64,000 nucleotides of DNA from Saprospiraceae bacterium (GTDB taxonomy: Bacteria; Bacteroidota; Bacteroidia; Chitinophagales; Saprospiraceae), in NCBI GenBank assembly GCA_020629035.1, contig JAHDEC010000011.1:1-64000 (forward strand), read 5' to 3'. The notes beneath the pieces were generated by a model that had not been told where the DNA came from, did not search any database, and saw only the letters and a program-made list of their open reading frames with translations. Position numbers and translations under genes: made by a program. Within the stretch, counting starts at the first letter, position 1. Each line of letters opens with the position of its first letter. Of the stretch, positions 1-64,000 are shown piece after piece.

Positions 1-1909
1 CACTCATAGCATCACTAACCCCGCTTGTCGGAGACCACAGATATGAGTCGGCGCCCGTTACCATAACAGATGTGCAGCCGTCTACACATTCTTCAAGTAT
101 TCCTATGCTCATTTCGCATCCATCGCAATCTTCCTCGGGTTTAACGGTTATTACAACTTCATCTTGGATTATACATGTTGTAGTATTTGAAAATGTGTAC
201 TGGAAAACATAGGTATTTCCGTATTCTAATCCAGTAACTAAGGTGTTTTCTTGATCTTCATTTTCAATGTTGGCTCCAGTTGGTCCACTTATTTGACTCC
301 AAGATACTGGAATCGGTAAAGGTTCACCATCACTATCTAATGGGGTATTTCCATTTAGCTCAATTGAGGTTTTGCAAATGATTGCATCTGCTCCGGCATT
401 TATAGAAGGGAATTCCGCAATTACAACAGTAAACGATTCCGAATCTTTACAAGTAACTGATTGTCCTGTTGCAGGATTAGTTCCTGTGGCTTGTGATGTA
501 ACTAAAAATTCATATGTTCCAGGTACAGAGAGATTTGCTGTTGTGCTTGGAGATAAAAAATATGGAGATAACGTGAGTGCTCCAGCTGGTGCAGAAATAA
601 CATCTATTGTAGTGAATCCCTTGAATGGAGCAGTAATATAATTTGCAAACAAGAAATTTGGTTGCCCACCGCAAAGCAAGGGTACAACTGGTTCGGAAAT
701 TTCAAGATCTGGGATTCCAATTATTTTAAATTTTTTCTCATCTGTGCATCCATTTAAGCTTGCAGTTACTGTTATAATCATACTTAAACCAGATGGAGGT
801 GGCAACACTTGTATTGGCAAATTATTGAAGTATAATGTTGTCGAAGAAGTATTGGTAGGATCAAAATGGTGATCAATACCAACATTTGAAGAAAACACCC
901 AATTATATGTTGCCCCAGGTTCATGGGGAACAGAGAAGTTTAGTTCTCCGACATCCCAAGTGTCTTCACAAAAAATGAATTCTTCATCTGGTCCCAATTC
1001 AAAACTTTCTAAGTCAAAAAATTCACAAGTTATTTCTGCGATATTTGGTGGGCAATAATCAGAAGTCATCGTATATCTGAAAGTATAAACCCCAGGCTCT
1101 GGTACGCTCACAAATGCGTTTGCTGGGTGAGGTGTAGTGATAACAACTCCACCACAATCTCCACTTATACATTCCCAAACCGCTTCATTTTCACAACCAA
1201 AAACCCCTGTTGCTTGCAGTTCAGTATTTAAGGTACAAGAGGGACAGCCAGGAATGGCTTTAATTGACACATCAGGATTTTCCCCGACGAAATTTACTTC
1301 TGTTGTTGTTGTGCTTATACAACTACCTAATTCATGAGTATAGGTGACTTCATAACTGCAAACTGTGTTTCCAGTATTGGTTAGTTTTAACTGATCACCT
1401 AAATCCTCAATTATAATATCAAATGAAGGATCTACAGACCAATTATTAATTATACCGGAACCCGGCGAAGAACCTGTTAAAACAATTTCATCACCACATA
1501 CAGGATCATTATGTGGCAAAATGCTCGCCTGCGAATCTAAGTCCTTTACAGTTATTTTAACTAGATCGCATGAATAAATAGGCGGATTACCGGGATCACC
1601 ATTACAAAGTATGCAAAATTCGAAGATATATTCTCCATTAATGAATTGGGTATGCGGTGCATTTGGAGTCACAACTGCGTTTGGTTGGTCTGTTGGAGTA
1701 ATGGTAACATCAATCCCAGCTGGAATTGAATCAAGTGACCACATGACTGCTCCTGAGGGATGAGCATCTCCAGTTGATTCTCCGAATAGATTAAATTGAC
1801 TTACTTGGCATAGGTATTGATCTCCGCCTGCATTTGCACTGCATGGTGCCTGAGCAAAGTTGAATGTAGGGAGTAATAAAAAGAGCACTAAACATTGGAT
1901 GGTTTTCAT
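1..1909 (-). CDS. Large secreted PKD/Ig-like repeat protein, N-terminal part (3' end beyond window)
   Basis: The reading frame is open from an ATG at 1909 down to base 1, giving about 636 residues with no stop. It begins with a signal peptide (MKTIQCLVLFLLLPTFNFAQ) and a mature part starting APCSANAGGDQYLC. It then runs through repeated beta-sandwich-like modules of roughly 80-100 residues with paired cysteines and PKD/gliding-motility style phrases, for example GADSYLWSP close to the left edge. Such proteins in Bacteroidota are exported to the cell surface and usually end in a T9SS sorting tail. That end is not visible here, so T9SS export is inference. It is divergent from the two-component operon on its right. 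No enzymatic motif was seen; adhesion or a matrix role is a guess from architecture. Confidence 0.8.
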   Translation of the reverse strand, partial: MKTIQCLVLFLLLPTFNFAQAPCSANAGGDQYLCQVSQFNLFGESTGDAHPSGAVMWSLDSIPAGIDVTITPTDQPNAVVTPNAPHTQFINGEYIFEFCILCNGDPGNPPIYSCDLVKITVKDLDSQASILPHNDPVCGDEIVLTGSSPGSGIINNWSVDPSFDIIIEDLGDQLKLTNTGNTVCSYEVTYTHELGSCISTTTTEVNFVGENPDVSIKAIPGCPSCTLNTELQATGVFGCENEAVWECISGDCGGVVITTPHPANAFVSVPEPGVYTFRYTMTSDYCPPNIAEITCEFFDLESFELGPDEEFIFCEDTWDVGELNFSVPHEPGATYNWVFSSNVGIDHHFDPTNTSSTTLYFNNLPIQVLPPPSGLSMIITVTASLNGCTDEKKFKIIGIPDLEISEPVVPLLCGGQPNFLFANYITAPFKGFTTIDVISAPAGALTLSPYFLSPSTTANLSVPGTYEFLVTSQATGTNPATGQSVTCKDSESFTVVIAEFPSINAGADAIICKTSIELNGNTPLDSDGEPLPIPVSWSQISGPTGANIENEDQENTLVTGLEYGNTYVFQYTFSNTTTCIIQDEVVITVKPEEDCDGCEMSIGILEECVDGCTSVMVTGADSYLWSPTSGVSDAMS

Positions 1910-2038
1910 AATCTTGAGATTTTAGGTTATAAGAAATACTATCCTTCTAAAAGTAAAGCCAAGATATATGCGCAGAGGCTTTGATTTGTATTCGGTGGCA
2001 TCGGCTTTGTAAGTGGTAAGTAATTGCAAAAAAATGGT

Positions 2039-2096
2039 AACTGACGATGTCTTTAAATAAAAACTGTAAGCTTGTTCTGATAAAGTCGTGTCAGTT
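2039..2096. repeat. Imperfect inverted repeat in the divergent intergenic region
   Basis: AACTGAC (2039-2045) pairs with GTCAGTT (2090-2096), and CTTTA (2051-2055) pairs with TAAAG (2081-2085), with unpaired bases between the two stem parts and a 25-base AT-rich loop. It lies between the divergent start codons at 1909 and 2173, so it may be an operator or a leader hairpin for either gene. No U-run follows it, so a terminator is unlikely. Confidence 0.4.
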
Positions 2097-2172
2097 GATT
2101 AATTTAAAGTAGATCAACAACCATAACATCAGATGTAATTTTACTTAACGATTTAATAATAAGACTCCCTAA

Positions 2173-2922
2173 ATGTTAAAAGCTATTATCATTGATGACG
2201 AGCCTGATGCACGGAAAAATCTTCGATTCTTAATAGCAGAAAGCTGTCCTGCAGTTGAGCTTATCGGAGAAGCGAATGGAGTGGCTTCAGGGATTCAAGA
2301 AATCGAGAAAAGAAAGCCGAATTTAGTTTTTTTGGACATACAAATGGAAGATGGAAATGGTTTTGATTTATTAGATGCTTTTCCAAACCCTGCTTTTTTA
2401 GTTGTTTTTATCACAGCCTTTAATGACTTTGCTGTCAAGGCTTTTCGATACAGTGCAATCGATTATTTATTAAAACCAACTTCTTCAAATTTACTTATGG
2501 ATGCTGTAAATAAGGTAAAAGAAAAAATGCCTGGTATCCAATTTAAAAAACAGATTGATCACTTGATGCAACTTTCTTCGACAAAACAATTTGATCGAAT
2601 AGTATTGCCAAGCACTGAAGGATTAATATTTGTCCAAATAGAACAAATAAGACGAATGGAAGCAGATGGAAGCTATACCAAAGTCTATACTCTAAATGGA
2701 GAAGTAAATACCGTTTCTAAATCCCTGAAAGAATTTGAGACGCTGCTTGCTAGTCCGCCTTTTTGCAGAATTCATCAAAGCCATTTAATCAATCTGAAAT
2801 GTGTAAAAAAATTCTTGAGAGAAGATGGAGGTTATGCCTTAATGGATGATGGAAGTAAAGTGATGGTTGCTCGAAGAAGAAAAGACTATTTCATTAAGTT
2901 AATGACGGCAAATGAATTATAG
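2173..2922 (+). CDS. LytTR-family response regulator
   Basis: This 249-residue protein is a two-domain transcription regulator. The receiver domain (about 1-120) has the acidic pair D8/D9, the phospho-acceptor D55 (VFLDIQM), T81 and K101 (YLLKP). A linker leads to a LytTR DNA-binding domain (about 140-245) with the usual motifs (RRMEADGSYTKVYT, FCRIHQSHLINL). It overlaps the downstream sensor kinase by 11 bases, so the two are translated together and almost certainly form a cognate pair. In this family phosphorylation promotes binding to direct repeats near promoters. The target genes cannot be told from the window; the divergent surface-protein gene is one candidate. Confidence 0.93.
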   Translation: MLKAIIIDDEPDARKNLRFLIAESCPAVELIGEANGVASGIQEIEKRKPNLVFLDIQMEDGNGFDLLDAFPNPAFLVVFITAFNDFAVKAFRYSAIDYLLKPTSSNLLMDAVNKVKEKMPGIQFKKQIDHLMQLSSTKQFDRIVLPSTEGLIFVQIEQIRRMEADGSYTKVYTLNGEVNTVSKSLKEFETLLASPPFCRIHQSHLINLKCVKKFLREDGGYALMDDGSKVMVARRRKDYFIKLMTANEL

Positions 2923-5734
2923 CGCTGGATATTTTATTTCTTTTTTATCCATTTTATTGTTCTTCAATGCTTCAATTTTTGGCCAAAACCCTGAACCGTA
3001 TTTTAAAAATTTTACAACTGATCAAGGTCTACCAAGTCCTGAAGTCCATTGCATTTTACAAGATAGCGATGGATATATGTGGTTTGGAACTGACAATGGT
3101 GTTAGCAAATTTGATGGCTATACTTTTATAAACTATAGTGTTTCAGATGGACTGAACCATCCAGTTATTTTTGGTTTGCAAGAAGATAATCTAGGCAGAA
3201 TTTGGATGAGAACTTTGTCAGGAAATTTATACTATTTTCTTGAAGGGCGAATTTATCCCTATATATACAACCATATTATTCAAGAATTTAACAAGAGTGA
3301 TTTATATGTACTCACTGATTTTTATATTTCTAAAGATGGATTTATCTATGCTGACATTAGGTTATTTGGCGTACTCAAAATTGATGCTCAAGGAGCATAC
3401 GAACTTGTTGATAGAATTGATAAACCGAAAAATAATGTTAGGCAATATAGCGTAAAGTCAAGCAGTCAAAATGATACTCTTAGCTCCTCAGTTTTAAACC
3501 TCAATGATACCATATTTCAATCCATCTCGATTGATTATAATTATGCCTATATAGATGCCAATCATGAAATATTAATTGCCCTCCCTGCTCGAAAGGGTTT
3601 AAGAAAATACAAAAACTTAGAAAACTTAAAGAAAGGCCAATTTGATCAAATGTTGGAGGGAGTTTCAGTATCTTATATCTATCAAGACTTACAAAACAAC
3701 TATTGGATTGCTTCCTTAGAAAAGGGTGTTTTTTACTGTTCCAATTTCAATATAAATGTATATACGAGGGATAATGGATTTGCCAACGAACTTTTTTCGG
3801 CCATTACCTTTAAAAATGAACATGAGGTATTTGTAGGCTTGCGAAGTGGTGAAACTTACTTGCTAAATACGGTCACTCAAGAGTTAACAGCCTTGGCCAA
3901 AAACGAAATGGAAAATCGTGTCTTTGATTTGGTCTATGATAGGTCTAATCAATTGTTATGGATGCCTGGACACTGCTATTACTATTACCAAGGCAATCGT
4001 TGGAATCCGATTTTAGCTAAACACAAAATTAAGTTTGAGAGTATTTTGACCAAAGAATTATTTCTTGGAACTAAAAGCCAAATACTTTGGGGCTCGGGTG
4101 CTAAGGGCTTTCTCGGAGTAGATTTAAAAACAAAGAAATTTGCACATAGAGGATTTGAGTCATTGGGGAAATCCGTTAAAAATCGGACTCAATCAGTTTA
4201 TGAAGATTTTGAGCAAAACATTTGGATTGGGAATATGGCGGGTTTATTTAATTATAAAGATAAAAGTCTAATAGCTGCTAAAGACCCCAAAGGTTTATTT
4301 ACTATACGTGTAGAAGATATTGATCAAATGAAGGATTCTACTTTGGTAGTAGGTACCAAAGGAGCAGGAGTTGTTTTATGGAAGGATGATGAGTATGCTT
4401 ATCTAAGCACCCAGGAAGGCTTGAATTCTAATATGATAGAACATATACACGTAGATGAGAAAGACAGAATTTGGGTAGGAACCTTATCTGGATTGAGTTT
4501 AATTACTAAGGATCTTGACCGCCAATTTTCTGTTAAACCTTTTACTATGGCCCATGGATTGCCATCTAATGAAATCAACGTTATAAATTCTATCGGTGAC
4601 CATATCTGGGTGGGTACTTCAAAGGGCATGGTACATTTTATTGCCAATGATTTTGTCGCACCAAATCCCCAACCTATCCTAGAAAAAACAATCATTAACA
4701 ATGAGCCCAAAGACATAGAAAATGGAATACAACTAAAGTCAAAAGAAAATAACATCCAATTCTCTTTTCTGACCATTAACTATCCCTTATCTGGAAGTAT
4801 AAATTATAGATATCGTCTCCAAGAATCATTGAATTGGACAACAACTAGAGCAAGAACAGCCAATTTTCTAACACTTCCTCCAGATGATTATCAGTTTGAA
4901 TTACAAGCACAAAATCAAAATGGAGATTGGAGTGAATCAACTAAAATTGATTTCAGTATTCAGCAACCTTTTTGGAAAACAAAAGCCTTTATCTTAATAG
5001 CTTTTTGTCTCATAGTAGGTTTTGTTTATTCATTGTATAAATACAGGATAAACCAAATCATCTACAAAACACAAATTGATCGAAAAATAGATCGCTTGGA
5101 ACGATCAGCATTGAAAGCTCAAATGAATCCTCATTTTATATTTAATTGCTTAAATTCTATTCAAGCATTTATCACGGATGGCAACCGAAAAGATGCGGCT
5201 GATTATCTAGCTAGATTTGCTCAGCTAATCAGATCAACGCTCAATTTTTCTTCTTCTGGATTTGCGGTGCTCTCGGAAGAAATTGATGCATTGAAAAACT
5301 ACTTAGCATTAGAACAAATGCGATTTAAAGACCGATTTCAATACACGATCAATATTGATTCAAACCTTAATCCGCAGATGATTAAAGTTCCCAATTTACT
5401 CGTCCAACCCTTCGTAGAAAATGCAGTGATTCATGGAATTGCTAGTCGCAAAAAAGGTGGTTTAGTACAAATTTTCTATCGCTTAAATCAGAAATATTTA
5501 GAAGTAACCATCAGGGATAATGGTCAGGGTTTTCATCAAAAATTTGTAAGATCAACGGATAAACCCAAGGTAAATATCCATAAATCTGTGGGGATGAGTA
5601 TTACCCAACGACGACTGGAGTTATTAAATCAAGAAAGTAAAGAAAAAGGCGTCGAAATTAAAGAAATAAAAGATGCTGAAAATCAAACACTAGGTACAGA
5701 AGTTCAGTTAAAAATCAAGGTGCTGGATACTTGA
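2912..5734 (+). CDS. Propeller-type sensor histidine kinase (LytS/YehU-like kinase core)
   Basis: This 940-residue inner-membrane kinase has a signal peptide (about 1-24) and a periplasmic beta-propeller (about 30-600) built of Reg_prop repeats such as GYMWFGTDNGVSKFDG, RIWVGTLSGL and HIWVGTSKGM. A Y_Y_Y-type immunoglobulin-like domain follows (about 600-690), then one membrane helix (about 690-712). The kinase core has the H-box NPHFIFN with the phospho-acceptor His at about 741, the N-box QPFVENAVIHG and the G-box IRDNGQGF. This is the histidine-kinase type that pairs with LytTR regulators, and its regulator is the overlapping upstream gene. The periplasmic ligand is unknown. Propeller sensors in this phylum often respond to glycans, but no polysaccharide genes adjoin it here. 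Confidence 0.93.
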   Translation: MNYSAGYFISFLSILLFFNASIFGQNPEPYFKNFTTDQGLPSPEVHCILQDSDGYMWFGTDNGVSKFDGYTFINYSVSDGLNHPVIFGLQEDNLGRIWMRTLSGNLYYFLEGRIYPYIYNHIIQEFNKSDLYVLTDFYISKDGFIYADIRLFGVLKIDAQGAYELVDRIDKPKNNVRQYSVKSSSQNDTLSSSVLNLNDTIFQSISIDYNYAYIDANHEILIALPARKGLRKYKNLENLKKGQFDQMLEGVSVSYIYQDLQNNYWIASLEKGVFYCSNFNINVYTRDNGFANELFSAITFKNEHEVFVGLRSGETYLLNTVTQELTALAKNEMENRVFDLVYDRSNQLLWMPGHCYYYYQGNRWNPILAKHKIKFESILTKELFLGTKSQILWGSGAKGFLGVDLKTKKFAHRGFESLGKSVKNRTQSVYEDFEQNIWIGNMAGLFNYKDKSLIAAKDPKGLFTIRVEDIDQMKDSTLVVGTKGAGVVLWKDDEYAYLSTQEGLNSNMIEHIHVDEKDRIWVGTLSGLSLITKDLDRQFSVKPFTMAHGLPSNEINVINSIGDHIWVGTSKGMVHFIANDFVAPNPQPILEKTIINNEPKDIENGIQLKSKENNIQFSFLTINYPLSGSINYRYRLQESLNWTTTRARTANFLTLPPDDYQFELQAQNQNGDWSESTKIDFSIQQPFWKTKAFILIAFCLIVGFVYSLYKYRINQIIYKTQIDRKIDRLERSALKAQMNPHFIFNCLNSIQAFITDGNRKDAADYLARFAQLIRSTLNFSSSGFAVLSEEIDALKNYLALEQMRFKDRFQYTINIDSNLNPQMIKVPNLLVQPFVENAVIHGIASRKKGGLVQIFYRLNQKYLEVTIRDNGQGFHQKFVRSTDKPKVNIHKSVGMSITQRRLELLNQESKEKGVEIKEIKDAENQTLGTEVQLKIKVLDT

Positions 5735-5752
5735 TTTAACCAGTTAAATCAA
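5731..5752. terminator. Perfect 10-bp palindrome over two convergent stop codons
   Basis: TTGATTTAAC (5731-5740) and GTTAAATCAA (5743-5752) are exact inverted repeats separated by CA. The kinase stop codon (5732-5734) and the photolyase stop codon on the other strand (5744-5746) both lie inside the stem. It probably acts as a shared transcription-end hairpin, but neither side has a run of Ts, so intrinsic termination would be weak. Confidence 0.5.
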
Positions 5753-7219
5753 TGTATTAATAAAATCCGTTGCGTTTTTATAATGACGGTCTCTTTTTTC
5801 TTTTTCCATTTTGTTGTGTAAATGAACCATCATAGAAAGTCTTGGATTCGATTTAAAAAAGGCTTCGTGTTTTCCAATAAAATGCCAAAATAAACCATTC
5901 CAAGTTTCTTCCCATTTACCAGCTGGGTAGTTACTCATTTTCTTTATGTAATTAGCTCCTCCTATGTATGGTTTAGTAGCAAAAGTACCACCGTCTGCAA
6001 ACTGACTCATACCATAAATATTTGGAACCATTACCCAATCGTAAGCATCTATAAATAGCTCCATAAACCATCGATAGACTTCATCTGGGTCGAACTCGCA
6101 TAAAAGCATGAAATTGCCTAAAATCATCAAGCGTTCTATATGATGACAGTAGCCAGTAGTTAGCACTTTTTTTATAGTCTGATCCACGGGCTCTATGCCA
6201 GTTGTTCCATCATAAAAGGACGATGGGATTTTCCTAGTAAATTGCCAAAAATTGCTAGTTCGTGAATAGCTTCCTTTGCATTCGTACATACCTCTTATAA
6301 ACTCTCTCCAACCAATAATTTGTCGTACAAAGCCTTCTGTCGAGTTAATAGGTATATCTTCTTCCAAGGCAAAGGAAAGACTCTGATCAAGTACTTCCTG
6401 GGGTAAGAGTAAACCTGCATTCATCAGGGGAGAAAGCAAACTATGATTTAGTATAGAATATTCTTTAAGGATAGCATCTTCATAACTTCCAAAGGCATAA
6501 AATCGTTGGACTAAAAACTGCTCTAACCATGCTGTAGATTCTTCATGACTAATAGGATAAAAGCGTTCTTTTGTGACTGTCCCAACATGATTTCCGAAAT
6601 GTGCATTGGTATACTTCACAGCTTCATCCCAATAGCTAGAGGGCTTTGGGAATTGAACAGGCGGAGGCGTTAATTTTTTAGGATATTTCTTTCGATTTTC
6701 GATGTCATAAGTCCATTTTCCTCCTAAGGGTTGCTGGTTTTTGTCTAATAGTATGTTTCTTTTTTTTCGTTGTTCTTTATAAAAGGATGTTTGGAAAAAT
6801 TTCTTTTTATCTGTTCGAAAGAAGTTGCAAAGGTCTTTTTTAGTGTTAAGAAAGTGAGGGTTTTCGTAGCAAATTACTTTGGATATATTTAAAGCATGCA
6901 GACGTTTTTCAAGCCAGTTATCGGTTGGGTCGATGCAATGAATTGCAGAAATAGATTGGTTTGAAATTTCGGCATTGAAGTTTCGAATATCGGCTAGTTT
7001 ATTTTGTGCATCAATGTAGTGCACTGTTTTCCCTTTGCTTTTGAGGAAGTCTTGGTAGTTTTTCATAGAAGCCCTATGAAAGGCTATTTTCTGCTTGTGA
7101 AAAGGGTACTGCTTAAAGAATAAAAATTCCTCAATAAGATAGATCTCATGATTATTTTCAATGAGCGGACTCTTCAAAAAGAGCTGGTGAGGAAAGATAA
7201 TGTTAACGGCTTTGTTCAT
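5744..7219 (-). CDS. FeS-BCP (PhrB)-type photolyase/cryptochrome lacking the usual cluster cysteines
   Basis: The 491-residue protein matches the prokaryotic (6-4) photolyase group (PhrB/CryB, 'deoxyribodipyrimidine photolyase-related'). It has an N-terminal Rossmann-type antenna domain ([20 protein letters not shown]) and a helical FAD domain with the family signatures [41 protein letters not shown] and KPYIGG. Known members repair (6-4) photoproducts using FAD and mostly hold a 4Fe-4S cluster on four cysteines, three of them in the last ~100 residues. Here the last cysteine is residue 374 and the stretch that should carry the CxxC and third Cys reads [17 protein letters not shown], so the cluster is probably absent. 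It is the third gene of the photorepair operon and its start overlaps the DUF2256 gene by 17 bases. Photolyase is the likelier role; a photoreceptor role is possible. Confidence 0.9.
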
Positions 7220-7349
7220 TATGCTTGTTTAGTTTACATCGCTTACTGCAGTATTTTACGTTTTCCCAATTGAGTTTCCACTTTTTCCGCCAAGTAAAGG
7301 GCAGTTTACATACGGGACAGATTTTAGTAGGTAAATCGGCTTTTTTCAT
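7203..7349 (-). CDS. DUF2256 family small four-cysteine protein
   Basis: A 48-residue gene lies between the two photolyases. The ATG at 7349 shares one base with the stop of the upstream photolyase (TAATG), and its 3' end overlaps the start of the downstream photolyase by 17 bases. The protein starts [14 protein letters not shown], continues with [17 protein letters not shown] and has SKRC near the end. The four cysteines (11, 14, 34, 38) in CxxC...CxxxC arrangement with the W-R-K-K-W core are the hallmark of DUF2256. They suggest a zinc-ribbon fold. The family has no established function, but I recall it next to FeS-BCP photolyases. Translational coupling here supports a role in photorepair or photolyase maturation; that is inference. 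Confidence 0.88.
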
Positions 7350-8821
7350 TAGGAATTATTGGCTTGACGCTTTTTATTATTTCGTGTATGTTTCACAATG
7401 ATTCGACGGTTTTCTATCTTTACTTTGGGGTTTTTACGGTGTCCCCAGATTTTTTCTCTGGCTATTTTCCCGGCCGTTTCGATATCTACTATTGGTTTAG
7501 GGTAGCTAAGTTTTATGCCTAGCATTTTCATTTCTAGGCTAGTCATTTTATGTGGTTCGTGAATAAATGCTGTAGGAACATCTCTTAATTGCTTAAGCCA
7601 CATTTTTATAAAAACACCCTCAGGATCGTGGTCTATGGATTGCTTGATCGGGTTATACATCCTTATGGTATTTACTCCAGTGGTACCTGCCTGCATTTGG
7701 AATTGTGGATAATGGATACCTGGTTCGTAATCCAAGAAAAGATTTGCTAAATGATAAACCCCTAATCGCCAGTCGCAATCAAAATGGTGGCAAAAAACGG
7801 AAACCAACATTGCGCGCATCCTAAAGTTTATCCATCCTGTTTCTGTCAAACAACGCATGCAGGCATCAACAAGTGGGAAACCAGTATTTCCTTTTTTCCA
7901 GGCTTCAATGTGCGTTTTATCGTTTGAATATTGCAGACTTTCGTATCCACGATTTATGCATAAAGTTTCGTATGAACATTCCATTTCGAACTTTTGAATA
8001 AAGTGACAATGCCACCTTAGTCGTGTAATAAGGCCATTAAAGCTTCGCTTATTTGCTTGGTAGTTTTTATGATGTTTAACCCATTGGTATACTTGTCTAA
8101 TGCTGAGATTACCCCAGGCTAAGTAAGGGGAAATTCGGCCGCAGGATTTTCTGCTTTGCAAGGGTTTTGAGATATACTTCGCGTAGTCCTTGCCTCTAGA
8201 ATGACAAAAAGATTTTAAGTATTTCCAGGCATAAGTTTCACCTGGTTTTTGAAATGTTTCAGGGTAATTTGCTAGTTTGTTTTTTAGTGTTGTTTTTAAA
8301 GGAAAAGGATTTTCAAGAGGTATAGGTTCTATTAATTCATAGGTGTTTTTAATAGGTTTTTTGTGCATACTGGCAAACCATTGTTTGTCCCAATTATTTC
8401 GATTGCTGATTCCACGTACAACGCCATCTCGCTGGTATTCTGTCCAATCTATTTTGTTTTCTCTGAAATATTTTTTGATTTTTTTATCTCTTTCCCAGGT
8501 GATTTGTGTGCCACTTTCTTGGTAAGAGAAAACTTGTTTTATAGTGAAAGTTTGTTGCAAAATCCTAAAGACCTCTTCAGCCTCAGCATGAAATATTCGG
8601 ACTTCTTTATGATATTTTTTTAGACCCTCATTCATGGCCATAATGGAACCATAAATAAACTGCTGGTGTCTTAAGGAACTGTCGGGATATGCTAAGAGGG
8701 AAGGCTCGAACAAGTAGATGGGTATATAATCAAGTTCGTCAGATTCTGCTTTATGAAATGCTTCGTGGTCTTGAAGACGCAAGCATCTTTTAAGCCAAAC
8801 CACATTAATCATTTTTTTCAT
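7349..8821 (-). CDS. Cryptochrome/photolyase family protein (FAD-binding)
   Basis: A 490-residue photolyase-family flavoprotein. The N-terminal photolyase domain ([15 protein letters not shown] at the start) is followed by a helical FAD domain with [43 protein letters not shown] and W.KQLRDVP. The family uses blue light and FAD to reverse UV lesions or as a light sensor. Where E. coli photolyase has W-M-H-N-R and N-N-G-G-W, this protein has W-I-N-F-R and I-H-Y-P-Q-F, so the flavin-contacting asparagines are not conserved. It belongs to a divergent subgroup rather than classical CPD class I. The frame extends to 8860 from a TTG, but the ATG at 8821 fits the family start better; 8812 is also possible. 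It is the first gene of the photorepair operon. Confidence 0.9.
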
Positions 8822-8938
8822 AAGTAAACTTGATCTCCCTATTTTATAAGAGTTGATCAAGTTATAACATGAGCTAAAGTCTATTGTTTATGGATGTTCA
8901 AAACTTTAAGCAATATTGAACCAAATAATAGCCAAAGG

Positions 8939-10492
8939 CTAAATTTTTATAAATCGCTGGGTGATAATTTGGTTTTGGTAAGTGCATTTTACAAAATAAA
9001 TACCTGCACTTAAACATGATATATCAATGGGCACATCCAAGGCAGTAAGCTCCATAACAAATTTACCATGGCTGTTAAGAATTTGTGTATAGTCAGGAAT
9101 AAGGCTGCCCGTGTGAATTTGTATGCTATGATTTGCAGGATTAGGTTTTAGTTCAATGTTGGTGGAAGTATATAAATCATTAGCGCTACTGGTCATACAT
9201 TCATTCGCTTCAGGATCTAAATAGTCACAATAAATAGTTTGCGAAAGTAAATCGTAATTGGCATCAACCGTAATATCGTTGACGGCGAAATTTAAAGAAT
9301 TCTCAAGTAAACCATCTTCGGTGGGTTCTTGCTGAGGTAAACTAAATTCGAAAATATCTTCTGGGATTAATTCACTTTCGCAAAAGCCTTCACCCTTGTC
9401 ATTGATAAAAGCCATTCCCATTCCATCTAAATAGCCAAAAACAGCAAACTTATTTTCACACACAGGAAGAATAGTCGTTATGTTTTCTGAAGTTAAGTTA
9501 TTGTTGGCTTCACCAGGGATATTTAGTAAATAAGCTAGTTCACCCTCAGCAGTAACATTCCCTATAAGTGCATCTCCTCCAATGCCAAAACTATTATTTC
9601 CAACCAGCATAATAGATCCATCTGCTAGCTCTACCATATCCTCAAAACCTTCCCAGCCGCCTGTACTTAATCTTCTCGACCAGATTAGTGCTGCTTCATT
9701 GCTTAATCGCATAAGGATTATATCGTCTGCGGTAGGCAAGGGAAGAGGTTTAGAAACAGATAGCACAGCTAAATCTCCATTTTCCAATTCCAAAATCCGG
9801 ATTACCCTAGTTTCACCAAAGCCTGTAATAACCTTTGACCATAGTAAATCTCCTTGAGGATTAATCGTGTAAATGCAATAAGGTCTGCTATCGGTACCAT
9901 CATAGGCATATCCACCAACTACAAAATTGCCGTTATCCAAAAGAGTTATAGCTGTTGCGGTCGCCGTTGCCAAGATTCCATACCCTTTTTGCCATTCGAT
10001 ATTTAAATCATTATCACTGCGAATAACGAAATTGCTGCCATTGCAACCACCACCCACAATCATAATCCCACCTCTTCCATCAGCTATCATATCCCAAGCG
10101 AAATTTGTGGCAGAGTGGAAGAATTGTTTTGACTTAATAAGGTTTCCATCTCGATCAAGCTTGGTTAGCATGATGCTACCTGTGCCATCTATTACTACCA
10201 TTCCCATGATAAAAACATCATCATTTTCTCCAGTAGCAACGATTTTACTGGGAAGGTGTTGAAATTCAGTATTTAGCGTGGTGGACCAAACAATCTGACC
10301 GTCTTGATCTATTTTGATGATAACATCAGTACTGCCAGCAGCACAAGCCACAAAACCATCATCCGCTGTAAGTGCTGCGTGTCTAAATCCACCAGAAGTA
10401 CTAAATGTGTTTTTAAAGGTAGATTGAGCTTGTACTTCAGAGGTGAAGCAAATTAATCCAATGAACAAAGTAATTAATTGTACAAATCGCAT
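8939..10492 (-). CDS. Secreted beta-propeller protein with T9SS sorting tail
   Basis: A 517-residue exported protein. A signal peptide (MRFVQLITLFIGLICFTSEVQA) precedes about 350 residues of repeating blades with phrases such as KIDQDGQIVWS, KLDRDGNLIKSK, NPQGDLLWSKVI and GEAALIWSRR-like turns. These are typical of secreted quinoprotein-like or delta-60-type propellers in Bacteroidota. The last ~75 residues form a type A T9SS sorting domain (LKPNPANHSIQIHTG ... ISCLSAGIYFVKC), so it should cross the outer membrane and be anchored or released at the surface. No catalytic residues were recognised. It stands alone, with 117 bases to the next gene on the same strand. Confidence 0.82.
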   Translation of the reverse strand: MRFVQLITLFIGLICFTSEVQAQSTFKNTFSTSGGFRHAALTADDGFVACAAGSTDVIIKIDQDGQIVWSTTLNTEFQHLPSKIVATGENDDVFIMGMVVIDGTGSIMLTKLDRDGNLIKSKQFFHSATNFAWDMIADGRGGIMIVGGGCNGSNFVIRSDNDLNIEWQKGYGILATATATAITLLDNGNFVVGGYAYDGTDSRPYCIYTINPQGDLLWSKVITGFGETRVIRILELENGDLAVLSVSKPLPLPTADDIILMRLSNEAALIWSRRLSTGGWEGFEDMVELADGSIMLVGNNSFGIGGDALIGNVTAEGELAYLLNIPGEANNNLTSENITTILPVCENKFAVFGYLDGMGMAFINDKGEGFCESELIPEDIFEFSLPQQEPTEDGLLENSLNFAVNDITVDANYDLLSQTIYCDYLDPEANECMTSSANDLYTSTNIELKPNPANHSIQIHTGSLIPDYTQILNSHGKFVMELTALDVPIDISCLSAGIYFVKCTYQNQIITQRFIKI

Positions 10493-10677
10493 CTAAGGTT
10501 TATTTATTAATAGCAAGATAAACTAGAATTTATTTGATTTGATGCTCAATGTATGAACCTACTCATTTTGAGTACTAAAGGGTCTTTAAAACTCATTTCT
10601 GTGATTTAGCATCACTAAAACACAATAGAAAAACCTAGCTTAAGACGTAGCTATCCAAAGTTCACGCTTAAAGGACA

Positions 10678-13600
10678 CTAAGGATTAGAACAATCGTCAA
10701 TAGTAATCTCAACGGTAGATCCTACTTTAATATCTACACCAGCTTCTAGTTCAATACACTGACCAGCTTCAAAATCAATAATCGTATTCGAATGGACAAT
10801 GATGGAGTCAATGCTTAACACGTTTTGTGCTTGGATTTTGAATGGATCTGGTGGACAATATGAATATTTAGAGATACTTTCATCAAAAGGACAAGCATCT
10901 CTTAGCTGGATGGTATAGTCTTCTACTTCACCAAAATAATCGTTGCAAGGGTCATTATTTCCTGGCTGACCATAGATATTTCTTACTCTCATAGTGGTGG
11001 CTCCGACATTGCTAAGACTTGGTAAGGTAAATGTTCCTTCACTTGTATGATTTGCATCGAAATCAGACATGATGATTTCTTCATTGCTTTCGAAAGTGCC
11101 ATCCTGATCATAATCAATCCAGGCAAAGGCTTCATCGTCTGGGAAAGCATAACCAAGCCTAAAACTTAGTGTATAGGTACTATCCTCATACAGTGTAGTC
11201 GAAATGTTTCTAAAATCAGAATAACCGGTTTTACCCGAGTCATTATTTAAATCATTAAGCGAAACATTGGTAATATAATCTGAACCTGTACCATTACTGC
11301 CTGCCGCATCACAAGTAACAATATTAGACATCCCGTTTTCGCACAAACAGTTCTCAGAATAATACTCTCCTGTTGAGTTTGGATCACCATCATCACAATC
11401 GCTTCCAACTAAATCATCATCCAGGAAAGGGCAAAGATCATAAGTGTCACAGACACCATCACCATCCTCATCTGGATCTCCTGCTGCACATTCAACAATA
11501 GCTATATTTGCTTCGAAAACGCCTCTTCCATGAGTACCAATACGTAGCAATTGATCACTATATTGAATCTCAACATCACTAACTCTCGTATGAGGCAAGC
11601 TTCCATATTCTAACCAATCTTGAACCTGATAATCACGATAATAAACACCTAGATCCGTTCCAATAAAATACGCATCGTCAACATCCTCATAAATTTCTAT
11701 AGCTCCTACTGGCACATTTGGTAAGCTACCCGAAATATTAGTCCAGCTATCACCAGCATCTGTTGATTCATAGATTTTTTGTCCATTAGAATATCCACCA
11801 TGCGCGATGACTATTTTATCCATATCGTCAGGATCTACTTCGATATCTGTGATGGAACCAGCCGGCCCTGACTTTGCATCCCAACTTCCATCATTAACGT
11901 CTTTTACATAGATCGTAGAGCCTTGCACCGCATAAATTCTATCTCCATTTGATTTTGCAATAGCGATTAGATTTAGTTTACTTCCACCTGCTAAATCATC
12001 ACTAATCGCTGTCCAATTATCACCCTGATCCATACTCTCGTAGACTTTTGTATAACCACAGATAAGTCGGTCATTATTGGAAGGGTCTAGTCGATAAGGA
12101 GTTTCCCAAGCGCCATTTCCATTCTCACCTGGAGGGGAAATATTTGTGTTGCCAGAACCATCAAATCGGCGCATTCCACCGTTTTGATATTCCCAATAAA
12201 TTTTGTTTTCGTCTGAAGGATCTATCTCTGTGTTCATGCCATCACCAGTTGGAGCTAACTCCAGCCAATTAGTGGCATCGTTACGATACATACTCCCATT
12301 ATCTTGGGAGCCACCTGAAACCACATTACTATTACTTTGTGAAGTCCCAATATCGTAATACTGAGTAATTTCTAGGCCATTACTTAGATCGGTAAATTCA
12401 TCTGTATTTACATTATAGGTGTATACTCCTCCATCATTGCAAAAATAAATAAGCTCACTTTGAAGTGGATTTGTAAAGATATTTCGCTGATCCACATGTA
12501 TTAAAGGCAGACCTCCGTTTCCTAACCAGTGGGTAATGGCATTAAAGTCCGTACCACCATTAGATGATTGATAAATCTCAAAATTTCCAACTAGTAATTC
12601 ATTGTTATTTAAAGGAGAAAAACTGGTAACCATATTGGATTCAGGCAAATCTTCCGTAGTCGGAAATGTTGCTCCCTCGTCAGTAGATTTATGCAACTCG
12701 TTTCCATGACTTATATAGAGTAAATCATTGTCAGTATCAGTCACTGCCAGCCTCAGATAATTATTTCCAAAGTCGGTAACAAAATCAAAGTTAGCTCCTC
12801 CATCCGTACTTCTGTAAAACTCACCATTTCTTAAACCTAAATAAATCACATTGCTGTCATTAGGCTTAAAATGTATCTCAGAACAATCTAGGCTATTAAT
12901 CTGATCTACCGTATTAAATCCATCGGTAGTTTCGAAAAGGCCACCTGCTGTACTAATATACATTCGATCAGCATTATTCGGATCAGCAGTCATCCAATAA
13001 ATTCTGATATTTTCAGAAAATTCGAAGCTAAGCGCTGTTTCATTCCAAGTTAAACCGCCGTCCTCGGTCTTATACACACCGATACTCGATGGGCCGTACC
13101 AAACATGATCACTGATGGCAATATAAATCTTATCTGGATTGTCTTGATCTACCACAATCGAACTTACAGCTAGGTAGGGAAGCTCATCACCAAGCGGAAC
13201 ATAAGTGTTTCCACCATCAGTCGTTTTCCAAATGCCACCTATGGCAGCTCCAACATAAAAGGTGTTTGCATCAGTGGGATGGAAATCCAGTGATGTAGTT
13301 CTTCCAAGGGATATTTGACCAGTAATATAATTGCTGTTTGAAATGTTAGTCCAAGTTTCGTCTTGGTAAGGATTGTCAATATTTTGCCTTGAAAGTTGGT
13401 CTTTTTTGAGTCTTGTGTGTTTGGATATATCGCCTAGGGTGCCATCTGAATTTAAATGATCTTTCCAGAAATTTTTCCATCGACAATACTTAACGTATTT
13501 GCCATCACGAAATTCTCCTTGTGTTAAATCATTCAGTGATTTGCCGATGTGTTTTTCTTTAAAATAGGTTTCAGCATCCTGACAGATCTGCTCGAAATTA

Positions 13601-13701
13601 CGGTTACCTTGAAAGATTTTTTCGAGCTCCTTTTGTCCAATGACGGTTTGACTAAGACAAATCATTATACCAATCCAACAGACTTTCAGGATAACATTCA
13701 T
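10678..13701 (-). CDS. Secreted sortilin/BNR propeller protein with thrombospondin type 3 and GEVED domains
   Basis: A 1007-residue exported protein. After the signal peptide (about 1-22) come roughly 600 residues of VPS10/BNR-type propeller blades marked by K-T-T-D-G-G-type turns (IWKTTDGGNTY, VYKTEDGGLTW, FYRSTDGGANF, VYESMDQGDNW). A calcium-binding thrombospondin type 3-like stretch follows (DEDGDGVCDTYDLCPF), then a GEVED domain (IDYDQDGTFESNEEI ... CNDYFGEVEDYTI). The last ~60 residues (IDFEAGQCIELEAGVDI) resemble the '3-coathanger stack' C-terminal region seen in Saprospiraceae exported proteins rather than a classic T9SS tail. Export is well supported by the signal peptide; the route across the outer membrane is inferred. 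The ligand or substrate is unknown. Confidence 0.82.
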   Translation of the reverse strand: MNVILKVCWIGIMICLSQTVIGQKELEKIFQGNRNFEQICQDAETYFKEKHIGKSLNDLTQGEFRDGKYVKYCRWKNFWKDHLNSDGTLGDISKHTRLKKDQLSRQNIDNPYQDETWTNISNSNYITGQISLGRTTSLDFHPTDANTFYVGAAIGGIWKTTDGGNTYVPLGDELPYLAVSSIVVDQDNPDKIYIAISDHVWYGPSSIGVYKTEDGGLTWNETALSFEFSENIRIYWMTADPNNADRMYISTAGGLFETTDGFNTVDQINSLDCSEIHFKPNDSNVIYLGLRNGEFYRSTDGGANFDFVTDFGNNYLRLAVTDTDNDLLYISHGNELHKSTDEGATFPTTEDLPESNMVTSFSPLNNNELLVGNFEIYQSSNGGTDFNAITHWLGNGGLPLIHVDQRNIFTNPLQSELIYFCNDGGVYTYNVNTDEFTDLSNGLEITQYYDIGTSQSNSNVVSGGSQDNGSMYRNDATNWLELAPTGDGMNTEIDPSDENKIYWEYQNGGMRRFDGSGNTNISPPGENGNGAWETPYRLDPSNNDRLICGYTKVYESMDQGDNWTAISDDLAGGSKLNLIAIAKSNGDRIYAVQGSTIYVKDVNDGSWDAKSGPAGSITDIEVDPDDMDKIVIAHGGYSNGQKIYESTDAGDSWTNISGSLPNVPVGAIEIYEDVDDAYFIGTDLGVYYRDYQVQDWLEYGSLPHTRVSDVEIQYSDQLLRIGTHGRGVFEANIAIVECAAGDPDEDGDGVCDTYDLCPFLDDDLVGSDCDDGDPNSTGEYYSENCLCENGMSNIVTCDAAGSNGTGSDYITNVSLNDLNNDSGKTGYSDFRNISTTLYEDSTYTLSFRLGYAFPDDEAFAWIDYDQDGTFESNEEIIMSDFDANHTSEGTFTLPSLSNVGATTMRVRNIYGQPGNNDPCNDYFGEVEDYTIQLRDACPFDESISKYSYCPPDPFKIQAQNVLSIDSIIVHSNTIIDFEAGQCIELEAGVDIKVGSTVEITIDDCSNP

Positions 13702-13764
13702 AAGGAATCAATTTAAACTTTCCCTAAGGTACTATATATTGGTTTATTGTCAATTTAGTGTTCG

Positions 13765-14442
13765 CTAAAATTCCAAGCGATCAAGCTGATTTTCCACGAA
13801 ATCTTGTTTTAACTCGGCTTCCAATGTTTCATAATCTTGCTTATCCACGGTTTTTTCAATGCTCCCATTATTCAATAGAAATATTTGGTCACAGCTATTA
13901 CTCAATGTGGAGAATATATGCGAGGATATGACGATGGTTTTTTGGGCAGCGCGCAACTTGTCTATGATGGTTGTTATTAAAATATTGCTTTGGATATCTA
14001 CACCATTAAAAGGTTCGTCAAGAATAAACACATCATTTTTTTGAAGCAGAATAGCCATGAGTGCCAATTTCTTTTTCATACCTGTGGAATAAGTTTCAGC
14101 ATATTGATTAAGCGGTAAATCAAAAATGTTTTTGCTCTCAAAGTTTTCTTCATGAATATTTCTGGCTCGGCAAAATAATTTTAGATATTCCCAGCTTGTA
14201 ATTCTAGATAAGAAAATTGGATTTGTTTCTAACAGTCCTATATGGTTCTTGATATTGGTGAAGTCTGATTCTATACTCCCTTCATACGTTTCGATGTCCG
14301 CGAGACAATTAAAAAAGCTTGTTTTACCCGCTCCGTTTTTGCCTACAATGCCATAAACTTTTCCTTTTTCGAAGCTAAGATTTACATTCTTTAGCACTTG
14401 CTTAGTGCCATATGATTTTGATAAATTGCTTATTCTGATCAT
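13765..14442 (-). CDS. ABC transporter ATP-binding protein
   Basis: A 225-residue ATPase with all core motifs: Walker A GKNGAGKT (34-41), signature YSTGMKKKLAL, Walker B VFILDEPF and the H-loop ISSH. The signature reads STGM rather than SGGQ, as is common in CcmA/ABC-2 type exporters. It overlaps the upstream permease gene by one base (TAATG), so the two make one exporter. The cargo cannot be read from sequence. The gene downstream on the same strand (sortilin-type protein) is 63 bases away and probably unrelated. Confidence 0.92.
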   Translation of the reverse strand: MIRISNLSKSYGTKQVLKNVNLSFEKGKVYGIVGKNGAGKTSFFNCLADIETYEGSIESDFTNIKNHIGLLETNPIFLSRITSWEYLKLFCRARNIHEENFESKNIFDLPLNQYAETYSTGMKKKLALMAILLQKNDVFILDEPFNGVDIQSNILITTIIDKLRAAQKTIVISSHIFSTLSNSCDQIFLLNNGSIEKTVDKQDYETLEAELKQDFVENQLDRLEF

Positions 14443-15356
14443 TAAAGTATCGTGTCTAACTTAGGTTTTGATTGCTTAAAAAACAGTGGAATGACTATGA
14501 GTAACATAGGAGGAAACCATAAACTTAAAGTATACAAAATGCCTTGAGGAAGATTTATTTCGTGTGGAAAGGCTGAATATTTGGCCAATATCATAGAAAG
14601 TAAAAACACTATTCCAATCGCAAAAACCAATAATGAAATCAAATATTTATCCTGGAAAAAGACGAACAAACAAATCAATGCGGGACCTACTAATACTACA
14701 CCACCAAACAGGGCATCTAGTAATTTGCGCCTAATAAATGGGACGGATTTACAAGAGAAAATCCATACAAAATAGGAAGACTCAGGTTTAGTATAAAACG
14801 ACATTGAAAGAAAAAACAATAGAGCCAATCCGAAAAGACTTAGCTGGTAATTATCCACTTGAATTCCTTTAAATACTAAAAAATAAAGGAAAAAAATGAA
14901 TAAGAAAGTCTTTCTAAAACCTATAATAAATTCAAAAGGTATTTTTTTAAATGGAGTAGGTACGGTCCAATTTGTTTGATGATTAAGGGCGAACAAAGCC
15001 ATCAACATTGAAAAGACAAACAATCCTGCTGCTATGAAAAACTGCTGATTAAGCAACAAAAAGAAAATAAATGGAAGAGTGCAAATACCATTTTCCAAAC
15101 ATCTAATGAGCTTTCGATCACGAGTATTAAATAATAATTTTAATGGTTGAATATGGGACTTTGAGCTGAATCTAGCAAGTATTGTCAGAGCTAAAGCTGG
15201 ATAAATCCACTTTGCAAATTCCGTTTTAAAAAACAAAGCTTTAGATAAAGCTATAAAGAGCAGAAGCATCAACCCGGCTCCAATCCAGGGATGAATTCCA
15301 AGCTGTCTAAACCATCGCTTAATGCGTACAATTTGTAAAATTAAATAGTATTTCAA
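14442..15356 (-). CDS. ABC-2-like membrane permease partner
   Basis: A 304-residue, very hydrophobic protein with about seven or eight predicted membrane helices, for example MLLLFIALSKALFF, ILFFLLLNQQFFIAAGLFVF, FLFIFFLYFLVF and LLVFAIGIVFLLSMILA. It has no signal peptide and no recognised catalytic motif. The one-base overlap with the ATPase gene makes it the membrane half of an exporter. I do not recognise the subfamily. The first codon used here is TTG at 15356 (MKYYLILQIVRIKRW); no ATG gives a sensible N-terminus nearby. Confidence 0.75.
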   Translation of the reverse strand: MKYYLILQIVRIKRWFRQLGIHPWIGAGLMLLLFIALSKALFFKTEFAKWIYPALALTILARFSSKSHIQPLKLLFNTRDRKLIRCLENGICTLPFIFFLLLNQQFFIAAGLFVFSMLMALFALNHQTNWTVPTPFKKIPFEFIIGFRKTFLFIFFLYFLVFKGIQVDNYQLSLFGLALLFFLSMSFYTKPESSYFVWIFSCKSVPFIRRKLLDALFGGVVLVGPALICLFVFFQDKYLISLLVFAIGIVFLLSMILAKYSAFPHEINLPQGILYTLSLWFPPMLLIVIPLFFKQSKPKLDTIL

Positions 15357-15596
15357 TTGGACCTATTGGCTTTAAGAGCAAACTTAATTGATTCGTAAGG
15401 AGCTTCCTATTTTTTTCTACTAAAGGAAGATTTTAGGGTTTATAAGATAGACCCCATTCAATTAAAATCAAAAAAACACGCGAATACTCAAAGCTGACAT
15501 TCAGCCTTTATTTTAGATTTTTCTTGAGCGATACTTATCCATTATTATTTATTTGGAAGTACTTTAAACCCATTAATAATGCAAAAAACCAGTATC

Positions 15597-16574
15597 ATGA
15601 AAAATCTACTATTGATAAGTTCTCTATTATTTTCAACCTTGATAATTGGTCAAGATATCGATAGCGATTGGATGTTTTCGCTTGGTGACACTTCTGAATA
15701 TAAACGAATTGAGATTAATAATGCTCTTGATACAGGTCCTGGTGGAGTAAATATTATTTGGGATTTTTCTATGATAGATAATGGTTTGGCTACTGATTAT
15801 GTTATCCATTATGAAGAAAGTGATGCCTATGGCACTAACTCACTCTCAGCTCTATCTTCTTTTGCTTCATTTAATACCTTGGGCAATCAGACGGTCAGCT
15901 ATTTAAATCTTGAAGACAATGAATTGCTGCTATATGGTGATAGTACCTTGACCGGAACAAAAACCACACTACTACCACCAGCAGTTTTGTTTAGTTTTCC
16001 GTTAGCGTTTAATGAATCCGTGGAGAGCACATGCACAAACAGTCTTTATGATTTGGCGGGTAATTTGATTTTTAGCAATGATGTCGAAATCTCAAGAACC
16101 TTTGATGGTGCTGGCAGGGTGATTACACCTTTTGGGACCTTTGACAATTGTGTGCGGATTAAAGAAGTCTACCAATCCGAAACTGTACTCATAGAAACTT
16201 ATGAATGGTATTATGAAAAATTAAGCAATAAAATAGTGGAGTTAGTGGTCCAGCCTTCAAATAATACAAGCTTGCTCTCTTGGCAAAACAATCTGAATGA
16301 GGTCATGACTAATTCCTCCGATTTATTATTAGAAGAAGCCCTAATAACAGATTTAGCCAATAATGAATTTCTAACAAAACACATTGAAGGCGAGTTTTCA
16401 GTTTCAGTGTATAATAGTGCTGGCAGCAATATTGAATCTATGAGCGTATCCCTACAAAAGGAAGGAAGTTCATTGCAATTAAGTCAGGCCTACAAAACAT
16501 CAAATATCTATTTTATGTTCTTCATGAATGAGCAAACTGGGGAGTTCTTTAACTATAAATTTATGGCTGATTAG
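15597..16574 (+). CDS. Secreted protein of unknown function
   Basis: A 325-residue exported protein from the ATG at 15597. A further ATG at 15579 would add six residues before a clean signal peptide (MKNLLLISSLLFSTLIIGQ). The mature part is beta-rich, with the phrase GDTSEYKRIEINNALDTGPGG near the start and TFDNCVRIKEVYQ in the middle. That pattern recalls Bacteroidota lipid- or polymer-associated secreted proteins, but I cannot assign a family. The C-terminus is only weakly like a T9SS tail (SVYNSAGSNIESMSVSL). The last four bases overlap the convergent gene. Lone gene; function unknown. Confidence 0.65.
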   Translation: MKNLLLISSLLFSTLIIGQDIDSDWMFSLGDTSEYKRIEINNALDTGPGGVNIIWDFSMIDNGLATDYVIHYEESDAYGTNSLSALSSFASFNTLGNQTVSYLNLEDNELLLYGDSTLTGTKTTLLPPAVLFSFPLAFNESVESTCTNSLYDLAGNLIFSNDVEISRTFDGAGRVITPFGTFDNCVRIKEVYQSETVLIETYEWYYEKLSNKIVELVVQPSNNTSLLSWQNNLNEVMTNSSDLLLEEALITDLANNEFLTKHIEGEFSVSVYNSAGSNIESMSVSLQKEGSSLQLSQAYKTSNIYFMFFMNEQTGEFFNYKFMAD

Positions 16575-17104
16575 TGCTTAAGGGGTATGTTTACTTTGTT
16601 GTTAATGGTCCATTGTTCATCATAAATAGAAGTATAAACTATACTGAGCTGTAGTTGATCACTCAGCAGTTTATCTCGAAGCATATTCGCTCGTGCTACG
16701 GTCTTGAGTTCAGCTGATTTATTAGAAAGCTTAATGAGTTCAATCACTTGCTTTTCTTGGATTAAATTACCTACATCGATATCTGTATAGTTTAGCAAGA
16801 TTGAATCTTTTTTATCTGTAGTATTCTTTAAGTAGTTGACGAGACTAGGGTATGACTTCCCAGTGGAATCAGTAATGCTTATGGATTGGATAAAGGCCGG
16901 ACCGATGCCTTGATTTCTCAAGGCAAAGTGATAATCAGTGGAATGAGAATGCATGTGCACAAAATTTAAATGTGGATAGACTGATTTGTATTGTTGTTTC
17001 CTGATTAGATTGGTTTGGTAAATAAAAACGATCAAGGTAGATAAACTAATAATCATGGCTGAAATGCCAATTAGGAGTTCGTTGGAGAGTAGTTTCTTAT
17101 TCAT
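16571..17104 (-). CDS. Single-pass membrane protein of unknown function
   Basis: A 177-residue protein with one N-terminal membrane helix (about 10-33, LLIGISAMIISLSTLIVFIY) followed by a positively charged NLIRKQQYKS segment. The remaining ~140 residues are soluble with no recognised motif (HFALRNQGIGPAFIQSISI is the most distinctive piece). The positive residues after the helix do not settle topology. It converges on the preceding gene with a four-base overlap and lies 139 bases before the next minus-strand gene end, so it may be monocistronic. No function is proposed. Confidence 0.6.
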   Translation of the reverse strand: MNKKLLSNELLIGISAMIISLSTLIVFIYQTNLIRKQQYKSVYPHLNFVHMHSHSTDYHFALRNQGIGPAFIQSISITDSTGKSYPSLVNYLKNTTDKKDSILLNYTDIDVGNLIQEKQVIELIKLSNKSAELKTVARANMLRDKLLSDQLQLSIVYTSIYDEQWTINNKVNIPLKH

Positions 17105-17243
17105 AGTAAGGAATGGTTATTAACCTCGTATCAGTGAGATAGCATTAAATATTAGGTCTTATATAATGTCATGTGCGGACTTAGGCTCATCTATTTTTAC
17201 TTGAGAATGTTTTTTCTTTCATCTTCGCTTGTCTCAGTAGACC

Positions 17244-17774
17244 TTATTCTTCTAAAAAATCCTCGATTTCTGATTGCAAATATCTCCCAGAACTAACCAT
17301 TTCTGAAACCATGATCATTAGAACTTCCTTTTTGTCGCTTTCAGTGCTTTTAATATTTTCAAAAACAAAATCCATAATTTTCCTTTGTTTATAATCTTGG
17401 GTATTTTTTGATTCTTCTAACTCGGATAATGAAGATAGTTTCTCAAATTCCATTAATTCAATTCTAGAATTTGCAACAGCTCGCCATGAGTTATTTTTAA
17501 TTCTAGGTGCCCAAATGCCTCCAGCCTTTTTAATAACATCAAATAACTCAATTGTTTCATTGTTTAAATTTACTCTTAGACTATCAACAAGTCTCTCCTG
17601 TTTTGGAATATTTTCTTCTAAGCTTTGAATAGATTCCTTCAGTTCCTTCTTGATGGAGGCATATATTTGATTTAGATACTTTTGTTCCTTACGGTTTTCA
17701 TTCCAATTATTAATTACTAAGGCAATTAAAATTCCAAGAATTACTGGTATAACATCTTTTAGTAGTTGTTTCAT
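17244..17774 (-). CDS. DUF6090-like membrane-anchored coiled-coil protein
   Basis: A 176-residue protein beginning MKQLLKDVIPVILGILIALV, with a membrane helix at 7-25 followed directly by NNWNENRKEQKYLNQIY. This helix plus N-W-N-E-x-R-K-x-x-K stretch is the recurring hallmark of a Bacteroidota family of unknown function that I recall as DUF6090. After it comes a long charged helical region (KKELKESIQSLEENIPKQERLVDSLR), probably coiled coil. There is no catalytic motif. It appears to be a single-gene unit with a 406-base intergenic region behind its start. Confidence 0.7.
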   Translation of the reverse strand: MKQLLKDVIPVILGILIALVINNWNENRKEQKYLNQIYASIKKELKESIQSLEENIPKQERLVDSLRVNLNNETIELFDVIKKAGGIWAPRIKNNSWRAVANSRIELMEFEKLSSLSELEESKNTQDYKQRKIMDFVFENIKSTESDKKEVLMIMVSEMVSSGRYLQSEIEDFLEE

Positions 17775-18180
17775 TTCAGTATTTGTATTTGATGGATCAA
17801 CTGAATAAATAGTGTTCCAAAATATTGTTTTTATTGAAATTATTTATCTCGAATCATTTTGCCTGCATATAAGTTTACCATGAAATACAGTTGGGTTCTT
17901 CATTCTATTTTTCACTGAAAATAAGTCTTAAATGAGTAGGTCCAAAATATTCCCATCCTTATTCTATATAGTGAAGCTTTAGGATGCTATTTCTATTTCT
18001 ATTAAACTTTTACAACTCATAGATGACACTAAGTAGCATCTTACTTTTTGATGTGCTTTAATGTTTGTAATTTATTTTTGGATTTGGAAAACCACATAGA
18101 TCAGTTGATTTTTTAGAATAATAATGTACAAATTATAGGTATTTGTCAAGCTTTATGATGCCTTTCTAATTGACAAGACA
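17775..18180. other. Intergenic region, divergent promoters
   Basis: These 406 AT-rich bases separate the divergent DUF6090-like and peroxidase genes. I see no open frame with coding character, no RNA gene and no strong hairpin. The only interpretable element is a TAnnTTTG-type promoter candidate for the peroxidase gene at the right-hand side. Confidence 0.5.
18047..18080 (+). promoter_or_regulatory. Candidate Bacteroidota promoter for the peroxidase gene
   Basis: TATTTTTG at 18073-18080 matches the -7 box TAnnTTTG and TTTG at 18047-18050 could be the -33 box, with a 22-base spacer that is slightly long. It would give a 5' leader of roughly 95 bases before the TTG start. Such short boxes also occur by chance in AT-rich DNA. 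Confidence 0.35.
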
Positions 18181-19659
18181 TTGAAACAAACGAAAAAATT
18201 ACAATTGGTTTTTGCCTTGATAGGCACAAGCATTTTAATATCGGCAAACATCGATTTAAGTCACTTGCTGAATTATGCCAGTCAGCCTCTACCTGTATAT
18301 ATTGAGAAAGATATTATGACATTGGACAATCCAATCACCGATGAAGGAGCAACCTTGGGAAGAGTCTTATTTTATGATAAAAGATTATCGGTTACCAATG
18401 AAGTTTCATGTTCATCTTGCCACAAACAAGCCTTGGCGTTTTCGGATGCAGCCGAATTAAGTCAAGGAATCGGTGGATTAACTAAGCGACATTCTATGCG
18501 TTTAGTTAACCTAAGATTTGGAGAGGACACGCTATTTAGATGGGATAGGCAGGCAAAGTCCTTATTAGAACAAATGACATTCCCGATTAAGGAATTTGAC
18601 GAGATGGGATTTAGTGGAACCAATGGAGCTCCAGACTTCGAAGATCTAATATTCAAATTATCAAACACGCATTTTTATCCTACACTGTTTAATACAGCTT
18701 TTGGAGATGCAGAAATTTCGGAAGAAAGAATAGCCAAGGCTTTAGCTCAGTTTGTTATGAGCATCCAATCCTTTGATTCGAAGTATGATATTGGTAGAGC
18801 ACAGGTTGATAGTGACTCAGATCCATTTCCTAATTTTACGGCAGCTGAAAATGCAGGAAAAGCCTTGTTTCTCGATTCTTTTATCTGCATAACAGATACT
18901 GTAAAAATCCAAATTGGTCAAGAGGAAGGGAGCTTTGAAGCCTCCAAAAGAGTCTCGGGAGGCTTAAATTGTGCATCTTGTCATCGGCCCCCTGAATTTG
19001 ATATCGATCCTAAGTCATTAAACAATGGGTTTACCCAAGGAAATCCAAATGCGGGTATAGAAGACGAACTTGGTATTACAAGGAGTCCAAGCTTAAGAGA
19101 CTTGTATAATCCAGATGGAAATCTAAATGGTGGTATATTTCATACTGGTCAAGGAAACAGTTTTACTGATATTGCAGCTCATTATTATTTTCAACCTATT
19201 AAACCCAACAACACTAATCTGGATCCTCGACTTATGCCGAATGATAAACCGCTTTGGCTTAATTTAAGTCAGCAACAACGAATTCAATTAGATTACTTTT
19301 TACAAACCTTAACCGGTGTGGATTTATATGTAAATGAAAAATGGTCAAACCCTTTTGATAAGTATGGAGATATTCAATTAATAGGGAGTCAAATATCCTC
19401 TTCTAGCGATATAAATGATCAGGGAGAAAAGCCAAATTGCTATCCAAACCCAGTTTCCGATCAATTAACTATTGAGAGTGAAAAACCTATAGAGCAGCTA
19501 ATAATTCAAGCTGGGAACGGTAAAGTTTTACATGAATCTAGCCCCGATGTTAGCATGCTTACCCTTAATGTAAATGAACTTCCAAAGGGATTGTTTTTTG
19601 TTCGACTAAAAAGTGCGGATAGTGAAGTTTACGATGTAGTAAAGATGATTAAAGATTGA
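18181..19659 (+). CDS. Di-heme cytochrome c peroxidase (MauG/CcpA family) with T9SS sorting tail
   Basis: A 492-residue exported di-heme protein. After a signal-like N-terminus (MKQTKKLQLVFALIGTSILI), two heme-c motifs are visible: C77-S-S-C-H81 and C264-A-S-C-H268, as in bacterial cytochrome c peroxidases, with the supporting motifs LGRVLFYDKRLS and SPSLRDLYNPD. The family reduces H2O2 with electrons from small c-type cytochromes, or oxidises protein residues (MauG). The last ~75 residues (CYPNPVSDQLTIES ... LPKGLFFVRLK) are a T9SS type A tail, so the enzyme should end at the cell surface, not in the periplasm. The start is TTG: the first in-frame ATG (about residue 46) would remove the signal peptide. 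Lone gene. Confidence 0.88.
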   Translation: MKQTKKLQLVFALIGTSILISANIDLSHLLNYASQPLPVYIEKDIMTLDNPITDEGATLGRVLFYDKRLSVTNEVSCSSCHKQALAFSDAAELSQGIGGLTKRHSMRLVNLRFGEDTLFRWDRQAKSLLEQMTFPIKEFDEMGFSGTNGAPDFEDLIFKLSNTHFYPTLFNTAFGDAEISEERIAKALAQFVMSIQSFDSKYDIGRAQVDSDSDPFPNFTAAENAGKALFLDSFICITDTVKIQIGQEEGSFEASKRVSGGLNCASCHRPPEFDIDPKSLNNGFTQGNPNAGIEDELGITRSPSLRDLYNPDGNLNGGIFHTGQGNSFTDIAAHYYFQPIKPNNTNLDPRLMPNDKPLWLNLSQQQRIQLDYFLQTLTGVDLYVNEKWSNPFDKYGDIQLIGSQISSSSDINDQGEKPNCYPNPVSDQLTIESEKPIEQLIIQAGNGKVLHESSPDVSMLTLNVNELPKGLFFVRLKSADSEVYDVVKMIKD

Positions 19660-19693
19660 TTTTTTTTTGTCAATGTCGTTTTGCTTCAAAACA

Positions 19694-20071
19694 TTAAGCA
19701 CTTTGGACAGTGCGAAAAGTAGCTTGTCCTTCTGTGATACTGCCAGCCCCTTTTTTATTAATCTTGAATGTCACATCCTTTGTGGTGGTAAATAATAGGA
19801 CTGAGAAAAATGAGCTTCTGAGATGTGATTGTATTATCGGAAGAGCTTCTTCTAGTGTTAACTCATTTTCAATGTCTTCTGTTTCTTTGGATCGGTATCG
19901 AAGTTTAAGCAGGACTTTAAATTCATCTCCTCCATAGATGGGTCGAACGAATATGTTCCTAAGGTTTGGTTTGCCTATGGTTTTTGCCATAGTCAGTTTA
20001 GCAAATTCTACTTTATCTGCGGCCTCTTTTACTTGTTCCCAGAAAATTAAAAATTCATTTTGGTAGGGCAT
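19694..20071 (-). CDS. Small cytoplasmic protein of unknown function
   Basis: A 125-residue soluble protein without signal peptide or membrane helix, starting MPYQNEFLIFWEQVKEAADK. It contains a helical N-terminus, a beta-rich middle (IFVRPIYGGDEFKVLLKLRYR) and a C-terminal half ending KGAGSITEGQATFRTVQSA. I do not recognise the family. The codon pattern and the sustained amphipathic pattern make it a credible gene. It converges with the peroxidase gene, leaving 34 bases between stops. A TAGGTTTG box at 20201-20208 on this strand could be its promoter. Confidence 0.55.
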   Translation of the reverse strand: MPYQNEFLIFWEQVKEAADKVEFAKLTMAKTIGKPNLRNIFVRPIYGGDEFKVLLKLRYRSKETEDIENELTLEEALPIIQSHLRSSFFSVLLFTTTKDVTFKINKKGAGSITEGQATFRTVQSA

Positions 20072-20205
20072 AGATGGATGATTTAGGAATATGAATTTTG
20101 TTTATCTAAGGGTAAAGCTAGTCTATTTTTTTCTTGTCCAATGTTGTGTTTATTAAATGGGCTCATACTATTTTTAAGAGGCTGAATAGTGGTTAACACC
20201 CAAAC

Positions 20206-21447
20206 CTATTTGGGAAGTAATTTTTCTTTTTTCAATATCACGTCCAGCTTTTTTCCATTATTAACTATTTGCAGTGAAATGTTAGCTTGTTCTTTTAGCA
20301 ATGGATATACATCATTAACAAAATCACAGTAAGCCTCTTCACTCAAATTAGTGACATCATAACCTTCTATATTCGTGATTTTATTATTCTGACTTATCTT
20401 TAATTTTTTTGGATGTTGCAGCCATTCATTTTCTAAACTAAAAGTATTAGTGGACCTATCACTTATTATGGTATATTGAAAAGCTTCTAATGTATCAGGA
20501 TTTATCTCTATAACAGGACTGAGATATAAATTATTTTCAGACCAATCAATAGTCATAATGTAGTTTTCCAATATCCCATTTCCAACTAAAGAGCTTGCCT
20601 TAGGGTTTTGTTGTAATTCGACTATTTGCTTGGGTATCGTTAGGCCTCCTATATCCATTTCATTTATTAGCGTATAGTTTGTGACTCCATATTGAATACC
20701 GTTTAGGGTAATTCCTGTACTTCCTTTTACTTGGGTATATTCAAGCGCTTTATTTGCCTTTAAAAGCTTATTAAATGTTTTGGCGTTAGATTGAATAGAT
20801 CCTGCATTACCTGTGTCAAACGTATAGTCTTCTTTCACGCCATCCAGCGATGTTGTTAGGTATGCGCTTCCGGCATTATTTCCATTAAGCTTTATAAGTC
20901 TATTATTTTCTAATGTGGTAAAGGAAGCTAATTGATCGCTAATCCAGATTTTTTGACGCTGATAATCAATTCTCCATTTTGCTTTTCTCATAAAATTGCT
21001 ACCTATTATTCCATGGATTGGTTCTTCGCATTTTAAAAAATCGATCAAGTGAGAAATATCAGAAGATAAAGCGACCAAGGATAGATATTCTACATTACCA
21101 AAATTTACTGTTGGAATTTCAACGAAAGAAAACTTATTTTTTTCACCAGCTGAGCCACTTACCTTTTTATTTGCCACATTTTTATAGCTAAGGTTGCTTA
21201 TTACTTTTTCGTCAAATAAACTTATTTCTGCCCCAGTATCTAAAACACAAGTGTATGTTTTGTTTTCGATTTGGATATCAATTAAGATCAGATTGTTTAC
21301 GTATCTAAAGTTTAATTCCTCATAATAATTAGCGTTAACAATTTCACCTTGTCTAAGTAATTTACCAGTTTTCGTTAAGCTACAGCTGCTAAGAACAACT
21401 AGTGCTATCAAAAAAGGCAATTTCTTCACAAACCATTTCATCATCAT
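20206..21447 (-). CDS. Two-lobed retropepsin-like aspartic protease lipoprotein with C-terminal PDZ-like region
   Basis: A 413-residue lipoprotein (lipobox LSSC, Cys22) with two aspartic-protease motifs: D70-T-G-A in VLDTGAEISLF, and D211-T-G-N in YTFDTGNAGSI. A hydrophobic-glycine motif follows the first (IHGIIGSNFM). Each half looks like a retropepsin lobe, so the chain could form a complete active site on its own. The last ~80 residues (KITNIEGYDVTNLSEEAY ... DVILKK) resemble a PDZ domain, as in other bacterial 'aspartyl protease plus PDZ' proteins. It should be tethered to the envelope. The upstream gene on the same strand, a small exported protein, ends three bases before its start, so they share an operon. 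Substrate unknown. Confidence 0.85.
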   Translation of the reverse strand: MMMKWFVKKLPFLIALVVLSSCSLTKTGKLLRQGEIVNANYYEELNFRYVNNLILIDIQIENKTYTCVLDTGAEISLFDEKVISNLSYKNVANKKVSGSAGEKNKFSFVEIPTVNFGNVEYLSLVALSSDISHLIDFLKCEEPIHGIIGSNFMRKAKWRIDYQRQKIWISDQLASFTTLENNRLIKLNGNNAGSAYLTTSLDGVKEDYTFDTGNAGSIQSNAKTFNKLLKANKALEYTQVKGSTGITLNGIQYGVTNYTLINEMDIGGLTIPKQIVELQQNPKASSLVGNGILENYIMTIDWSENNLYLSPVIEINPDTLEAFQYTIISDRSTNTFSLENEWLQHPKKLKISQNNKITNIEGYDVTNLSEEAYCDFVNDVYPLLKEQANISLQIVNNGKKLDVILKKEKLLPK

Positions 21448-21450
21448 GCA

Positions 21451-22077
21451 TTATTTATTTTTCAAAATAGAGTAATTGATTCCGAAGTTGTAAAAATTTA
21501 TTGAATCTATTGATGTATAGATAAATTGAGTCCAAGCAGATTTGCCAATGCCTACATTTACATCAAAACTAAAACGGCTAAGTAGGTACCTAAAACCTAA
21601 AAGAGCCGATATGGAGTTTTTACTAGAATATTTATAGTTTAAAATCATTTGATCATCATATCCATTAATATTCCAAATTCGGCTGTAAGAAATACCCCAT
21701 TTGAAAACTAGTTTAGACATTTTATTTGGGACCAATGATAAATCAACTCCCAAACTATTATAGTTCATATAGTCAATAAAAGTGGGAGTAAATTTTACGT
21801 TGAGATTTCTAAATTTTGGTTTCGAAAAATTAATATTAGCGGAAATGAAAAACTTCGAATTAATGACTAATTTTTGAGCATTAAAGTTTAAAGAAGGATA
21901 AAAACTAAAACCTCTATTTTTTAAAAAAATTAAATCTTGGTAAAACCAGTCCTGGTTATTACTATTAGAGATGCTATAACTCATACCTATTTCATATCTA
22001 ATTTGACCTTTCAAGCCATGGAGGCTTAACAGCATTATGCTAATGATTAGTATGCTTTTACAAAGTTGAAGGTTCAT
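21451..22077 (-). CDS. Exported beta-barrel-like protein of unknown function
   Basis: A 208-residue protein with a signal peptide (CKSILIISIMLLSLHGLKGQ). The mature part has many alternating aromatic and polar residues in strand-like runs (YEIGMSYSIS, LGVDLSLVPNK, LFKWGISYSRI, FSFDVNVGIGKS, FYNFGINYSI), which suits a small outer-membrane barrel. It ends LKNK and therefore lacks the terminal aromatic residue many barrels have. It precedes the aspartic protease lipoprotein by three bases, so the two are probably co-expressed. The function cannot be assigned. Confidence 0.7.
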   Translation of the reverse strand: MNLQLCKSILIISIMLLSLHGLKGQIRYEIGMSYSISNSNNQDWFYQDLIFLKNRGFSFYPSLNFNAQKLVINSKFFISANINFSKPKFRNLNVKFTPTFIDYMNYNSLGVDLSLVPNKMSKLVFKWGISYSRIWNINGYDDQMILNYKYSSKNSISALLGFRYLLSRFSFDVNVGIGKSAWTQFIYTSIDSINFYNFGINYSILKNK

Positions 22078-22301
22078 GGTTGGTTTTATTCTCTTGTTTT
22101 TTTAGTTTAAAAATTATCATCATTGTTTTCTTAGATGTCTAAATGCAATATACTCATCTCAGGATGTTGAAACAAGTTTACAATATTGTAGAGGACTAAC
22201 CCCCTGCCCCCATCAGAGAATGACTTTTATTATTTGAGAACGTTGTTTATATCTCTTTAAACCATGATCAAAAAACATTTTCCCTAAAGAGTCAATTAAC
22301 T

Positions 22302-22309
22302 TAAATTTG
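22302..22309 (+). promoter_or_regulatory. Candidate -7 box upstream of the T9SS propeller gene
   Basis: TAAATTTG fits TAnnTTTG and lies 13 bases before the ATG at 22323, which would leave a very short leader. No convincing -33 TTTG is seen at the usual distance, so this is a weak call. Confidence 0.25.
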
Positions 22310-22322
22310 GAAAAAACAATTG

Positions 22323-23891
22323 ATGGACTTTATTATATCAGACTTTCAGATAAATCAGGCATTGCTAAGATTGAGAAAATCATTATACAATAGTATTTGG
22401 ATTCTAACATTTATTAGTATTCAATACTCATCTTTTGCTCAAAACAAAAGTGACTATATATGGCTTGGGGGAGTAAACAATGCCTCCTCAAGCGGTATTG
22501 AAGGGTTTATGTTGGATTTTAACGACAATAAAGTAGATGTCAAACCTGTTAATTCAGCGCTACAATTTGATATGAATAATGTTTCCATGTGTGATGAAGA
22601 AGGAAATCTATTATTCTATTCTAATGGTTGTGCCATTGCTAATGCAAATCATGAAATTATGGAGAATGGAGAAGGCATCAATGCAGGTGATTTTTTTGAT
22701 ATTCTATGGCTAGGTAATTGCGATTATGGCTATCCAGGTTATCAAGATATATTATCTATCAAAAATCCAAATGTTCCAAACTCTTACTTTGTAATAACAA
22801 CTCCAGTTACATTAGATATTGGCAATGGTGACACATATAAATATATTATTCAATACTCTGAAGTTGATATAGATCTGAATGATGGCCTTGGTGCTGTGAC
22901 AATAAAGAATGAAGTTATTAAAGCTGGAGTAGAGATTTTAGTTGGTTACATGACTGCTATTGGCACAAGTGACGATTCATACTGGATACTAAATGTTACG
23001 ACAAACCCTATCAGTTTTATTAAAACCAAAATTGATAGTAGCGGTATTTATTTTCATGATCAACAATTTATTGGAATCAACTTAGACGAAGATTATGCCA
23101 GTGCATCTGGGACCGCTGCTTTTTCACCGCAAGGTGATAAATATGCCATATTTAACAAATATGACCAACTCCATATTTTTGATTTTGACACAGAAACTGG
23201 CTTATTAAGTAACCATAATTTAATAGATGTATCAACGGACGATAATATATTTTCAAGTATTGAATTTTCATCAAATGGAAGATTTTTATATGTTTCAACC
23301 CAACTTTCTGTCTATCAAGTTGATCTTTATCCATCATCTGGTAACTATGAAATAGAGCTAATAGACGAATTTAATGGAGTTCAAAATCCTCAAAATGCTA
23401 ATATGTTTCTTTTACGAAGAGGCCCTGATTGCAGGATTTATATAGCAGCCTCTGGTGCATCTGATTCATATGGTATAATAAACTACCCAAATCGAAAAGG
23501 AAAAGACTGTGAGCTTGTACAACAAGGAATAGACCTCCCATATATCACTGGAGTAGTTTCTTTACCAAATTTCCCTAATTATAGAATTAATGAAGAAGCA
23601 GTTTGTGACTCTACTATTGTAGGAGTCTATTCAGCAGTTGAAGAGTTAAAACAACAGTTTATGGTCTACCCAAATCCTGCTCTTGACTATGTTAATATAT
23701 TATTGCCTGAGTATAATTTAAATGGAAGGGTAGAGATTCACAATAATTATGGACAACTTATCTCAAAAGAGTTTATTTCAGGATACGAAATGAGCCTGGA
23801 TGTGAGCGGATTAGAGTCAGGTTATTATTACGTAACAGTTATCTCAGATAACAAAAGATTAAAATCAGAGCCCTTAATAATTATTGAGTAG
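22323..23891 (+). CDS. Secreted propeller protein with T9SS sorting tail
   Basis: A 522-residue exported protein. A long N-terminus (about 40 residues) contains a signal helix (SIWILTFISIQYSSFAQ). The body has blade-like repeats with the phrases NVSMCDEEGNLLFYSNG, AAFSPQGDKYAIFN and IEFSSNGRFLYVST. This is the pattern of a Saprospiraceae secreted WD40/lactonase-like family that reports 'RGPDCRIYIA' near the end of the propeller. The last ~75 residues (VYPNPALDYVNILLP ... SGLESGYYYVTV) are a T9SS type A tail. A TTG immediately before the ATG is not needed. Surface location is well supported; no enzymatic function is visible. Confidence 0.82.
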   Translation: MDFIISDFQINQALLRLRKSLYNSIWILTFISIQYSSFAQNKSDYIWLGGVNNASSSGIEGFMLDFNDNKVDVKPVNSALQFDMNNVSMCDEEGNLLFYSNGCAIANANHEIMENGEGINAGDFFDILWLGNCDYGYPGYQDILSIKNPNVPNSYFVITTPVTLDIGNGDTYKYIIQYSEVDIDLNDGLGAVTIKNEVIKAGVEILVGYMTAIGTSDDSYWILNVTTNPISFIKTKIDSSGIYFHDQQFIGINLDEDYASASGTAAFSPQGDKYAIFNKYDQLHIFDFDTETGLLSNHNLIDVSTDDNIFSSIEFSSNGRFLYVSTQLSVYQVDLYPSSGNYEIELIDEFNGVQNPQNANMFLLRRGPDCRIYIAASGASDSYGIINYPNRKGKDCELVQQGIDLPYITGVVSLPNFPNYRINEEAVCDSTIVGVYSAVEELKQQFMVYPNPALDYVNILLPEYNLNGRVEIHNNYGQLISKEFISGYEMSLDVSGLESGYYYVTVISDNKRLKSEPLIIIE

Positions 23892-23973
23892 TACTTATTA
23901 ATGCTTTAAAATGAAAAATTATATAACCTACTTAATGGGTTACAATTGAGTATACAGAGATGTAATAATAAAC

Positions 23974-24006
23974 AAAAAAAAGCCCGTAAGCAATAACTTA
24001 CAAGCT
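23974..24006 (-). terminator. Intrinsic terminator of the tRNA-Leu gene
   Basis: Read on the minus strand, AGCTTGTAAG (24006-23997) pairs over ten positions, including G-U pairs, with CTTACGGGCT (23990-23981), followed by a run of Ts. It starts five bases after the encoded CCA of the tRNA. Confidence 0.85.
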
Positions 24007-24010
24007 TCTC

Positions 24011-24097
24011 TGGTGCCTTAGAAAGGAATCGAACCTTCACGCCCATACGGACACATGGCCCTCAACCATGCCTGTCTACCAGTTCCAGCACTAAGGC
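24011..24097 (-). tRNA. tRNA-Leu(GAG)
   Basis: The cloverleaf can be folded by hand. The acceptor stem is GCCTTAG/CTAAGGC and the D-arm is CTG...CAG with the loop GAACTGGTAGA. The anticodon stem CATGG/CCATG encloses the loop TTGAGGG (anticodon GAG). There is a long class II variable arm (GTCC/GGGC type), a T-arm GAAGG-TTCGATT-CCTTT, discriminator A and an encoded CCA at 24013-24011. The long variable arm and GAG anticodon identify a leucine tRNA reading CUC/CUU. It is divergent from the trp operon, has its own -7 box upstream and an intrinsic terminator downstream. Confidence 0.95.
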
Positions 24098-24107
24098 AAA
24101 AACATCA

Positions 24108-24115
24108 CAAAAGTA
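24108..24115 (-). promoter_or_regulatory. -7 box of the tRNA-Leu promoter
   Basis: On the minus strand TACTTTTG matches TAnnTTTG exactly and ends 11 bases before the mature tRNA 5' end, a sensible distance for a short leader. A clear -33 TTTG is not seen. Confidence 0.55.
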
Positions 24116-24162
24116 TTATCTTTTTGCAGAATTTCACTAAAGTCTACATACCTTTACTTTTG

Positions 24163-24222
24163 ATGACAATATTGACAAATACAAACAATTGGTGGCTTCT
24201 TTATAAACTACATAAAGATTAG
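24163..24222 (+). CDS. trpL: trp operon leader peptide
   Basis: A 19-residue open frame from ATG at 24163 to TAG at 24220-24222 encodes MTILTNTNNWWLLYKLHKD. Its two tandem tryptophan codons (TGG TGG, 24190-24195) are the sensing element of ribosome-mediated attenuation. A ribosome stalled on them when charged tRNA-Trp is scarce leaves the downstream GATTAGT free. A ribosome reaching the stop codon covers it. The leader lies between the divergent tRNA-Leu promoter and the attenuator of trpE. A TAnnTTTG-like sequence (TACTTTTG, 24155-24162) abuts the ATG. If it were the true -7 box, transcription would begin inside the peptide, so the real start of transcription is unresolved. Confidence 0.82.
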   Translation: MTILTNTNNWWLLYKLHKD

Positions 24223-24287
24223 TCCTACTATTTGTATCTAAGAAACCATATATATAGCGAGTAACTAATCAGTTGCTCGCTTTTTTT
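24217..24287 (+). promoter_or_regulatory. trp attenuator (antiterminator / intrinsic terminator)
   Basis: Terminator: AGCGAGTAACT (24256-24266), loop AATC, AGTTGCTCGCT (24271-24281), an 11-bp stem with one G-U pair, then a run of Ts to 24287. Antiterminator: GATTAGT (24217-24223), which includes the leader stop codon, is the exact reverse complement of ACTAATC (24264-24270), the top of the terminator stem plus its loop. The two structures exclude each other, as a transcription attenuator requires. The T-run ends against the trpE ATG at 24288. Confidence 0.88.
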
Positions 24288-25700
24288 ATGACTATGAAAC
24301 AACATAAATTACATATAATCACTAAAAAGCTACCGGGCGATATCCACACACCCGTAAGCCTTTATCTTAAGTTGCGAGACCATTATCCTAAAAGTGTGCT
24401 TCTGGAAAGTAACAACTTTTCGAATGTCCGAGAGTGTCATTCGATTATAGGTGTAGATCCAATAGCTAGCATCCAATTGCGCAAGCACACATTGACTTTT
24501 CAATACCTAAATGAGATACACAACATTGAACTAAACAAGCCACTAGAACTATCAGAAAATATCCAGCGGATTAGCCAATGTTTACGCTTGGAAAATGAAG
24601 TGAATGACTCGGCATTTATCGGCTTCCTAGGCCACATAAACTTCGAAATAGTCGATTATTTTGATAAAGTGGAAATGCAGAAATCGGACGAATTCGATAT
24701 GCCCGCGCTGCAATATTATTTCTATCGGTATGTGATAAGCTTTAACCATTTTGAGGACTCGATGCTCATTACAGAGAGTATTCCTGAAGGACAGCATTCT
24801 CAAATGAGCTCATTGCTAACTGCCTTTAAAAAACCTGTCCAATCACAGCCATCGTTTAGTCTGTCAGGTAAGGAGCAAGCGAATATGACAGATGTAGATT
24901 TTAAAGGATTGGTTACCAAAGGCAAGGCTTCTTGCCAAGTAGGAGATGTATTTCAGATCGTCTATTCCCGGAGGTTTGGTCAGTCGTTTGTGGGTGATGA
25001 CTTCGAGGTGTATCGTTCGCTGAGAAGCGTAAACCCTTCTCCTTATCTTTTCTACTTTGATTTTGGCAATTATACCATTATGGGCTCATCGCCAGAAAGC
25101 CAATTAATCATCGATAAAAACCAGGCGATTGTACATCCTATTGCGGGAACGTTTAAACGCTCAGGTAATGATGGTTTAGATAAGCAAATGGCGCAAATGT
25201 TGCTGGATGATCCCAAAGAAAATGCAGAACATACCATGCTCGTAGATTTAGCCAGAAATGACCTCGGAAGGCAAGGAAAAAACGTGCAGGTAACAGAACT
25301 TAAAAAGATAAAATATTACAGTCATGTAATCCACATGGTATCCGAAGTAACAGCCCAAGTGGATCCTCAGGTAAATACATTTAAAATGCTAGGTGATACT
25401 TTTCCAGCAGGAACTTTGTCTGGTGCACCTAAAATTAAGGCTCTTGAACTAATCAATGAAAATGAGCCAACTAATCGCTATAGTTATGGCGGAGGCCTTG
25501 GGTTCTTAAAGCTTGATGGCAGTCTTAATCATGCCATTATCATCCGATCATTTTTATCCACGGGTAATACCCTATACTATCAAGCCGGTGCAGGAATTAC
25601 CATCCATAGCGATGAAGAAAAAGAACTTCAAGAAGTAAATAATAAATTAGCGGCATTGAGAAAAGCCATCACCATAACCACTGAAAGGACACGCATATGA
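24288..25700 (+). CDS. trpE: Anthranilate synthase component I
   Basis: The 470-residue chorismate-using subunit converts chorismate and ammonia (from TrpG) to anthranilate, the first step to tryptophan. Visible family motifs are the N-terminal LLES tryptophan-binding motif, which predicts feedback inhibition, then GSSPES, HPIAGTFKRSG, AEHTMLVDLARNDLGR, YSHVIHMVSEV and FPAGTLSGAPK. The ATG at 24288 directly follows the attenuator T-run; a second ATG at 24294 is an alternative. The frame can be extended to a TTG at 24273, but that lies inside the terminator stem and is not credible. It overlaps trpG by four bases (ATGA). Confidence 0.97.
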   Translation: MTMKQHKLHIITKKLPGDIHTPVSLYLKLRDHYPKSVLLESNNFSNVRECHSIIGVDPIASIQLRKHTLTFQYLNEIHNIELNKPLELSENIQRISQCLRLENEVNDSAFIGFLGHINFEIVDYFDKVEMQKSDEFDMPALQYYFYRYVISFNHFEDSMLITESIPEGQHSQMSSLLTAFKKPVQSQPSFSLSGKEQANMTDVDFKGLVTKGKASCQVGDVFQIVYSRRFGQSFVGDDFEVYRSLRSVNPSPYLFYFDFGNYTIMGSSPESQLIIDKNQAIVHPIAGTFKRSGNDGLDKQMAQMLLDDPKENAEHTMLVDLARNDLGRQGKNVQVTELKKIKYYSHVIHMVSEVTAQVDPQVNTFKMLGDTFPAGTLSGAPKIKALELINENEPTNRYSYGGGLGFLKLDGSLNHAIIIRSFLSTGNTLYYQAGAGITIHSDEEKELQEVNNKLAALRKAITITTERTRI

Positions 25701-26272
25701 AACTATTATTAGTAGATAATTACGATTCGTTTACTTACAACTTAGTGCAGTATTTAGAGGAGTTAGGGGCCAATGTTACGGTCGTTCGTAACGACGAATT
25801 AGCCATGGATTCACTGGATCAATATCAGGGAATTATCCTTTCGCCAGGTCCAGGCTTGCCAAAAAATGCAGGCCAATTAATGGAGCTCATTGACCGATAT
25901 CATAGCCGCATTCCCATCTTAGGGGTTTGTTTAGGTCATCAAGCCATTAGTGAGTATTTTGGCGCAACATTGAACAATCTAAATCAAGTTTATCATGGCA
26001 TAGCTTCTGAACTGAAAAAGGTAGATCGAACAGACGCCCTATATATGGATATCGAAGGTGAAATAGCCGTTGGAAGGTATCATTCTTGGGAGGCAAAAAA
26101 AGAAGATTTTCCCGAGGAATTAATTCCCACGGCAATGACAGCAGATGATTGTATTATGTCATTTAGACACAAGAATTTACCTGTTTTTGGTGTTCAATAT
26201 CATCCTGAATCTATCTTGACTCCTCAAGGTAAAGCGATACTAAATAACTTTCTAAAGGTCGTAAAATCATAA
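25697..26272 (+). CDS. trpG: Anthranilate synthase component II (glutamine amidotransferase)
   Basis: This 191-residue class I glutamine amidotransferase feeds ammonia to TrpE. The catalytic triad is visible: Cys78 in GVCLGHQ, and His169 and Glu171 in QYHPES. LSPGPGLP, the conserved oxyanion-side motif, is at about 49-56. It is a separate protein here, not fused to TrpE or TrpD. In some bacteria the same subunit also serves PabB for folate synthesis; no pabB is in the window. ATGA overlap with trpE and a four-base gap to trpD mark it as an operon member. Confidence 0.97.
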   Translation: MKLLLVDNYDSFTYNLVQYLEELGANVTVVRNDELAMDSLDQYQGIILSPGPGLPKNAGQLMELIDRYHSRIPILGVCLGHQAISEYFGATLNNLNQVYHGIASELKKVDRTDALYMDIEGEIAVGRYHSWEAKKEDFPEELIPTAMTADDCIMSFRHKNLPVFGVQYHPESILTPQGKAILNNFLKVVKS

Positions 26273-26276
26273 GTCA

Positions 26277-27278
26277 ATGAGAGCAGCATTAGAACGATTA
26301 TCGAACTACGAGAACCTGACTCGAAAAGAGAGTCATGGGCTTATGCAAACCATAATTAATGGTGAGACATCAGATGCTCAAATTGTGGCATTGATGATGG
26401 CTTATCGGATGCGATTTCCTTCGGCTCAAGAAATATTGGGTTTTCGTGATGCGCTTATGGAAGTCTGCATAAAACCCAACTTAGATGCAAACAATGCGAT
26501 AGATATTGTGGGTACAGGTGGTGATGGAAAAAATACATTTAATATCTCCACTGCAAGCTGTTTTGTAGTGGCAGGTGCGGGCTATCGAGTCATAAAGCAC
26601 GGTAATTATGGTTCGTCTTCAATTTCAGGTTCGTCAAATACTTTACAAAGTTTAGGCTATCAATTTAGTCACGAAACCGATAATCTACAACGACAATTAG
26701 ATGCTTCCAATGTCTGTTTTTTGCATGCGCCAATGTTTCATCCAGCCCTAAAAGCAGTTGCAGACTCGAGAAAGTCATTTGGTCTGAGAAGTTTTTTTAA
26801 TCTACTGGGTCCACTTATGAATCCTGTCGAACCAAAATTTCAATTGTTTGGAACTTCTTCCATGGAGATTAGTCGATTGTATACTGATATTATGATGCAA
26901 ACGCCACGTACTTTTTGCATTGTTCATGCTTTAGATGGTTATGATGAAGTGTCTTTAACGGAGGCTGTCCATATCCAGCGTAATCATACAAAATCAGTCT
27001 ATGAACCTAGGCATTTTGGTTCAGATTATGTTAGGGCAGAAGATATCTCAGGAGGCGCAAATCCAGCCAAAGCACAGGCTATTTTTTTAGAAGTTTTACA
27101 GGCTAAAGGTACTAAGGAACAGCAAGAGGTTGTCCTTGCAAATGCAGCATTGGCCATACAAATGATGGATCCGACAAACTTAACTTTATTAGATGCTAAA
27201 CAAAAGGGCTTAGAGGCTATACTAAATGGAAAAGCCTATGATTGTTTCCAAGCTTTTGTAAAAGCTTCAAACCATTAA
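26277..27278 (+). CDS. trpD: Anthranilate phosphoribosyltransferase
   Basis: A 333-residue enzyme that transfers phosphoribose from PRPP to anthranilate. The glycine-rich PRPP site IVGTGGDGKNTFNIST lies at about 78-92, followed by VIKHGNYGSSSISGSSNTLQSLG, which corresponds to the family's H-G-N...S-S...G-S-A-D motif. Here the usual alanine-aspartate is serine-asparagine, a mild deviation. The second half has RSFFNLLGPLMNP and HALDGYDEVSLT. Length is normal for the family. It starts four bases after trpG and ends one base before trpCF. Confidence 0.96.
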   Translation: MRAALERLSNYENLTRKESHGLMQTIINGETSDAQIVALMMAYRMRFPSAQEILGFRDALMEVCIKPNLDANNAIDIVGTGGDGKNTFNISTASCFVVAGAGYRVIKHGNYGSSSISGSSNTLQSLGYQFSHETDNLQRQLDASNVCFLHAPMFHPALKAVADSRKSFGLRSFFNLLGPLMNPVEPKFQLFGTSSMEISRLYTDIMMQTPRTFCIVHALDGYDEVSLTEAVHIQRNHTKSVYEPRHFGSDYVRAEDISGGANPAKAQAIFLEVLQAKGTKEQQEVVLANAALAIQMMDPTNLTLLDAKQKGLEAILNGKAYDCFQAFVKASNH

Positions 27279-27279
27279 T

Positions 27280-28701
27280 ATGCAGATTTTAGACATCATC
27301 ATCCATCATAAAAAAGAAGAGCTCATACAGGCTAAATTGGCTAAGCCATTGGAAGCGCTTAAACAGTCAAGCTATTATAGCAGAACGTGCTTAAGCCTAT
27401 CCAAATTTATCAAAGATGAAGACAAAAATGGGATTATAGCTGAGTACAAACGCAAGTCTCCAAGTGAAGGTATAATCAATGATCAGTATACGATAGAAGA
27501 GGTAGTGAAAGCCTACCAAGCTCATGGAGCTTCTGCCTGTTCGATCCTTACTGACCATGAATTTTTTGGAGGCAAAGCAGAATGGATTACGGAAATAAGA
27601 CCATTGTTAAATATTCCAATTTTAAGAAAAGAATTCATCATTGACGAATACCAAATCCATGAAGCTAAAGCAATAGGGGCTGATGCCATTTTACTCATTT
27701 GCGAGTGCTTAAGCAAAGAACAAATTAGCCAGTTTTGCCGATTAGCTCATGACTTGGGATTGGAAGTTTTACTTGAGTTGCATAGCGAAGACCAATTGTA
27801 CAAAGTGGACACTGACGTAGATTTAATAGGAGTAAACAATCGGAATTTAAGCACCTTTAAGGTGAGCTTACAATTTTCGAGAAACTTAATAGAACATTTA
27901 CCTAAAAACTGTGTAAAAATATCAGAGAGCGGAATTAAAAAACCATCCGACATCACCGAGCTCCGATCGATTGGATATGACGGTTTTTTAATCGGAACAC
28001 AGTTTATGAAATCAGCAAGCCCAATGGAATCTTTTGCTTCATTTAGCTCACAGATTCCTGAAAAAAACAAGGCTAAAAGCAAATCATTACATGAGCTTGC
28101 CATCAAGGTTTGTGGTATGATGGAAGCAAGCAATATAAGGGAGTTAGAAGCTTTAGATATTGATTATATAGGGCATATTTTTTACGATAAATCGCCTAGG
28201 TTTGCAAATGCTTTATACTTAGAAGAGGGTAGGCCTAAAGTAGGCGTGTTTGTAGACGAGATGTATCATGAAATTAAAGCTAGAGCTGTCCAAGAAAACT
28301 TGAGCATTATTCAGTTACATGGAGCTGAGTCTCCGATAATTTGCGAGCAATTGAAAGAGGAGGGCTTTAAAGTCTGGAAAGTTTTTGGCATAGATGATGA
28401 CTTTGATTTTAATGTTGTAAAACCTTATCTAGATAAAGTTGATGCTTTTTTATTTGACACAAAAACTAGGCAGCATGGTGGCAGTGGAAGAAGCTTTAAC
28501 TGGTCTAAACTATATGAATATACCGAAACCACTCCTTTCTTTTTGAGTGGTGGCATTGGTCCATCATCTATCGATGATTTGCGATTATTTAAGCATCCTC
28601 ATTGGATAGGTATAGATATTAACAGCCAGTTTGAAACAGCACCAGGAATAAAAGATATTGAATTAATAAAAACATTTATTGAGGCATGCAAGGAAGCGTA
28701 A
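27280..28701 (+). CDS. trpCF: Bifunctional indole-3-glycerol-phosphate synthase / phosphoribosylanthranilate isomerase
   Basis: One 473-residue chain carries both enzymes. Residues ~1-260 are IGP synthase (IIAEYKRKSPSEG, LRKEFIIDEYQI, VLLELHSED, VNNRNL, ISESGI). Residues ~272-473 are PRA isomerase with catalytic Cys278 in IKVCGM and Asp in LFDTKT, plus HIFYDKSPRF, IQLHGAES, HGGSGRSFNW and LSGGIGP. PRAI (TrpF) makes CdRP, which IGPS (TrpC) closes to indole-3-glycerol phosphate. Both active sites look intact, so the fusion should be fully functional. The same order (C then F) is known from enteric bacteria; in many Bacteroidota the two genes are separate. It overlaps trpB by 16 bases. Confidence 0.95.
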   Translation: MQILDIIIHHKKEELIQAKLAKPLEALKQSSYYSRTCLSLSKFIKDEDKNGIIAEYKRKSPSEGIINDQYTIEEVVKAYQAHGASACSILTDHEFFGGKAEWITEIRPLLNIPILRKEFIIDEYQIHEAKAIGADAILLICECLSKEQISQFCRLAHDLGLEVLLELHSEDQLYKVDTDVDLIGVNNRNLSTFKVSLQFSRNLIEHLPKNCVKISESGIKKPSDITELRSIGYDGFLIGTQFMKSASPMESFASFSSQIPEKNKAKSKSLHELAIKVCGMMEASNIRELEALDIDYIGHIFYDKSPRFANALYLEEGRPKVGVFVDEMYHEIKARAVQENLSIIQLHGAESPIICEQLKEEGFKVWKVFGIDDDFDFNVVKPYLDKVDAFLFDTKTRQHGGSGRSFNWSKLYEYTETTPFFLSGGIGPSSIDDLRLFKHPHWIGIDINSQFETAPGIKDIELIKTFIEACKEA

Positions 28702-29882
28702 AATATACTTATCCAGCAGATGGATTTTATGGTCCTTTTGGAGGAGCATTTATCCCAGAATTACTTCAGCCTTGCGTCGAAGAATTGCGTTCGCAATATC
28801 TGAGCATTATGGCTGAGCCATCTTTTTTGCACCAGTTCGAAGCTCTGCTAAAAGATTATGTGGGCCGTCCGACACCACTGTATTATGCCCATCGATTATC
28901 GAAGCATTATCAGAGTCATATTTATCTAAAACGAGAAGATTTGTGTCATACAGGAGCACATAAAGTAAATAATACTATAGGCCAAATTTTAGTAGCTCAG
29001 CGTTTAGGTAAACAGCGAATTATAGCAGAGACTGGGGCAGGCCAACATGGAGTGGCAACCGCTACGGTTTGTGCATTGATGGGATTAGAATGTATCGTTT
29101 ATATGGGTGAGAAAGACATAGTCAGGCAAGCACCCAATGTACAGCGAATGAAAATGCTTGGAGCTGAAGTGAGACCTGCAAGTTCAGGGTCAAAAACATT
29201 AAAAGATGCCACGAATGAAGCTATTCGGGATTGGATTAACAATCCTAGTGACACACACTATATTATTGGATCAGTGGTGGGCCCACATCCTTATCCAGAT
29301 ATGGTGAGTCGATTTCAGTCGGTCATCAGTCAAGAAATTTTGTGGCAATTAAAGGAAAAAACGGGCAATGAAAATCCGACCAGAATCATCGCATGTGTGG
29401 GTGGTGGTAGTAATGCGGCTGGCGCCTATTTTCATTACTTAGAACGCGAATCCGTGGAATTAATTAGTGTGGAAGCTGGAGGAATGGGTGTACATTCTGG
29501 TAAAACAGCAGCGACTAGTCAGATAGGAACTCAAGGTGTTATACATGGAAGCATGACTTTGTTAATGCAAACCAAAGATGGGCAGATTGTGGAACCGCAT
29601 TCCATTTCAGCAGGACTAGATTATCCTGGCATAGGGCCGATGCATGCTCATCTTATCCAATCCAAGCGGGCAAAGGTGGTAGCGATAGAAGATGATCACG
29701 CAGTAAAAGCAGCCTTTTTAATGGCGAAGTTGGAGGGCATTATTCCAGCCTTAGAGTCTAGTCATGCACTTGCTGCATTGGACGAACTTGAACTAAAGCC
29801 GAATGATATAAATGTTATTAATCTATCGGGTAGGGGAGATAAAGATTTAAACACTTTTATGAATCACACTAGGCATGAATAG
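28686..29882 (+). CDS. trpB: Tryptophan synthase beta chain
   Basis: A 398-residue PLP enzyme that joins indole and serine. The N-terminal motif FYGPFGGAFIPE, the PLP lysine K93 in HTGAHKVNN, the glutamate-bearing AETGAGQHGVA and the phosphate-binding CVGGGSNAAG loop are all present, as are the C-terminal ALESSHALA and NLSGRGDKD. This is the standard TrpB1 type that pairs with TrpA. It starts inside the end of trpCF (16 bases) and overlaps trpA by eight, consistent with translational coupling and one-to-one subunit production. Confidence 0.97.
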   Translation: MQGSVKYTYPADGFYGPFGGAFIPELLQPCVEELRSQYLSIMAEPSFLHQFEALLKDYVGRPTPLYYAHRLSKHYQSHIYLKREDLCHTGAHKVNNTIGQILVAQRLGKQRIIAETGAGQHGVATATVCALMGLECIVYMGEKDIVRQAPNVQRMKMLGAEVRPASSGSKTLKDATNEAIRDWINNPSDTHYIIGSVVGPHPYPDMVSRFQSVISQEILWQLKEKTGNENPTRIIACVGGGSNAAGAYFHYLERESVELISVEAGGMGVHSGKTAATSQIGTQGVIHGSMTLLMQTKDGQIVEPHSISAGLDYPGIGPMHAHLIQSKRAKVVAIEDDHAVKAAFLMAKLEGIIPALESSHALAALDELELKPNDINVINLSGRGDKDLNTFMNHTRHE

Positions 29883-30639
29883 ACTGCAACAATTATTTAA
29901 TCGAAAGGCAGGAAACATCTTAAATATTTATGTGACTGCTGGTTATCCCGGGTTACATGATACGGAATCTGTAGTCTTATCCTTGGCTGAGGCAGGTGTG
30001 GATATTATCGAGTTAGGTATTCCGTATTCGGATCCTTTAGCTGATGGAGAGACCATTCAAGCTAGTTCACAACAAGCCTTAGCTAATGGAATGGGCTTAT
30101 CCTTATTATTTAAGCAAGTGGCAAGGATCCGATTAAAGTCTCAAATTCCGATAGTTCTGATGGGTTATTTTAATCAAATGCTTCAGTATGGAATTCCAGC
30201 TTTTATTCAGCATTGCGAGACATCAGGTGTAGACGGTCTGATTATACCGGATTTACCTATAGAGATTTATCAGCGAGATTATGCTCATTTATTTGGAGCT
30301 TCGACCTTGAGTTTAAGTTTCTTAATAACACCACAAACACCTGAGGCTAGAATCCGTAAAATGGACGAGGCCAGTAATGGATTTATTTATATGGTTTCTG
30401 TCAATGCCACCACGGGTACAGAAACTAAAGTAAGTACCGAATACTTTGAACGCATTAAAGGAATGGGTTTAAAAAATCCAAGGCTTATTGGTTTTGGAAT
30501 AAAGGATTCAGCTGGATATAATCAGGCTTGTAGTTATGCAGATGGTGCGATTATAGGGAGTGCTTTTATAAAGTTTATAGCTTCAGAAGGGATAGGTAAA
30601 GTGAAGGATTTTGTGGGTGGTATTCGAGGCTTGGAATAA
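29875..30639 (+). CDS. trpA: Tryptophan synthase alpha chain
   Basis: A 254-residue TIM barrel that splits indole-3-glycerol phosphate and channels indole to TrpB. The catalytic Glu46 and Asp57 sit in IIELGIPYSDPLADG; further motifs are VLMGYFNQML, DGLIIPDLP and FIYMVSVNATTGT. The phosphate-binding end is GFGIKDS and GAIIGSAF. Last gene of the operon. No clear hairpin plus T-run follows within the next 100 bases, so the transcript end is not defined by sequence. Confidence 0.97.
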   Translation: MNRLQQLFNRKAGNILNIYVTAGYPGLHDTESVVLSLAEAGVDIIELGIPYSDPLADGETIQASSQQALANGMGLSLLFKQVARIRLKSQIPIVLMGYFNQMLQYGIPAFIQHCETSGVDGLIIPDLPIEIYQRDYAHLFGASTLSLSFLITPQTPEARIRKMDEASNGFIYMVSVNATTGTETKVSTEYFERIKGMGLKNPRLIGFGIKDSAGYNQACSYADGAIIGSAFIKFIASEGIGKVKDFVGGIRGLE

Positions 30640-30745
30640 TGGCGGACATTTTTATGGGCATGATAACCATACAATCTTTCAATTGTTTGGCAATAGAATG
30701 CATGAAGTAATGGGAAATTAATCCTTGACTCGCTTGGTTTAAATC

Positions 30746-31336
30746 CTACTCCGTAAACATCCCATACTGCTCGATTTCTGCTTCGGTCATCCAATGAATA
30801 TCATCTGCTGAAGCTGCATAAATAGTAAAGTAATAGAAATCCTCCGCTTCTGCTTGACTAAAGCCAATGGCCATGAAGTAGTCAATATAAGCTTGGTGTT
30901 CCTCATGTCCTTCAGGATAATCGGTGGCCATAGATACAGCATCTGCCCAAGAGTGTACACCTATTCCTGTATTTGCATCAGTAGTCCTTTTTATACCAGC
31001 TAAGAAAAAATCCACACCTCCAGACTGGATAGTCGCATTTTCTAGCAGGTGGGTATTTATACCTGCTTGATGAACTCGCAATGACATTTCAAGATTTATT
31101 TCATCGTCTAACGAACCTTCACACTCTCGAATGTTAATGAGATTTACATCAGGGAATGCATCATCCAAGGCGATAAAATCGTCTAGTGAATTGGTAGTTA
31201 TCACTCCATCCATAATCACTGTTACATCGTCCTCCATAACTTCGAAAATACCAAACTGACGGTCATTATCAATCCCGCAGGATGCCATAAAAAGTAGAGA
31301 AAAAAGGATTGGGTAAAAGACGTTTCTTGATTTCAT
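30746..31336 (-). CDS. Lipoprotein related to COG3904-type ClpP/crotonase-fold periplasmic proteins
   Basis: A 196-residue protein from the ATG at 31336 with lipobox MASC (Cys20). A frame extension to 31372 needs TTG and spoils the signal peptide. The layout resembles periplasmic ClpP-like proteins (COG3904): a 'VTVIMDGVI' strand, 'LINIRECEGSLDDEINLEMSLRVHQAG' in place of the usual glycine-serine turn, then INTHLLENATIQSGGVDFFLAG, where Ser105 could stand at the nucleophile position, and His128 in GVHSW. Many relatives have a CASAC-type motif at that serine. Here it is IQSGG, so protease activity is uncertain. The assignment rests on pattern recognition. It converges with trpA. Confidence 0.6.
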   Translation of the reverse strand: MKSRNVFYPILFSLLFMASCGIDNDRQFGIFEVMEDDVTVIMDGVITTNSLDDFIALDDAFPDVNLINIRECEGSLDDEINLEMSLRVHQAGINTHLLENATIQSGGVDFFLAGIKRTTDANTGIGVHSWADAVSMATDYPEGHEEHQAYIDYFMAIGFSQAEAEDFYYFTIYAASADDIHWMTEAEIEQYGMFTE

Positions 31337-31546
31337 TACATTAATTTTCTTGTTCAAAATTAAATAAATCAAGACTTATCAAGCGATAAAATTTAGGATT
31401 TAAAAACTTTAGAAACTTGATTTTTTAGATGCTCTCTATATCTTTTTATATCTTATACTTAGATAAATCAATAGATATCAAAGATATATGGCTATTAATT
31501 AAGCTTAATATCATTTAGCAATACTTTTTACACTAAAACTTTTACT

Positions 31547-32332
31547 ATGAAAAAACTCTACACTACATTACTTTTTTTATTTCTTTCATCGAGCTTTTTA
31601 ACCGCTCAAGTGGAAGGGACTTGGATTATTGCTCCTGAAGCAGGTGCTCTAGCCGTTGGGCCTGAGCTCGGCGATTTTTCTTGGTGGTCAAATTCGGCTG
31701 ATGATGTAAATCTCAGGGCATGCTATTTTGATGATCAATTTGTTTTTAATGAAGATGGATCTTTTCAAAACGTATTAGGTGACGAGACTTGGTTGGAAGG
31801 ATGGCAAGGTGTAGCCCAAGATGAATGTGGAGCTCCTGTTGCTCCTCATGATGGCTCAGCAGCTGCTACATGGTCCTATAACGAGACCGAAGGTACATTG
31901 ACACTTGAGGGTGTGGGTGCTTATTTAGGTTTGCCTAAAGTGATAAATGGATCAGAAATTACGAATCCTGCAGATGCGCCAGCATCGATTACCTATCCTG
32001 TGAGCTTTGATGGTGAAAGAATGATTGTGGATATTAATTTTGGAGCTGGATATTGGCATTACGTACTAGAAAGAGGGACAAGTCATGTTCAGAATTTTGT
32101 AGAAGACCAATTTACTGTTTTCCCGAACCCTGCAAATGGCTTGATTACTATTCAGTCAGCAATTAATATTGATCAATTGATTATAAGAGATGCTATGGGT
32201 AGGCAAGTACAAGTGGTGAATAATTTATCCACTAATGAGGTGATTAATATTTCCGATTTGACATCCGGTTTTTACCTTTTGGAATCACGTACAGGAAATC
32301 AAAGATCTATCGAAAAATTGATGGTTGATTAA
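31547..32332 (+). CDS. Secreted stand-alone GH16-accessory-type domain with T9SS tail
   Basis: A 261-residue exported protein: signal peptide (MKKLYTTLLFLFLSSSFLTA), one domain of ~160 residues, T9SS tail (FTVFPNPANGLITIQS ... SGFYLLES). The domain begins EGTWIIAPEAGALAVGPELG and contains WWSNSADDVNLRACYFDD, FNEDGSFQN, WLEGWQGV, CGAPVAPHDGS and GVGAYLGLPKV. I recognise this pattern as a beta-sandwich module attached to family 16 glycoside hydrolases (laminarinases) in marine Bacteroidota. Here it occurs alone, without the catalytic domain. Carbohydrate binding is a reasonable inference. A strong terminator follows. Confidence 0.75.
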   Translation: MKKLYTTLLFLFLSSSFLTAQVEGTWIIAPEAGALAVGPELGDFSWWSNSADDVNLRACYFDDQFVFNEDGSFQNVLGDETWLEGWQGVAQDECGAPVAPHDGSAAATWSYNETEGTLTLEGVGAYLGLPKVINGSEITNPADAPASITYPVSFDGERMIVDINFGAGYWHYVLERGTSHVQNFVEDQFTVFPNPANGLITIQSAINIDQLIIRDAMGRQVQVVNNLSTNEVINISDLTSGFYLLESRTGNQRSIEKLMVD

Positions 32333-32367
32333 GAAATATACAAGCTTATTTCTTCGCAATTGATGAT

Positions 32368-32412
32368 AAAAAAAAGCGCTGCAATTAGGTTAACTGCAGC
32401 GCTTTTTTTTTT
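32368..32412. terminator. Bidirectional intrinsic terminator between convergent genes
   Basis: AGCGCTGCA (32375-32383) and TGCAGCGCT (32395-32403) form a perfect 9-bp stem, with As before and Ts after, so it can terminate both the T9SS gene on the left and the gene on the right. The T-tract on the plus strand is especially long. Confidence 0.9.
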
Positions 32413-32427
32413 TTATTTCAATAGGAC

Positions 32428-34053
32428 TTAGAATCTATATCCCAATTTCGCATAACCAATATAATTCAAGTTGTCAAAGCTAAAAGCTGGAGCAAATGCT
32501 TCTGCGCCTAAAGCAAAGAACAATGAACTAATATCACCTCTATCTTCTCTAGGCAAAGCCATATTTCTTGTTGTGTTAAACAATTTTGAGAAGTACCACC
32601 TTCCTTCACCAAAAACTTTTGGTGACAGGGTGATTTTAGAAATATCTTCTAATTTATGATCATTGTAATGCATTCTCAAACCTGCTCCAATAACTGGAAT
32701 CGGCAACCATCTATGAGAATCACAAAGACCAAGAAAATGCCATCTTACTCCTGGCTCTAAATAGGCGTGAACATTCGAACCCTTAGATGCATCGTTACAG
32801 TCACACTCAGTAGATTCACCGCTGTATAAACCATGACTCGCTAGTCCGCCGATGATTCCATATTCAAATAAATTATTCTTACATGTTATACCATTTAGCA
32901 CATCTCTTTTATTTCTCCAGTCTTTCCAGAAACCTGCTTCAAACGCGCCATGAAGGCTTGCATGATTTAATGGGTTTGATGATGGAGAAACTGGCTGTTG
33001 ACCAGTATTTAGTCTCAAAGCTGCTTCTATATTACCTAAATCTCTAGCATTGCTTGCGCAATCTGAACAAATCTGCTTAGGTGCTTCTTTTTCTTGTAAA
33101 ACGATAGTTGCCATAGCATTACAACCATTAGTATCTGTATAGGCCTCATTATAAGTACCTGGAGCATCAAAAGTTTTCCCTTCGAATTCATAGGTTTCAC
33201 CTGCTGCAAAATCAAATTTTTGTTCAGGAACGATGGTTTTATCTATAGGCTCAAAGAAATCTAAATTTAAGATGGTATTTACTTTACCACAGTTATCAGC
33301 TTTAGGCGTCGAGTGCATGTACGTTCCTGCTTCTTCATAAGTATATGTGGTACCATCAATTGTCCAATTATAACTTTCTCCTTCACATATTCTGATAACT
33401 GGTAAGTTTTCAAAATCGTCTTCGCAATTAACTACTTCCTTTACAACCTCTTTTTCAGCAGGTACTGGTTTTCTAAATTCGTCAGTCATCGGCTTAGAAT
33501 AAGTCTTGCCACAAACTGTGTAATAAATTAGTTGCTGATTGTAATCAGGGTAAATATTTTGTGGTGTTAAATCATCACAAGGTTGTACACCCTCTTTTTC
33601 CATTTGTGCTTTTAATTCATCACAAACTTTATTGATGTCGACTGTCTGATTAATACCTCTACTATCACCTTCTACTAGACAGAAACCATACAATCTTAAT
33701 CGATCAGGATCAGGAGTAAAGCTGTTTCCTAAACTGTTTGTATATGTTTTTGTAGCCGAAAGATTTAAAACTTGGTGTGGATTTATTCCGCTATTTAAAA
33801 TTCCTTTCTTACATGCTTCAGAAGGAAGTTTTTGGAATGAAGTGTTTCCACAACAAATCCAAACAGGCATGTTCACTAAGTCTGCTAATGAATAGTCAAC
33901 AGATAGCTGACCAAAATTGTCTCCCCATGTATAAGTTTTACCATTAGGAGCAGTATATGAAGGAGGATCAACGTCCACCGGTATTTCGTTATTGGCAAAT
34001 GCCATTTGCATCGAAATAGTTAAGCTTAGAATATATATTAAAAGATGTTTCAT
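32428..34053 (-). CDS. Exported repeat protein with C-terminal outer-membrane-like domain
   Basis: A 541-residue exported protein. The ATG at 34053 gives a clean signal peptide (MKHLLIYILSLTISMQMAFA); the frame extends to a TTG at 34101 without benefit. It has several cysteine-containing short modules: YTAPNGKTYTWGDN, CGKTYSKPMTDEF, RICEGESYNWTIDGTTYTYEEAGTY, and AGETYEFEGKTFDAPGTYNEAYTDTNGC. The last is a form common in Bacteroidota surface proteins. The final ~170 residues have barrel-like alternation and end in phenylalanine (YAKLGYRF), as outer-membrane proteins do. It lies 37 bases after a T9SS/SprB-type gene and is likely co-transcribed. I cannot assign a function; surface scaffold is possible. 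Confidence 0.7.
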   Translation of the reverse strand: MKHLLIYILSLTISMQMAFANNEIPVDVDPPSYTAPNGKTYTWGDNFGQLSVDYSLADLVNMPVWICCGNTSFQKLPSEACKKGILNSGINPHQVLNLSATKTYTNSLGNSFTPDPDRLRLYGFCLVEGDSRGINQTVDINKVCDELKAQMEKEGVQPCDDLTPQNIYPDYNQQLIYYTVCGKTYSKPMTDEFRKPVPAEKEVVKEVVNCEDDFENLPVIRICEGESYNWTIDGTTYTYEEAGTYMHSTPKADNCGKVNTILNLDFFEPIDKTIVPEQKFDFAAGETYEFEGKTFDAPGTYNEAYTDTNGCNAMATIVLQEKEAPKQICSDCASNARDLGNIEAALRLNTGQQPVSPSSNPLNHASLHGAFEAGFWKDWRNKRDVLNGITCKNNLFEYGIIGGLASHGLYSGESTECDCNDASKGSNVHAYLEPGVRWHFLGLCDSHRWLPIPVIGAGLRMHYNDHKLEDISKITLSPKVFGEGRWYFSKLFNTTRNMALPREDRGDISSLFFALGAEAFAPAFSFDNLNYIGYAKLGYRF

Positions 34054-34090
34054 TGTTACTTTTTTATAGATCATTAAATCATTAGGGTGA

Positions 34091-34918
34091 TTACTCGACA
34101 ACTACTAATTGTCTAGAGAAACTGATGGATTCACCTTTTATTAATACTACATACATTCCAGCACTTAAATCTGCCGTTACTGGAAATGAATTTACTTCCC
34201 CGTTTGTCACAGGGATGTCGATAGGGCCTCTTACCTTTCTTCCATTCGAATTATAAATGGATAGTTCGGCAGTTTCTGATTCATCACCAAAAAATACGTC
34301 TACAAAGAAATCTTCACCACTTCGGACAGGATTACCAGAAATTTTACATCCAACACATTTAATGGTTTGAGTAACTTGCGTCTGACAGCCATTTGCATCT
34401 GTAATATCCACAGTATATACTCCTTCTTCTAAACCAGTAAACTCAAAGGTTTCTTCAATGGGTTGATTGTTGAGGCTATAGGTATAAGGTCCTTCGCCTC
34501 CATTCAGTCCAACACTGAATGAGCCCAAACTTCCGTCAATACAATTTTTATTGCTGACATTCTCAACATTTGAAGTTAGTAATTCTGGGAAGTCAAGCAT
34601 AAAGAAGATCGTGGTATCGCAACCATTAATCGTCAAGTCTACAAAATAGTCTCCGCTACCTAGGCCTACTCGCTTCACATCATCTGAACCGTCATTCCAA
34701 AGTATCGTATCATCTATATCTTGAACAAAATTTAAGTCAATAGTTCCCGATCCAGTACATGCATTTAAGTTTAATAATGGATCAATGTCTAACGATCCAG
34801 AACCAGTCAATGCAAAGGTATTAACCGTCATGTGTTCATATAAAAAATGATCTTTCCCTTCTCCTTTTGCAACAATAGCAATTAGCAAGAATGAAAAAAT
34901 TATTAATAGGTTTTTCAT
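34091..34918 (-). CDS. Secreted SprB-repeat-type protein with T9SS sorting tail
   Basis: A 275-residue exported protein with signal peptide (MKNLLIIFSFLLIAIVAKGEG). Residues ~115-190 form an SprB-like repeat (GGEGPYTYSLNNQPIEE, TGLEEGVYTVDITDANGCQ), the module found many times over in the gliding adhesin SprB and widely in T9SS cargo. The T9SS tail (ISGNPVRSGEDFFVDVFF ... LSAGMYVVLIKG) closes the protein. First gene of a likely two-gene operon with the exported repeat protein downstream. It is probably an adhesive or structural surface protein; gliding itself cannot be inferred. Confidence 0.82.
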   Translation of the reverse strand: MKNLLIIFSFLLIAIVAKGEGKDHFLYEHMTVNTFALTGSGSLDIDPLLNLNACTGSGTIDLNFVQDIDDTILWNDGSDDVKRVGLGSGDYFVDLTINGCDTTIFFMLDFPELLTSNVENVSNKNCIDGSLGSFSVGLNGGEGPYTYSLNNQPIEETFEFTGLEEGVYTVDITDANGCQTQVTQTIKCVGCKISGNPVRSGEDFFVDVFFGDESETAELSIYNSNGRKVRGPIDIPVTNGEVNSFPVTADLSAGMYVVLIKGESISFSRQLVVVE

Positions 34919-35239
34919 AAAAATGTTTTTTAATCAATTAGCCTTAGAATGCAAAACTAAATCAAAACATATGCCAAAATATTTAAATATGTTTTTTGAA
35001 TTTTTGACAATGGTGTATTGATTTATTTTATTAAAGCCTACAAATGCTAAGCTTTGATAATTATGCACCGATATTTATACGATTGGAAATTCAAATAGTA
35101 ACTCATTAGAGCATTTTTACGCGATAAAAACGAAAACCAAAGGCTAATTAGATGAGTTTTAACGTTTCTTTAGCTTATTCCAGCATGAATTCCTTGATGG
35201 GAATGGAATAGAAACTAAGCTAGGTATTCCACTCATTTT
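34919..35239. other. Intergenic region with one structured hairpin
   Basis: 321 AT-rich bases between two minus-strand genes. The part near 35171-35222 can fold into a long hairpin just after the stop of the gene at 35240. The rest (34919-35160) holds the unresolved promoter of the SprB-type gene. No further open frame or RNA was seen. Confidence 0.5.
35171..35222 (-). repeat. Nested inverted repeat downstream of the T9SS gene
   Basis: Three nested arms are exact: TAGCTT/AAGCTA (35171-35176, 35217-35222), TATTCC/GGAATA (35176-35181, 35205-35210) and ATTCC/GGAAT (35189-35193, 35200-35204). It follows the gene ending at 35240 on the minus strand and may end its transcript, but it has no T-run. 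Confidence 0.45.
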
Positions 35240-36670
35240 TTATTGTTTTATGAAAGTAGAACTTTGTATCCGATGTTGCTGATCAACAATTTTAAGACTA
35301 TAAAAACCGCTATTTAAGGATGAGATATCGATGGTATTAGATCTGGATGCTAGTCTTTTGGAAAGCACTAATTCCCCTAATAGGTTATAGATTAAACAAG
35401 CACTATTAAGCACCATCTCGTCTACCTTAATTTGGATAAAATCACCTGCAGGATTTGGAAAAACCTCCAAAGAAAGTGCTTTTGGTAGTTTTTTGAGACT
35501 TGATTCAATGTTGTTTTCGATCATTAAAAACGCATTGGAAGAACCAATCAACGAATCTCTATTGCAGCAATTAAAATCTCCAGTCACTATAAAATTATCT
35601 TCATCTAAGGGTAGAACCTTACTAGGCCTCTGATTGCCTTCATGGATGATTAAACTATCTTTTATTTTTTTTCCGTCTGCATCTAAATACAACAAACCCA
35701 TTGTCCATGTGGTATCAATATAGTAGTCAGTATAAGCAAGCACAAAATCTTCTGATGCTAATTCGGCCATATGCCTTGCATACACCTCTAAATGTCTCTC
35801 TTGTGCCACAATTTCGCCATCAGATATCCTTAAGAAGTTAACTTGACTAATGCTATCTTGGATGAATGAACTGTAAATAATATGGTCTCCGTTTTGATCT
35901 TGAACTACTTCTAATTGACTACCATAAGTAGAAAAATCACCAAAATCAACGAGTAATTCATCCTTGACTTTTTGAAGAGTTTCATCAAACAATGCATGAT
36001 AAATGGTAGTGGGTTCGGGTGAGTGATAAACACTTAAAGTGCCGTCTTCATTTAAGAGCATTTTTGCTCTAAAAAACTTGTCATCTTCAAAGGCATGTTC
36101 TATTAATTGATAACCATCTTTGTTTAGGATGGTTAAATAGGCTTCATTTTCATTCATAGCAATATGTTTGTACCAACTGAGTAGCAAAAATTCTTCGCCC
36201 CATTTCACCACATCTCTATATTGTTGCATACAATTTTCTGGAAATTGTACTCTTTTATTAAAACTTCCATCGGCGTTAAAATATAACAGTTCGATTTGTG
36301 GAATACCAAATTGATCGTTAAGTCCAAGACATTCAAAAGTATTAGCAACTTTTCCGATGGTTATTAATGAGCCATCCTCTTGAGGAAATAATTTATATGG
36401 ATAGCTTTTCCACTCGCTTAAGTACTTGTTAGTCCAAATGACATTACCTTCTAAGTCTGTCTTCACTAAATAATGAGCATATGGGTCTCCTCCAAAAATG
36501 GGAGATGAGTTTGCCATGTATTCTCTTTCTTCAGCTAAGAGAATAATGTGATTGTCTTGCGTTAGGCTGATTCTAGGGGCAATCAAATTATCAACTGATT
36601 CGTATTGGATAAACTGACCGTGGATGTTTGAGCATAAACGCACTAAAAGAAAAACTAGAGAAGCCCGCAT
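35240..36670 (-). CDS. Secreted propeller-like protein with T9SS sorting tail
   Basis: A 476-residue exported protein from the ATG at 36670, which gives the short signal peptide MRASLVFLLVRLCSNIHG; an ATG at 36727 would add 19 hydrophobic residues. The body shows the same 'event log' repeats as other exported propellers in this window (LVKTDLEGNVIW, IGKVANTFECLGL, FNADGSFNKRVQF, VTGDFNCCNRD). The T9SS tail begins EVFPNPAGDFIQIKV and ends ISSLNSGFYSLKIV. It follows the proline iminopeptidase gene within about 66 bases. No enzymatic motif. Confidence 0.78.
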   Translation of the reverse strand: MRASLVFLLVRLCSNIHGQFIQYESVDNLIAPRISLTQDNHIILLAEEREYMANSSPIFGGDPYAHYLVKTDLEGNVIWTNKYLSEWKSYPYKLFPQEDGSLITIGKVANTFECLGLNDQFGIPQIELLYFNADGSFNKRVQFPENCMQQYRDVVKWGEEFLLLSWYKHIAMNENEAYLTILNKDGYQLIEHAFEDDKFFRAKMLLNEDGTLSVYHSPEPTTIYHALFDETLQKVKDELLVDFGDFSTYGSQLEVVQDQNGDHIIYSSFIQDSISQVNFLRISDGEIVAQERHLEVYARHMAELASEDFVLAYTDYYIDTTWTMGLLYLDADGKKIKDSLIIHEGNQRPSKVLPLDEDNFIVTGDFNCCNRDSLIGSSNAFLMIENNIESSLKKLPKALSLEVFPNPAGDFIQIKVDEMVLNSACLIYNLLGELVLSKRLASRSNTIDISSLNSGFYSLKIVDQQHRIQSSTFIKQ

Positions 36671-36736
36671 ATAATTATTCAATGATTTACCTAAAGTTAA
36701 TAAAGAAAGATATAATAAGAAAAGCATAGTGCAATC

Positions 36737-37645
36737 TCAAAAATACAAGCTTGCTAGTTCCTTTAATTTTTTTGAGATATGAGGATCAAAAGCTGAGTGA
36801 CCAGCATTTTCAATGGTATATAATGTAGCATTATCCATCAAGCTAGTTAGCTTTCGTGATCCTGTTACAGAACAAATTTTATCATCCATACCATGCACTA
36901 TCCATGTTGGTATATGGCTTATTAAATGGGTGTTGTTTAGGATAAATCCATCTGGAATATAAAAATGCTCATGTTCGAAATGAACTTGGATAGTAATCTT
37001 TTGTATTTCGGATTCAAGCGACATAGATTGCCGAATTTCCTCTTCGCTCACAGTAGGTTTTTCTAGCCTCGCTAACATCAATAAATAGGTAATAGCAAAA
37101 TGCTCAGCCATTGATTTTTCCTTACTGCACATCATTTGATAATAGTATGAAATAAATGTTGGACGGTATTCTACGGGGACAACATTGATAAATGGATCCC
37201 AAATCTGCTGCTGCTTTTTTAACTTATTATAAAACCAATCTAAACTCAATTGGTCCGCTAAAAAAACACCTCTTAATATCATAGAAGTAACTCGCTCAGG
37301 ATGATGGATTGCATAAAGAAGTGATAGTGTCGCTCCCCATGAGCCTCCAAATAGCCTAACCTTATCTAGCTGAAAATAGTCTAGAACAAAAGTAATATCG
37401 GCCATGAGATCCTGAGTGGTATTTTCTTTAAGTGGCTGACTTGCGATACTTTTTCCGCTGGCACGTTGGTCCAGAAAAATTACAAAATGTTTTTCTGGGA
37501 CGAAAAATTGTCGATCTTTTGGTGCGCAGCCTAATCCTGGTCCACCATGTAAATAAAGAATGGCTTGAGCTTTAGCACTACCAAAAGTTGCTACATGGAT
37601 TTGATGATTTTCGGAAACTTTAAATGAGTATGTCTTATTTGTCAT
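36737..37645 (-). CDS. Proline iminopeptidase-like alpha/beta hydrolase (S33 family)
   Basis: A 302-residue cytoplasmic hydrolase with the S33 signatures: oxyanion motif HGGPG (33-37), LDQRASGKS, and nucleophile elbow GGSWG with Ser102. The acid and base are the Asp in HGMDDKICS and the His in ENAGHSAFD. The family removes N-terminal proline from peptides. Short-chain esterase or amide-hydrolase activity is also found in relatives, so the substrate is not certain. It has no signal peptide. A T9SS propeller gene follows closely on the same strand. Confidence 0.9.
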   Translation of the reverse strand: MTNKTYSFKVSENHQIHVATFGSAKAQAILYLHGGPGLGCAPKDRQFFVPEKHFVIFLDQRASGKSIASQPLKENTTQDLMADITFVLDYFQLDKVRLFGGSWGATLSLLYAIHHPERVTSMILRGVFLADQLSLDWFYNKLKKQQQIWDPFINVVPVEYRPTFISYYYQMMCSKEKSMAEHFAITYLLMLARLEKPTVSEEEIRQSMSLESEIQKITIQVHFEHEHFYIPDGFILNNTHLISHIPTWIVHGMDDKICSVTGSRKLTSLMDNATLYTIENAGHSAFDPHISKKLKELASLYF

Positions 37646-37745
37646 AATTTATTTTGTCGATATACCCAACCTTTCTAAAAGTCTATTCGATATGTATATA
37701 GAACAAACAATAGAACAACTTCATTTTTAATTTAAATTTAAAACT

Positions 37746-38246
37746 ATGAAAAACTATCCATTATTTCTTTTAGCCATTCTTCTGATAGGATTAACATCTT
37801 GCTCTAAAAATAGAGGAGGAGATCCAACTGATTGTGTATACTATAATTCATTCGAAAACGACAGTGATCTTGAAATCTTCGAAGGTTATGCCGCGCAAAT
37901 TTCTGATGATGTCGCGGATGATGCAGGCGAACAAAGCCTCTTGGTTTCAGGTGGATGTATAGCGCCACATTTTTATGGTGAAATTGGCCCATTTGATCAA
38001 GACTATACGGTACAACTACAGATTTTGGGAAAATCATTAGACGGTCTTGGAGGTAATATTAGTATGTATTTACCATCTGATAGCCAACAGCGTTTAGATA
38101 TTCTAGTCGATGATACTGCTTGGAAAGAGTATTCAACTGGAACACTATTTATACCAGCTGGAGAACCTGTAATGATTAGTTTTTTATCGGGTGGAATAGC
38201 AGAGGTGACTACCTTTTTTGATGAGATCAAGCTTATTTCTAAATAG
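37746..38246 (+). CDS. Small lipoprotein with beta-sandwich-like domain
   Basis: A 166-residue lipoprotein (lipobox LTSC, Cys19). The mature part starts with a disordered KNRGGDPTD and continues as one probable jelly-roll domain (YYNSFENDSDLEIFEGYAAQI, SLLVSGGCIAPHF, TVQLQILGKSLDG, WKEYSTGTLFIPAGEPVMIS, TTFFDEIKLIS). The last piece resembles carbohydrate-binding-module strands, but I do not claim binding. It is a lone gene, ending five bases before the stop of the convergent decarboxylase. Confidence 0.7.
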   Translation: MKNYPLFLLAILLIGLTSCSKNRGGDPTDCVYYNSFENDSDLEIFEGYAAQISDDVADDAGEQSLLVSGGCIAPHFYGEIGPFDQDYTVQLQILGKSLDGLGGNISMYLPSDSQQRLDILVDDTAWKEYSTGTLFIPAGEPVMISFLSGGIAEVTTFFDEIKLISK

Positions 38247-38251
38247 CTTTT

Positions 38252-39655
38252 CTAGAAATATCCATGTAGTTCGTTCAAGGCTAAATCTACTTGATGTTTT
38301 TCTAAGTAGGTTTGGCCTAGAACCACTCTTATCATAAAAACTCCGTTTACTTTTGTTTGAGTTAGATAAATGTTACCCGCATCATTTATAGCATTTATTA
38401 ATAACTCATTTCGTTTATTCACACTCGCTAAAGATTCCTTTTCTTTCGGTTTTAACCGAATGCAAGTCATGTTTAGAAAAGGAGGATAGGTCACCTCAAA
38501 TTTATTCCGTTCTTTTATTTGTGCTACAAAATAATCGTTAAAAGAAATTTGATTTCTTAGCACTTCTTGGATACCTTCAATACCATAGCTACGTAATACA
38601 AACCAAATTTTTAAAGCCCGAAATCGACGACCTAAAGCTATTCCCCAATCTCGATAATCGTTTACCAATCCACGAGTTCTTGTCTTAAGATATTCTGGAA
38701 GGATTTCGAAAGTTTTAATTAATGCTTCAGCATTTTTCACAAAATAGGCTGAACAATCAAATTGCATAAAAATCCATTTGTGAGGATTAAACACGAAACT
38801 GTCCATGCTCTCTGCACCTTCGATCATCCATCTATATTCGGGTAGCAAAAGAGCAGAACCTGCATAAGCCGCATCGACATGAAGCCAAATATCATGCTTG
38901 GTGCAAATGGCTGATAAGTCCTTTAAAGAGTCTACGGCTAAGGTGCTGGTAGAACCTAAGGTGGCGACCACAGCACAAGGTATTTTACCAAGACTTAAGT
39001 CTTCGATTATGGCTTTTTCTAATGCCTCTGGAATAATGGCTTGGTTTCTATCAACAGGAATCTTAACTATATTCTTTTTACCAATCCCGCAGATAGCCAC
39101 CGCCTTATCGATCGAAGAATGAGTAGCCGCTGAGCAATAGATTCGCAGGTTATTTGGAACACCTTCTTCATTACTTTTAAAATTGGTTTTTACTTCTCTG
39201 GCTGTCAGCAGGGCGGCTAAGGTGGCCGATGATGCGGTATCTTGAATTACCCCTTCCATATGACTAGGAAGTCCCATAGCATCTCTCAACCATTCCATCA
39301 TTTTCTGCTCTAGTTCCGCAGCAGCAGGAGATGTTTCCCATAGCATACATTGAGCACCAATTGCAGCGGTAATATGTTCAGCAAGTACCGATTCTACTGA
39401 ATTATTAGCTGGAAAATAAGCATGGAAATTTGGGTGCTGCCAATGGGTGATGCCCGGAAGAATTATTTTGTTGACATCGGCTAATATTTGTTCGAAAGCT
39501 TCTCCTTTTATGGGTGCGTTTTCTGGGAGTTGTTTGTAAATATCTCCCGGTTTTAGTGGTGATTTTACGGGTAGTTTTTCAATGTTTTGAAAATAATCTT
39601 GGATCCATAAACTCACATCTTGCGCGTGTTTTAGATAGTTTTTCTTAGGAATCAC
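38252..39655 (-). CDS. Aromatic-L-amino-acid decarboxylase-like PLP enzyme (group II)
   Basis: A 467-residue group II decarboxylase. The PLP lysine is K293 in FVFNPHKW, the pyridine-binding Asp261 is in WLHVDAAYAGSA, and the N-terminal substrate motif HPNFHAYFPANNS is clear. The length and the FHAYFPANNSxxSxLAE motif point to aromatic amino-acid decarboxylases (DOPA, tyrosine or tryptophan) over glutamate decarboxylase. Reaction: L-amino acid to amine plus CO2, in the cytoplasm. Start codon is GTG at 39655. An intrinsic terminator upstream separates it from the oxidoreductase gene, so it has its own promoter. The true substrate cannot be fixed from sequence. Confidence 0.9.
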   Translation of the reverse strand: MIPKKNYLKHAQDVSLWIQDYFQNIEKLPVKSPLKPGDIYKQLPENAPIKGEAFEQILADVNKIILPGITHWQHPNFHAYFPANNSVESVLAEHITAAIGAQCMLWETSPAAAELEQKMMEWLRDAMGLPSHMEGVIQDTASSATLAALLTAREVKTNFKSNEEGVPNNLRIYCSAATHSSIDKAVAICGIGKKNIVKIPVDRNQAIIPEALEKAIIEDLSLGKIPCAVVATLGSTSTLAVDSLKDLSAICTKHDIWLHVDAAYAGSALLLPEYRWMIEGAESMDSFVFNPHKWIFMQFDCSAYFVKNAEALIKTFEILPEYLKTRTRGLVNDYRDWGIALGRRFRALKIWFVLRSYGIEGIQEVLRNQISFNDYFVAQIKERNKFEVTYPPFLNMTCIRLKPKEKESLASVNKRNELLINAINDAGNIYLTQTKVNGVFMIRVVLGQTYLEKHQVDLALNELHGYF

Positions 39656-39681
39656 TTGAGAATATTTTATGAGATAGGGTC

Positions 39682-39717
39682 AAAAAAAACTAGTGCCGAG
39701 CTAAACTCAGGCACTAG
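39682..39717 (-). terminator. Intrinsic terminator after the oxidoreductase gene
   Basis: Read on the minus strand, CTAGTGCC (39717-39710) pairs with GGCACTAG (39697-39690), extended by GAG/CTC across a one-base bulge, then eight Ts. It ends the subtilase-oxidoreductase transcription unit. Confidence 0.9.
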
Positions 39718-39793
39718 CCAATCATTATAGAACAACTTCCATTAGTACTCTAAAATATACAATTATTGTTCCAAAGTCAAGAAATTAATAAAA

Positions 39794-40945
39794 TTATAAT
39801 ATGACCCAATCTTGATTGGCTTTGCCTGATTGTACTGCTTTGTAAATAAACTCCATTCCTCTAACTCCATCATCAATTGTGGGGAAATCTAATTGATGAT
39901 TAGTGGGTGTTTTACCTGATAATTTTGCTTGGATACAGTGAGCAACATTGGTATAAATATTGGCAAAGGCTTCGATATATCCTTCTGGATGCCCTGATGG
40001 TAAGCGAGTTGCATGTTGGGCTATGGGATAGATGCCGGAGCCACCAGTTTGGTATGTTTGGCTTGCTTTGTCCGACCATTTTACAATTAACTGATTAGGG
40101 TTTTCATGCGACCAAAGTAAGCCTCCTAAAGCTCCATAAACACCAATATTTAAGTTGTTTGCCTCACCTGCTGATATTTGACTAGCAACTAAGACACCAT
40201 GAGCTCCATTATTAAATTTAAGTAAGATATTATTATCATCATCCAACTTTCTGCCTGCTACCATTGTATTTACATTTGCACTGAGTGAAGTAGTTTGTAA
40301 ACCTGTTACGTACTCCGCTAAATGATAGGCATGTGTGCCGATATCGCCCAAGGCTCCAGCAATCCCTGATTTAGATGGGTCTGTGCGCCAGCTGGCTTGT
40401 TTTTGATCAGTTGATTCTAGCATGGTGCTTAACCATCCTTGTGGGTATTGAACCACTATTTTTTTAATGACACCTAATTTACCCTCTGCAATCATGGCTT
40501 TGGCTTGTTTAACCATAGGGTAAGCCGCATAAGTATGAGTTAAACCAAATATTAATCCCGTTTCTTTGACTGTTTTTTGTAAAGCATAGGCTTCATTTAA
40601 ATCAAAGCAAAGCGGTTTATCACATACTACATGAAAGCCTGCTTCTAAGGCTAGTTTTGCTGGTTCGAAATGTACATGATTAGGTGTTACAATAGATACC
40701 AGATCTATGCGTTTATTGGCTGGCAATGCAGCTTCCTCCTCTATCATTTGTCGATATGATCCATACACTCTATCTGGATTAAGGTATAAATCTGCACCCG
40801 ATGATTTTGATCGTTCAGCATCACTACTAAAAGCACCTGCCACTAATTCTATATGACCATCTAAGGCCGCTGCCATTCTATGTACTTCGCCTATAAAAGC
40901 CCCTTGGCCACCTCCGACCATTCCCATTCTTATCCTACGTCTCAT
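39794..40945 (-). CDS. Gfo/Idh/MocA-family oxidoreductase
   Basis: A 383-residue NAD(P)-dependent oxidoreductase with a Rossmann nucleotide-binding motif near the start (MVGGGQGAFIG), the catalytic-lysine motif CDKP (K110), and the second-domain motif LGDIGTHAYHLAEYV. The family oxidises or isomerises sugars and inositols; the specific substrate cannot be read from the sequence. The protein has no signal peptide. It starts four bases after the subtilase stop and is followed by an intrinsic terminator, so the two share a transcript although they appear unrelated in function. Confidence 0.9.
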   Translation of the reverse strand: MRRRIRMGMVGGGQGAFIGEVHRMAAALDGHIELVAGAFSSDAERSKSSGADLYLNPDRVYGSYRQMIEEEAALPANKRIDLVSIVTPNHVHFEPAKLALEAGFHVVCDKPLCFDLNEAYALQKTVKETGLIFGLTHTYAAYPMVKQAKAMIAEGKLGVIKKIVVQYPQGWLSTMLESTDQKQASWRTDPSKSGIAGALGDIGTHAYHLAEYVTGLQTTSLSANVNTMVAGRKLDDDNNILLKFNNGAHGVLVASQISAGEANNLNIGVYGALGGLLWSHENPNQLIVKWSDKASQTYQTGGSGIYPIAQHATRLPSGHPEGYIEAFANIYTNVAHCIQAKLSGKTPTNHQLDFPTIDDGVRGMEFIYKAVQSGKANQDWVIL

Positions 40946-40949
40946 GGGA

Positions 40950-42683
40950 TTATAGTTTGATTATTTTTCCGGATAGGCTGTGTTTCAATGTTGTTAATTC
41001 GTAAAAATAAACACCTGTTTGTAGGCTTGCTAAATTGACACTTTGCTCTTTCCCTTGAAGTATATGAGTTGAAACGACATTACCAAAAGCGTCAAAAATT
41101 CGTATTGAAGTCATTTCGTAAATCGACTTTATATTTATAGCTTCATCTACTGGATTGGGAAATATTTGATGCTTACTATTGGATACTGATTTATCATCAA
41201 CCGCTGTGTAATTAAGTGCTAACTGCACAGCTTCATAGACATCGATACGTCCATTTCCATAAACTATATTAGGGATAACATCTGCGCTGACTCCATCACA
41301 ATCTATTTCCCAAATTAATGGTACGGCTGATGCTTTCAAGATGTTTCTTATTTCGTCTACATTACCGGCTAATGATGGATTAGCATTGATGATTAAGGCC
41401 ACAGCACCTGCAACATGTGGTCCAGCCATACTCGTTCCGCTCCATGTCCTAAATTCATCGTTTAAATATATCGAACGTACATTTTGTCCGGGAGCTGCAA
41501 CATCTGGTTTTATACGATAACTGCTATCTACCATGACAGGCCCGATAGAGCTAAATCCACTAATCGTGTCATTATCTCTAGTAGAACCAATGGTAAACGA
41601 TTGTTCGAAAATAGCTGCTGGATTACTCACCGAGCCACAATTGCTAGCGCCATTATTACCTGCAGAAGCGACTACCACGGTCCCTGCTGCAACTAAGTTA
41701 TTTACCGCTTCTTCCAGTACATAAAAATTTTCCATATTACAACCTTCCATGGGTGGACAACCCCAGCTGTTGTTAATCACATGTGGAGCTAAACTCGGGT
41801 TTGGGTTTGCTCCTGTTAAATCAGTCGGAGCGAGAAAAAATTCAAAACATTCTAAATAAGTAGATGGTGTTCCATAACCTCTTTCCATGTTTCGACAAGC
41901 AATCCAACTGGCTTCTGGTGCGACTCCGATTTTGTTTTCTTCATCTTCACCGACCATGGTTCCCATGGTATGTGTTCCGTGACCATGATCATCACAGGGT
42001 ATAGCCGAATCTAAGCCGCAAGGATTTGTGTGTTCGTCGATAATGGAATCTTGATGTAGCGGATTGATTTCTCGAATTGCATCATGCCAGTTGTGATTAT
42101 GGTCAATGTTGCCCTCAGAATAACCTCTGTATTTTGGTAAAATTAAAGCATTGTCAAAATCATATCCCGTGTCTTGGCCAGCTATGACAACACCCTCACC
42201 TTTAAACCCAAGTTGCCACACACTATCAGCTTCTATTTTTTGAATACCCCATTCAGGATCCATTCGCAATTGAGCCGATTCTTCACGGTATGTGGCCACC
42301 ATTATTGGCTGATCAAAACTTATTTGCTTGATTTCAAAATGGTCAATTAGGTAATCTAGTTGTTGCTCATTTATTGTGGTTTTAATAGCATTGGCTACTA
42401 AAAACGGAGTAAAAGATAACTGGTTCTCCTGTAGGTATTCGATGATTTCAACTTGGGAAGTTTCGGCTTTCGCTTGAAGTGTTTTAAACACATATTCCGC
42501 CTTTTGATTTTTAGTCCAATGTTGTTTGTCTTCTGAAATAAGTTGAGATGCACCAAGAAATAAGATTACTTCAGCGCTTGCATTTTCTGCTAATTGCGAG
42601 TATACATCTGAGCTTACTAAGGTAGTTTGACCAAAAACCAAGATTGGCAAAAAACAAAAACAAAGGAGTATATGCTTCATCAT
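40950..42683 (-). CDS. Secreted subtilisin-like serine protease (S8) with T9SS sorting tail
   Basis: A 577-residue exported protease. Parts in order: signal peptide (about 1-18), inhibitor-like propeptide (about 20-140), S8 catalytic domain and T9SS tail (IFPNPVDEAINIKS ... LQTGVYFYELT). The catalytic triad is D171 (GQDTG), H235 (HGHGTH) and S418 (GTSMAGPHVAG), with the oxyanion Asn343 in ASAGNNG, so the enzyme should be active. It probably degrades protein outside the cell. A 7-bp hairpin lies just before the start codon. It is followed after four bases by the oxidoreductase gene. Confidence 0.95.
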   Translation of the reverse strand: MMKHILLCFCFLPILVFGQTTLVSSDVYSQLAENASAEVILFLGASQLISEDKQHWTKNQKAEYVFKTLQAKAETSQVEIIEYLQENQLSFTPFLVANAIKTTINEQQLDYLIDHFEIKQISFDQPIMVATYREESAQLRMDPEWGIQKIEADSVWQLGFKGEGVVIAGQDTGYDFDNALILPKYRGYSEGNIDHNHNWHDAIREINPLHQDSIIDEHTNPCGLDSAIPCDDHGHGTHTMGTMVGEDEENKIGVAPEASWIACRNMERGYGTPSTYLECFEFFLAPTDLTGANPNPSLAPHVINNSWGCPPMEGCNMENFYVLEEAVNNLVAAGTVVVASAGNNGASNCGSVSNPAAIFEQSFTIGSTRDNDTISGFSSIGPVMVDSSYRIKPDVAAPGQNVRSIYLNDEFRTWSGTSMAGPHVAGAVALIINANPSLAGNVDEIRNILKASAVPLIWEIDCDGVSADVIPNIVYGNGRIDVYEAVQLALNYTAVDDKSVSNSKHQIFPNPVDEAINIKSIYEMTSIRIFDAFGNVVSTHILQGKEQSVNLASLQTGVYFYELTTLKHSLSGKIIKL

Positions 42684-42690
42684 CTTTTTA

Positions 42691-42707
42691 TTTACCTACA
42701 AGGTAAA
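42691..42707 (-). repeat. Hairpin immediately upstream of the subtilase start
   Basis: TTTACCT (42691-42697) and AGGTAAA (42701-42707) form a perfect 7-bp stem around ACA, eight bases before the ATG at 42683. It could influence translation start or mark the end of an upstream transcript. There is no T-run on either side. Confidence 0.4.
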
Positions 42708-42759
42708 GTGAAAAAGTGAGTCATAGAGTGTTAACGCTTACAAATTGTCAGTTTTTAGA

Positions 42760-43134
42760 TCAAAATTCCTCTTCCGAAATAATGGTAAAATAATCACTAG
42801 ATCCTGACTTTACAAACTCCCAATTATCGTTATTTAAATAATCTCTTGTTGAGTTTTCGCTCATTTGATTAGTGATACTTATCTCATCAAAATAAATGGT
42901 AATGGGGCTCTCGACATCACCTCCTCTACCCAATAGATCATCAGGAATTACAAATGATCTTTGTTCATTTATGCCAATTGAAAGTGTAGTATCGATTTGA
43001 GAACCAATCAATGAAACGGTTAAGGCACTGTTAGATTGGTTGTCAAAATGGTACCTATGTGGTATCCTGGGAGGCGAGCAGCAAATGATACAAACAAGGG
43101 ATAAGATAAAGCATATTTTTGGAAGGTTTTTCAT
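42760..43134 (-). CDS. Small lipoprotein of unknown function
   Basis: A 124-residue lipoprotein with a signal peptide ending IICCS (lipobox Cys at 18-19). The mature part (PPRIPHRYHFDNQSNSALTV, SLIGSQIDTTLSIGINEQRSF) looks like a single small beta domain; the F-x-N-x-S-N-S-x-L-x-V opening suggests an immunoglobulin-like sandwich. No family recognised. It is 76 bases upstream of the subtilase start on the same strand and could be co-transcribed with it. Confidence 0.65.
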   Translation of the reverse strand: MKNLPKICFILSLVCIICCSPPRIPHRYHFDNQSNSALTVSLIGSQIDTTLSIGINEQRSFVIPDDLLGRGGDVESPITIYFDEISITNQMSENSTRDYLNNDNWEFVKSGSSDYFTIISEEEF

Positions 43135-43226
43135 GATTATTATTTAGGAGTCATAATTAACAATGGACATTTTCATTCATTTAAAAGCACCATCAGCATA
43201 GACAATAAAGAGTTTAAGTGATAGGC

Positions 43227-43862
43227 TCATGTGTTTAAGTTGTATTTTAATTTTAATGCGATGTTTCCGTCAGGCAAAACCATAGCTCCTTCACGTCGAA
43301 AGAAATTAGAATTATTTACTGGAGAATCAAATTGACCTACATTATCATAAATAAATTTAACATTATCATATTTTACGCCAACGCCAAAATTAAATTCAAT
43401 CATTAGCCTATCACCAAGAAACCATTCTCGCCCCATTACGCCCATTAAAGAAGCTCGAAATTTTTGCCTCTTCATGTCGTCTCTTTCAAAATAGGCGCCG
43501 TTAAGGTGTGAAAATATAGCTTGTTGTTTCACTCTATGATAGTGTAGCACCAATTGTGGACCTAAAAAAAATCTTCCATCACTAAATCGCCTAGTAAAAT
43601 GTTTATAGGTATTTCTCCATATTACCCCACTTGCATTATCAGCAAAAAAACTTGCATAAATATAGGCAAGCTCTGTTTCCACCGATCTCATGGGTTTAAG
43701 CTGTTTTTCATATCCAAAATTAACAGACTCGAAAATGCTAATATGAGTAAGGAGTGAAAAAGTCACCTTATCCTTATCTAACATAAGGCTATCTTGCTGG
43801 GAATAAGCGAATGAACTAAGCAAGCAACAAGCAAGAACTAGAAAACTGTATTTCTTTATCAT
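43227..43862 (-). CDS. Outer-membrane beta-barrel-like protein of the LVIVD operon
   Basis: A 211-residue exported protein (signal peptide MIKKYSFLVLACCLLSSFAYS). The mature part has strand-like alternation (VNFGYEKQLK, ETELAYIYASFF, RFFLGPQLVLHYHR, MIEFNFGVGVKYD, NIALKLKYNL), which fits a small outer-membrane barrel. Its start overlaps the LVIVD lipoprotein gene by four bases (ATGA). An LVIVD-repeat lipoprotein followed by a ~200-residue barrel protein is a recurring pair in Bacteroidota as I recall it; the function of the pair is unknown. Confidence 0.8.
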   Translation of the reverse strand: MIKKYSFLVLACCLLSSFAYSQQDSLMLDKDKVTFSLLTHISIFESVNFGYEKQLKPMRSVETELAYIYASFFADNASGVIWRNTYKHFTRRFSDGRFFLGPQLVLHYHRVKQQAIFSHLNGAYFERDDMKRQKFRASLMGVMGREWFLGDRLMIEFNFGVGVKYDNVKFIYDNVGQFDSPVNNSNFFRREGAMVLPDGNIALKLKYNLNT

Positions 43863-44623
43863 AGTTTTAGCGATGATATTTGTCTAATGTTTGTTGTGTC
43901 TGCATAATCAAACTGAATAACGCGCTCTGAATTTACTACCATCAATAAACCCTTGTAGGCAATGGCATCTATGGCTTCAAAACCAGGAAAGTGTTCGATT
44001 AATGCTGGCTCAGTAGGAATAGAAACATCAAAAACTAGTAAGCCATCATTTTTCTCACAGACAAATAGAAGTTCATCATCTAAGGCCAAACCTTTGGGCT
44101 CCTGTAAGGGTATCACGGTTGTCTCTATAGGATTAGTAACATCTTCAATATTAAAGATTCTTAACTCATTAATTTGTATAAACCTTGAACAGTTACCTCC
44201 TTCCTGAAAACCAGCAGCGCTTAGTGTAACATAGGCAATATCATCTGTAGCGACCACTGGGTCACAAGGTAATACCTCGGTCCATTCTTCATACGGCGTC
44301 AGACTTTCAAGTAATGGAACTCCATTAGACATTATACTATAAATATATAGTCCTTCATTCGAGCCAATAAATAAAAAAGTACCATTAAAAAATATGGTTT
44401 CTATACCTTCTCCTACATTAATTCGCTCGACCAAACTTGGCTTTGTATCATCACTTATATCAAAAGTGCTTAGCTCAGTGTCATCTATAATGTATAAAAA
44501 ATCACCAATGGTTAACATTCTAGCGTATGAGCCTACAATGGTCTCGCCCGAAGTAAATGGCTCTTGGAAGCAGGACAAAAATGTGAGCAAACTGCAAAGT
44601 AAAACGAAATATATCTTTTTCAT
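43859..44623 (-). CDS. LVIVD-repeat lipoprotein, C-terminal half of the canonical protein
   Basis: A 254-residue lipoprotein from the ATG at 44623 (MKKIYFVLLCSLLTFLSC, lipobox LSC); an ATG at 44635 adds four residues. It carries several LVIVD-type propeller repeats: STFDISDDTKPSLVERINVG, LFIGSNEGLYIYS, LRIFNIEDVTNPIETT, LFVCEKNDGLLVFDVSIPTEP and VIQFDYADTTN. ACDPVV-like CDPVVATDDIAYVTL is typical of the second half of single-chain homologues. It overlaps the upstream lipoprotein by ATGA and the downstream barrel gene by ATGA. The two halves would have to meet at the membrane to form a complete propeller. Function unknown. Confidence 0.8.
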   Translation of the reverse strand: MKKIYFVLLCSLLTFLSCFQEPFTSGETIVGSYARMLTIGDFLYIIDDTELSTFDISDDTKPSLVERINVGEGIETIFFNGTFLFIGSNEGLYIYSIMSNGVPLLESLTPYEEWTEVLPCDPVVATDDIAYVTLSAAGFQEGGNCSRFIQINELRIFNIEDVTNPIETTVIPLQEPKGLALDDELLFVCEKNDGLLVFDVSIPTEPALIEHFPGFEAIDAIAYKGLLMVVNSERVIQFDYADTTNIRQISSLKL

Positions 44624-45153
44624 CGTGTAAAGCATTTAGGGTCATTTAATGTTGCAAATTTCCATCCCAAAACAAAACCTTGGGTCTCATCGTAACATTC
44701 AAATGGGCCGACATAATTTTGAGGATAAACATTGTTGCTACTACTTAGTAAGTCATAGTGATTTTCTATTCTATTTAGTTCAGTTACCGTTTCGAAACCA
44801 TCTAACTCTAAGGTTACCAGGTCTCTAAATGAATTTGCATAAATCTTATTACCTCTTAGACTAAAATCGATATTTCCAGGAATGCTTAAAAACTTAATAA
44901 TGACTGGATTTTCTGGATCAGTATTATCATAAATATGAATTCCTCGAAACTGCTCATTGACCAGTAAGTAAGGTTCTCTAAACACAATTTTACCTTGTTG
45001 GTCTACTAAAATGGGCTCGCCTATAGAAATAGTCAAATCATCACCGTAAATAGGTTTCATTCCAACACCTTCTTCAGGTTCGACCTGAGTTGTTCTGATA
45101 CAACTACTTGTTGACAGCACAACTAAGAGGAAAAAGAGTATTCGTTTAGTCAT
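44620..45153 (-). CDS. LVIVD-repeat lipoprotein, N-terminal half of the canonical protein
   Basis: A 177-residue lipoprotein (MTKRILFFLLVVLSTSSC; an ATG at 45174 would add seven residues). Residues ~40-125 hold the first LVIVD-type repeats: YLLVNEQFRGIHIYDNTDPENP, FLSIPGNIDFSLRGNKIYANS and DLVTLELDG. It ends GWKFATLNDPKCFTR, about where single-chain relatives pass from the first to the second half of the propeller. The stop codon overlaps the start of the next lipoprotein (ATGA), so the split is organised as two coupled genes, not as simple frameshift debris. First gene of the three-gene operon. Confidence 0.78.
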   Translation of the reverse strand: MTKRILFFLLVVLSTSSCIRTTQVEPEEGVGMKPIYGDDLTISIGEPILVDQQGKIVFREPYLLVNEQFRGIHIYDNTDPENPVIIKFLSIPGNIDFSLRGNKIYANSFRDLVTLELDGFETVTELNRIENHYDLLSSSNNVYPQNYVGPFECYDETQGFVLGWKFATLNDPKCFTR

Positions 45154-45322
45154 ATAATAATTTTTTAGTTCCATCAGTAAGACGCAATACTAGCTAAAAT
45201 GGTTTGGTTTAGATATTTTCCTTAACTAATATATGTTTTAAAAAAACTATAAACTAAATTAGCTCTCTTAAATATTTCACTAGAAAATCTTCTAATAATT
45301 TTTCATTCGAATTGTTGTTTAC

Positions 45323-46702
45323 ATGGTAGGAATAGATGATATAGAATTGTATTTACCCAAGTGTTTTTTACCGATAGAAACATTGGCAAAACATAATGAC
45401 TTGGATGTCTTAAAGCTTCAGAAAGGTTTAGGTTTATACAATATGAGTATACCGGATGCGGATGAAGATGTAGTTACGATGGCGGCGGAAGCATTAATCA
45501 ATTTGTTAAAAAAGAACCCCGACATTGAACCGAACGAAATAGGACGAATCTATGTGGGTACTGAGTCGAGCATAGATGGAGCAAAACCTATTGCCTCTTA
45601 TTTAACAGGCTTGTTAAACCAATATTTTCAAAGCATCAATAAGCCACAGATGAAAGCTTGTGATTCGGTAGATTTAGTGTTTGCATGTATAGGAGCTATC
45701 GATGCTATGGAAAATTGCTTGCTTTGGTTATCGCAGCATCCAACTAAAAAAGCCATTGTGGTAGCTACTGACAATGCTAAATACGAACTAGCATCAACTG
45801 GAGAATATACTCAAGGTGCTGGTGCAGTGGCTATGCTGTTGGCTAAAAATCCCAGAATCTTAGAAATTCCATTGACCTGGGGTTGTTCTACTTCATGTGC
45901 GCATGATTTTTTTAAACCATTCAGGTTTCAAGCTAAGGATGGACAACATGAGAAGGACAGCAGTCACGAGCTTGCTCGTGAGATAGACCTAATCCATAAT
46001 GATTGTCCCATTTTTGATGGTCCAAAATCGAATGCGACTTATCAGGATCGAATGGTTCAAGCTTACGAAAACTTTAGCGAACTATCATCGTCTGATAAAC
46101 CTATATCAAGCTGGGATAAAGTAGTTTTTCATCAGCCCTACGCTTTTCATGGACGAAGGATATTTAGTCCCTTATTTTTAGAAATGCTAGCCAAAGAAAA
46201 TAAATTGGATGCCTTTGCTGCTTCTCATGGCATTGGAACAGCCTATCAAGTGGAAGACGATCGTGCTATCAGGAAGTCTAGTGCTTATCAAGATTTTGTA
46301 ACTACCAAAATTGAAGCAGGAGAAAAAGCTTCTATGCACGTGGGGAATATGTACACAGGGTCAATCTTTTTATGTTTGATATCCACATTATTTGAAGCAT
46401 ATAAACATGATGAATCATTAGAAAATGCAAGAATTGGGTTTATTGCTTACGGAAGTGGAGCGAAGTCCAAAGTTTTTGAAGGCATTTTACGCCCGTCTTG
46501 GCAGGAAAGAATTATGAAGCTGGAACTAGATGACTATTTATTAGAACGAAAAGAACTCAGCTACGAAGAGTATAAATATCTACATAAAGGAATGCTTATG
46601 AATCCCGTTTCGGATAGGCAAAGTCAGGTGTTTCTGAATGATATGGGTTTTTCGGATACTAATTATGGAGCAAGAAATTATCAAATGGCCACTATCCAAT
46701 AA
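45323..46702 (+). CDS. Hydroxymethylglutaryl-CoA synthase
   Basis: A 459-residue thiolase-fold enzyme. The HMGS catalytic set is visible: Glu81 in VGTESSID, Cys122 in FACIGAIDAM and His270 in VVFHQPYAFHGR, with the C-terminal glycine-rich GNMYTGSI and FIAYGSGA. It condenses acetyl-CoA with acetoacetyl-CoA to HMG-CoA, the entry step of the mevalonate route to isoprenoids. Relatives in polyketide clusters act on carrier proteins, but no such genes are near. No other mevalonate gene is in the window. It converges with the small membrane protein gene, with an 11-base overlap. Confidence 0.9.
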   Translation: MVGIDDIELYLPKCFLPIETLAKHNDLDVLKLQKGLGLYNMSIPDADEDVVTMAAEALINLLKKNPDIEPNEIGRIYVGTESSIDGAKPIASYLTGLLNQYFQSINKPQMKACDSVDLVFACIGAIDAMENCLLWLSQHPTKKAIVVATDNAKYELASTGEYTQGAGAVAMLLAKNPRILEIPLTWGCSTSCAHDFFKPFRFQAKDGQHEKDSSHELAREIDLIHNDCPIFDGPKSNATYQDRMVQAYENFSELSSSDKPISSWDKVVFHQPYAFHGRRIFSPLFLEMLAKENKLDAFAASHGIGTAYQVEDDRAIRKSSAYQDFVTTKIEAGEKASMHVGNMYTGSIFLCLISTLFEAYKHDESLENARIGFIAYGSGAKSKVFEGILRPSWQERIMKLELDDYLLERKELSYEEYKYLHKGMLMNPVSDRQSQVFLNDMGFSDTNYGARNYQMATIQ

Positions 46703-47081
46703 TAAAACGGAAAAGCTCAATAATAATAGTCACTAAGTAAATACAAAGCCAGATATAAAATAGGGTTTTTACCAGAAGAAACCAACCAGGGACTTTTTGA
46801 ACATCTTGATTAATATAGTCATCAAGAATCTCAGAATTGGCATCTCGAAGTAATTTGTTTTTTTTCCGTCTTTCTCTAAATGCAGTAATTCCTGCTGAGA
46901 TTATTCCTAAGATGACAATATTGCGCAGTGATGCAAAAATGATAGGTCCGATAAATGAATAAATTGGGATATCCACCTCATTAAAAAGGTAGACATTTAC
47001 AGTGGTAGCTATAACTGGTGTTATAAACATAACAAGCAGGTAGAGAAAGGTTTTTGTACCTATCGATAAGGACTTAAACAT
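46692..47081 (-). CDS. Small multi-pass membrane protein of unknown function
   Basis: A 129-residue protein with three predicted membrane helices (about 12-32, FLYLLVMFITPVIATTVNVYL; about 41-62; and about 104-126, LFYIWLCIYLVTIIIELF). A charged cytosolic-looking loop (FRERRKKNKLLRDANSE) lies between the second and third. It begins one base after the lgt stop, so it shares the lgt transcript. No family or function is recognised. Confidence 0.7.
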   Translation of the reverse strand: MFKSLSIGTKTFLYLLVMFITPVIATTVNVYLFNEVDIPIYSFIGPIIFASLRNIVILGIISAGITAFRERRKKNKLLRDANSEILDDYINQDVQKVPGWFLLVKTLFYIWLCIYLVTIIIELFRFIIG

Positions 47082-47082
47082 G

Positions 47083-47880
47083 TTATTTTCTTAAAAACAC
47101 TAGTACTAGTCCAGCTAAAATAAACGGAATACTTAATATTTGTCCCATATTAAGCACCATGCCTTGCTCGAAAGCCACTTGCTCAATCTTAAAGTACTCG
47201 ATAATAAATCGTGCGCCAAATAACAAGATTAAATAAACTGCTAGAATAAAACCATGCTTTTTATCCTTCGGCCTTTTCTTGTAGGTAAAGAGTAGGATAG
47301 CGAAGGTTAAAAAGTATGCAATTGCTTCGTACAACTGAGCTGGATGACGCACAATGCTATCTACTTTTGTAAAAATCACTCCTACATCACTTCCTGTAGG
47401 TTTACCCAGAATCTCAGAGTTCATAAAATTTCCAAGTCGAATAAAACAACCCGTAAGTGATCCACCAATAACAATGAAATCAAGGATTTGGAAAATATCT
47501 CGCTTATTTTTTCTACACCAATAAATAATAGCTAATAAAACGGCAGCTATGCCTCCATGACTGGCTAAACCCTGATAACCAGTAAATACCCATGCACCAT
47601 TTTCTTGCCTAAATGGCAATAGCATTTGCAAAGGATGAGATAAATAATACTCAGGCTCATAAAATAAACAATGGCCTAATCGTGCACCCAAAACAGTGGC
47701 AATAAATATTAAAACAGCCAAGGAATCTAGTTCATCTAAATTCCGTTTTGTATCCTTATATAGATTAGCAACAACCGAATAACCAAGAAATAAACCGCCA
47801 GCAAATAATAGGCTATAGTAGCGCAAAGCAAAAGAACCGATTTCTATAATTACTGGATTTGGACCCCATTCTATAGGCAT
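47083..47880 (-). CDS. lgt: Prolipoprotein diacylglyceryl transferase
   Basis: A 265-residue integral membrane enzyme with about seven helices. It transfers diacylglycerol to the lipobox cysteine of prolipoproteins, the first step of lipoprotein maturation. Lgt motifs seen: GYQGLASHGG (~100), the signature RLGNFMNSEILG (~147-158), HPAQLYEA and FGARFIIEYFK. It starts MPIEWGPNPVIIEIGSFALRYY, the usual N-terminus. The many lipoproteins in this window are its likely substrates. First gene of a two-gene unit with the small membrane protein. Confidence 0.95.
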   Translation of the reverse strand: MPIEWGPNPVIIEIGSFALRYYSLLFAGGLFLGYSVVANLYKDTKRNLDELDSLAVLIFIATVLGARLGHCLFYEPEYYLSHPLQMLLPFRQENGAWVFTGYQGLASHGGIAAVLLAIIYWCRKNKRDIFQILDFIVIGGSLTGCFIRLGNFMNSEILGKPTGSDVGVIFTKVDSIVRHPAQLYEAIAYFLTFAILLFTYKKRPKDKKHGFILAVYLILLFGARFIIEYFKIEQVAFEQGMVLNMGQILSIPFILAGLVLVFLRK

Positions 47881-48177
47881 AAATAATAAGTCATTTAGAA
47901 TAGCAAGGTACTACTTTTCTCTTGCTTGTTCTTTAGCTCATCGAGATACTTTCTGCGAAATTTCTATTGGATAATCTCTCTAAAACTGTTGATTAGAAAA
48001 ATGTGAGGAGATAATTATATTATCTTAAATAATACTTATAAGATTTAGCCATGAATAATCGCTCTGATAAACATTAACTGCTTTTCTGTCACTTAAGGGT
48101 AACATTAGCTTGGGTTTTTGTTGGCAAACAAATAGATTCTTATTAACTAGCTTCTAGTTTTTAAACATAAAGTAATT

Positions 48178-48663
48178 ATGAAACACTTAGTTAGAGTTTT
48201 AATAGTAGGATTTGCCATTACGCTTTTTTCATGTTCAGATCCTTGTGAAGATGTAAATTGTGAGAATGGAGGAGTATGTGATGATGGTACCTGTTTATGT
48301 GAAACAGGTTATTCGGGAGCAAGATGTGAACTTGAAAGTAGATTGTCATTTCTTGGAGAATGGAGTGGAACCGTAAATTGCAGCGGCGGGGATGAAAGTT
48401 CAGGTTCTTTTATTGCCAGTACTTCTGAAGAAGGTATAGATAAATTGTTGTTGACATTTGATGATGGAAGCACGGCGATTGCATGTGCCACTTCCTCAAC
48501 GAGTTTAGTCATTCCACCTTTTACAGTTGTTGATCCTATTTTTGGTTTAAATGTCACTACTTCAGGCACAGGTACTTTAGTAGAAGAGGAGCTCACACTC
48601 GATATAGAAATTGTAGCTCCAGGTTTTGGAACATCTTTATGCCAATACATTTGTAGCCAATAA
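48178..48663 (+). CDS. Lipoprotein with an EGF-like domain
   Basis: A 161-residue lipoprotein (lipobox FSC, Cys19). Residues 20-51 form an EGF-like module with six cysteines (DPCEDVNCENGGVC, TCLCETGYSGARC). An S-F-L-G-E-W-S-G-T-V-type start then leads into a ~100-residue beta domain with four further cysteines. The same architecture, a C-terminal domain after an EGF module following SC-S-D-P-C, is common for short Bacteroidota lipoproteins. It probably contributes to the outer surface; ligand unknown. The leader contains TTTGTTGGCAAACAAA-type symmetry but no convincing promoter. Confidence 0.8.
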   Translation: MKHLVRVLIVGFAITLFSCSDPCEDVNCENGGVCDDGTCLCETGYSGARCELESRLSFLGEWSGTVNCSGGDESSGSFIASTSEEGIDKLLLTFDDGSTAIACATSSTSLVIPPFTVVDPIFGLNVTTSGTGTLVEEELTLDIEIVAPGFGTSLCQYICSQ

Positions 48664-48748
48664 TTGTTAAAAAGTTTATTTCTACAAAAGGACGAGCTAA
48701 CAAAAAGCGGGTCATTTATTTGTAGAAATTGTTCATTATCTTAACAAT

Positions 48749-50386
48749 ATGAGATTTCAACTTCCATTCCTTATCTGTTACTGCTTTTTTAGCATGGTAG
48801 CAAACCTCTCTAGCCAATCGAATCTTGAATGGTTAATAAAATCCGAAGCCAATGTGCCCAACACTACTCATGGCATTTATGATAGTGGAGCATCTCCTGA
48901 ATACTATTTTGCAGCAGGAGATTTTTGGCCTGCCATTGTATTTGATGATATTGAACTTGAAGGGAAAAATGGGACAGCAGATGGCTTTGTAGCCAAAATA
49001 GATGAGGAAGGAAATACAGTAGATGTTTGGCATTTTGAAAGTAGCAACTATGTTCGAATTAATAAAATAGAGTACCATCATCAGAGTGAATCCATGATTA
49101 TTGTGGGACAATTTAGAGAAGATTTTGCCTTTAAAGACTTTGAGATTGATCCGGATTATTGGGGACATGGCTTTGTTATGAGTGTTTCATTAGATGGAGA
49201 TATGCAATGGTTTAGGCACATAGCAGCAACTAATGAATTTAGTTTTGCTAGTGGCGAGGGTTTAGCCATTGGAGATAATGGCTTAATCTATGTGGGTTTC
49301 GAAGCCTTTGGACAAATTGAGCTAGATAATATTTTCTACACTTTTGAACCAGAATCACAAGGATGCTTAATCATCGCATTAGATGAAGCAGGTGATATCA
49401 TCCATGATCAGCAATGGGAAGGAAACGGCTTTGAAAACATTATAGACATAGTGGATCTTGCCTATGCTGAGGAAGGTGTTTATATAGCTGGAGGAATGAA
49501 TAATGGATTAAGTATTGGGGAAAACACCATTGACCTAGTCGGGAATGCTTTACAGGCTTATCTTATTAAGATTGATCTGGATTTATCATTTGATTGGTAT
49601 AAAGTATTTCCTGGCTCAAGTAGCATTGTAAACGATTTAAATAGAAGCAACGAAGGCCTTTTGGTTTCTTTTCAATATCGAGATTTTATTGAATTTCCGG
49701 ATCTAACAGTAAATGGAAGTGGATCCTGGGGTGACCTCCTGGTGTCGAAATTGACTAACAAGGGAGACCTGATCTGGAGCCATAATTTATTTTTAAACCA
49801 AAATGGAGGTTCGTCTGGTGTTTATGGTTTAGCCATGACAAGCTGGAAGAACTTGAACTTTGTGGGTGGCATGTATCAGGGAGTCGTCAATAATGAAGCG
49901 GGTGTTGTTTTAGATCCGAATGTAGGTGATCAATTTCAATTACCCTTTATGATCGCCTTAGATGATGAGGGTAATCTAGTAGAAAAATATGGCTTCGAAG
50001 GATCATTTGGACTGGGTAAACTGCGAGGTATGGCAAGTAATCAAGGAGGATTATATTTTTCTGGAGACTTTACTCAACAACTTTCACTTGAAGGTGCTGT
50101 AATTACTGACAATACTTATTCTATTTACACAGGACATTTTTCGGATCCATCTGTTTCGACTCTCAATGTTGATTATTCAAATGATTGTGATGAGGAAATA
50201 ATTGTAATTGCTGATAAACTACATGTGCCGGTAAATTTTAATTTAGTTTTTTTGTTCAATGTCGTTGGGCAAAAATTGATTGAAATCGATCGATACACCA
50301 CTGATCTTCTAGACTTAAGTTCAGGTACTTATTTTATTGTCGGTAAATGCGATGCTGGCAAATTTTCGAAAACGATTATTCGATAA
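48749..50386 (+). CDS. Secreted propeller protein with probable T9SS tail
   Basis: A 545-residue exported protein (signal peptide about 1-23, MRFQLPFLICYCFFSMVANL). The body has long repeats of the 'event log' type (GFVAKIDEEGNTVDVWHF, FVMSVSLDGDMQWFRHIA, CLIIALDEAGDIIHDQ, LLVSKLTNKGDLIWSHN, FMIALDDEGNLVEKYGF) that predict a beta-propeller. The C-terminus (LFNVVGQKLIEID ... DLSSGTYFIVGK) has the second half of a T9SS type A tail, although the opening P-N-P motif is missing, so the tail is degenerate. No enzymatic residues. Lone gene. Confidence 0.75.
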   Translation: MRFQLPFLICYCFFSMVANLSSQSNLEWLIKSEANVPNTTHGIYDSGASPEYYFAAGDFWPAIVFDDIELEGKNGTADGFVAKIDEEGNTVDVWHFESSNYVRINKIEYHHQSESMIIVGQFREDFAFKDFEIDPDYWGHGFVMSVSLDGDMQWFRHIAATNEFSFASGEGLAIGDNGLIYVGFEAFGQIELDNIFYTFEPESQGCLIIALDEAGDIIHDQQWEGNGFENIIDIVDLAYAEEGVYIAGGMNNGLSIGENTIDLVGNALQAYLIKIDLDLSFDWYKVFPGSSSIVNDLNRSNEGLLVSFQYRDFIEFPDLTVNGSGSWGDLLVSKLTNKGDLIWSHNLFLNQNGGSSGVYGLAMTSWKNLNFVGGMYQGVVNNEAGVVLDPNVGDQFQLPFMIALDDEGNLVEKYGFEGSFGLGKLRGMASNQGGLYFSGDFTQQLSLEGAVITDNTYSIYTGHFSDPSVSTLNVDYSNDCDEEIIVIADKLHVPVNFNLVFLFNVVGQKLIEIDRYTTDLLDLSSGTYFIVGKCDAGKFSKTIIR

Positions 50387-50437
50387 TAAAGCCTAAGAAT
50401 TTTTGAATTAAGCACAAAGCTTGAATTATAAGTATAG

Positions 50438-52465
50438 CTAAAGGTTAATATGACAACTTACAAATAAACTTCTACCAGGACTTACATTGTTTACACCTGC
50501 TATTGCGTGATTTGAATCATTATTGCTTCCGTTTACCTGAGTATTAACAATACCTAACAAGTTTCTTACTCCAGAAGTTACATTTAGTCTATTCTCAAAT
50601 AATAACTTACTTAGAGAGAAATCTAATAACTCGTAACTTTCAATAGTACGAATTTCAACTTTTTCGTTATTCACTCTATAAAGCGGTTTACTACCCACAT
50701 GTCTATGATTGAAGTTTATTTGTACTTGGTTTTTTGGAAATGAATATTGTAAACTATTATTTATATCGAGTCCTTGACCATATACCGGAACACTAATTTC
50801 ATTTATGTTGGTCGACCAGAAATTTAGTGAGCCTGATGTTTTTATTTGGAGGTTATTTCGCTTAAAACTAACAGTTGGCTGGAATCCGAAAACACTATAT
50901 TCATCGACATTGTAATATTGGAATTTGAGCAAATCATATTCAAATAAATCTATTCTGTTTAGAATTAATGTTCGATATATGTTTATAGCCAAATCGAGCC
51001 TTTCTGATGCTTGGTAATCCACAGTAAGTTGGAAATCATGCGAAAGTTCAGGCATTAATTGTGTATTCCCTATTATGTTATGATTTATATCGACAAAGTC
51101 TAAATAAAGTTCTTTTAGCGAAGGACTTCTATATCCCTGAGAATAGGAAATTCGTCCTACTAAATTCTCTGAAAATGTATGTTTCAATAAGGCTGATGGA
51201 GTAAACTTTTTGCCATAAATACTATGAAAAGAATACCTTCCAGATATGGACAAGTGTGTTTTGTTAACAGGCTTATATTTTAATTCTAAGAATGGAGCTA
51301 ATTCACTAAAAACAGCTAAAGTAGAATCACTATTTTGTTGGTTTATTATCCGATCGCCAGACCCTTGTTCAATAGCATACTGAACACCTCCAATTCCTTT
51401 AATTTTGTCAGTGATACGGTGAGTTATAATTCCACGATTAAAGAATGTACCAAACTGAATAGTATCAGAAGTGGTTAATAAACTATCAAAGGTATTGGAT
51501 TCGACATAAAATCTTTTTTCTTCACCGATTCGAGTATAATGGTTTAAAGAACTGGTCCAATCTATGGATGTGTTATTCCAATTTTTCTTAAAATTTATTG
51601 CTAGATCATTTCTATTAGTAAAGTAGAAATCATCTTCTGAATATGGATTAAACTGTGGTCTTTTAACAGTACCATAATCATAAAGGCTTTCATTATTGGA
51701 GTCGTACCTAACTAACATTGACCATTCATTATTTCCATCATATCTTACAAATCCTCCATAAGCTATTTGTTGTTTAGGATTAAGTGGATATTTACTTTGT
51801 GTTATAAATTCATTATTTCCTACTTCTATTTTTTCTATAATGCGCAATGAGTCTATTGGATACTGGTTATAATTTAGATAGCGGGCACTTACATTAAAAG
51901 TGAAGCCTTTAGCTTTAAATCCAATTTGACTACCCAAGGTTTGTTGGCCAATAGATTCGATTTGAGTGTTGAACTTTAAATCCCATTGCTTAACTTGACT
52001 TTTAGAGCTAATTAAATTAATGACTCCACCTGCTGCATTACTTCCATAAAGACTTGATAAAGCGCCTTCAATAATTTCTATTCGTTCAATATTTTGAATA
52101 TTAATTTGAGATAAATCAATATTACCGTCTAATCGACCTATAATAGGAACACCATCTATAAGAATCGCTACATTATTAGCATCTATTCCTCTCATTTGTA
52201 TTGTCGAACCAAATATTTGGTCATGATTTATTCTTATAGCCGGACTAATTATAAGTGCTTGATCAAGCGAAGTAGCCCCTCTAGCTATGATTTCTTTTTT
52301 TGGTATTATAGCTACTCTGTGTATTGCTTCTTTGTAGTGAGTGGGTTCATATTGAGCTGTAATCACATATTCAGCTAAATCAATCGAAAAATCAATTGTA
52401 TCAAGATCTGGTATCTGACCCAATAGGTGAGTACTTAATAGTATGAACATTAGTACTTTATGCAT
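50438..52465 (-). CDS. TonB-dependent receptor, probable partner of the HmuY-like protein
   Basis: A 675-residue outer-membrane receptor. After a signal peptide (~16 residues) comes a plug domain (SLDQALIISPAIRINH, IQMRGIDANNVAILIDGVPI, IERIEIIEGALSSLYGSNAAGGVINLI) and a 22-strand barrel ending in a strand that closes with CHINL. The segment YRSPSLKELYLDF and, 12 residues later, NTQLMPELS correspond to the FRAP and NPNL boxes of heme receptors, with a histidine (DINHN) between them as in HemR/HmuR. This fits heme uptake but does not prove it; BtuB-like or siderophore uptake are alternatives. It lacks an N-terminal carboxypeptidase-like domain, unlike SusC receptors. Confidence 0.85.
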   Translation of the reverse strand: MHKVLMFILLSTHLLGQIPDLDTIDFSIDLAEYVITAQYEPTHYKEAIHRVAIIPKKEIIARGATSLDQALIISPAIRINHDQIFGSTIQMRGIDANNVAILIDGVPIIGRLDGNIDLSQINIQNIERIEIIEGALSSLYGSNAAGGVINLISSKSQVKQWDLKFNTQIESIGQQTLGSQIGFKAKGFTFNVSARYLNYNQYPIDSLRIIEKIEVGNNEFITQSKYPLNPKQQIAYGGFVRYDGNNEWSMLVRYDSNNESLYDYGTVKRPQFNPYSEDDFYFTNRNDLAINFKKNWNNTSIDWTSSLNHYTRIGEEKRFYVESNTFDSLLTTSDTIQFGTFFNRGIITHRITDKIKGIGGVQYAIEQGSGDRIINQQNSDSTLAVFSELAPFLELKYKPVNKTHLSISGRYSFHSIYGKKFTPSALLKHTFSENLVGRISYSQGYRSPSLKELYLDFVDINHNIIGNTQLMPELSHDFQLTVDYQASERLDLAINIYRTLILNRIDLFEYDLLKFQYYNVDEYSVFGFQPTVSFKRNNLQIKTSGSLNFWSTNINEISVPVYGQGLDINNSLQYSFPKNQVQINFNHRHVGSKPLYRVNNEKVEIRTIESYELLDFSLSKLLFENRLNVTSGVRNLLGIVNTQVNGSNNDSNHAIAGVNNVSPGRSLFVSCHINL

Positions 52466-52771
52466 TGATTTCGAATTCTATGATTGTATCCAATAATAAT
52501 TTATTTAATTCAACCATTTCCTTGGTTGCATTCTGAAAGATTAAATTCGGTGACTGTGTACTAAAAAAAATTCTTTTGTATGAATAAGTTTTTCTTTTTT
52601 AATAGTACTGTAACAACTTTCGACATTATTAAAAAAAACTCTATATACTCGTAGCTTTGAATTAAAAGCATGTTGCCAAATTGTAGATTAATACATTAGT
52701 GGCAGGGAGTTAAATGTATGATTTCTTGCTTTCACTTAATAAATCTTTTCTCAGAGTGTTAAGCAACTTAT
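52466..52771. other. Intergenic region between HmuY-like and receptor genes
   Basis: 306 bases, AT-rich, with no coding frame. One inverted repeat is exact: ATACATT (52691-52697) with AATGTAT (52713-52719), spaced by 15 bases; it could be a regulatory or processing hairpin. No Bacteroidota promoter box was found for the receptor gene, so read-through from the HmuY-like gene is possible. Confidence 0.45.
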
Positions 52772-54022
52772 TTATCTACTCACTATAAATGAATGAGATG
52801 CTACCTGACCATTATTTATAATGATTATGTTATGTAATCCTGCCCGCAATCCTCGAATATCAATTTTATCAATTAAAGGCTGAATCTTTTTAGAGAAAAC
52901 TAATTTACCGCAATTATCAAAAACAATAATCTCAGCATCTTTACTTTGCCCCTCAATAGTTAAAAAGTCAGAAGCAGGATTTGGGAAAACATCGATATTT
53001 AGCTCTTTAATATTTTTGTCAATGGCATTAACCAACCCCAAGGAAGTTTTTTCTAGAGTGGTTACCCCAGTACTAGAACCTTCAAAATCATAGAAAACTA
53101 TTTTAAATAGTTCGCCCTCTTTTGTTTTTATAAATTGAGCTCTCTCACCATCTATAATCCAACCGCTATTAAAATCAAAAAACTTCCAATCGTGACCTAT
53201 GGTAGTAGGAATTGTTGAATACAGCTCTTTATAGTCGTTCTCAGATACATTTGTTGGGTCGATTCCCTGGGCGACTACTCCTTCCGTATTAGGGGCTAAT
53301 AAAACTCCAGTTACTGTATAATCAACGAGTGTTCCATCACCATCATCTATTGCCGTAGAATAACGTTGAAATATTAAATCATAATCATTTGGAATAGAGA
53401 CAACTTGCTCATCACGTAATGAAAAATAAATAAGTGGATCTTCTCCAGCATCATTTTTTGAAACTGTTTGGAGAATTTCATTTGAACCATCTAAGTTGGC
53501 GTATCTAAAAGAATATACTCCATCGTCTAAAGAAATAATTTCTAATTTTAAAAAATCGCCCTGTCTTTGTTGGATTACAAATATTTTGTTTCCTTCGACA
53601 ATGTTAAGTGCAGTATTATATATACCCCAGCCATAATCAAAAGGAGATTGTTGGTCTTTAATACTATTGAAAGCTCCTTCCGTCCAATTTTCTTCTTGAT
53701 TATAAAGAATGGCTTCATCATTAAAAGATGAAAGATCATCAATAACCTCATCCCAATCAGTTACATCTGTCACAAATAGTTTTAATGACGAACCCATAAA
53801 AGATGATGATTCATTTATGAAAACACCTGCATCTTGGACACCATCATTAGAAAAAGCTATATCCCAAGCATCATTTGCAATTTGGTTTACATCACAAGAT
53901 GAAATATTAAAATAAGCTTGTTGGCTGTATGAGGCACCTACTGATACTTGAACGATTTGAGCTGTTAATTTTGTAGATAATACAAAAACTATAAGAAGAT
54001 ATGATGCTAAATATTTTTTCAT
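52772..54022 (-). CDS. HmuY-like heme-binding protein (tandem) with T9SS sorting tail
   Basis: A 416-residue exported protein from the ATG at 54022 (signal peptide MKKYLASYLLIVFVLSTKLTA). Two HmuY-type segments are seen: one at about 25-200 (NDAWDIAFSN, WGIYN, RQGDFLKLEIISLDDGVYSFRY), one at about 205-330 (YDLIFQRYSTAI, VTGVLLAP, DWKFFDFNSG, GELFKIVFYDFEGSSTG). HmuY of Porphyromonas is a lipoprotein that binds heme and passes it to HmuR. This one is instead T9SS cargo (DVFPNPASDFLTIEG ... LRAGLHNIIII). It precedes a TonB receptor on the same strand. No heme-ligating residue pair can be read with confidence. Confidence 0.75.
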   Translation of the reverse strand: MKKYLASYLLIVFVLSTKLTAQIVQVSVGASYSQQAYFNISSCDVNQIANDAWDIAFSNDGVQDAGVFINESSSFMGSSLKLFVTDVTDWDEVIDDLSSFNDEAILYNQEENWTEGAFNSIKDQQSPFDYGWGIYNTALNIVEGNKIFVIQQRQGDFLKLEIISLDDGVYSFRYANLDGSNEILQTVSKNDAGEDPLIYFSLRDEQVVSIPNDYDLIFQRYSTAIDDGDGTLVDYTVTGVLLAPNTEGVVAQGIDPTNVSENDYKELYSTIPTTIGHDWKFFDFNSGWIIDGERAQFIKTKEGELFKIVFYDFEGSSTGVTTLEKTSLGLVNAIDKNIKELNIDVFPNPASDFLTIEGQSKDAEIIVFDNCGKLVFSKKIQPLIDKIDIRGLRAGLHNIIIINNGQVASHSFIVSR

Positions 54023-54040
54023 AACGCTATATTTTGTCAA

Positions 54041-54497
54041 ATAAGAATACTCAAACCTAAATCCAAAATCTCATTTCTTAAGAATGAATTTTGAACTTAT
54101 TTTTAGACAATTTGAAAAATTACATTAGGATTACAATAAGAATACATTTTCATGACAAAACTCTTGAATGCTTAATTTTTTGTTCGTTCAAAACAGTAAA
54201 ATAAGTATTCAACTTGGGCATTTACTAATAATATAATTATCTACATTTAGTTGTCAATAAAATTCTTTTAAAGGTTTCAATTTGGAATTTGTATTAGAAA
54301 GAGAAGCTTTATTCCTGGAAGCTATTTTTTTATATCAAATAAATAACTTCATTCAGAAACAATAAGTACTAATAATTCTTAAGTTGAATCATTTAAAAAT
54401 AGTATTGCTAAAAAATTTAAAAAGAAAGTAAGTGTAAATCTGGTACTAGAATTTAGTGCAAATACTTGTAGTCTTCTATTAAAATTATGAGGTTAAG
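54041..54497. other. Intergenic region upstream of the HmuY-like gene
   Basis: 457 very AT-rich bases with no sustained coding frame and no RNA gene seen. A -7 box for the HmuY-like gene lies at the left end (54052-54059). No terminator for the DinB-like gene at the right end is obvious, so read-through is possible. Confidence 0.45.
54052..54059 (-). promoter_or_regulatory. Candidate -7 box of the HmuY-like gene
   Basis: On the minus strand TAGGTTTG fits TAnnTTTG and lies 30 bases before the ATG at 54022, a suitable distance. No clear -33 TTTG is seen at the usual spacing, and no iron-regulator (Fur-type) operator was recognised. Confidence 0.4.
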
Positions 54498-54980
54498 TCA
54501 TTTCGTTTTCAACAAAAATCGCGCTATTTGTCTGCGATGTCTGAGTATATGTACAATGGCATGCTCCATTAGTGTTTCCACATCATAATGTTGTTTCCAA
54601 CTGGTTATAACTTGCTTAGAAACATCTTTTTCGTTCAGTGTGATCTTTGGATAATCTAAAAACAGTTGCTCATTATAAGTAAACATGCTTTGCAATCCTT
54701 CGATGTATGCTGGGACATCACTTAGTAGTGTGTTTTTTCGGTAGGATAGTACTTCTCCTTGGTGTTTTCTAATGGCAATGATGTAAGCATACCCTGAAGA
54801 AATAACGTGGCTTAAGATGGTTTGTATAGATCTACAATCTTCATCGTTTGTTTGGTGATCTATAATTTTAGTCAATTGACGTTGGCTGATAGGTTTTATT
54901 AATTGGATAAGTTCATTGAGTGCTTTTTCATACTCATCAAGCAAAGCACCTATGGCGCCATTATCTCTGTAAACTTTCAT
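54498..54980 (-). CDS. DinB-superfamily metal-binding protein
   Basis: A 160-residue four-helix-bundle protein without signal peptide. Histidines at 58 (ILSHVISSGY) and 140 and 144 (MEHAIVHILRHRRQ) match the DinB/YfiT-like metal triad of the superfamily. The superfamily includes DNA-damage-inducible proteins of unknown function and bacillithiol or mycothiol transferases. The exact role cannot be told from the sequence. It begins 11 bases after the upstream lipoprotein gene, so the two probably share a transcript. Confidence 0.8.
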   Translation of the reverse strand: MKVYRDNGAIGALLDEYEKALNELIQLIKPISQRQLTKIIDHQTNDEDCRSIQTILSHVISSGYAYIIAIRKHQGEVLSYRKNTLLSDVPAYIEGLQSMFTYNEQLFLDYPKITLNEKDVSKQVITSWKQHYDVETLMEHAIVHILRHRRQIARFLLKTK

Positions 54981-54991
54981 ACCAAATAGGT

Positions 54992-55438
54992 TTATAAAGG
55001 AAAAGTATAGGTTTCGTTTTTTGGCTTTGCCTCCGAGCCAGTTAGGTTTTTTATTTCCCCAAATTTGCGTTTCATCTCTTTGATAACATCTTCACCACAA
55101 GCTATAGCTGCATCAAGTTTTTCATTGGTGTTTTGCTTGGCTTTGATAAAGGTGTTTTTTACTACTTCCCCTTGATCATTAATTTCCATTTGAAGAATAA
55201 CTTCTCCTCTATGACTTTGAAAACATTGTTGTTTTAATCGATTGATTAAAATATGAATGTTGTTATTTCTAATTTCCTTTTGCTTGTTAGTCTCGGATTT
55301 TTCTTTTGCTTTGGCAGGTTTATAAGATTGGCTTTGCGTTGCAGTAGGCGCATCATTACTATCTGGATTGCAGGCCAACATACTAATCGTTAGCAATAGA
55401 AATAAGACTGCCTTTTTAATGAATAATGATTGCTTCAT
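54992..55438 (-). CDS. Lipoprotein with TonB/AgmX-type C-terminal domain
   Basis: A 148-residue lipoprotein (lipobox MLAC, Cys23), with a low-complexity lysine-rich linker (SYKPAKAKEKSETNKQKE) and a C-terminal domain of ~85 residues. Motifs there, GEVILQMEINDQGEVVKNTFIKA and AIACGEDVIKEMKRKF, resemble the TonB-C-like / AgmX-PglI domain that occurs in periplasmic proteins of many bacteria. It lacks the TonB transmembrane anchor, so it is not a TonB protein. It is followed after 11 bases by the DinB-like gene. Confidence 0.72.
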   Translation of the reverse strand: MKQSLFIKKAVLFLLLTISMLACNPDSNDAPTATQSQSYKPAKAKEKSETNKQKEIRNNNIHILINRLKQQCFQSHRGEVILQMEINDQGEVVKNTFIKAKQNTNEKLDAAIACGEDVIKEMKRKFGEIKNLTGSEAKPKNETYTFPL

Positions 55439-55573
55439 TGGGAATAATCAACAGAAGCAAATTAGCCATTAATATTTAATTTATTATGCAATGAAGAAAG
55501 ATTTTTTCGAAGAAGTCGCTAAGGTCTAATAAAAGCAAGAATTGAATATTTCAATTCTTGCTTCAATACCCTT

Positions 55574-56143
55574 TTATTTTATCTTAATCGTGCATAATTC
55601 GCAAAGAATATCGATGGTAGATTGATTATTCGATGTTCCTAATTTGTAGATTTTTTTGTTTCCATCTTGCTCGACCTCTATAAATGAGTTATCAATAGAG
55701 AGTTTAGAAAGATTGGCATTTCGCAAGGTCATTAGTGAGGCTTTAAGCTCTTCAATTCCTATGCTTAAATCTCCATTTTTATTGACAATCACAAAAGAGT
55801 CTAATCCAGCACCTAAGGCATCTATATTGACATTGCTGTTTAGTAATTGCATATCTATTGCTTCTTCAAGAGTGCCAAAATTGAAGTCAGAAAAAAGACC
55901 ATCATTTATATGTAAGTGATGAATAGATTCCGATTTGCATTCATCATTGAGTGTTTTTTGAATCGACAAAGTTTCAACCTTTTCAATATTTAGCTTGGAC
56001 ATACATGATTTTACGTCTAGCCTGTCTGCTGAAATGATATGTACATCACATGATTTAAAATCAAGATTTCCGTTTTCTAGACGATGTAGCTCTGCAGTAC
56101 AAGCACTTAGATCAGCATGTAGATTAGCTAGATTATTAGCCAT
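55574..56143 (-). CDS. C-terminal part of a frameshifted head-GIN/DUF2807-like gene
   Basis: The 189-residue frame starting at 56143 continues the upstream envelope protein in a different frame. It lacks any signal peptide. Reading back past the ATG in the same frame gives HSGSLKLRLESSDIMANN, the kind of glycine-serine strand repeat head-GIN-type domains show, before a stop appears. Deleting one C of the CC at 56186-56185 joins the upstream frame smoothly (QLIM-HSGSLKLRLE) and yields one protein of about 406 residues. Either the gene is broken in this strain or the base is a sequence error. By itself this fragment would be cytoplasmic and unlikely to work. Poly-repeat strands such as LSIQKTLNDE and LSKLSIDNSF fill the rest. 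Confidence 0.75.
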   Translation of the reverse strand: MANNLANLHADLSACTAELHRLENGNLDFKSCDVHIISADRLDVKSCMSKLNIEKVETLSIQKTLNDECKSESIHHLHINDGLFSDFNFGTLEEAIDMQLLNSNVNIDALGAGLDSFVIVNKNGDLSIGIEELKASLMTLRNANLSKLSIDNSFIEVEQDGNKKIYKLGTSNNQSTIDILCELCTIKIK

Positions 56144-56156
56144 AATGTCTGAAGAT

Positions 56157-56795
56157 TCAAGCCTTAATTTTAAGCTTCCTGAATGGCATTATCAGCTGCA
56201 TCCTATTTCCTTGGATGCTTAGATCTGAGGCTTTTGGTAAATATATGGTAGTTTTTATTGCTAAAAATTCTATTCCATGTATGTTTCCATTCTTAAAATG
56301 TAAGCGCGAATTTTCGGATTTAAACCAACCATTTTCTATCTCTAAAGACTCAAGATTAGAGAAGAAAGCAATCGATAAAGCATTAGCTGCATTAATGTTC
56401 AATGTTGGTTTTAGATCTGTTAGCAACTCGTCTTTATTTGCTCCATCGTTCATTTCAAATGAAAGCTCGTGTTCGACCTTAACAGAAGATTGATCCCAAG
56501 TGTGGATGTTTAGTCTATTATCGAGGATTAGGATAGGCTCATTATCATTTTTTCCTGCAATCCTAAATTGTTCTCTAGAGTGCCGAGTATCAATAGTGCC
56601 TGTACCAAATAACTTAACTGCAGGACCTTCAATTTCAATTTTTGTATCGCTGAAAATGTCTATTTCTGCCGTCAATGTTTCATTAACTGATTGGCTATAT
56701 AAGTTTAAACTTAGACTGAAAAAAAGTCCTAGAATGGCCAGGTTGTTAATAAACCAACCGCGATTTATCGCTATTAATATTAAATTCTTTTTCAT
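56157..56795 (-). CDS. N-terminal part of a frameshifted head-GIN/DUF2807-like envelope protein
   Basis: From the ATG at 56795 (the frame can be extended to 56885, which adds no plausible start) this 212-residue frame has a signal-anchor (WFINNLAILGLFFSLSLNLYSQ) and beta-rich repeats (TAEIDIFSDTKIEIEGPAVKLFGTG, PILILDNRLNIHTWDQSSVKVEHE, IYLPKASDLSIQGN). It ends RKLKIKA at a stop after a frame change near 56186. Head-GIN proteins in Bacteroidota are often encoded with an ECF sigma and membrane anti-sigma, as here. It overlaps the anti-sigma gene by 50 bases. The true gene spans 55574-56795. Confidence 0.75.
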   Translation of the reverse strand: MKKNLILIAINRGWFINNLAILGLFFSLSLNLYSQSVNETLTAEIDIFSDTKIEIEGPAVKLFGTGTIDTRHSREQFRIAGKNDNEPILILDNRLNIHTWDQSSVKVEHELSFEMNDGANKDELLTDLKPTLNINAANALSIAFFSNLESLEIENGWFKSENSRLHFKNGNIHGIEFLAIKTTIYLPKASDLSIQGNRMQLIMPFRKLKIKA

Positions 56796-57273
56796 TGTTG
56801 TTAATTTTTTCAATTTCAAATAAAACCTTATCCAGTAATTCACTTTTCGCTTGATAATATTCCAGTTGTGACTTGGCCATGTCATGTTTGTTGGAAGAAT
56901 TGTGTAAATACTGAAAGGTGGACTCGTACAATTTATCCAGGTAATGAACCTGATCTAAAAGCAATTGCAATTGATTTTTATATTCGTTCGAAACGGGTAT
57001 TGATTGTATTTTCTGACTTTTAATGAGCAGCGTTTTTGCTTTTTCAGAAGGTAAACCTGCCATGATCGAGGGTGTATCTTTTTTTGTAAGAAAAAGATAG
57101 CCTAAAGCTCCACCGGTAAGGATTATCAGGCATGTGCTAATCCATAGAAGCTTACGATTTTTTCGATGAGATTTTTTAGTTTTTTGTTCAATGTTGCTCC
57201 AAATAGTTGGATTTACTTCTTGAGTATTAAACTGCTCTTTATGCTCTCTTAGATAGCTTTCAAAATCAGACAT
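56746..57273 (-). CDS. Probable membrane anti-sigma factor
   Basis: A 175-residue single-pass protein: a cytoplasmic N-terminus (1-40), a membrane helix at about 43-62 (LLWISTCLIILTGGALGYLF) and a periplasmic, mostly helical tail with coiled-coil tendency (NSSNKHDMAKSQLEYYQAKSELLDKVLFEIEKI). It has no zinc-binding HxxxCxxC motif, so it is not a classical ZAS anti-sigma. Its start overlaps the sigma-factor gene by eight bases, and the head-GIN-like gene follows. This arrangement and topology, rather than a motif, support the anti-sigma call. Confidence 0.72.
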   Translation of the reverse strand: MSDFESYLREHKEQFNTQEVNPTIWSNIEQKTKKSHRKNRKLLWISTCLIILTGGALGYLFLTKKDTPSIMAGLPSEKAKTLLIKSQKIQSIPVSNEYKNQLQLLLDQVHYLDKLYESTFQYLHNSSNKHDMAKSQLEYYQAKSELLDKVLFEIEKINNNEKEFNINSDKSRLVY

Positions 57274-57802
57274 ATTTGTAGCTTTTTAACTTAGTTTGCA
57301 ATAGTTTTTTAGCGTATCCGTATTGACTTTTTGTGTTAGATTCTGAAGTCTTTAGCATCTCGGCTATTTCCTTATGTTTAAATCCATCTAAGAGGTATAA
57401 AGTGAATACTTGTCTGAAACCATTAGGTAGACTCTGAATTGCCTTTTGTATTTCTGCAAAGTCAATTTTTTTGTACCAATGTGGATCCTCATCTTCGGCA
57501 ATTATTTGCTCGTTTACTGCTTCAAAATAGATCCGATTGGATATAGAATCGATACTTTTATTAGCCACCATTCTTTTCAACCAAGATCCATATCTTGATG
57601 CATCTTTAAGTTGGTCGATTTTTAAAAATGATTGTAGGAAAGCCTCCTGGATAATATCTTCAGAACTAGCTAAATCATTGGTAATCCTAAACGAGAGATT
57701 TAGCATTTGTTTTGCAAACTGCTGATAAATAGCATGCATGGCCAGCTGGTCTCTGCGCTTAATTTTATTAACCGTTTGTATTATTTGCTCTCTTTCTATC
57801 AC
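57266..57802 (-). CDS. ECF RNA polymerase sigma factor
   Basis: A 178-residue sigma-70 family ECF factor with region 2 (MHAIYQQFAKQMLNLSF, SSEDIIQEAFLQSF) and region 4 (LPNGFRQVFTLYLLDGFKHKEIAEML, SNTKSQYGYAKKLL). It directs RNA polymerase to a small set of promoters, probably including its own operon. Start codon is GTG at 57802. Eight-base overlap with the anti-sigma gene. The genes after it (anti-sigma, head-GIN-like) suggest an envelope-stress or surface-maintenance response; the trigger is unknown. Confidence 0.93.
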   Translation of the reverse strand: MIEREQIIQTVNKIKRRDQLAMHAIYQQFAKQMLNLSFRITNDLASSEDIIQEAFLQSFLKIDQLKDASRYGSWLKRMVANKSIDSISNRIYFEAVNEQIIAEDEDPHWYKKIDFAEIQKAIQSLPNGFRQVFTLYLLDGFKHKEIAEMLKTSESNTKSQYGYAKKLLQTKLKSYKYV

Positions 57803-57881
57803 TTCTGTGGATGCTTGTAACTGGTCATCAGTGTAAAGACCTACAACTTGGCAAAAAGACGTAAAAGAATATCGATTTTTT

Positions 57882-60098
57882 TTAGTACCAATAATTTGCC
57901 TTTAAAATCAAGGCCCTATTATTAGAATTAAAAGTCGATGCTGAACCCATTGTTTCCAATACATCATAATTATCAAGATAGACTAAGAAAATATCTGACA
58001 TGGGAGAAAATCGCCATTGGATCCTACTGTTTATACCCATAAAATCAGATTGGTCCACAAACTGAAATAGGGTAGTCCAAATTAAATTTTTATTGAAACC
58101 AATTTCAACTTTAGAAACTAAAGCTGTGATTCTTGCTTCGCCATAAGGATCTGGAAATTTCAAGTCGTTTAATTGATAACCAACACTAAAGTTGCCCCAA
58201 TATTGAACCCTATAATTAAGGTTAGTTTCAATCCGGTTTAAGCTTCCGTTGTAAAAGCCGCCAGCCGTCGCGCTGACATTCCATGATAGTGGTTTCCTTC
58301 GATCTGTATCGTATTCCAGGTTTATATCTGCAGACTGATATCTGTCCACCGGAAAAGGTGTTGCTCCAGTAAAACTGAAGGGATAAAGCAGATCAAAAAC
58401 ATTATAGTTTAATCGTATTCTTATTTCGCTAGTATTTTGAAAACTTACAAAATATCTGAGTCTATTAAACTGCTCATTAAAGCTCCAATCAGGCTGCAGG
58501 ATAGTTAAGTTTTCAAAGCCAAAACGATGTCCTGTAATAATACCCTTTCGAGGTCTCTTTAAATAGTCGATGTAGGAATAACTAGAATTATAACCTTGGC
58601 GAATAATAGTATCTCTTTCAGCATCATAATTTTCGACCCGATTTAGGAATCCCATATCTGCAAAGAAATTATCTTGAAGCATGATATTGTCCATCAGAAA
58701 CTCCCAATTTTGATTTTTCAATACAGTCCCAAAATTGAAAATCATATTCTTGTCAGTATATCCATCTTTAAAGGATCGATGGGTAGCTCCCCAAATGCTA
58801 ACTTGGCCATTTTCGGTTGTATATAAACCTTCTAAACTTATATTCCTTCCATAGTCTTTTTCTACAGTTTCGCTCCCGTCAAATGCTTGTCGATTAAGGA
58901 ACATACCTTGAATAAAGGAACGACCAAACTGCCTACGAGCAGAGAAAGCCGATTGATTTTGAGCTAAAGCATTTTCGGTGCTTCCACTATGGATATTCAT
59001 TACACCAATTCTCGTTTTTTGTGTCACGTTACCTGTTAAGCGAGCACCATAACGAATAGGCACTGCTTGAAGGTTTTCGTCTAGGCCAATCCTTCTAGAG
59101 AAAAAGGGACGCATTCCACCGGTCCCAAAATCAGAAAACAGGTCAGCGTTTTCTAAGAAAAAGGTGCGTTTTTCTGGCAACTGAATATTAAACCGGGTAA
59201 GGTTTGTTACCAATTCGTCTACTTCGATTTGAGAAAAATCAGGATTCAGGGTTAAATCTAAATTTAGGGCTGAACTGAGCGCAATCCTAGCATCTAAACC
59301 AGCATTGTAGTTTAGTTTGGTATCTGTATCTTTTTGTTTGGAAACACCTCCAGTGACATAAGGAATTAGATTGAAATTACCCTTTTTACGATTGGGTGGT
59401 TCTGACCAAACCAAAGCACCAGAAAATGCTGGATTGGGTGGCCAAAATCCTTCAGGGACTGATGTCCAATTATGGAACTCGTTATCATTTGTATTATTTC
59501 TTACAAAATTAAGTCCCCATTCAGTTAAGCTTTGATTGTATCTAAGAATTCGAAAAGGAATAGCAAATTCTGAAGTCCAGTAGCCATCATATTGCTGGGT
59601 CTCCACAAACCACTTATTACTCCAATTTGCATTTATATCAGAAGTTTCTGTTCTAACCGCATCCCACTGAACACCGACACCTGTCGTCCCAAACATCACA
59701 GAATTAGCTCTCGAATCCAAGGGGTCTAGTATAACAGCAATACCATCGTTATTCCAGAAATCATCTCTTCTTAGAGATTGGACAAGCACTTCTTTTTCTT
59801 GATAACATCTGGTGGCGACATAAAGATATTGATCATCATAGCTCATCATAAATTCCGTTTTAGGATCAGCACCTTCCTTAAAATATGGAATTTTTTGCCA
59901 AAAATCTGTGCCGATCTGAGCTTCTTGCCAGATAGCTTCATCAAGTATACCATCCACCTTTATTGCTGATTCGACGGGACTAATCTCATAGCGAAATTGT
60001 TCCTTATAAATGGTTTTATTTTCTTGTGAGAGTAAATCTATACTTGCCAAGCAACAAAGTAATGCCAATAAAACTGAGTATTTTAAATGTGATAACAT
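57882..60098 (-). CDS. DUF5916 outer-membrane protein with N-terminal CBM9-like domain
   Basis: A 738-residue exported protein with signal peptide (about 1-24). Residues ~35-200 form a family 9 carbohydrate-binding-like domain (KVDGILDEAIWQEAQ, MSYDDQYLYVATRCY, PFRILRYNQSLTEWGLNFVRN). The rest is the DUF5916 region, which is beta-rich and barrel-like (LNLDLTLNPDFSQIEVDELVTN, PEKRTFFLENADLF) and ends NRALILKANYWY with a terminal aromatic residue. The family is common in marine bacteria; a role in carbohydrate or oligomer binding at the outer membrane is plausible but not established. It lies 79 bases upstream of the sigma-factor start, on the same strand. Confidence 0.88.
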   Translation of the reverse strand: MLSHLKYSVLLALLCCLASIDLLSQENKTIYKEQFRYEISPVESAIKVDGILDEAIWQEAQIGTDFWQKIPYFKEGADPKTEFMMSYDDQYLYVATRCYQEKEVLVQSLRRDDFWNNDGIAVILDPLDSRANSVMFGTTGVGVQWDAVRTETSDINANWSNKWFVETQQYDGYWTSEFAIPFRILRYNQSLTEWGLNFVRNNTNDNEFHNWTSVPEGFWPPNPAFSGALVWSEPPNRKKGNFNLIPYVTGGVSKQKDTDTKLNYNAGLDARIALSSALNLDLTLNPDFSQIEVDELVTNLTRFNIQLPEKRTFFLENADLFSDFGTGGMRPFFSRRIGLDENLQAVPIRYGARLTGNVTQKTRIGVMNIHSGSTENALAQNQSAFSARRQFGRSFIQGMFLNRQAFDGSETVEKDYGRNISLEGLYTTENGQVSIWGATHRSFKDGYTDKNMIFNFGTVLKNQNWEFLMDNIMLQDNFFADMGFLNRVENYDAERDTIIRQGYNSSYSYIDYLKRPRKGIITGHRFGFENLTILQPDWSFNEQFNRLRYFVSFQNTSEIRIRLNYNVFDLLYPFSFTGATPFPVDRYQSADINLEYDTDRRKPLSWNVSATAGGFYNGSLNRIETNLNYRVQYWGNFSVGYQLNDLKFPDPYGEARITALVSKVEIGFNKNLIWTTLFQFVDQSDFMGINSRIQWRFSPMSDIFLVYLDNYDVLETMGSASTFNSNNRALILKANYWY

Positions 60099-60195
60099 GG
60101 CGGTCCTTTCGTAGATATTTTTTCAGTCCACTATAGTAATACAACTTTTTGATATAGCGCTAATTCTTAACTTAAATTAGATGAGCATCTTTAAA

Positions 60196-60846
60196 CTATC
60201 GATGAGGAACTTTTGGAATATGCGGGAAATCTTGGTAAAGAAAAGGAAGCCCTTTTAGTTGGATAGGAGCAACATCTTCATCCAGAGATTTTGAAGGAGT
60301 TAACAAACGGGTGTGAAGCTTCAGAAGTAAATACGAATAATTGCTTGGAAAAGCAATGTCCAATACATCACAATCTTGCTGATGGATGGGAATCATATAG
60401 GCTATTCTTCTTATGGATTCTATTAAATGGCGCAACATACAATAGACATGCCGTTGGGTATTTAGTTTATGTAAATAATCTTCGCAAGCATCCACTATTT
60501 CTTGCGGGTTTCTAGCCTTTATGGATGATTTTATTTGCTTTTTAAAAGTCTTGAGTACTACAGGAACTGGTGGGATGGTGTAGTCAACAAAAGTTGGATA
60601 AAGCAGGCTAAAGGCGGGAGTATGACTCATGTCTACAAATTCAGCCTTAATGTAAGGTATACCAGCCGATTGCAGTTTATCACCTTGCTTATCAAATAGG
60701 TCCGCACCCATAAGCGCCCATTTTTCTAAGCGAATTAGCTTTTTAGAGAACTTTAAAGTCGCTCCCTCAGATGCTTCGGCATACAGAGGCATTCGGGTTT
60801 GATTTATATGTATAGCATCTTCTAGATGTTTTCTTAAATCTTGCAT
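60196..60846 (-). CDS. Cytoplasmic protein of unknown function in a DUF1801 operon
   Basis: A 216-residue soluble protein with no signal peptide or membrane helix. It starts MQDLRKHLEDAIHINQTRMPLY; most of the chain looks helical (FKKQIKSSIKARNPQEIVDACEDYLHKLN, YCMLRHLIESIRRIAYM). No motif was recognised. It begins six bases after the DUF1801 gene, so the two form an operon and possibly act together. Confidence 0.6.
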   Translation of the reverse strand: MQDLRKHLEDAIHINQTRMPLYAEASEGATLKFSKKLIRLEKWALMGADLFDKQGDKLQSAGIPYIKAEFVDMSHTPAFSLLYPTFVDYTIPPVPVVLKTFKKQIKSSIKARNPQEIVDACEDYLHKLNTQRHVYCMLRHLIESIRRIAYMIPIHQQDCDVLDIAFPSNYSYLLLKLHTRLLTPSKSLDEDVAPIQLKGLPFLYQDFPHIPKVPHR

Positions 60847-60852
60847 TAAGTT

Positions 60853-61197
60853 TTAGATCTTTGCTGCTTCAAGGAGCATTTGTTTTAAAACTTCTTTTGG
60901 GAGTGCATCAACATGCTTAACTTTTACATGTCTCATTTTTTTGCCTGTTCCTTCTAAGATCTGATTAGGGTCATTAATGTTTGTGGCATCATAAAAACCT
61001 AGATTTACACCTGATTTTGTAGTAACTAAGTAACAAAAATCCTTGCTTAGTCCATATACTGGCCGCTTCCATTTATAAGACTCTTTGATCTGTTCAAATG
61101 TTTCGAAAATCAAAGATCTTAAGGTAGATAATATAGCTTTTTGGCTATCTTCTGCTGCCACGATATATTCGTCTACTTCTTTATTTCGATGTAACAT
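60853..61197 (-). CDS. DUF1801 domain protein
   Basis: A 114-residue protein of the DUF1801 (YdhG/YdeI-like) fold. It starts with a charged helical N-terminus (VDEYIVAAEDSQKAILSTLRSLIFE), then shows the typical core KESYKWKRPVYGLSKDFCYL, VNLGFYDATN and LEGTGKKMRHVKV. Several family members are small proteins of unknown role; some Bacillus relatives affect iron use. It has no signal peptide. It is six bases from the next gene on the same strand, which is of unknown function. Confidence 0.85.
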   Translation of the reverse strand: MLHRNKEVDEYIVAAEDSQKAILSTLRSLIFETFEQIKESYKWKRPVYGLSKDFCYLVTTKSGVNLGFYDATNINDPNQILEGTGKKMRHVKVKHVDALPKEVLKQMLLEAAKI

Positions 61198-61341
61198 GAT
61201 TAGATGTTTTTATACTTTAAAGCTAATCAATTGATATTTTGTATGTCTCTAAGACTATATTTTTTAGATTTTAGTATAAAAGAAAGAGGCTGAGGCAACG
61301 CTTTGGTTTACTTTTAACCATAGGTATATAAATAAGTATTT

Positions 61342-62715
61342 ATGAAAAAAGGACTTTTTAATGCTTGGTGTGTTTTTTCGATTTGTTTATTAATGATAGG
61401 ATGTCGGTCTGCAGAAGATTCTCCTTTCGATGGTCCAGATTTTGACGTTGAGACTGTTTTCCCATCTGGAGACGAAAAGTACTTACACTTAGACGCTGAT
61501 TATTTATTTGATCAAGAGAAGTTACCGACGTTTCACTTAGAAATTCCAGGCTCTTCATTAGCAACCTTGGATGCAGACCCAGCTGCTGAAGAATATGTAG
61601 AAGGTTCCATGACCTTTGAAGACGAAACCATTAGTCCAGTAGGGATCAGATATAAAGGTTCGGTTGGAGGTTTTGCGGGATGCACTTCTGGCATTAATTT
61701 TTTTAATCCATCTGGGAGAAAAACCTGCACAAAACTTTCGATGAAAATAAAAATCAACTGGGGTGATCGAGAAGAAAAGTTTTATGGTTTAAAGAAAGTC
61801 CAGCTGCATTCTATGAATCAAGACCCAAGCCAAATGAGGGATCGACTTGGCTATTGGATGTTTAGAGAGATGGGTGTACCTGCCCCAAGAGCTATCCATG
61901 CAAAACTGATGATTAATGGCAAGTTTGCAGGTCTATTCGCACTCGTAGAGCAGATAGATGGGAGATTTACAAGGCACAACTTTGATGATGGAGAAGGAAA
62001 TCTATACAAAGAAATTTGGCCAATTGATATGCATGGAAGTCCATTTTCTGATGAAGAATATTTAAATGCTTTAAAAACGAATGAAGACGAAGACCCAAGT
62101 GTAGATTTGATTAGAAGCTTTGGAGAAGAAATCCAATCTAGCCCAACCTCTGAGTTGAAAACGCTGATAGAAAAGTGGATGGACGTAGACAAAATCATGG
62201 CTTATATTGCCGTAGATCGTACGATTAAAAACGATGATGGTGCATTTCATTGGTATTGTTTTGGAGATAATTGTGCGAGCCATAATTTTTATTGGTATGA
62301 GGAGACAGCAAGAGAAAAACTACATCTTATTCCATGGGATTTAGATAATGCTTTTGAAAACATAAACGAGCAGGCAAATTTTATCGTCGGTGTAACGGAC
62401 GAATGGGGAGAAATCACTAATGATTGTGAACCTTACGGCAGTCTACTTGGGTTTAAACAACGCTCTGCAGCTTGTGATAAACTGACAGGAGCTTGGGTTA
62501 GATTTGATGAACTCTTCGAAGAGAAGCTAATCGAATTTAAGGAAGGACCTATGTCTGCCGAGCAAGTAGAAGACAAATTACAAAAGTGGTCAGATCAAAT
62601 CCGATTTGCTACCGAGGAAGCTGCCTTAGATTTTGAAGATGCCCTTAATGTTGAGCAATGGGACGATTCCGTAGAGGACTTAATATCCAAATTAGAATTT
62701 GCTCGAAATAACTAA
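61342..62715 (+). CDS. CotH-family lipoprotein (protein kinase-like fold)
   Basis: A 457-residue lipoprotein (lipobox MIGC, Cys21). The CotH kinase-like core begins near 90 (ISPVGIRYKGSVGG), with KLSMKIKINWGD, the conserved LHSMNQDPSQMRDRLGYWMFREMGVPAPRA, INGKFAGLFALVEQIDGRF and the metal-site motif IPWDLDNAFEN. CotH proteins are atypical secreted kinases that phosphorylate spore-coat proteins in Bacillus; Bacteroidota relatives are widespread at the cell surface with unknown targets. It sits near a sortilin-type gene with a four-base convergent overlap. Whether it is an active kinase is inference. Confidence 0.9.
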   Translation: MKKGLFNAWCVFSICLLMIGCRSAEDSPFDGPDFDVETVFPSGDEKYLHLDADYLFDQEKLPTFHLEIPGSSLATLDADPAAEEYVEGSMTFEDETISPVGIRYKGSVGGFAGCTSGINFFNPSGRKTCTKLSMKIKINWGDREEKFYGLKKVQLHSMNQDPSQMRDRLGYWMFREMGVPAPRAIHAKLMINGKFAGLFALVEQIDGRFTRHNFDDGEGNLYKEIWPIDMHGSPFSDEEYLNALKTNEDEDPSVDLIRSFGEEIQSSPTSELKTLIEKWMDVDKIMAYIAVDRTIKNDDGAFHWYCFGDNCASHNFYWYEETAREKLHLIPWDLDNAFENINEQANFIVGVTDEWGEITNDCEPYGSLLGFKQRSAACDKLTGAWVRFDELFEEKLIEFKEGPMSAEQVEDKLQKWSDQIRFATEEAALDFEDALNVEQWDDSVEDLISKLEFARNN

Positions 62716-64000
62716 GGGCCGACTTTAATAAACTCGGTAACTTCTTCTAAAATAAGCTGGTTTAACTCTTTAATATCAGTTTGCAATATAGCTTCATATT
62801 TTGCTAGCTGTTCGTCGATTTTTGTAACTAACTCTTTTTTCACTTCGATCATTTGATCTGTAGGTGGAGCATCACTAATTTGCATAAGCGAATTAATATG
62901 AGCTAATTTATTAGTTAGTTTAATCGGAAAATTGAGCGGATCTTGCCTGCTTTGGTTTTTCGTTTGGTATAATTCTTTTTCTATTGCTGTGAGACTAGAA
63001 TCGATGGCTTGAATCTTAGTTTTAAGCACCTCAGAATCGTAACTTTTAGAGAAGTTTGCCATTTTCTTTTTTAGTGTTCGAATGTTTTCAATGGCTTTAT
63101 GTGACTCGCTTACTTTGTTGTTTATTTCATGGATAAATGCATTAGCTGCCTGTAATTCTTCGGAGCTGTAGCTTACTCTAGGATCTCCAAGTATATTGAA
63201 TGTTTGTGTTTGAACATCACCATTTGCGTCTAGATGTACCAGATATTTCCCTGGCAGTACCTTGGGTCCATTCATAGAACCCCACCATAAAATCATTCCT
63301 TCAAACTTATGAGCCGGTGCCTCTCTTAGATCCCAATTGAATCGATTAGGACCTGCTTCGAGTTTAAGTTTTTCATTTTCTTTTTCGGCGATGTTTGAGT
63401 ACTGTCTGAGTGTATCTCCATTTTCGCTGGTATAAATTAATCGAATGGTATCCTTTTTATTGTCGTAATTTTTCAAATAAAAGTGTGTCATTACACCTGC
63501 TGCATGGTTGGTTCCAGCCCCTTTGGTTTCTTTTTGTTGGCTTCCTTTCATTCGGTAGGTATCAGCTGGTTTGTACAAATGAGTCTTAGTATTTGTGTTA
63601 ATCTCCTTAGCTTGTTTTATAGCTGATAAATCATCGATCATCCATAATCCACGACCTTGAGTTGCAGCAATTAGATGATTATCTTTTACAGCTAAATCAG
63701 TAATCGGAACAATCGGTAGATTTAGTTGTAAGGCTTCCCAAGAACTACCATCGTTGTAGCTTATATACATCCCAGTTTCAGTGCCACCATATAGGATTCC
63801 CTCAGTGGACTGGTCTACCCGGATCGCTCTTGTAAAATGTTCGTTATGGATTCCCTGATTTATCAGTTTCCAAGATTTTCCGTAGTTATCAGTTTTTAGA
63901 AAATATGGTTTAAAATCACCGTTTTTGTATCCTGTCGCTGCTAGATAGCAACTTGCTTCATCATATGGGCTTGGTTCTATACAGTTAATCATAAGTCCTG
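62712..64000 (-). CDS. Sortilin/VPS10-type BNR protein, C-terminal part (5' end beyond window)
   Basis: The frame is open from the right edge of the window to a stop at 62712, about 429 residues; a Met at 63992 is internal. The left part has BNR propeller blades (YKNGDFKPYFLKTDNYGKSWKLI, ILYGGTETGMYISYNDGSSWEAL, NHLIAATQGRGLWMIDDLSAI), then an immunoglobulin-like region (YSNIAEKENEKLKLEAGPNRFNWDLR), and finally a long coiled coil (about 290-420, e.g. SESHKAIENIRTLKKKMANF). Full-length relatives of ~1000 residues are exported 'glycosyl hydrolase/sortilin' proteins in Bacteroidota. Signal peptide and N-terminus are outside the window. Activity unknown. Confidence 0.8.
   Translation of the reverse strand, partial: GLMINCIEPSPYDEASCYLAATGYKNGDFKPYFLKTDNYGKSWKLINQGIHNEHFTRAIRVDQSTEGILYGGTETGMYISYNDGSSWEALQLNLPIVPITDLAVKDNHLIAATQGRGLWMIDDLSAIKQAKEINTNTKTHLYKPADTYRMKGSQQKETKGAGTNHAAGVMTHFYLKNYDNKKDTIRLIYTSENGDTLRQYSNIAEKENEKLKLEAGPNRFNWDLREAPAHKFEGMILWWGSMNGPKVLPGKYLVHLDANGDVQTQTFNILGDPRVSYSSEELQAANAFIHEINNKVSESHKAIENIRTLKKKMANFSKSYDSEVLKTKIQAIDSSLTAIEKELYQTKNQSRQDPLNFPIKLTNKLAHINSLMQISDAPPTDQMIEVKKELVTKIDEQLAKYEAILQTDIKELNQLILEEVTEFIKVGP

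Follow-up and report, generated by a model that had tools for sequence, protein, structure and literature searches.

Upstream of the tryptophan biosynthesis genes of a Saprospiraceae bacterium lies a short open reading frame (ORF) with two adjacent Trp codons and, behind it, a terminator that reaches almost to trpE. The question raised by this locus is whether the leader governs the operon through attenuation by a translating ribosome, and how such a device would relate to the trp leaders already described. The window analyzed in this work, i.e., the whole stretch of DNA, comprises 64,000 nucleotides. The element is very probably a ribosome-mediated transcription attenuator of the trp operon, in a divergent form of the Bacteroid-trp leader.

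Leader and trp Operon in the Window

An earlier note, made from the sequence alone, had proposed leader-peptide attenuation at this locus. Rereading of the sequence confirmed every coordinate it gave for the attenuator (leader, Trp codons, antiterminator, and terminator): the tandem Trp codons, the exact complementarity of GATTAGT and ACTAATC, the terminator, and the T-run up to the ATG at 24288 all hold. The parts of the leader and the genes of the operon are the following.

24163-24222, plus strand: leader ORF MTILTNTNNWWLLYKLHKD (ATG at 24163, 19 codons, stop codon TAG at 24220-24222)
24179-24185, plus strand: 5' strand of the outer stem, ATACAAA (MFE pairing with 24231-24237)
24190-24195, plus strand: tandem Trp codons TGG TGG, the sensor (read in the sequence; tandem Trp codons also in relatives)
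24190-24227, plus strand: 1:2 protector hairpin (MFE; Trp codons and CTTCTTTAT paired with ATAAAGA/AGTCCTA)
24217-24223, plus strand: strand 2, the antiterminator strand GATTAGT (overlaps the leader stop codon; the homologous strand covaries in relatives)
24231-24237, plus strand: 3' strand of the outer stem, TTTGTAT (MFE)
24256-24281, with T-run (U-run) to 24287, plus strand: intrinsic terminator AGCGAGTAACT-aatc-AGTTGCTCGCT (11-bp stem, loop AATC)
24264-24270, plus strand: strand 3, ACTAATC (exact complement of GATTAGT 24217-24223; top of the terminator 5' arm plus loop)
24288-25700, plus strand: trpE (Pfam PF00425 and PF04715; start probably at 24294)
25697-26272, plus strand: trpG, glutamine amidotransferase (PF00117; trpG_papA above cut-off)
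26277-27278, plus strand: trpD (PF00591 and PF02885; named from operon context)
27280-28701, plus strand: trpC-trpF fusion (PF00218 and PF00697)
28686-29882, plus strand: trpB (PF00291; named from operon context)
29875-30639, plus strand: trpA (PF00290)

The start of trpE is probably the ATG at 24294 rather than the ATG at 24288, because congener L003 has TTG at the position of the latter. Upstream of the leader, a plus-strand ORF ends at 23891, and a tRNA-Leu gene (gag; 24011-24097, minus strand) is divergent from the trp operon, with a terminator-like hairpin (24011-23976) beside it; congeners L003 and L004 likewise have a minus-strand tRNA 5' of trpE. In the window genome (G000), which was searched for other leaders, the trp operon is complete and no HisG or IlvD family match was found, so that the organism is possibly auxotrophic for His and branched-chain amino acids, unless the assembly (96% complete) misses HisG and IlvD.

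A terminator scan over 521 bases returned two sites on the two strands together, against 0.2 expected, the attenuator site having 11 pairs. The 138-nt region folds with -31.6 kcal/mol (z = -4.55; none of 200 shuffles equally stable); the terminator accounts for most of this stability, the part 5' of it reaching only z = -1.1. In the MFE structure the protector hairpin 24190-24227 holds the antiterminator strand and is nested within the outer stem 24179-24185/24231-24237, which contradicts the earlier description of a leader with no separate pause hairpin. Nor does the design appear unusually compact, as had been suggested, since folding of the window and of most relatives gives a long 1:2 hairpin in which the antiterminator strand is held. 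Strand 2 of the window was paired upstream with a mean probability of 0.60. The 7-bp antiterminator match of the window is reached by 2% of letter shuffles and is therefore not self-proving; it is the relatives that make the match convincing.

Conservation of the Leader in Relatives

Of 199 family genomes, 154 gave a TrpE match (E ≤ 1e-60), and the regions upstream of trpE were read in 90 of these; the nearest named relatives are Saprospiraceae, the closest being 85% in TrpE. The comparison with relatives that the earlier note had advised bore out the tandem Trp codons, a WW or WWW leader plus a terminator being present upstream of trpE in 84 of the 90 family regions. The script that looked for a WW leader and a terminator gave 85 hits out of 90, of which L054 was false; L033 was counted as true, the script having chosen another ORF there and the true leader having been identified. 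Analyses with 83 rows leave out L054 and L033, and L002 (a second chorismate-binding gene) is out of all counts. No WW leader with terminator occurred in the region read upstream of trpE in L041 and L082, and in L009 and L054 the family model R1 (see below) matched farther upstream of trpE than the region read, at 474 and 739 nt, respectively. Alternating Trp/Arg leaders MNLFITWRWRFSSSKG (TWRWRF) replace the tandem Trp codons upstream of trpE in L076 and L077.

Among 80 named records, which were the best of 120 and overlap the family set, 77 also had a leader with adjacent or alternate Trp codons followed by a terminator; the misses were L237 (134 bases available), L251, and L283. Outside the family, where counts refer to trpE genes found with the window TrpE and not to every genome (such a TrpE was present in 30 of the 99 genomes sampled from the order), a Trp leader and terminator occurred at 34 of 48 order and class loci, four of the misses having less than 160 bases upstream, at 22 of 24 further class loci, and at 13 of 31 loci from other classes of the phylum, picked from 96 such genomes with TrpE. 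L106, L190, and L198 were excluded as hits outside the family, their leader or terminator being doubtful.

This recurrence bears on whether the terminator merely ends an upstream transcript, the WW leader being coincidental. The minus-strand tRNA-Leu (24011-24097) and the plus-strand ORF ending at 23891 do lie upstream, the tRNA side having its own terminator-like hairpin, but leader and terminator recur together 5' of trpE in the two overlapping sets (84/90 family regions and 77/80 named records), with covariation, which makes such an origin hardly credible.

Measured from the first Trp codon, the start of the antiterminator strand lies 23-30 nt downstream in 71 of 84 relatives' rows. Overlap of this strand with the leader stop codon is seen in 30 of 84 rows, and the distance between the two is at most 12 nt in 79 of 84. 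The position of the antiterminator over the stop codon, as pointed out in the earlier note, is thus found in the window but does not extend to a general rule. With this spacing, a ribosome stalled at the Trp codons would in most rows not extend, under the assumed footprint, as far as strand 2, whereas one at the stop codon would.

The gap between terminator and trpE (last paired base to trpE match) was 1-9 nt in L091, L001, L003, and L004 and 13-388 nt in the remaining 79 of 83 relatives. In the window and both congeners the terminator U-run ends 0-6 nt 5' of the trpE start; a terminator touching trpE sets the window's genus and a single further relative apart from the rest. A hairpin so placed might act mainly on translation, blocking initiation at trpE until the leader ribosome relieves the block. 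In the window's genus the end of the U-run indeed falls within a ribosome footprint of the trpE start, so that refolded read-through RNA would hide the start and some translational effect is possible. The U-run together with the gaps of 13-388 nt in 79 of 83 relatives points, however, to termination as the conserved function, and a mainly translational action is unlikely; in the window's genus a translational effect could exist as an addition to termination.

Several other leaders were noted in the relatives. Two Trp leaders in series, MKRNNLNTMNIWWLSI and MHSFKVQSWQWWLYRNR, precede trpE in L313 (G096:C384:3286-3547), and a separate terminator-like hairpin follows each of them. At L158 (G091:C64:20096-20209) a second Trp leader (NNWCWWHLF) with a terminator precedes a trpG-like ORF, in a genome that also has one 5' of trpE. 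L310 (G014:C192:57439-57547) is a short ORF away from trpE that ends in KTWWWFG and has a short hairpin behind it. L308 (G049:C30:13838-13963) resembles the Trp leaders but carries four His codons, MNFNKTFHHHHFGFLQSSW, with a terminator where the contig ends, and is perhaps a his attenuator with the same layout.

Test for Covariation in the Antiterminator and the Protector

The strand 2/3 pairs of relatives differ in sequence (TCGGGTGA/TCACCCGG, TCGGATGA/TCATCCGA, TAGGAATT/AATTCCTA, and GTCAGGTAT/ATACCTGAC). Covariation was counted in the alignment A2, a favorable subset of 29 family sequences, selected from the 90 because their layout is regular; the window's genus was left out because MAFFT places strand 2 of the window about six columns off. 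With a plain MAFFT alignment, RNAalifold recovered nothing but the terminator; for A2, structures were therefore drawn up manually and then counted.

In these 29 sequences, 95.3% of the antiterminator cells were paired, in contrast with 30-51% in slid controls. Changes on both sides were found in 18 cells (2.6 in shuffles) and in four of eight pairs (0.7 in shuffles), and none of 500 shuffles reached the covariation score of the antiterminator; further pair types in A2 were not above shuffles (92 of 500 as high). The structure made up of protector and terminator was paired in 83.3% of cells, with 40 two-sided cells vs. 17.4 in shuffles, but most of this support is carried by the terminator (97.6% paired), the protector helices being paired in only 67-72% of cells. 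The compensatory changes that the earlier note had called for were found in the antiterminator; covariation gives the protector weak support. Over the family, the antiterminator match had a shuffle P < 0.01 in 18 of 85 rows and P < 0.05 in 44 of 85. Chance pairing of strands 2 and 3 was rejected on the covariation in the 29 relatives.

Folding According to the Position of the Ribosome

Ribosome masks assumed a footprint extending about 15 nt to each side of the P site. When the RNA ended at strand 3, the probability of the antiterminator in the window was 0.01 without ribosome, 0.98 with a ribosome stalled at the Trp codons, and 0.00 with a ribosome at the stop codon, the median values for relatives being 0.06, 0.95, and 0.00, respectively. 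Congener L003 gave 0.05, 0.97, and 0.00 for the same states, and L004 gave 0.95, 0.97, and 0.00, its protector not being predicted to hold; the antiterminator already wins without ribosome in 30 of 83 relatives, L004 among them. The stalled state gave an antiterminator probability above 0.5 in a fraction of 0.89 of the 83 relatives, as compared with 0.25 of 415 shuffled controls, and the whole switch pattern was seen in 38 of 83 relatives vs. 44 of 415 shuffled controls. The leader 5' of the terminator was below its shuffle mean in all 83 relatives (mean z = -2.4; 49 of 83 below -2), and strand 2 was bound upstream with a probability above 0.5 in 66 of 83 leaders. Support for the protector thus comes from energy, that from covariation being weak.

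In the full-length RNA at equilibrium the terminator forms even with a stalled ribosome (0.98 in the window), and the family median of terminator probability was 0.99 in all three states. Since the 7-bp antiterminator is far weaker than the terminator, which wins in the full RNA, the switch must be kinetic, and timing would have to decide.

The locus shares four features with trp attenuators in general: a Trp-codon ORF lies 5' of the trp genes, a terminator stands between the leader ORF and the first gene, antiterminator and terminator are mutually exclusive, and, by energy, a 1:2 protector hides the antiterminator strand, with an exception predicted in congener L004. The proposed sequence of events is as follows. 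Without ribosome, the hairpin 24179-24237 would hold strand 2 (24217-24223) and the terminator would form. With ample Trp-tRNA, the ribosome would reach the stop codon and cover strand 2, and the terminator would form as well. With scarce Trp-tRNA, the ribosome would stall at 24190-24195, open the protector hairpin, and free strand 2, which would pair with strand 3 (24264-24270) before the 3' arm of the terminator is made; RNA polymerase would then read through into trpEGDC/FBA.

Ribosome-mediated attenuation is well supported by the anatomy, the conservation, the covariation of the antiterminator in relatives, and the computed state-dependent folding; the relatives and the folding strongly support, in particular, the earlier proposal of a leader peptide with a strand that can be covered by the ribosome at the stop codon. 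From these data we infer stalling, coupling, termination, the start site, and strand 2/3 pairing winning in time. A structured leader 5' of trp genes could also belong to a riboswitch that binds a ligand or to a target of an RNA-binding protein, tryptophan then being sensed without the ribosome. Other Rfam leader hits in the window were all far below cut-off and neither favor nor exclude this; however, a short ORF with tandem Trp codons and a stop codon close to the switching strand recurs while the surroundings diverge, and sensing of this kind is very improbable.

Comparison With Known trp Leaders

The leader trpL of Escherichia coli has tandem Trp codons, a 1:2 protector, a 2:3 antiterminator, a 3:4 terminator, and a stop codon near strand 2. 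The window shares this layout (tandem Trp codons, protector, antiterminator, terminator, and stop codon near strand 2) and differs in its 7-bp antiterminator, in a terminator that abuts trpE, and in belonging to a phylum without Shine-Dalgarno sequences. With the enterobacterial Trp_leader model of Rfam, nothing in the window matched up to E = 10, and RF04312 (trpB) was rejected as the identity of the element, with 21.9 bits vs. a cut-off of 59.

The Bacteroid-trp motif is listed in Table 1 of Weinberg et al. (2010) with "y" for cis-regulation (PMC2864571), and is held in Rfam as RF01692, "Bacteroidete tryptophan peptide leader RNA." The element is not an isolated case outside enterobacteria but a form of a Bacteroidetes device already in Rfam. 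Nevertheless, RF01692 did not match the window up to E = 10 (gathering cut-off 49 bits), its whole genome up to E = 1 with stricter filters, or congeners L003 and L004 up to E = 1. None of 15 scanned family loci was above cut-off, as compared with three of 20 class and phylum loci (L148, L175, and L185). In 100 family genomes, 42 matched at E ≤ 1 and only one (L306) was above cut-off, 41 of the 49 rows at E ≤ 1 being located within 700 nt upstream of trpE; among 14 control genomes only a Bacteroides matched.

The RF01692 consensus covers the start of the leader and an outer stem of the AAUAC/GUAU type, places the Trp codons within a long hairpin, and includes the first arm of the terminator. 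The window shares with it the position at trp genes in Bacteroidetes, the Trp codons in a long hairpin, and the terminator arm; its outer stem (24179-24185/24231-24237) resembles the AAUAC/GUAU stem, and weakly matching family members link the two. The element most likely descends from a Bacteroid-trp leader and has diverged beyond what the model recognizes; it works like such a leader and fails the formal score test.

The family model R1 was built from A2 and matched 160 of 199 family genomes at E ≤ 0.01, a count that includes the 29 training sequences and plain terminators and is not a prevalence. Among 20 inspected R1 matches away from a listed trpE, 16 looked like ordinary gene ends and four like Trp leaders (L156, L157, L158, and L170). 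The window scores 15.5 bits with R1 and was missed in the genome search with this model; R1 does match its congeners, G109 at 2.4e-5 and G188 at 2.6e-4.

In Flavobacterium psychrophilum, of the same phylum as the window, strong clues of leader peptide attenuation have likewise been described 5' of amino acid biosynthesis operons (PMC9723704); a term search of the main text of that paper finds no mention of tryptophan or trpE. Trans roles have been reported for the RNA and the peptide of Sinorhizobium meliloti trpL (PMC7298713), which is alphaproteobacterial, and the transcript start of the window is only predicted. In full-text searches of one open-licence library, no experimental trp attenuator from Bacteroidetes was found among the papers listed.

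Predicted Promoter and Start of the Transcript

In the phylum, -7 boxes of the form TAnnTTTG are described at -12 to -5 (PMC9723704) and TTTG around -33 (PMC7366714). The candidate promoter elements of the window are the following.

24121-24126, plus strand: possible -33 element TTTTTG (22 nt before the -7 box; also in congener L003)
24149-24156, plus strand: likely -7 box TACCTTTA (five of six consensus letters; same box in L003)

From TACCTTTA, the trp transcript of the window is likely to start at 24161, 2 nt 5' of the leader ATG. The box TACTTTTG at 24155-24162, which the earlier note had named and which is the only exact consensus box in the window, was discarded as the -7 box in favor of TACCTTTA: a transcript from it would start at 24167, past the ATG, and it reads TACTAAAG in L003. 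A rule that admits exact boxes only accordingly gives no prediction for the window. Congener L003 keeps the TACCTTTA box, with a predicted 5' leader of 2 nt, and L004 uses a TACTTTTG box 5 nt before its ATG, with a predicted 5' leader of 1 nt.

With exact boxes only, 44 of 83 family leaders gave a value, in a two-peaked distribution (0-1 nt in 10, 12-23 nt in 30, and other lengths in four); in the control, 1600 shuffles of the 40 bases 5' of the ATG gave 35 boxes, two of them at 0-1 nt. For the named loci L242-L305, mostly Flavobacteriaceae, predicted 5' leaders were 1-6 nt in 55 of 62 and 12-16 nt in seven of 62, and 1240 shuffles of these gave six boxes at 1-6 nt. As background, 5.5% of mRNAs in F. 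psychrophilum are leaderless (PMC9723704), and 3.7% of those in B. thetaiotaomicron have 5' leaders shorter than 10 nt (PMC7366714). These box positions suggest, as a serious but tentative possibility, that the trp leader of the phylum is often translated from a near-leaderless message starting 0-6 nt 5' of the leader ATG. If so, the first ribosome would load as the RNA emerges, and attenuation would work without Shine-Dalgarno initiation. Since Shine-Dalgarno sequences are described as lacking in the phylum (PMC9723704), the missing room for one before trpE is no obstacle.

Significance

The attenuator is well supported and belongs to a kind already known, in a divergent form that Rfam does not recognize. 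The analysis extends the Bacteroid-trp type to a family mostly missed by the Rfam model and names its working parts, i.e., the antiterminator strand, its protector, and the required position of the ribosome. Control of this type requires that a ribosome follow the polymerase closely; that it recurs through the class therefore provides comparative evidence of early coupling between transcription and translation, in a phylum described as being without Shine-Dalgarno sequences. The main new hint, read from predicted boxes, is that the trp message may start almost at the first codon of the leader.
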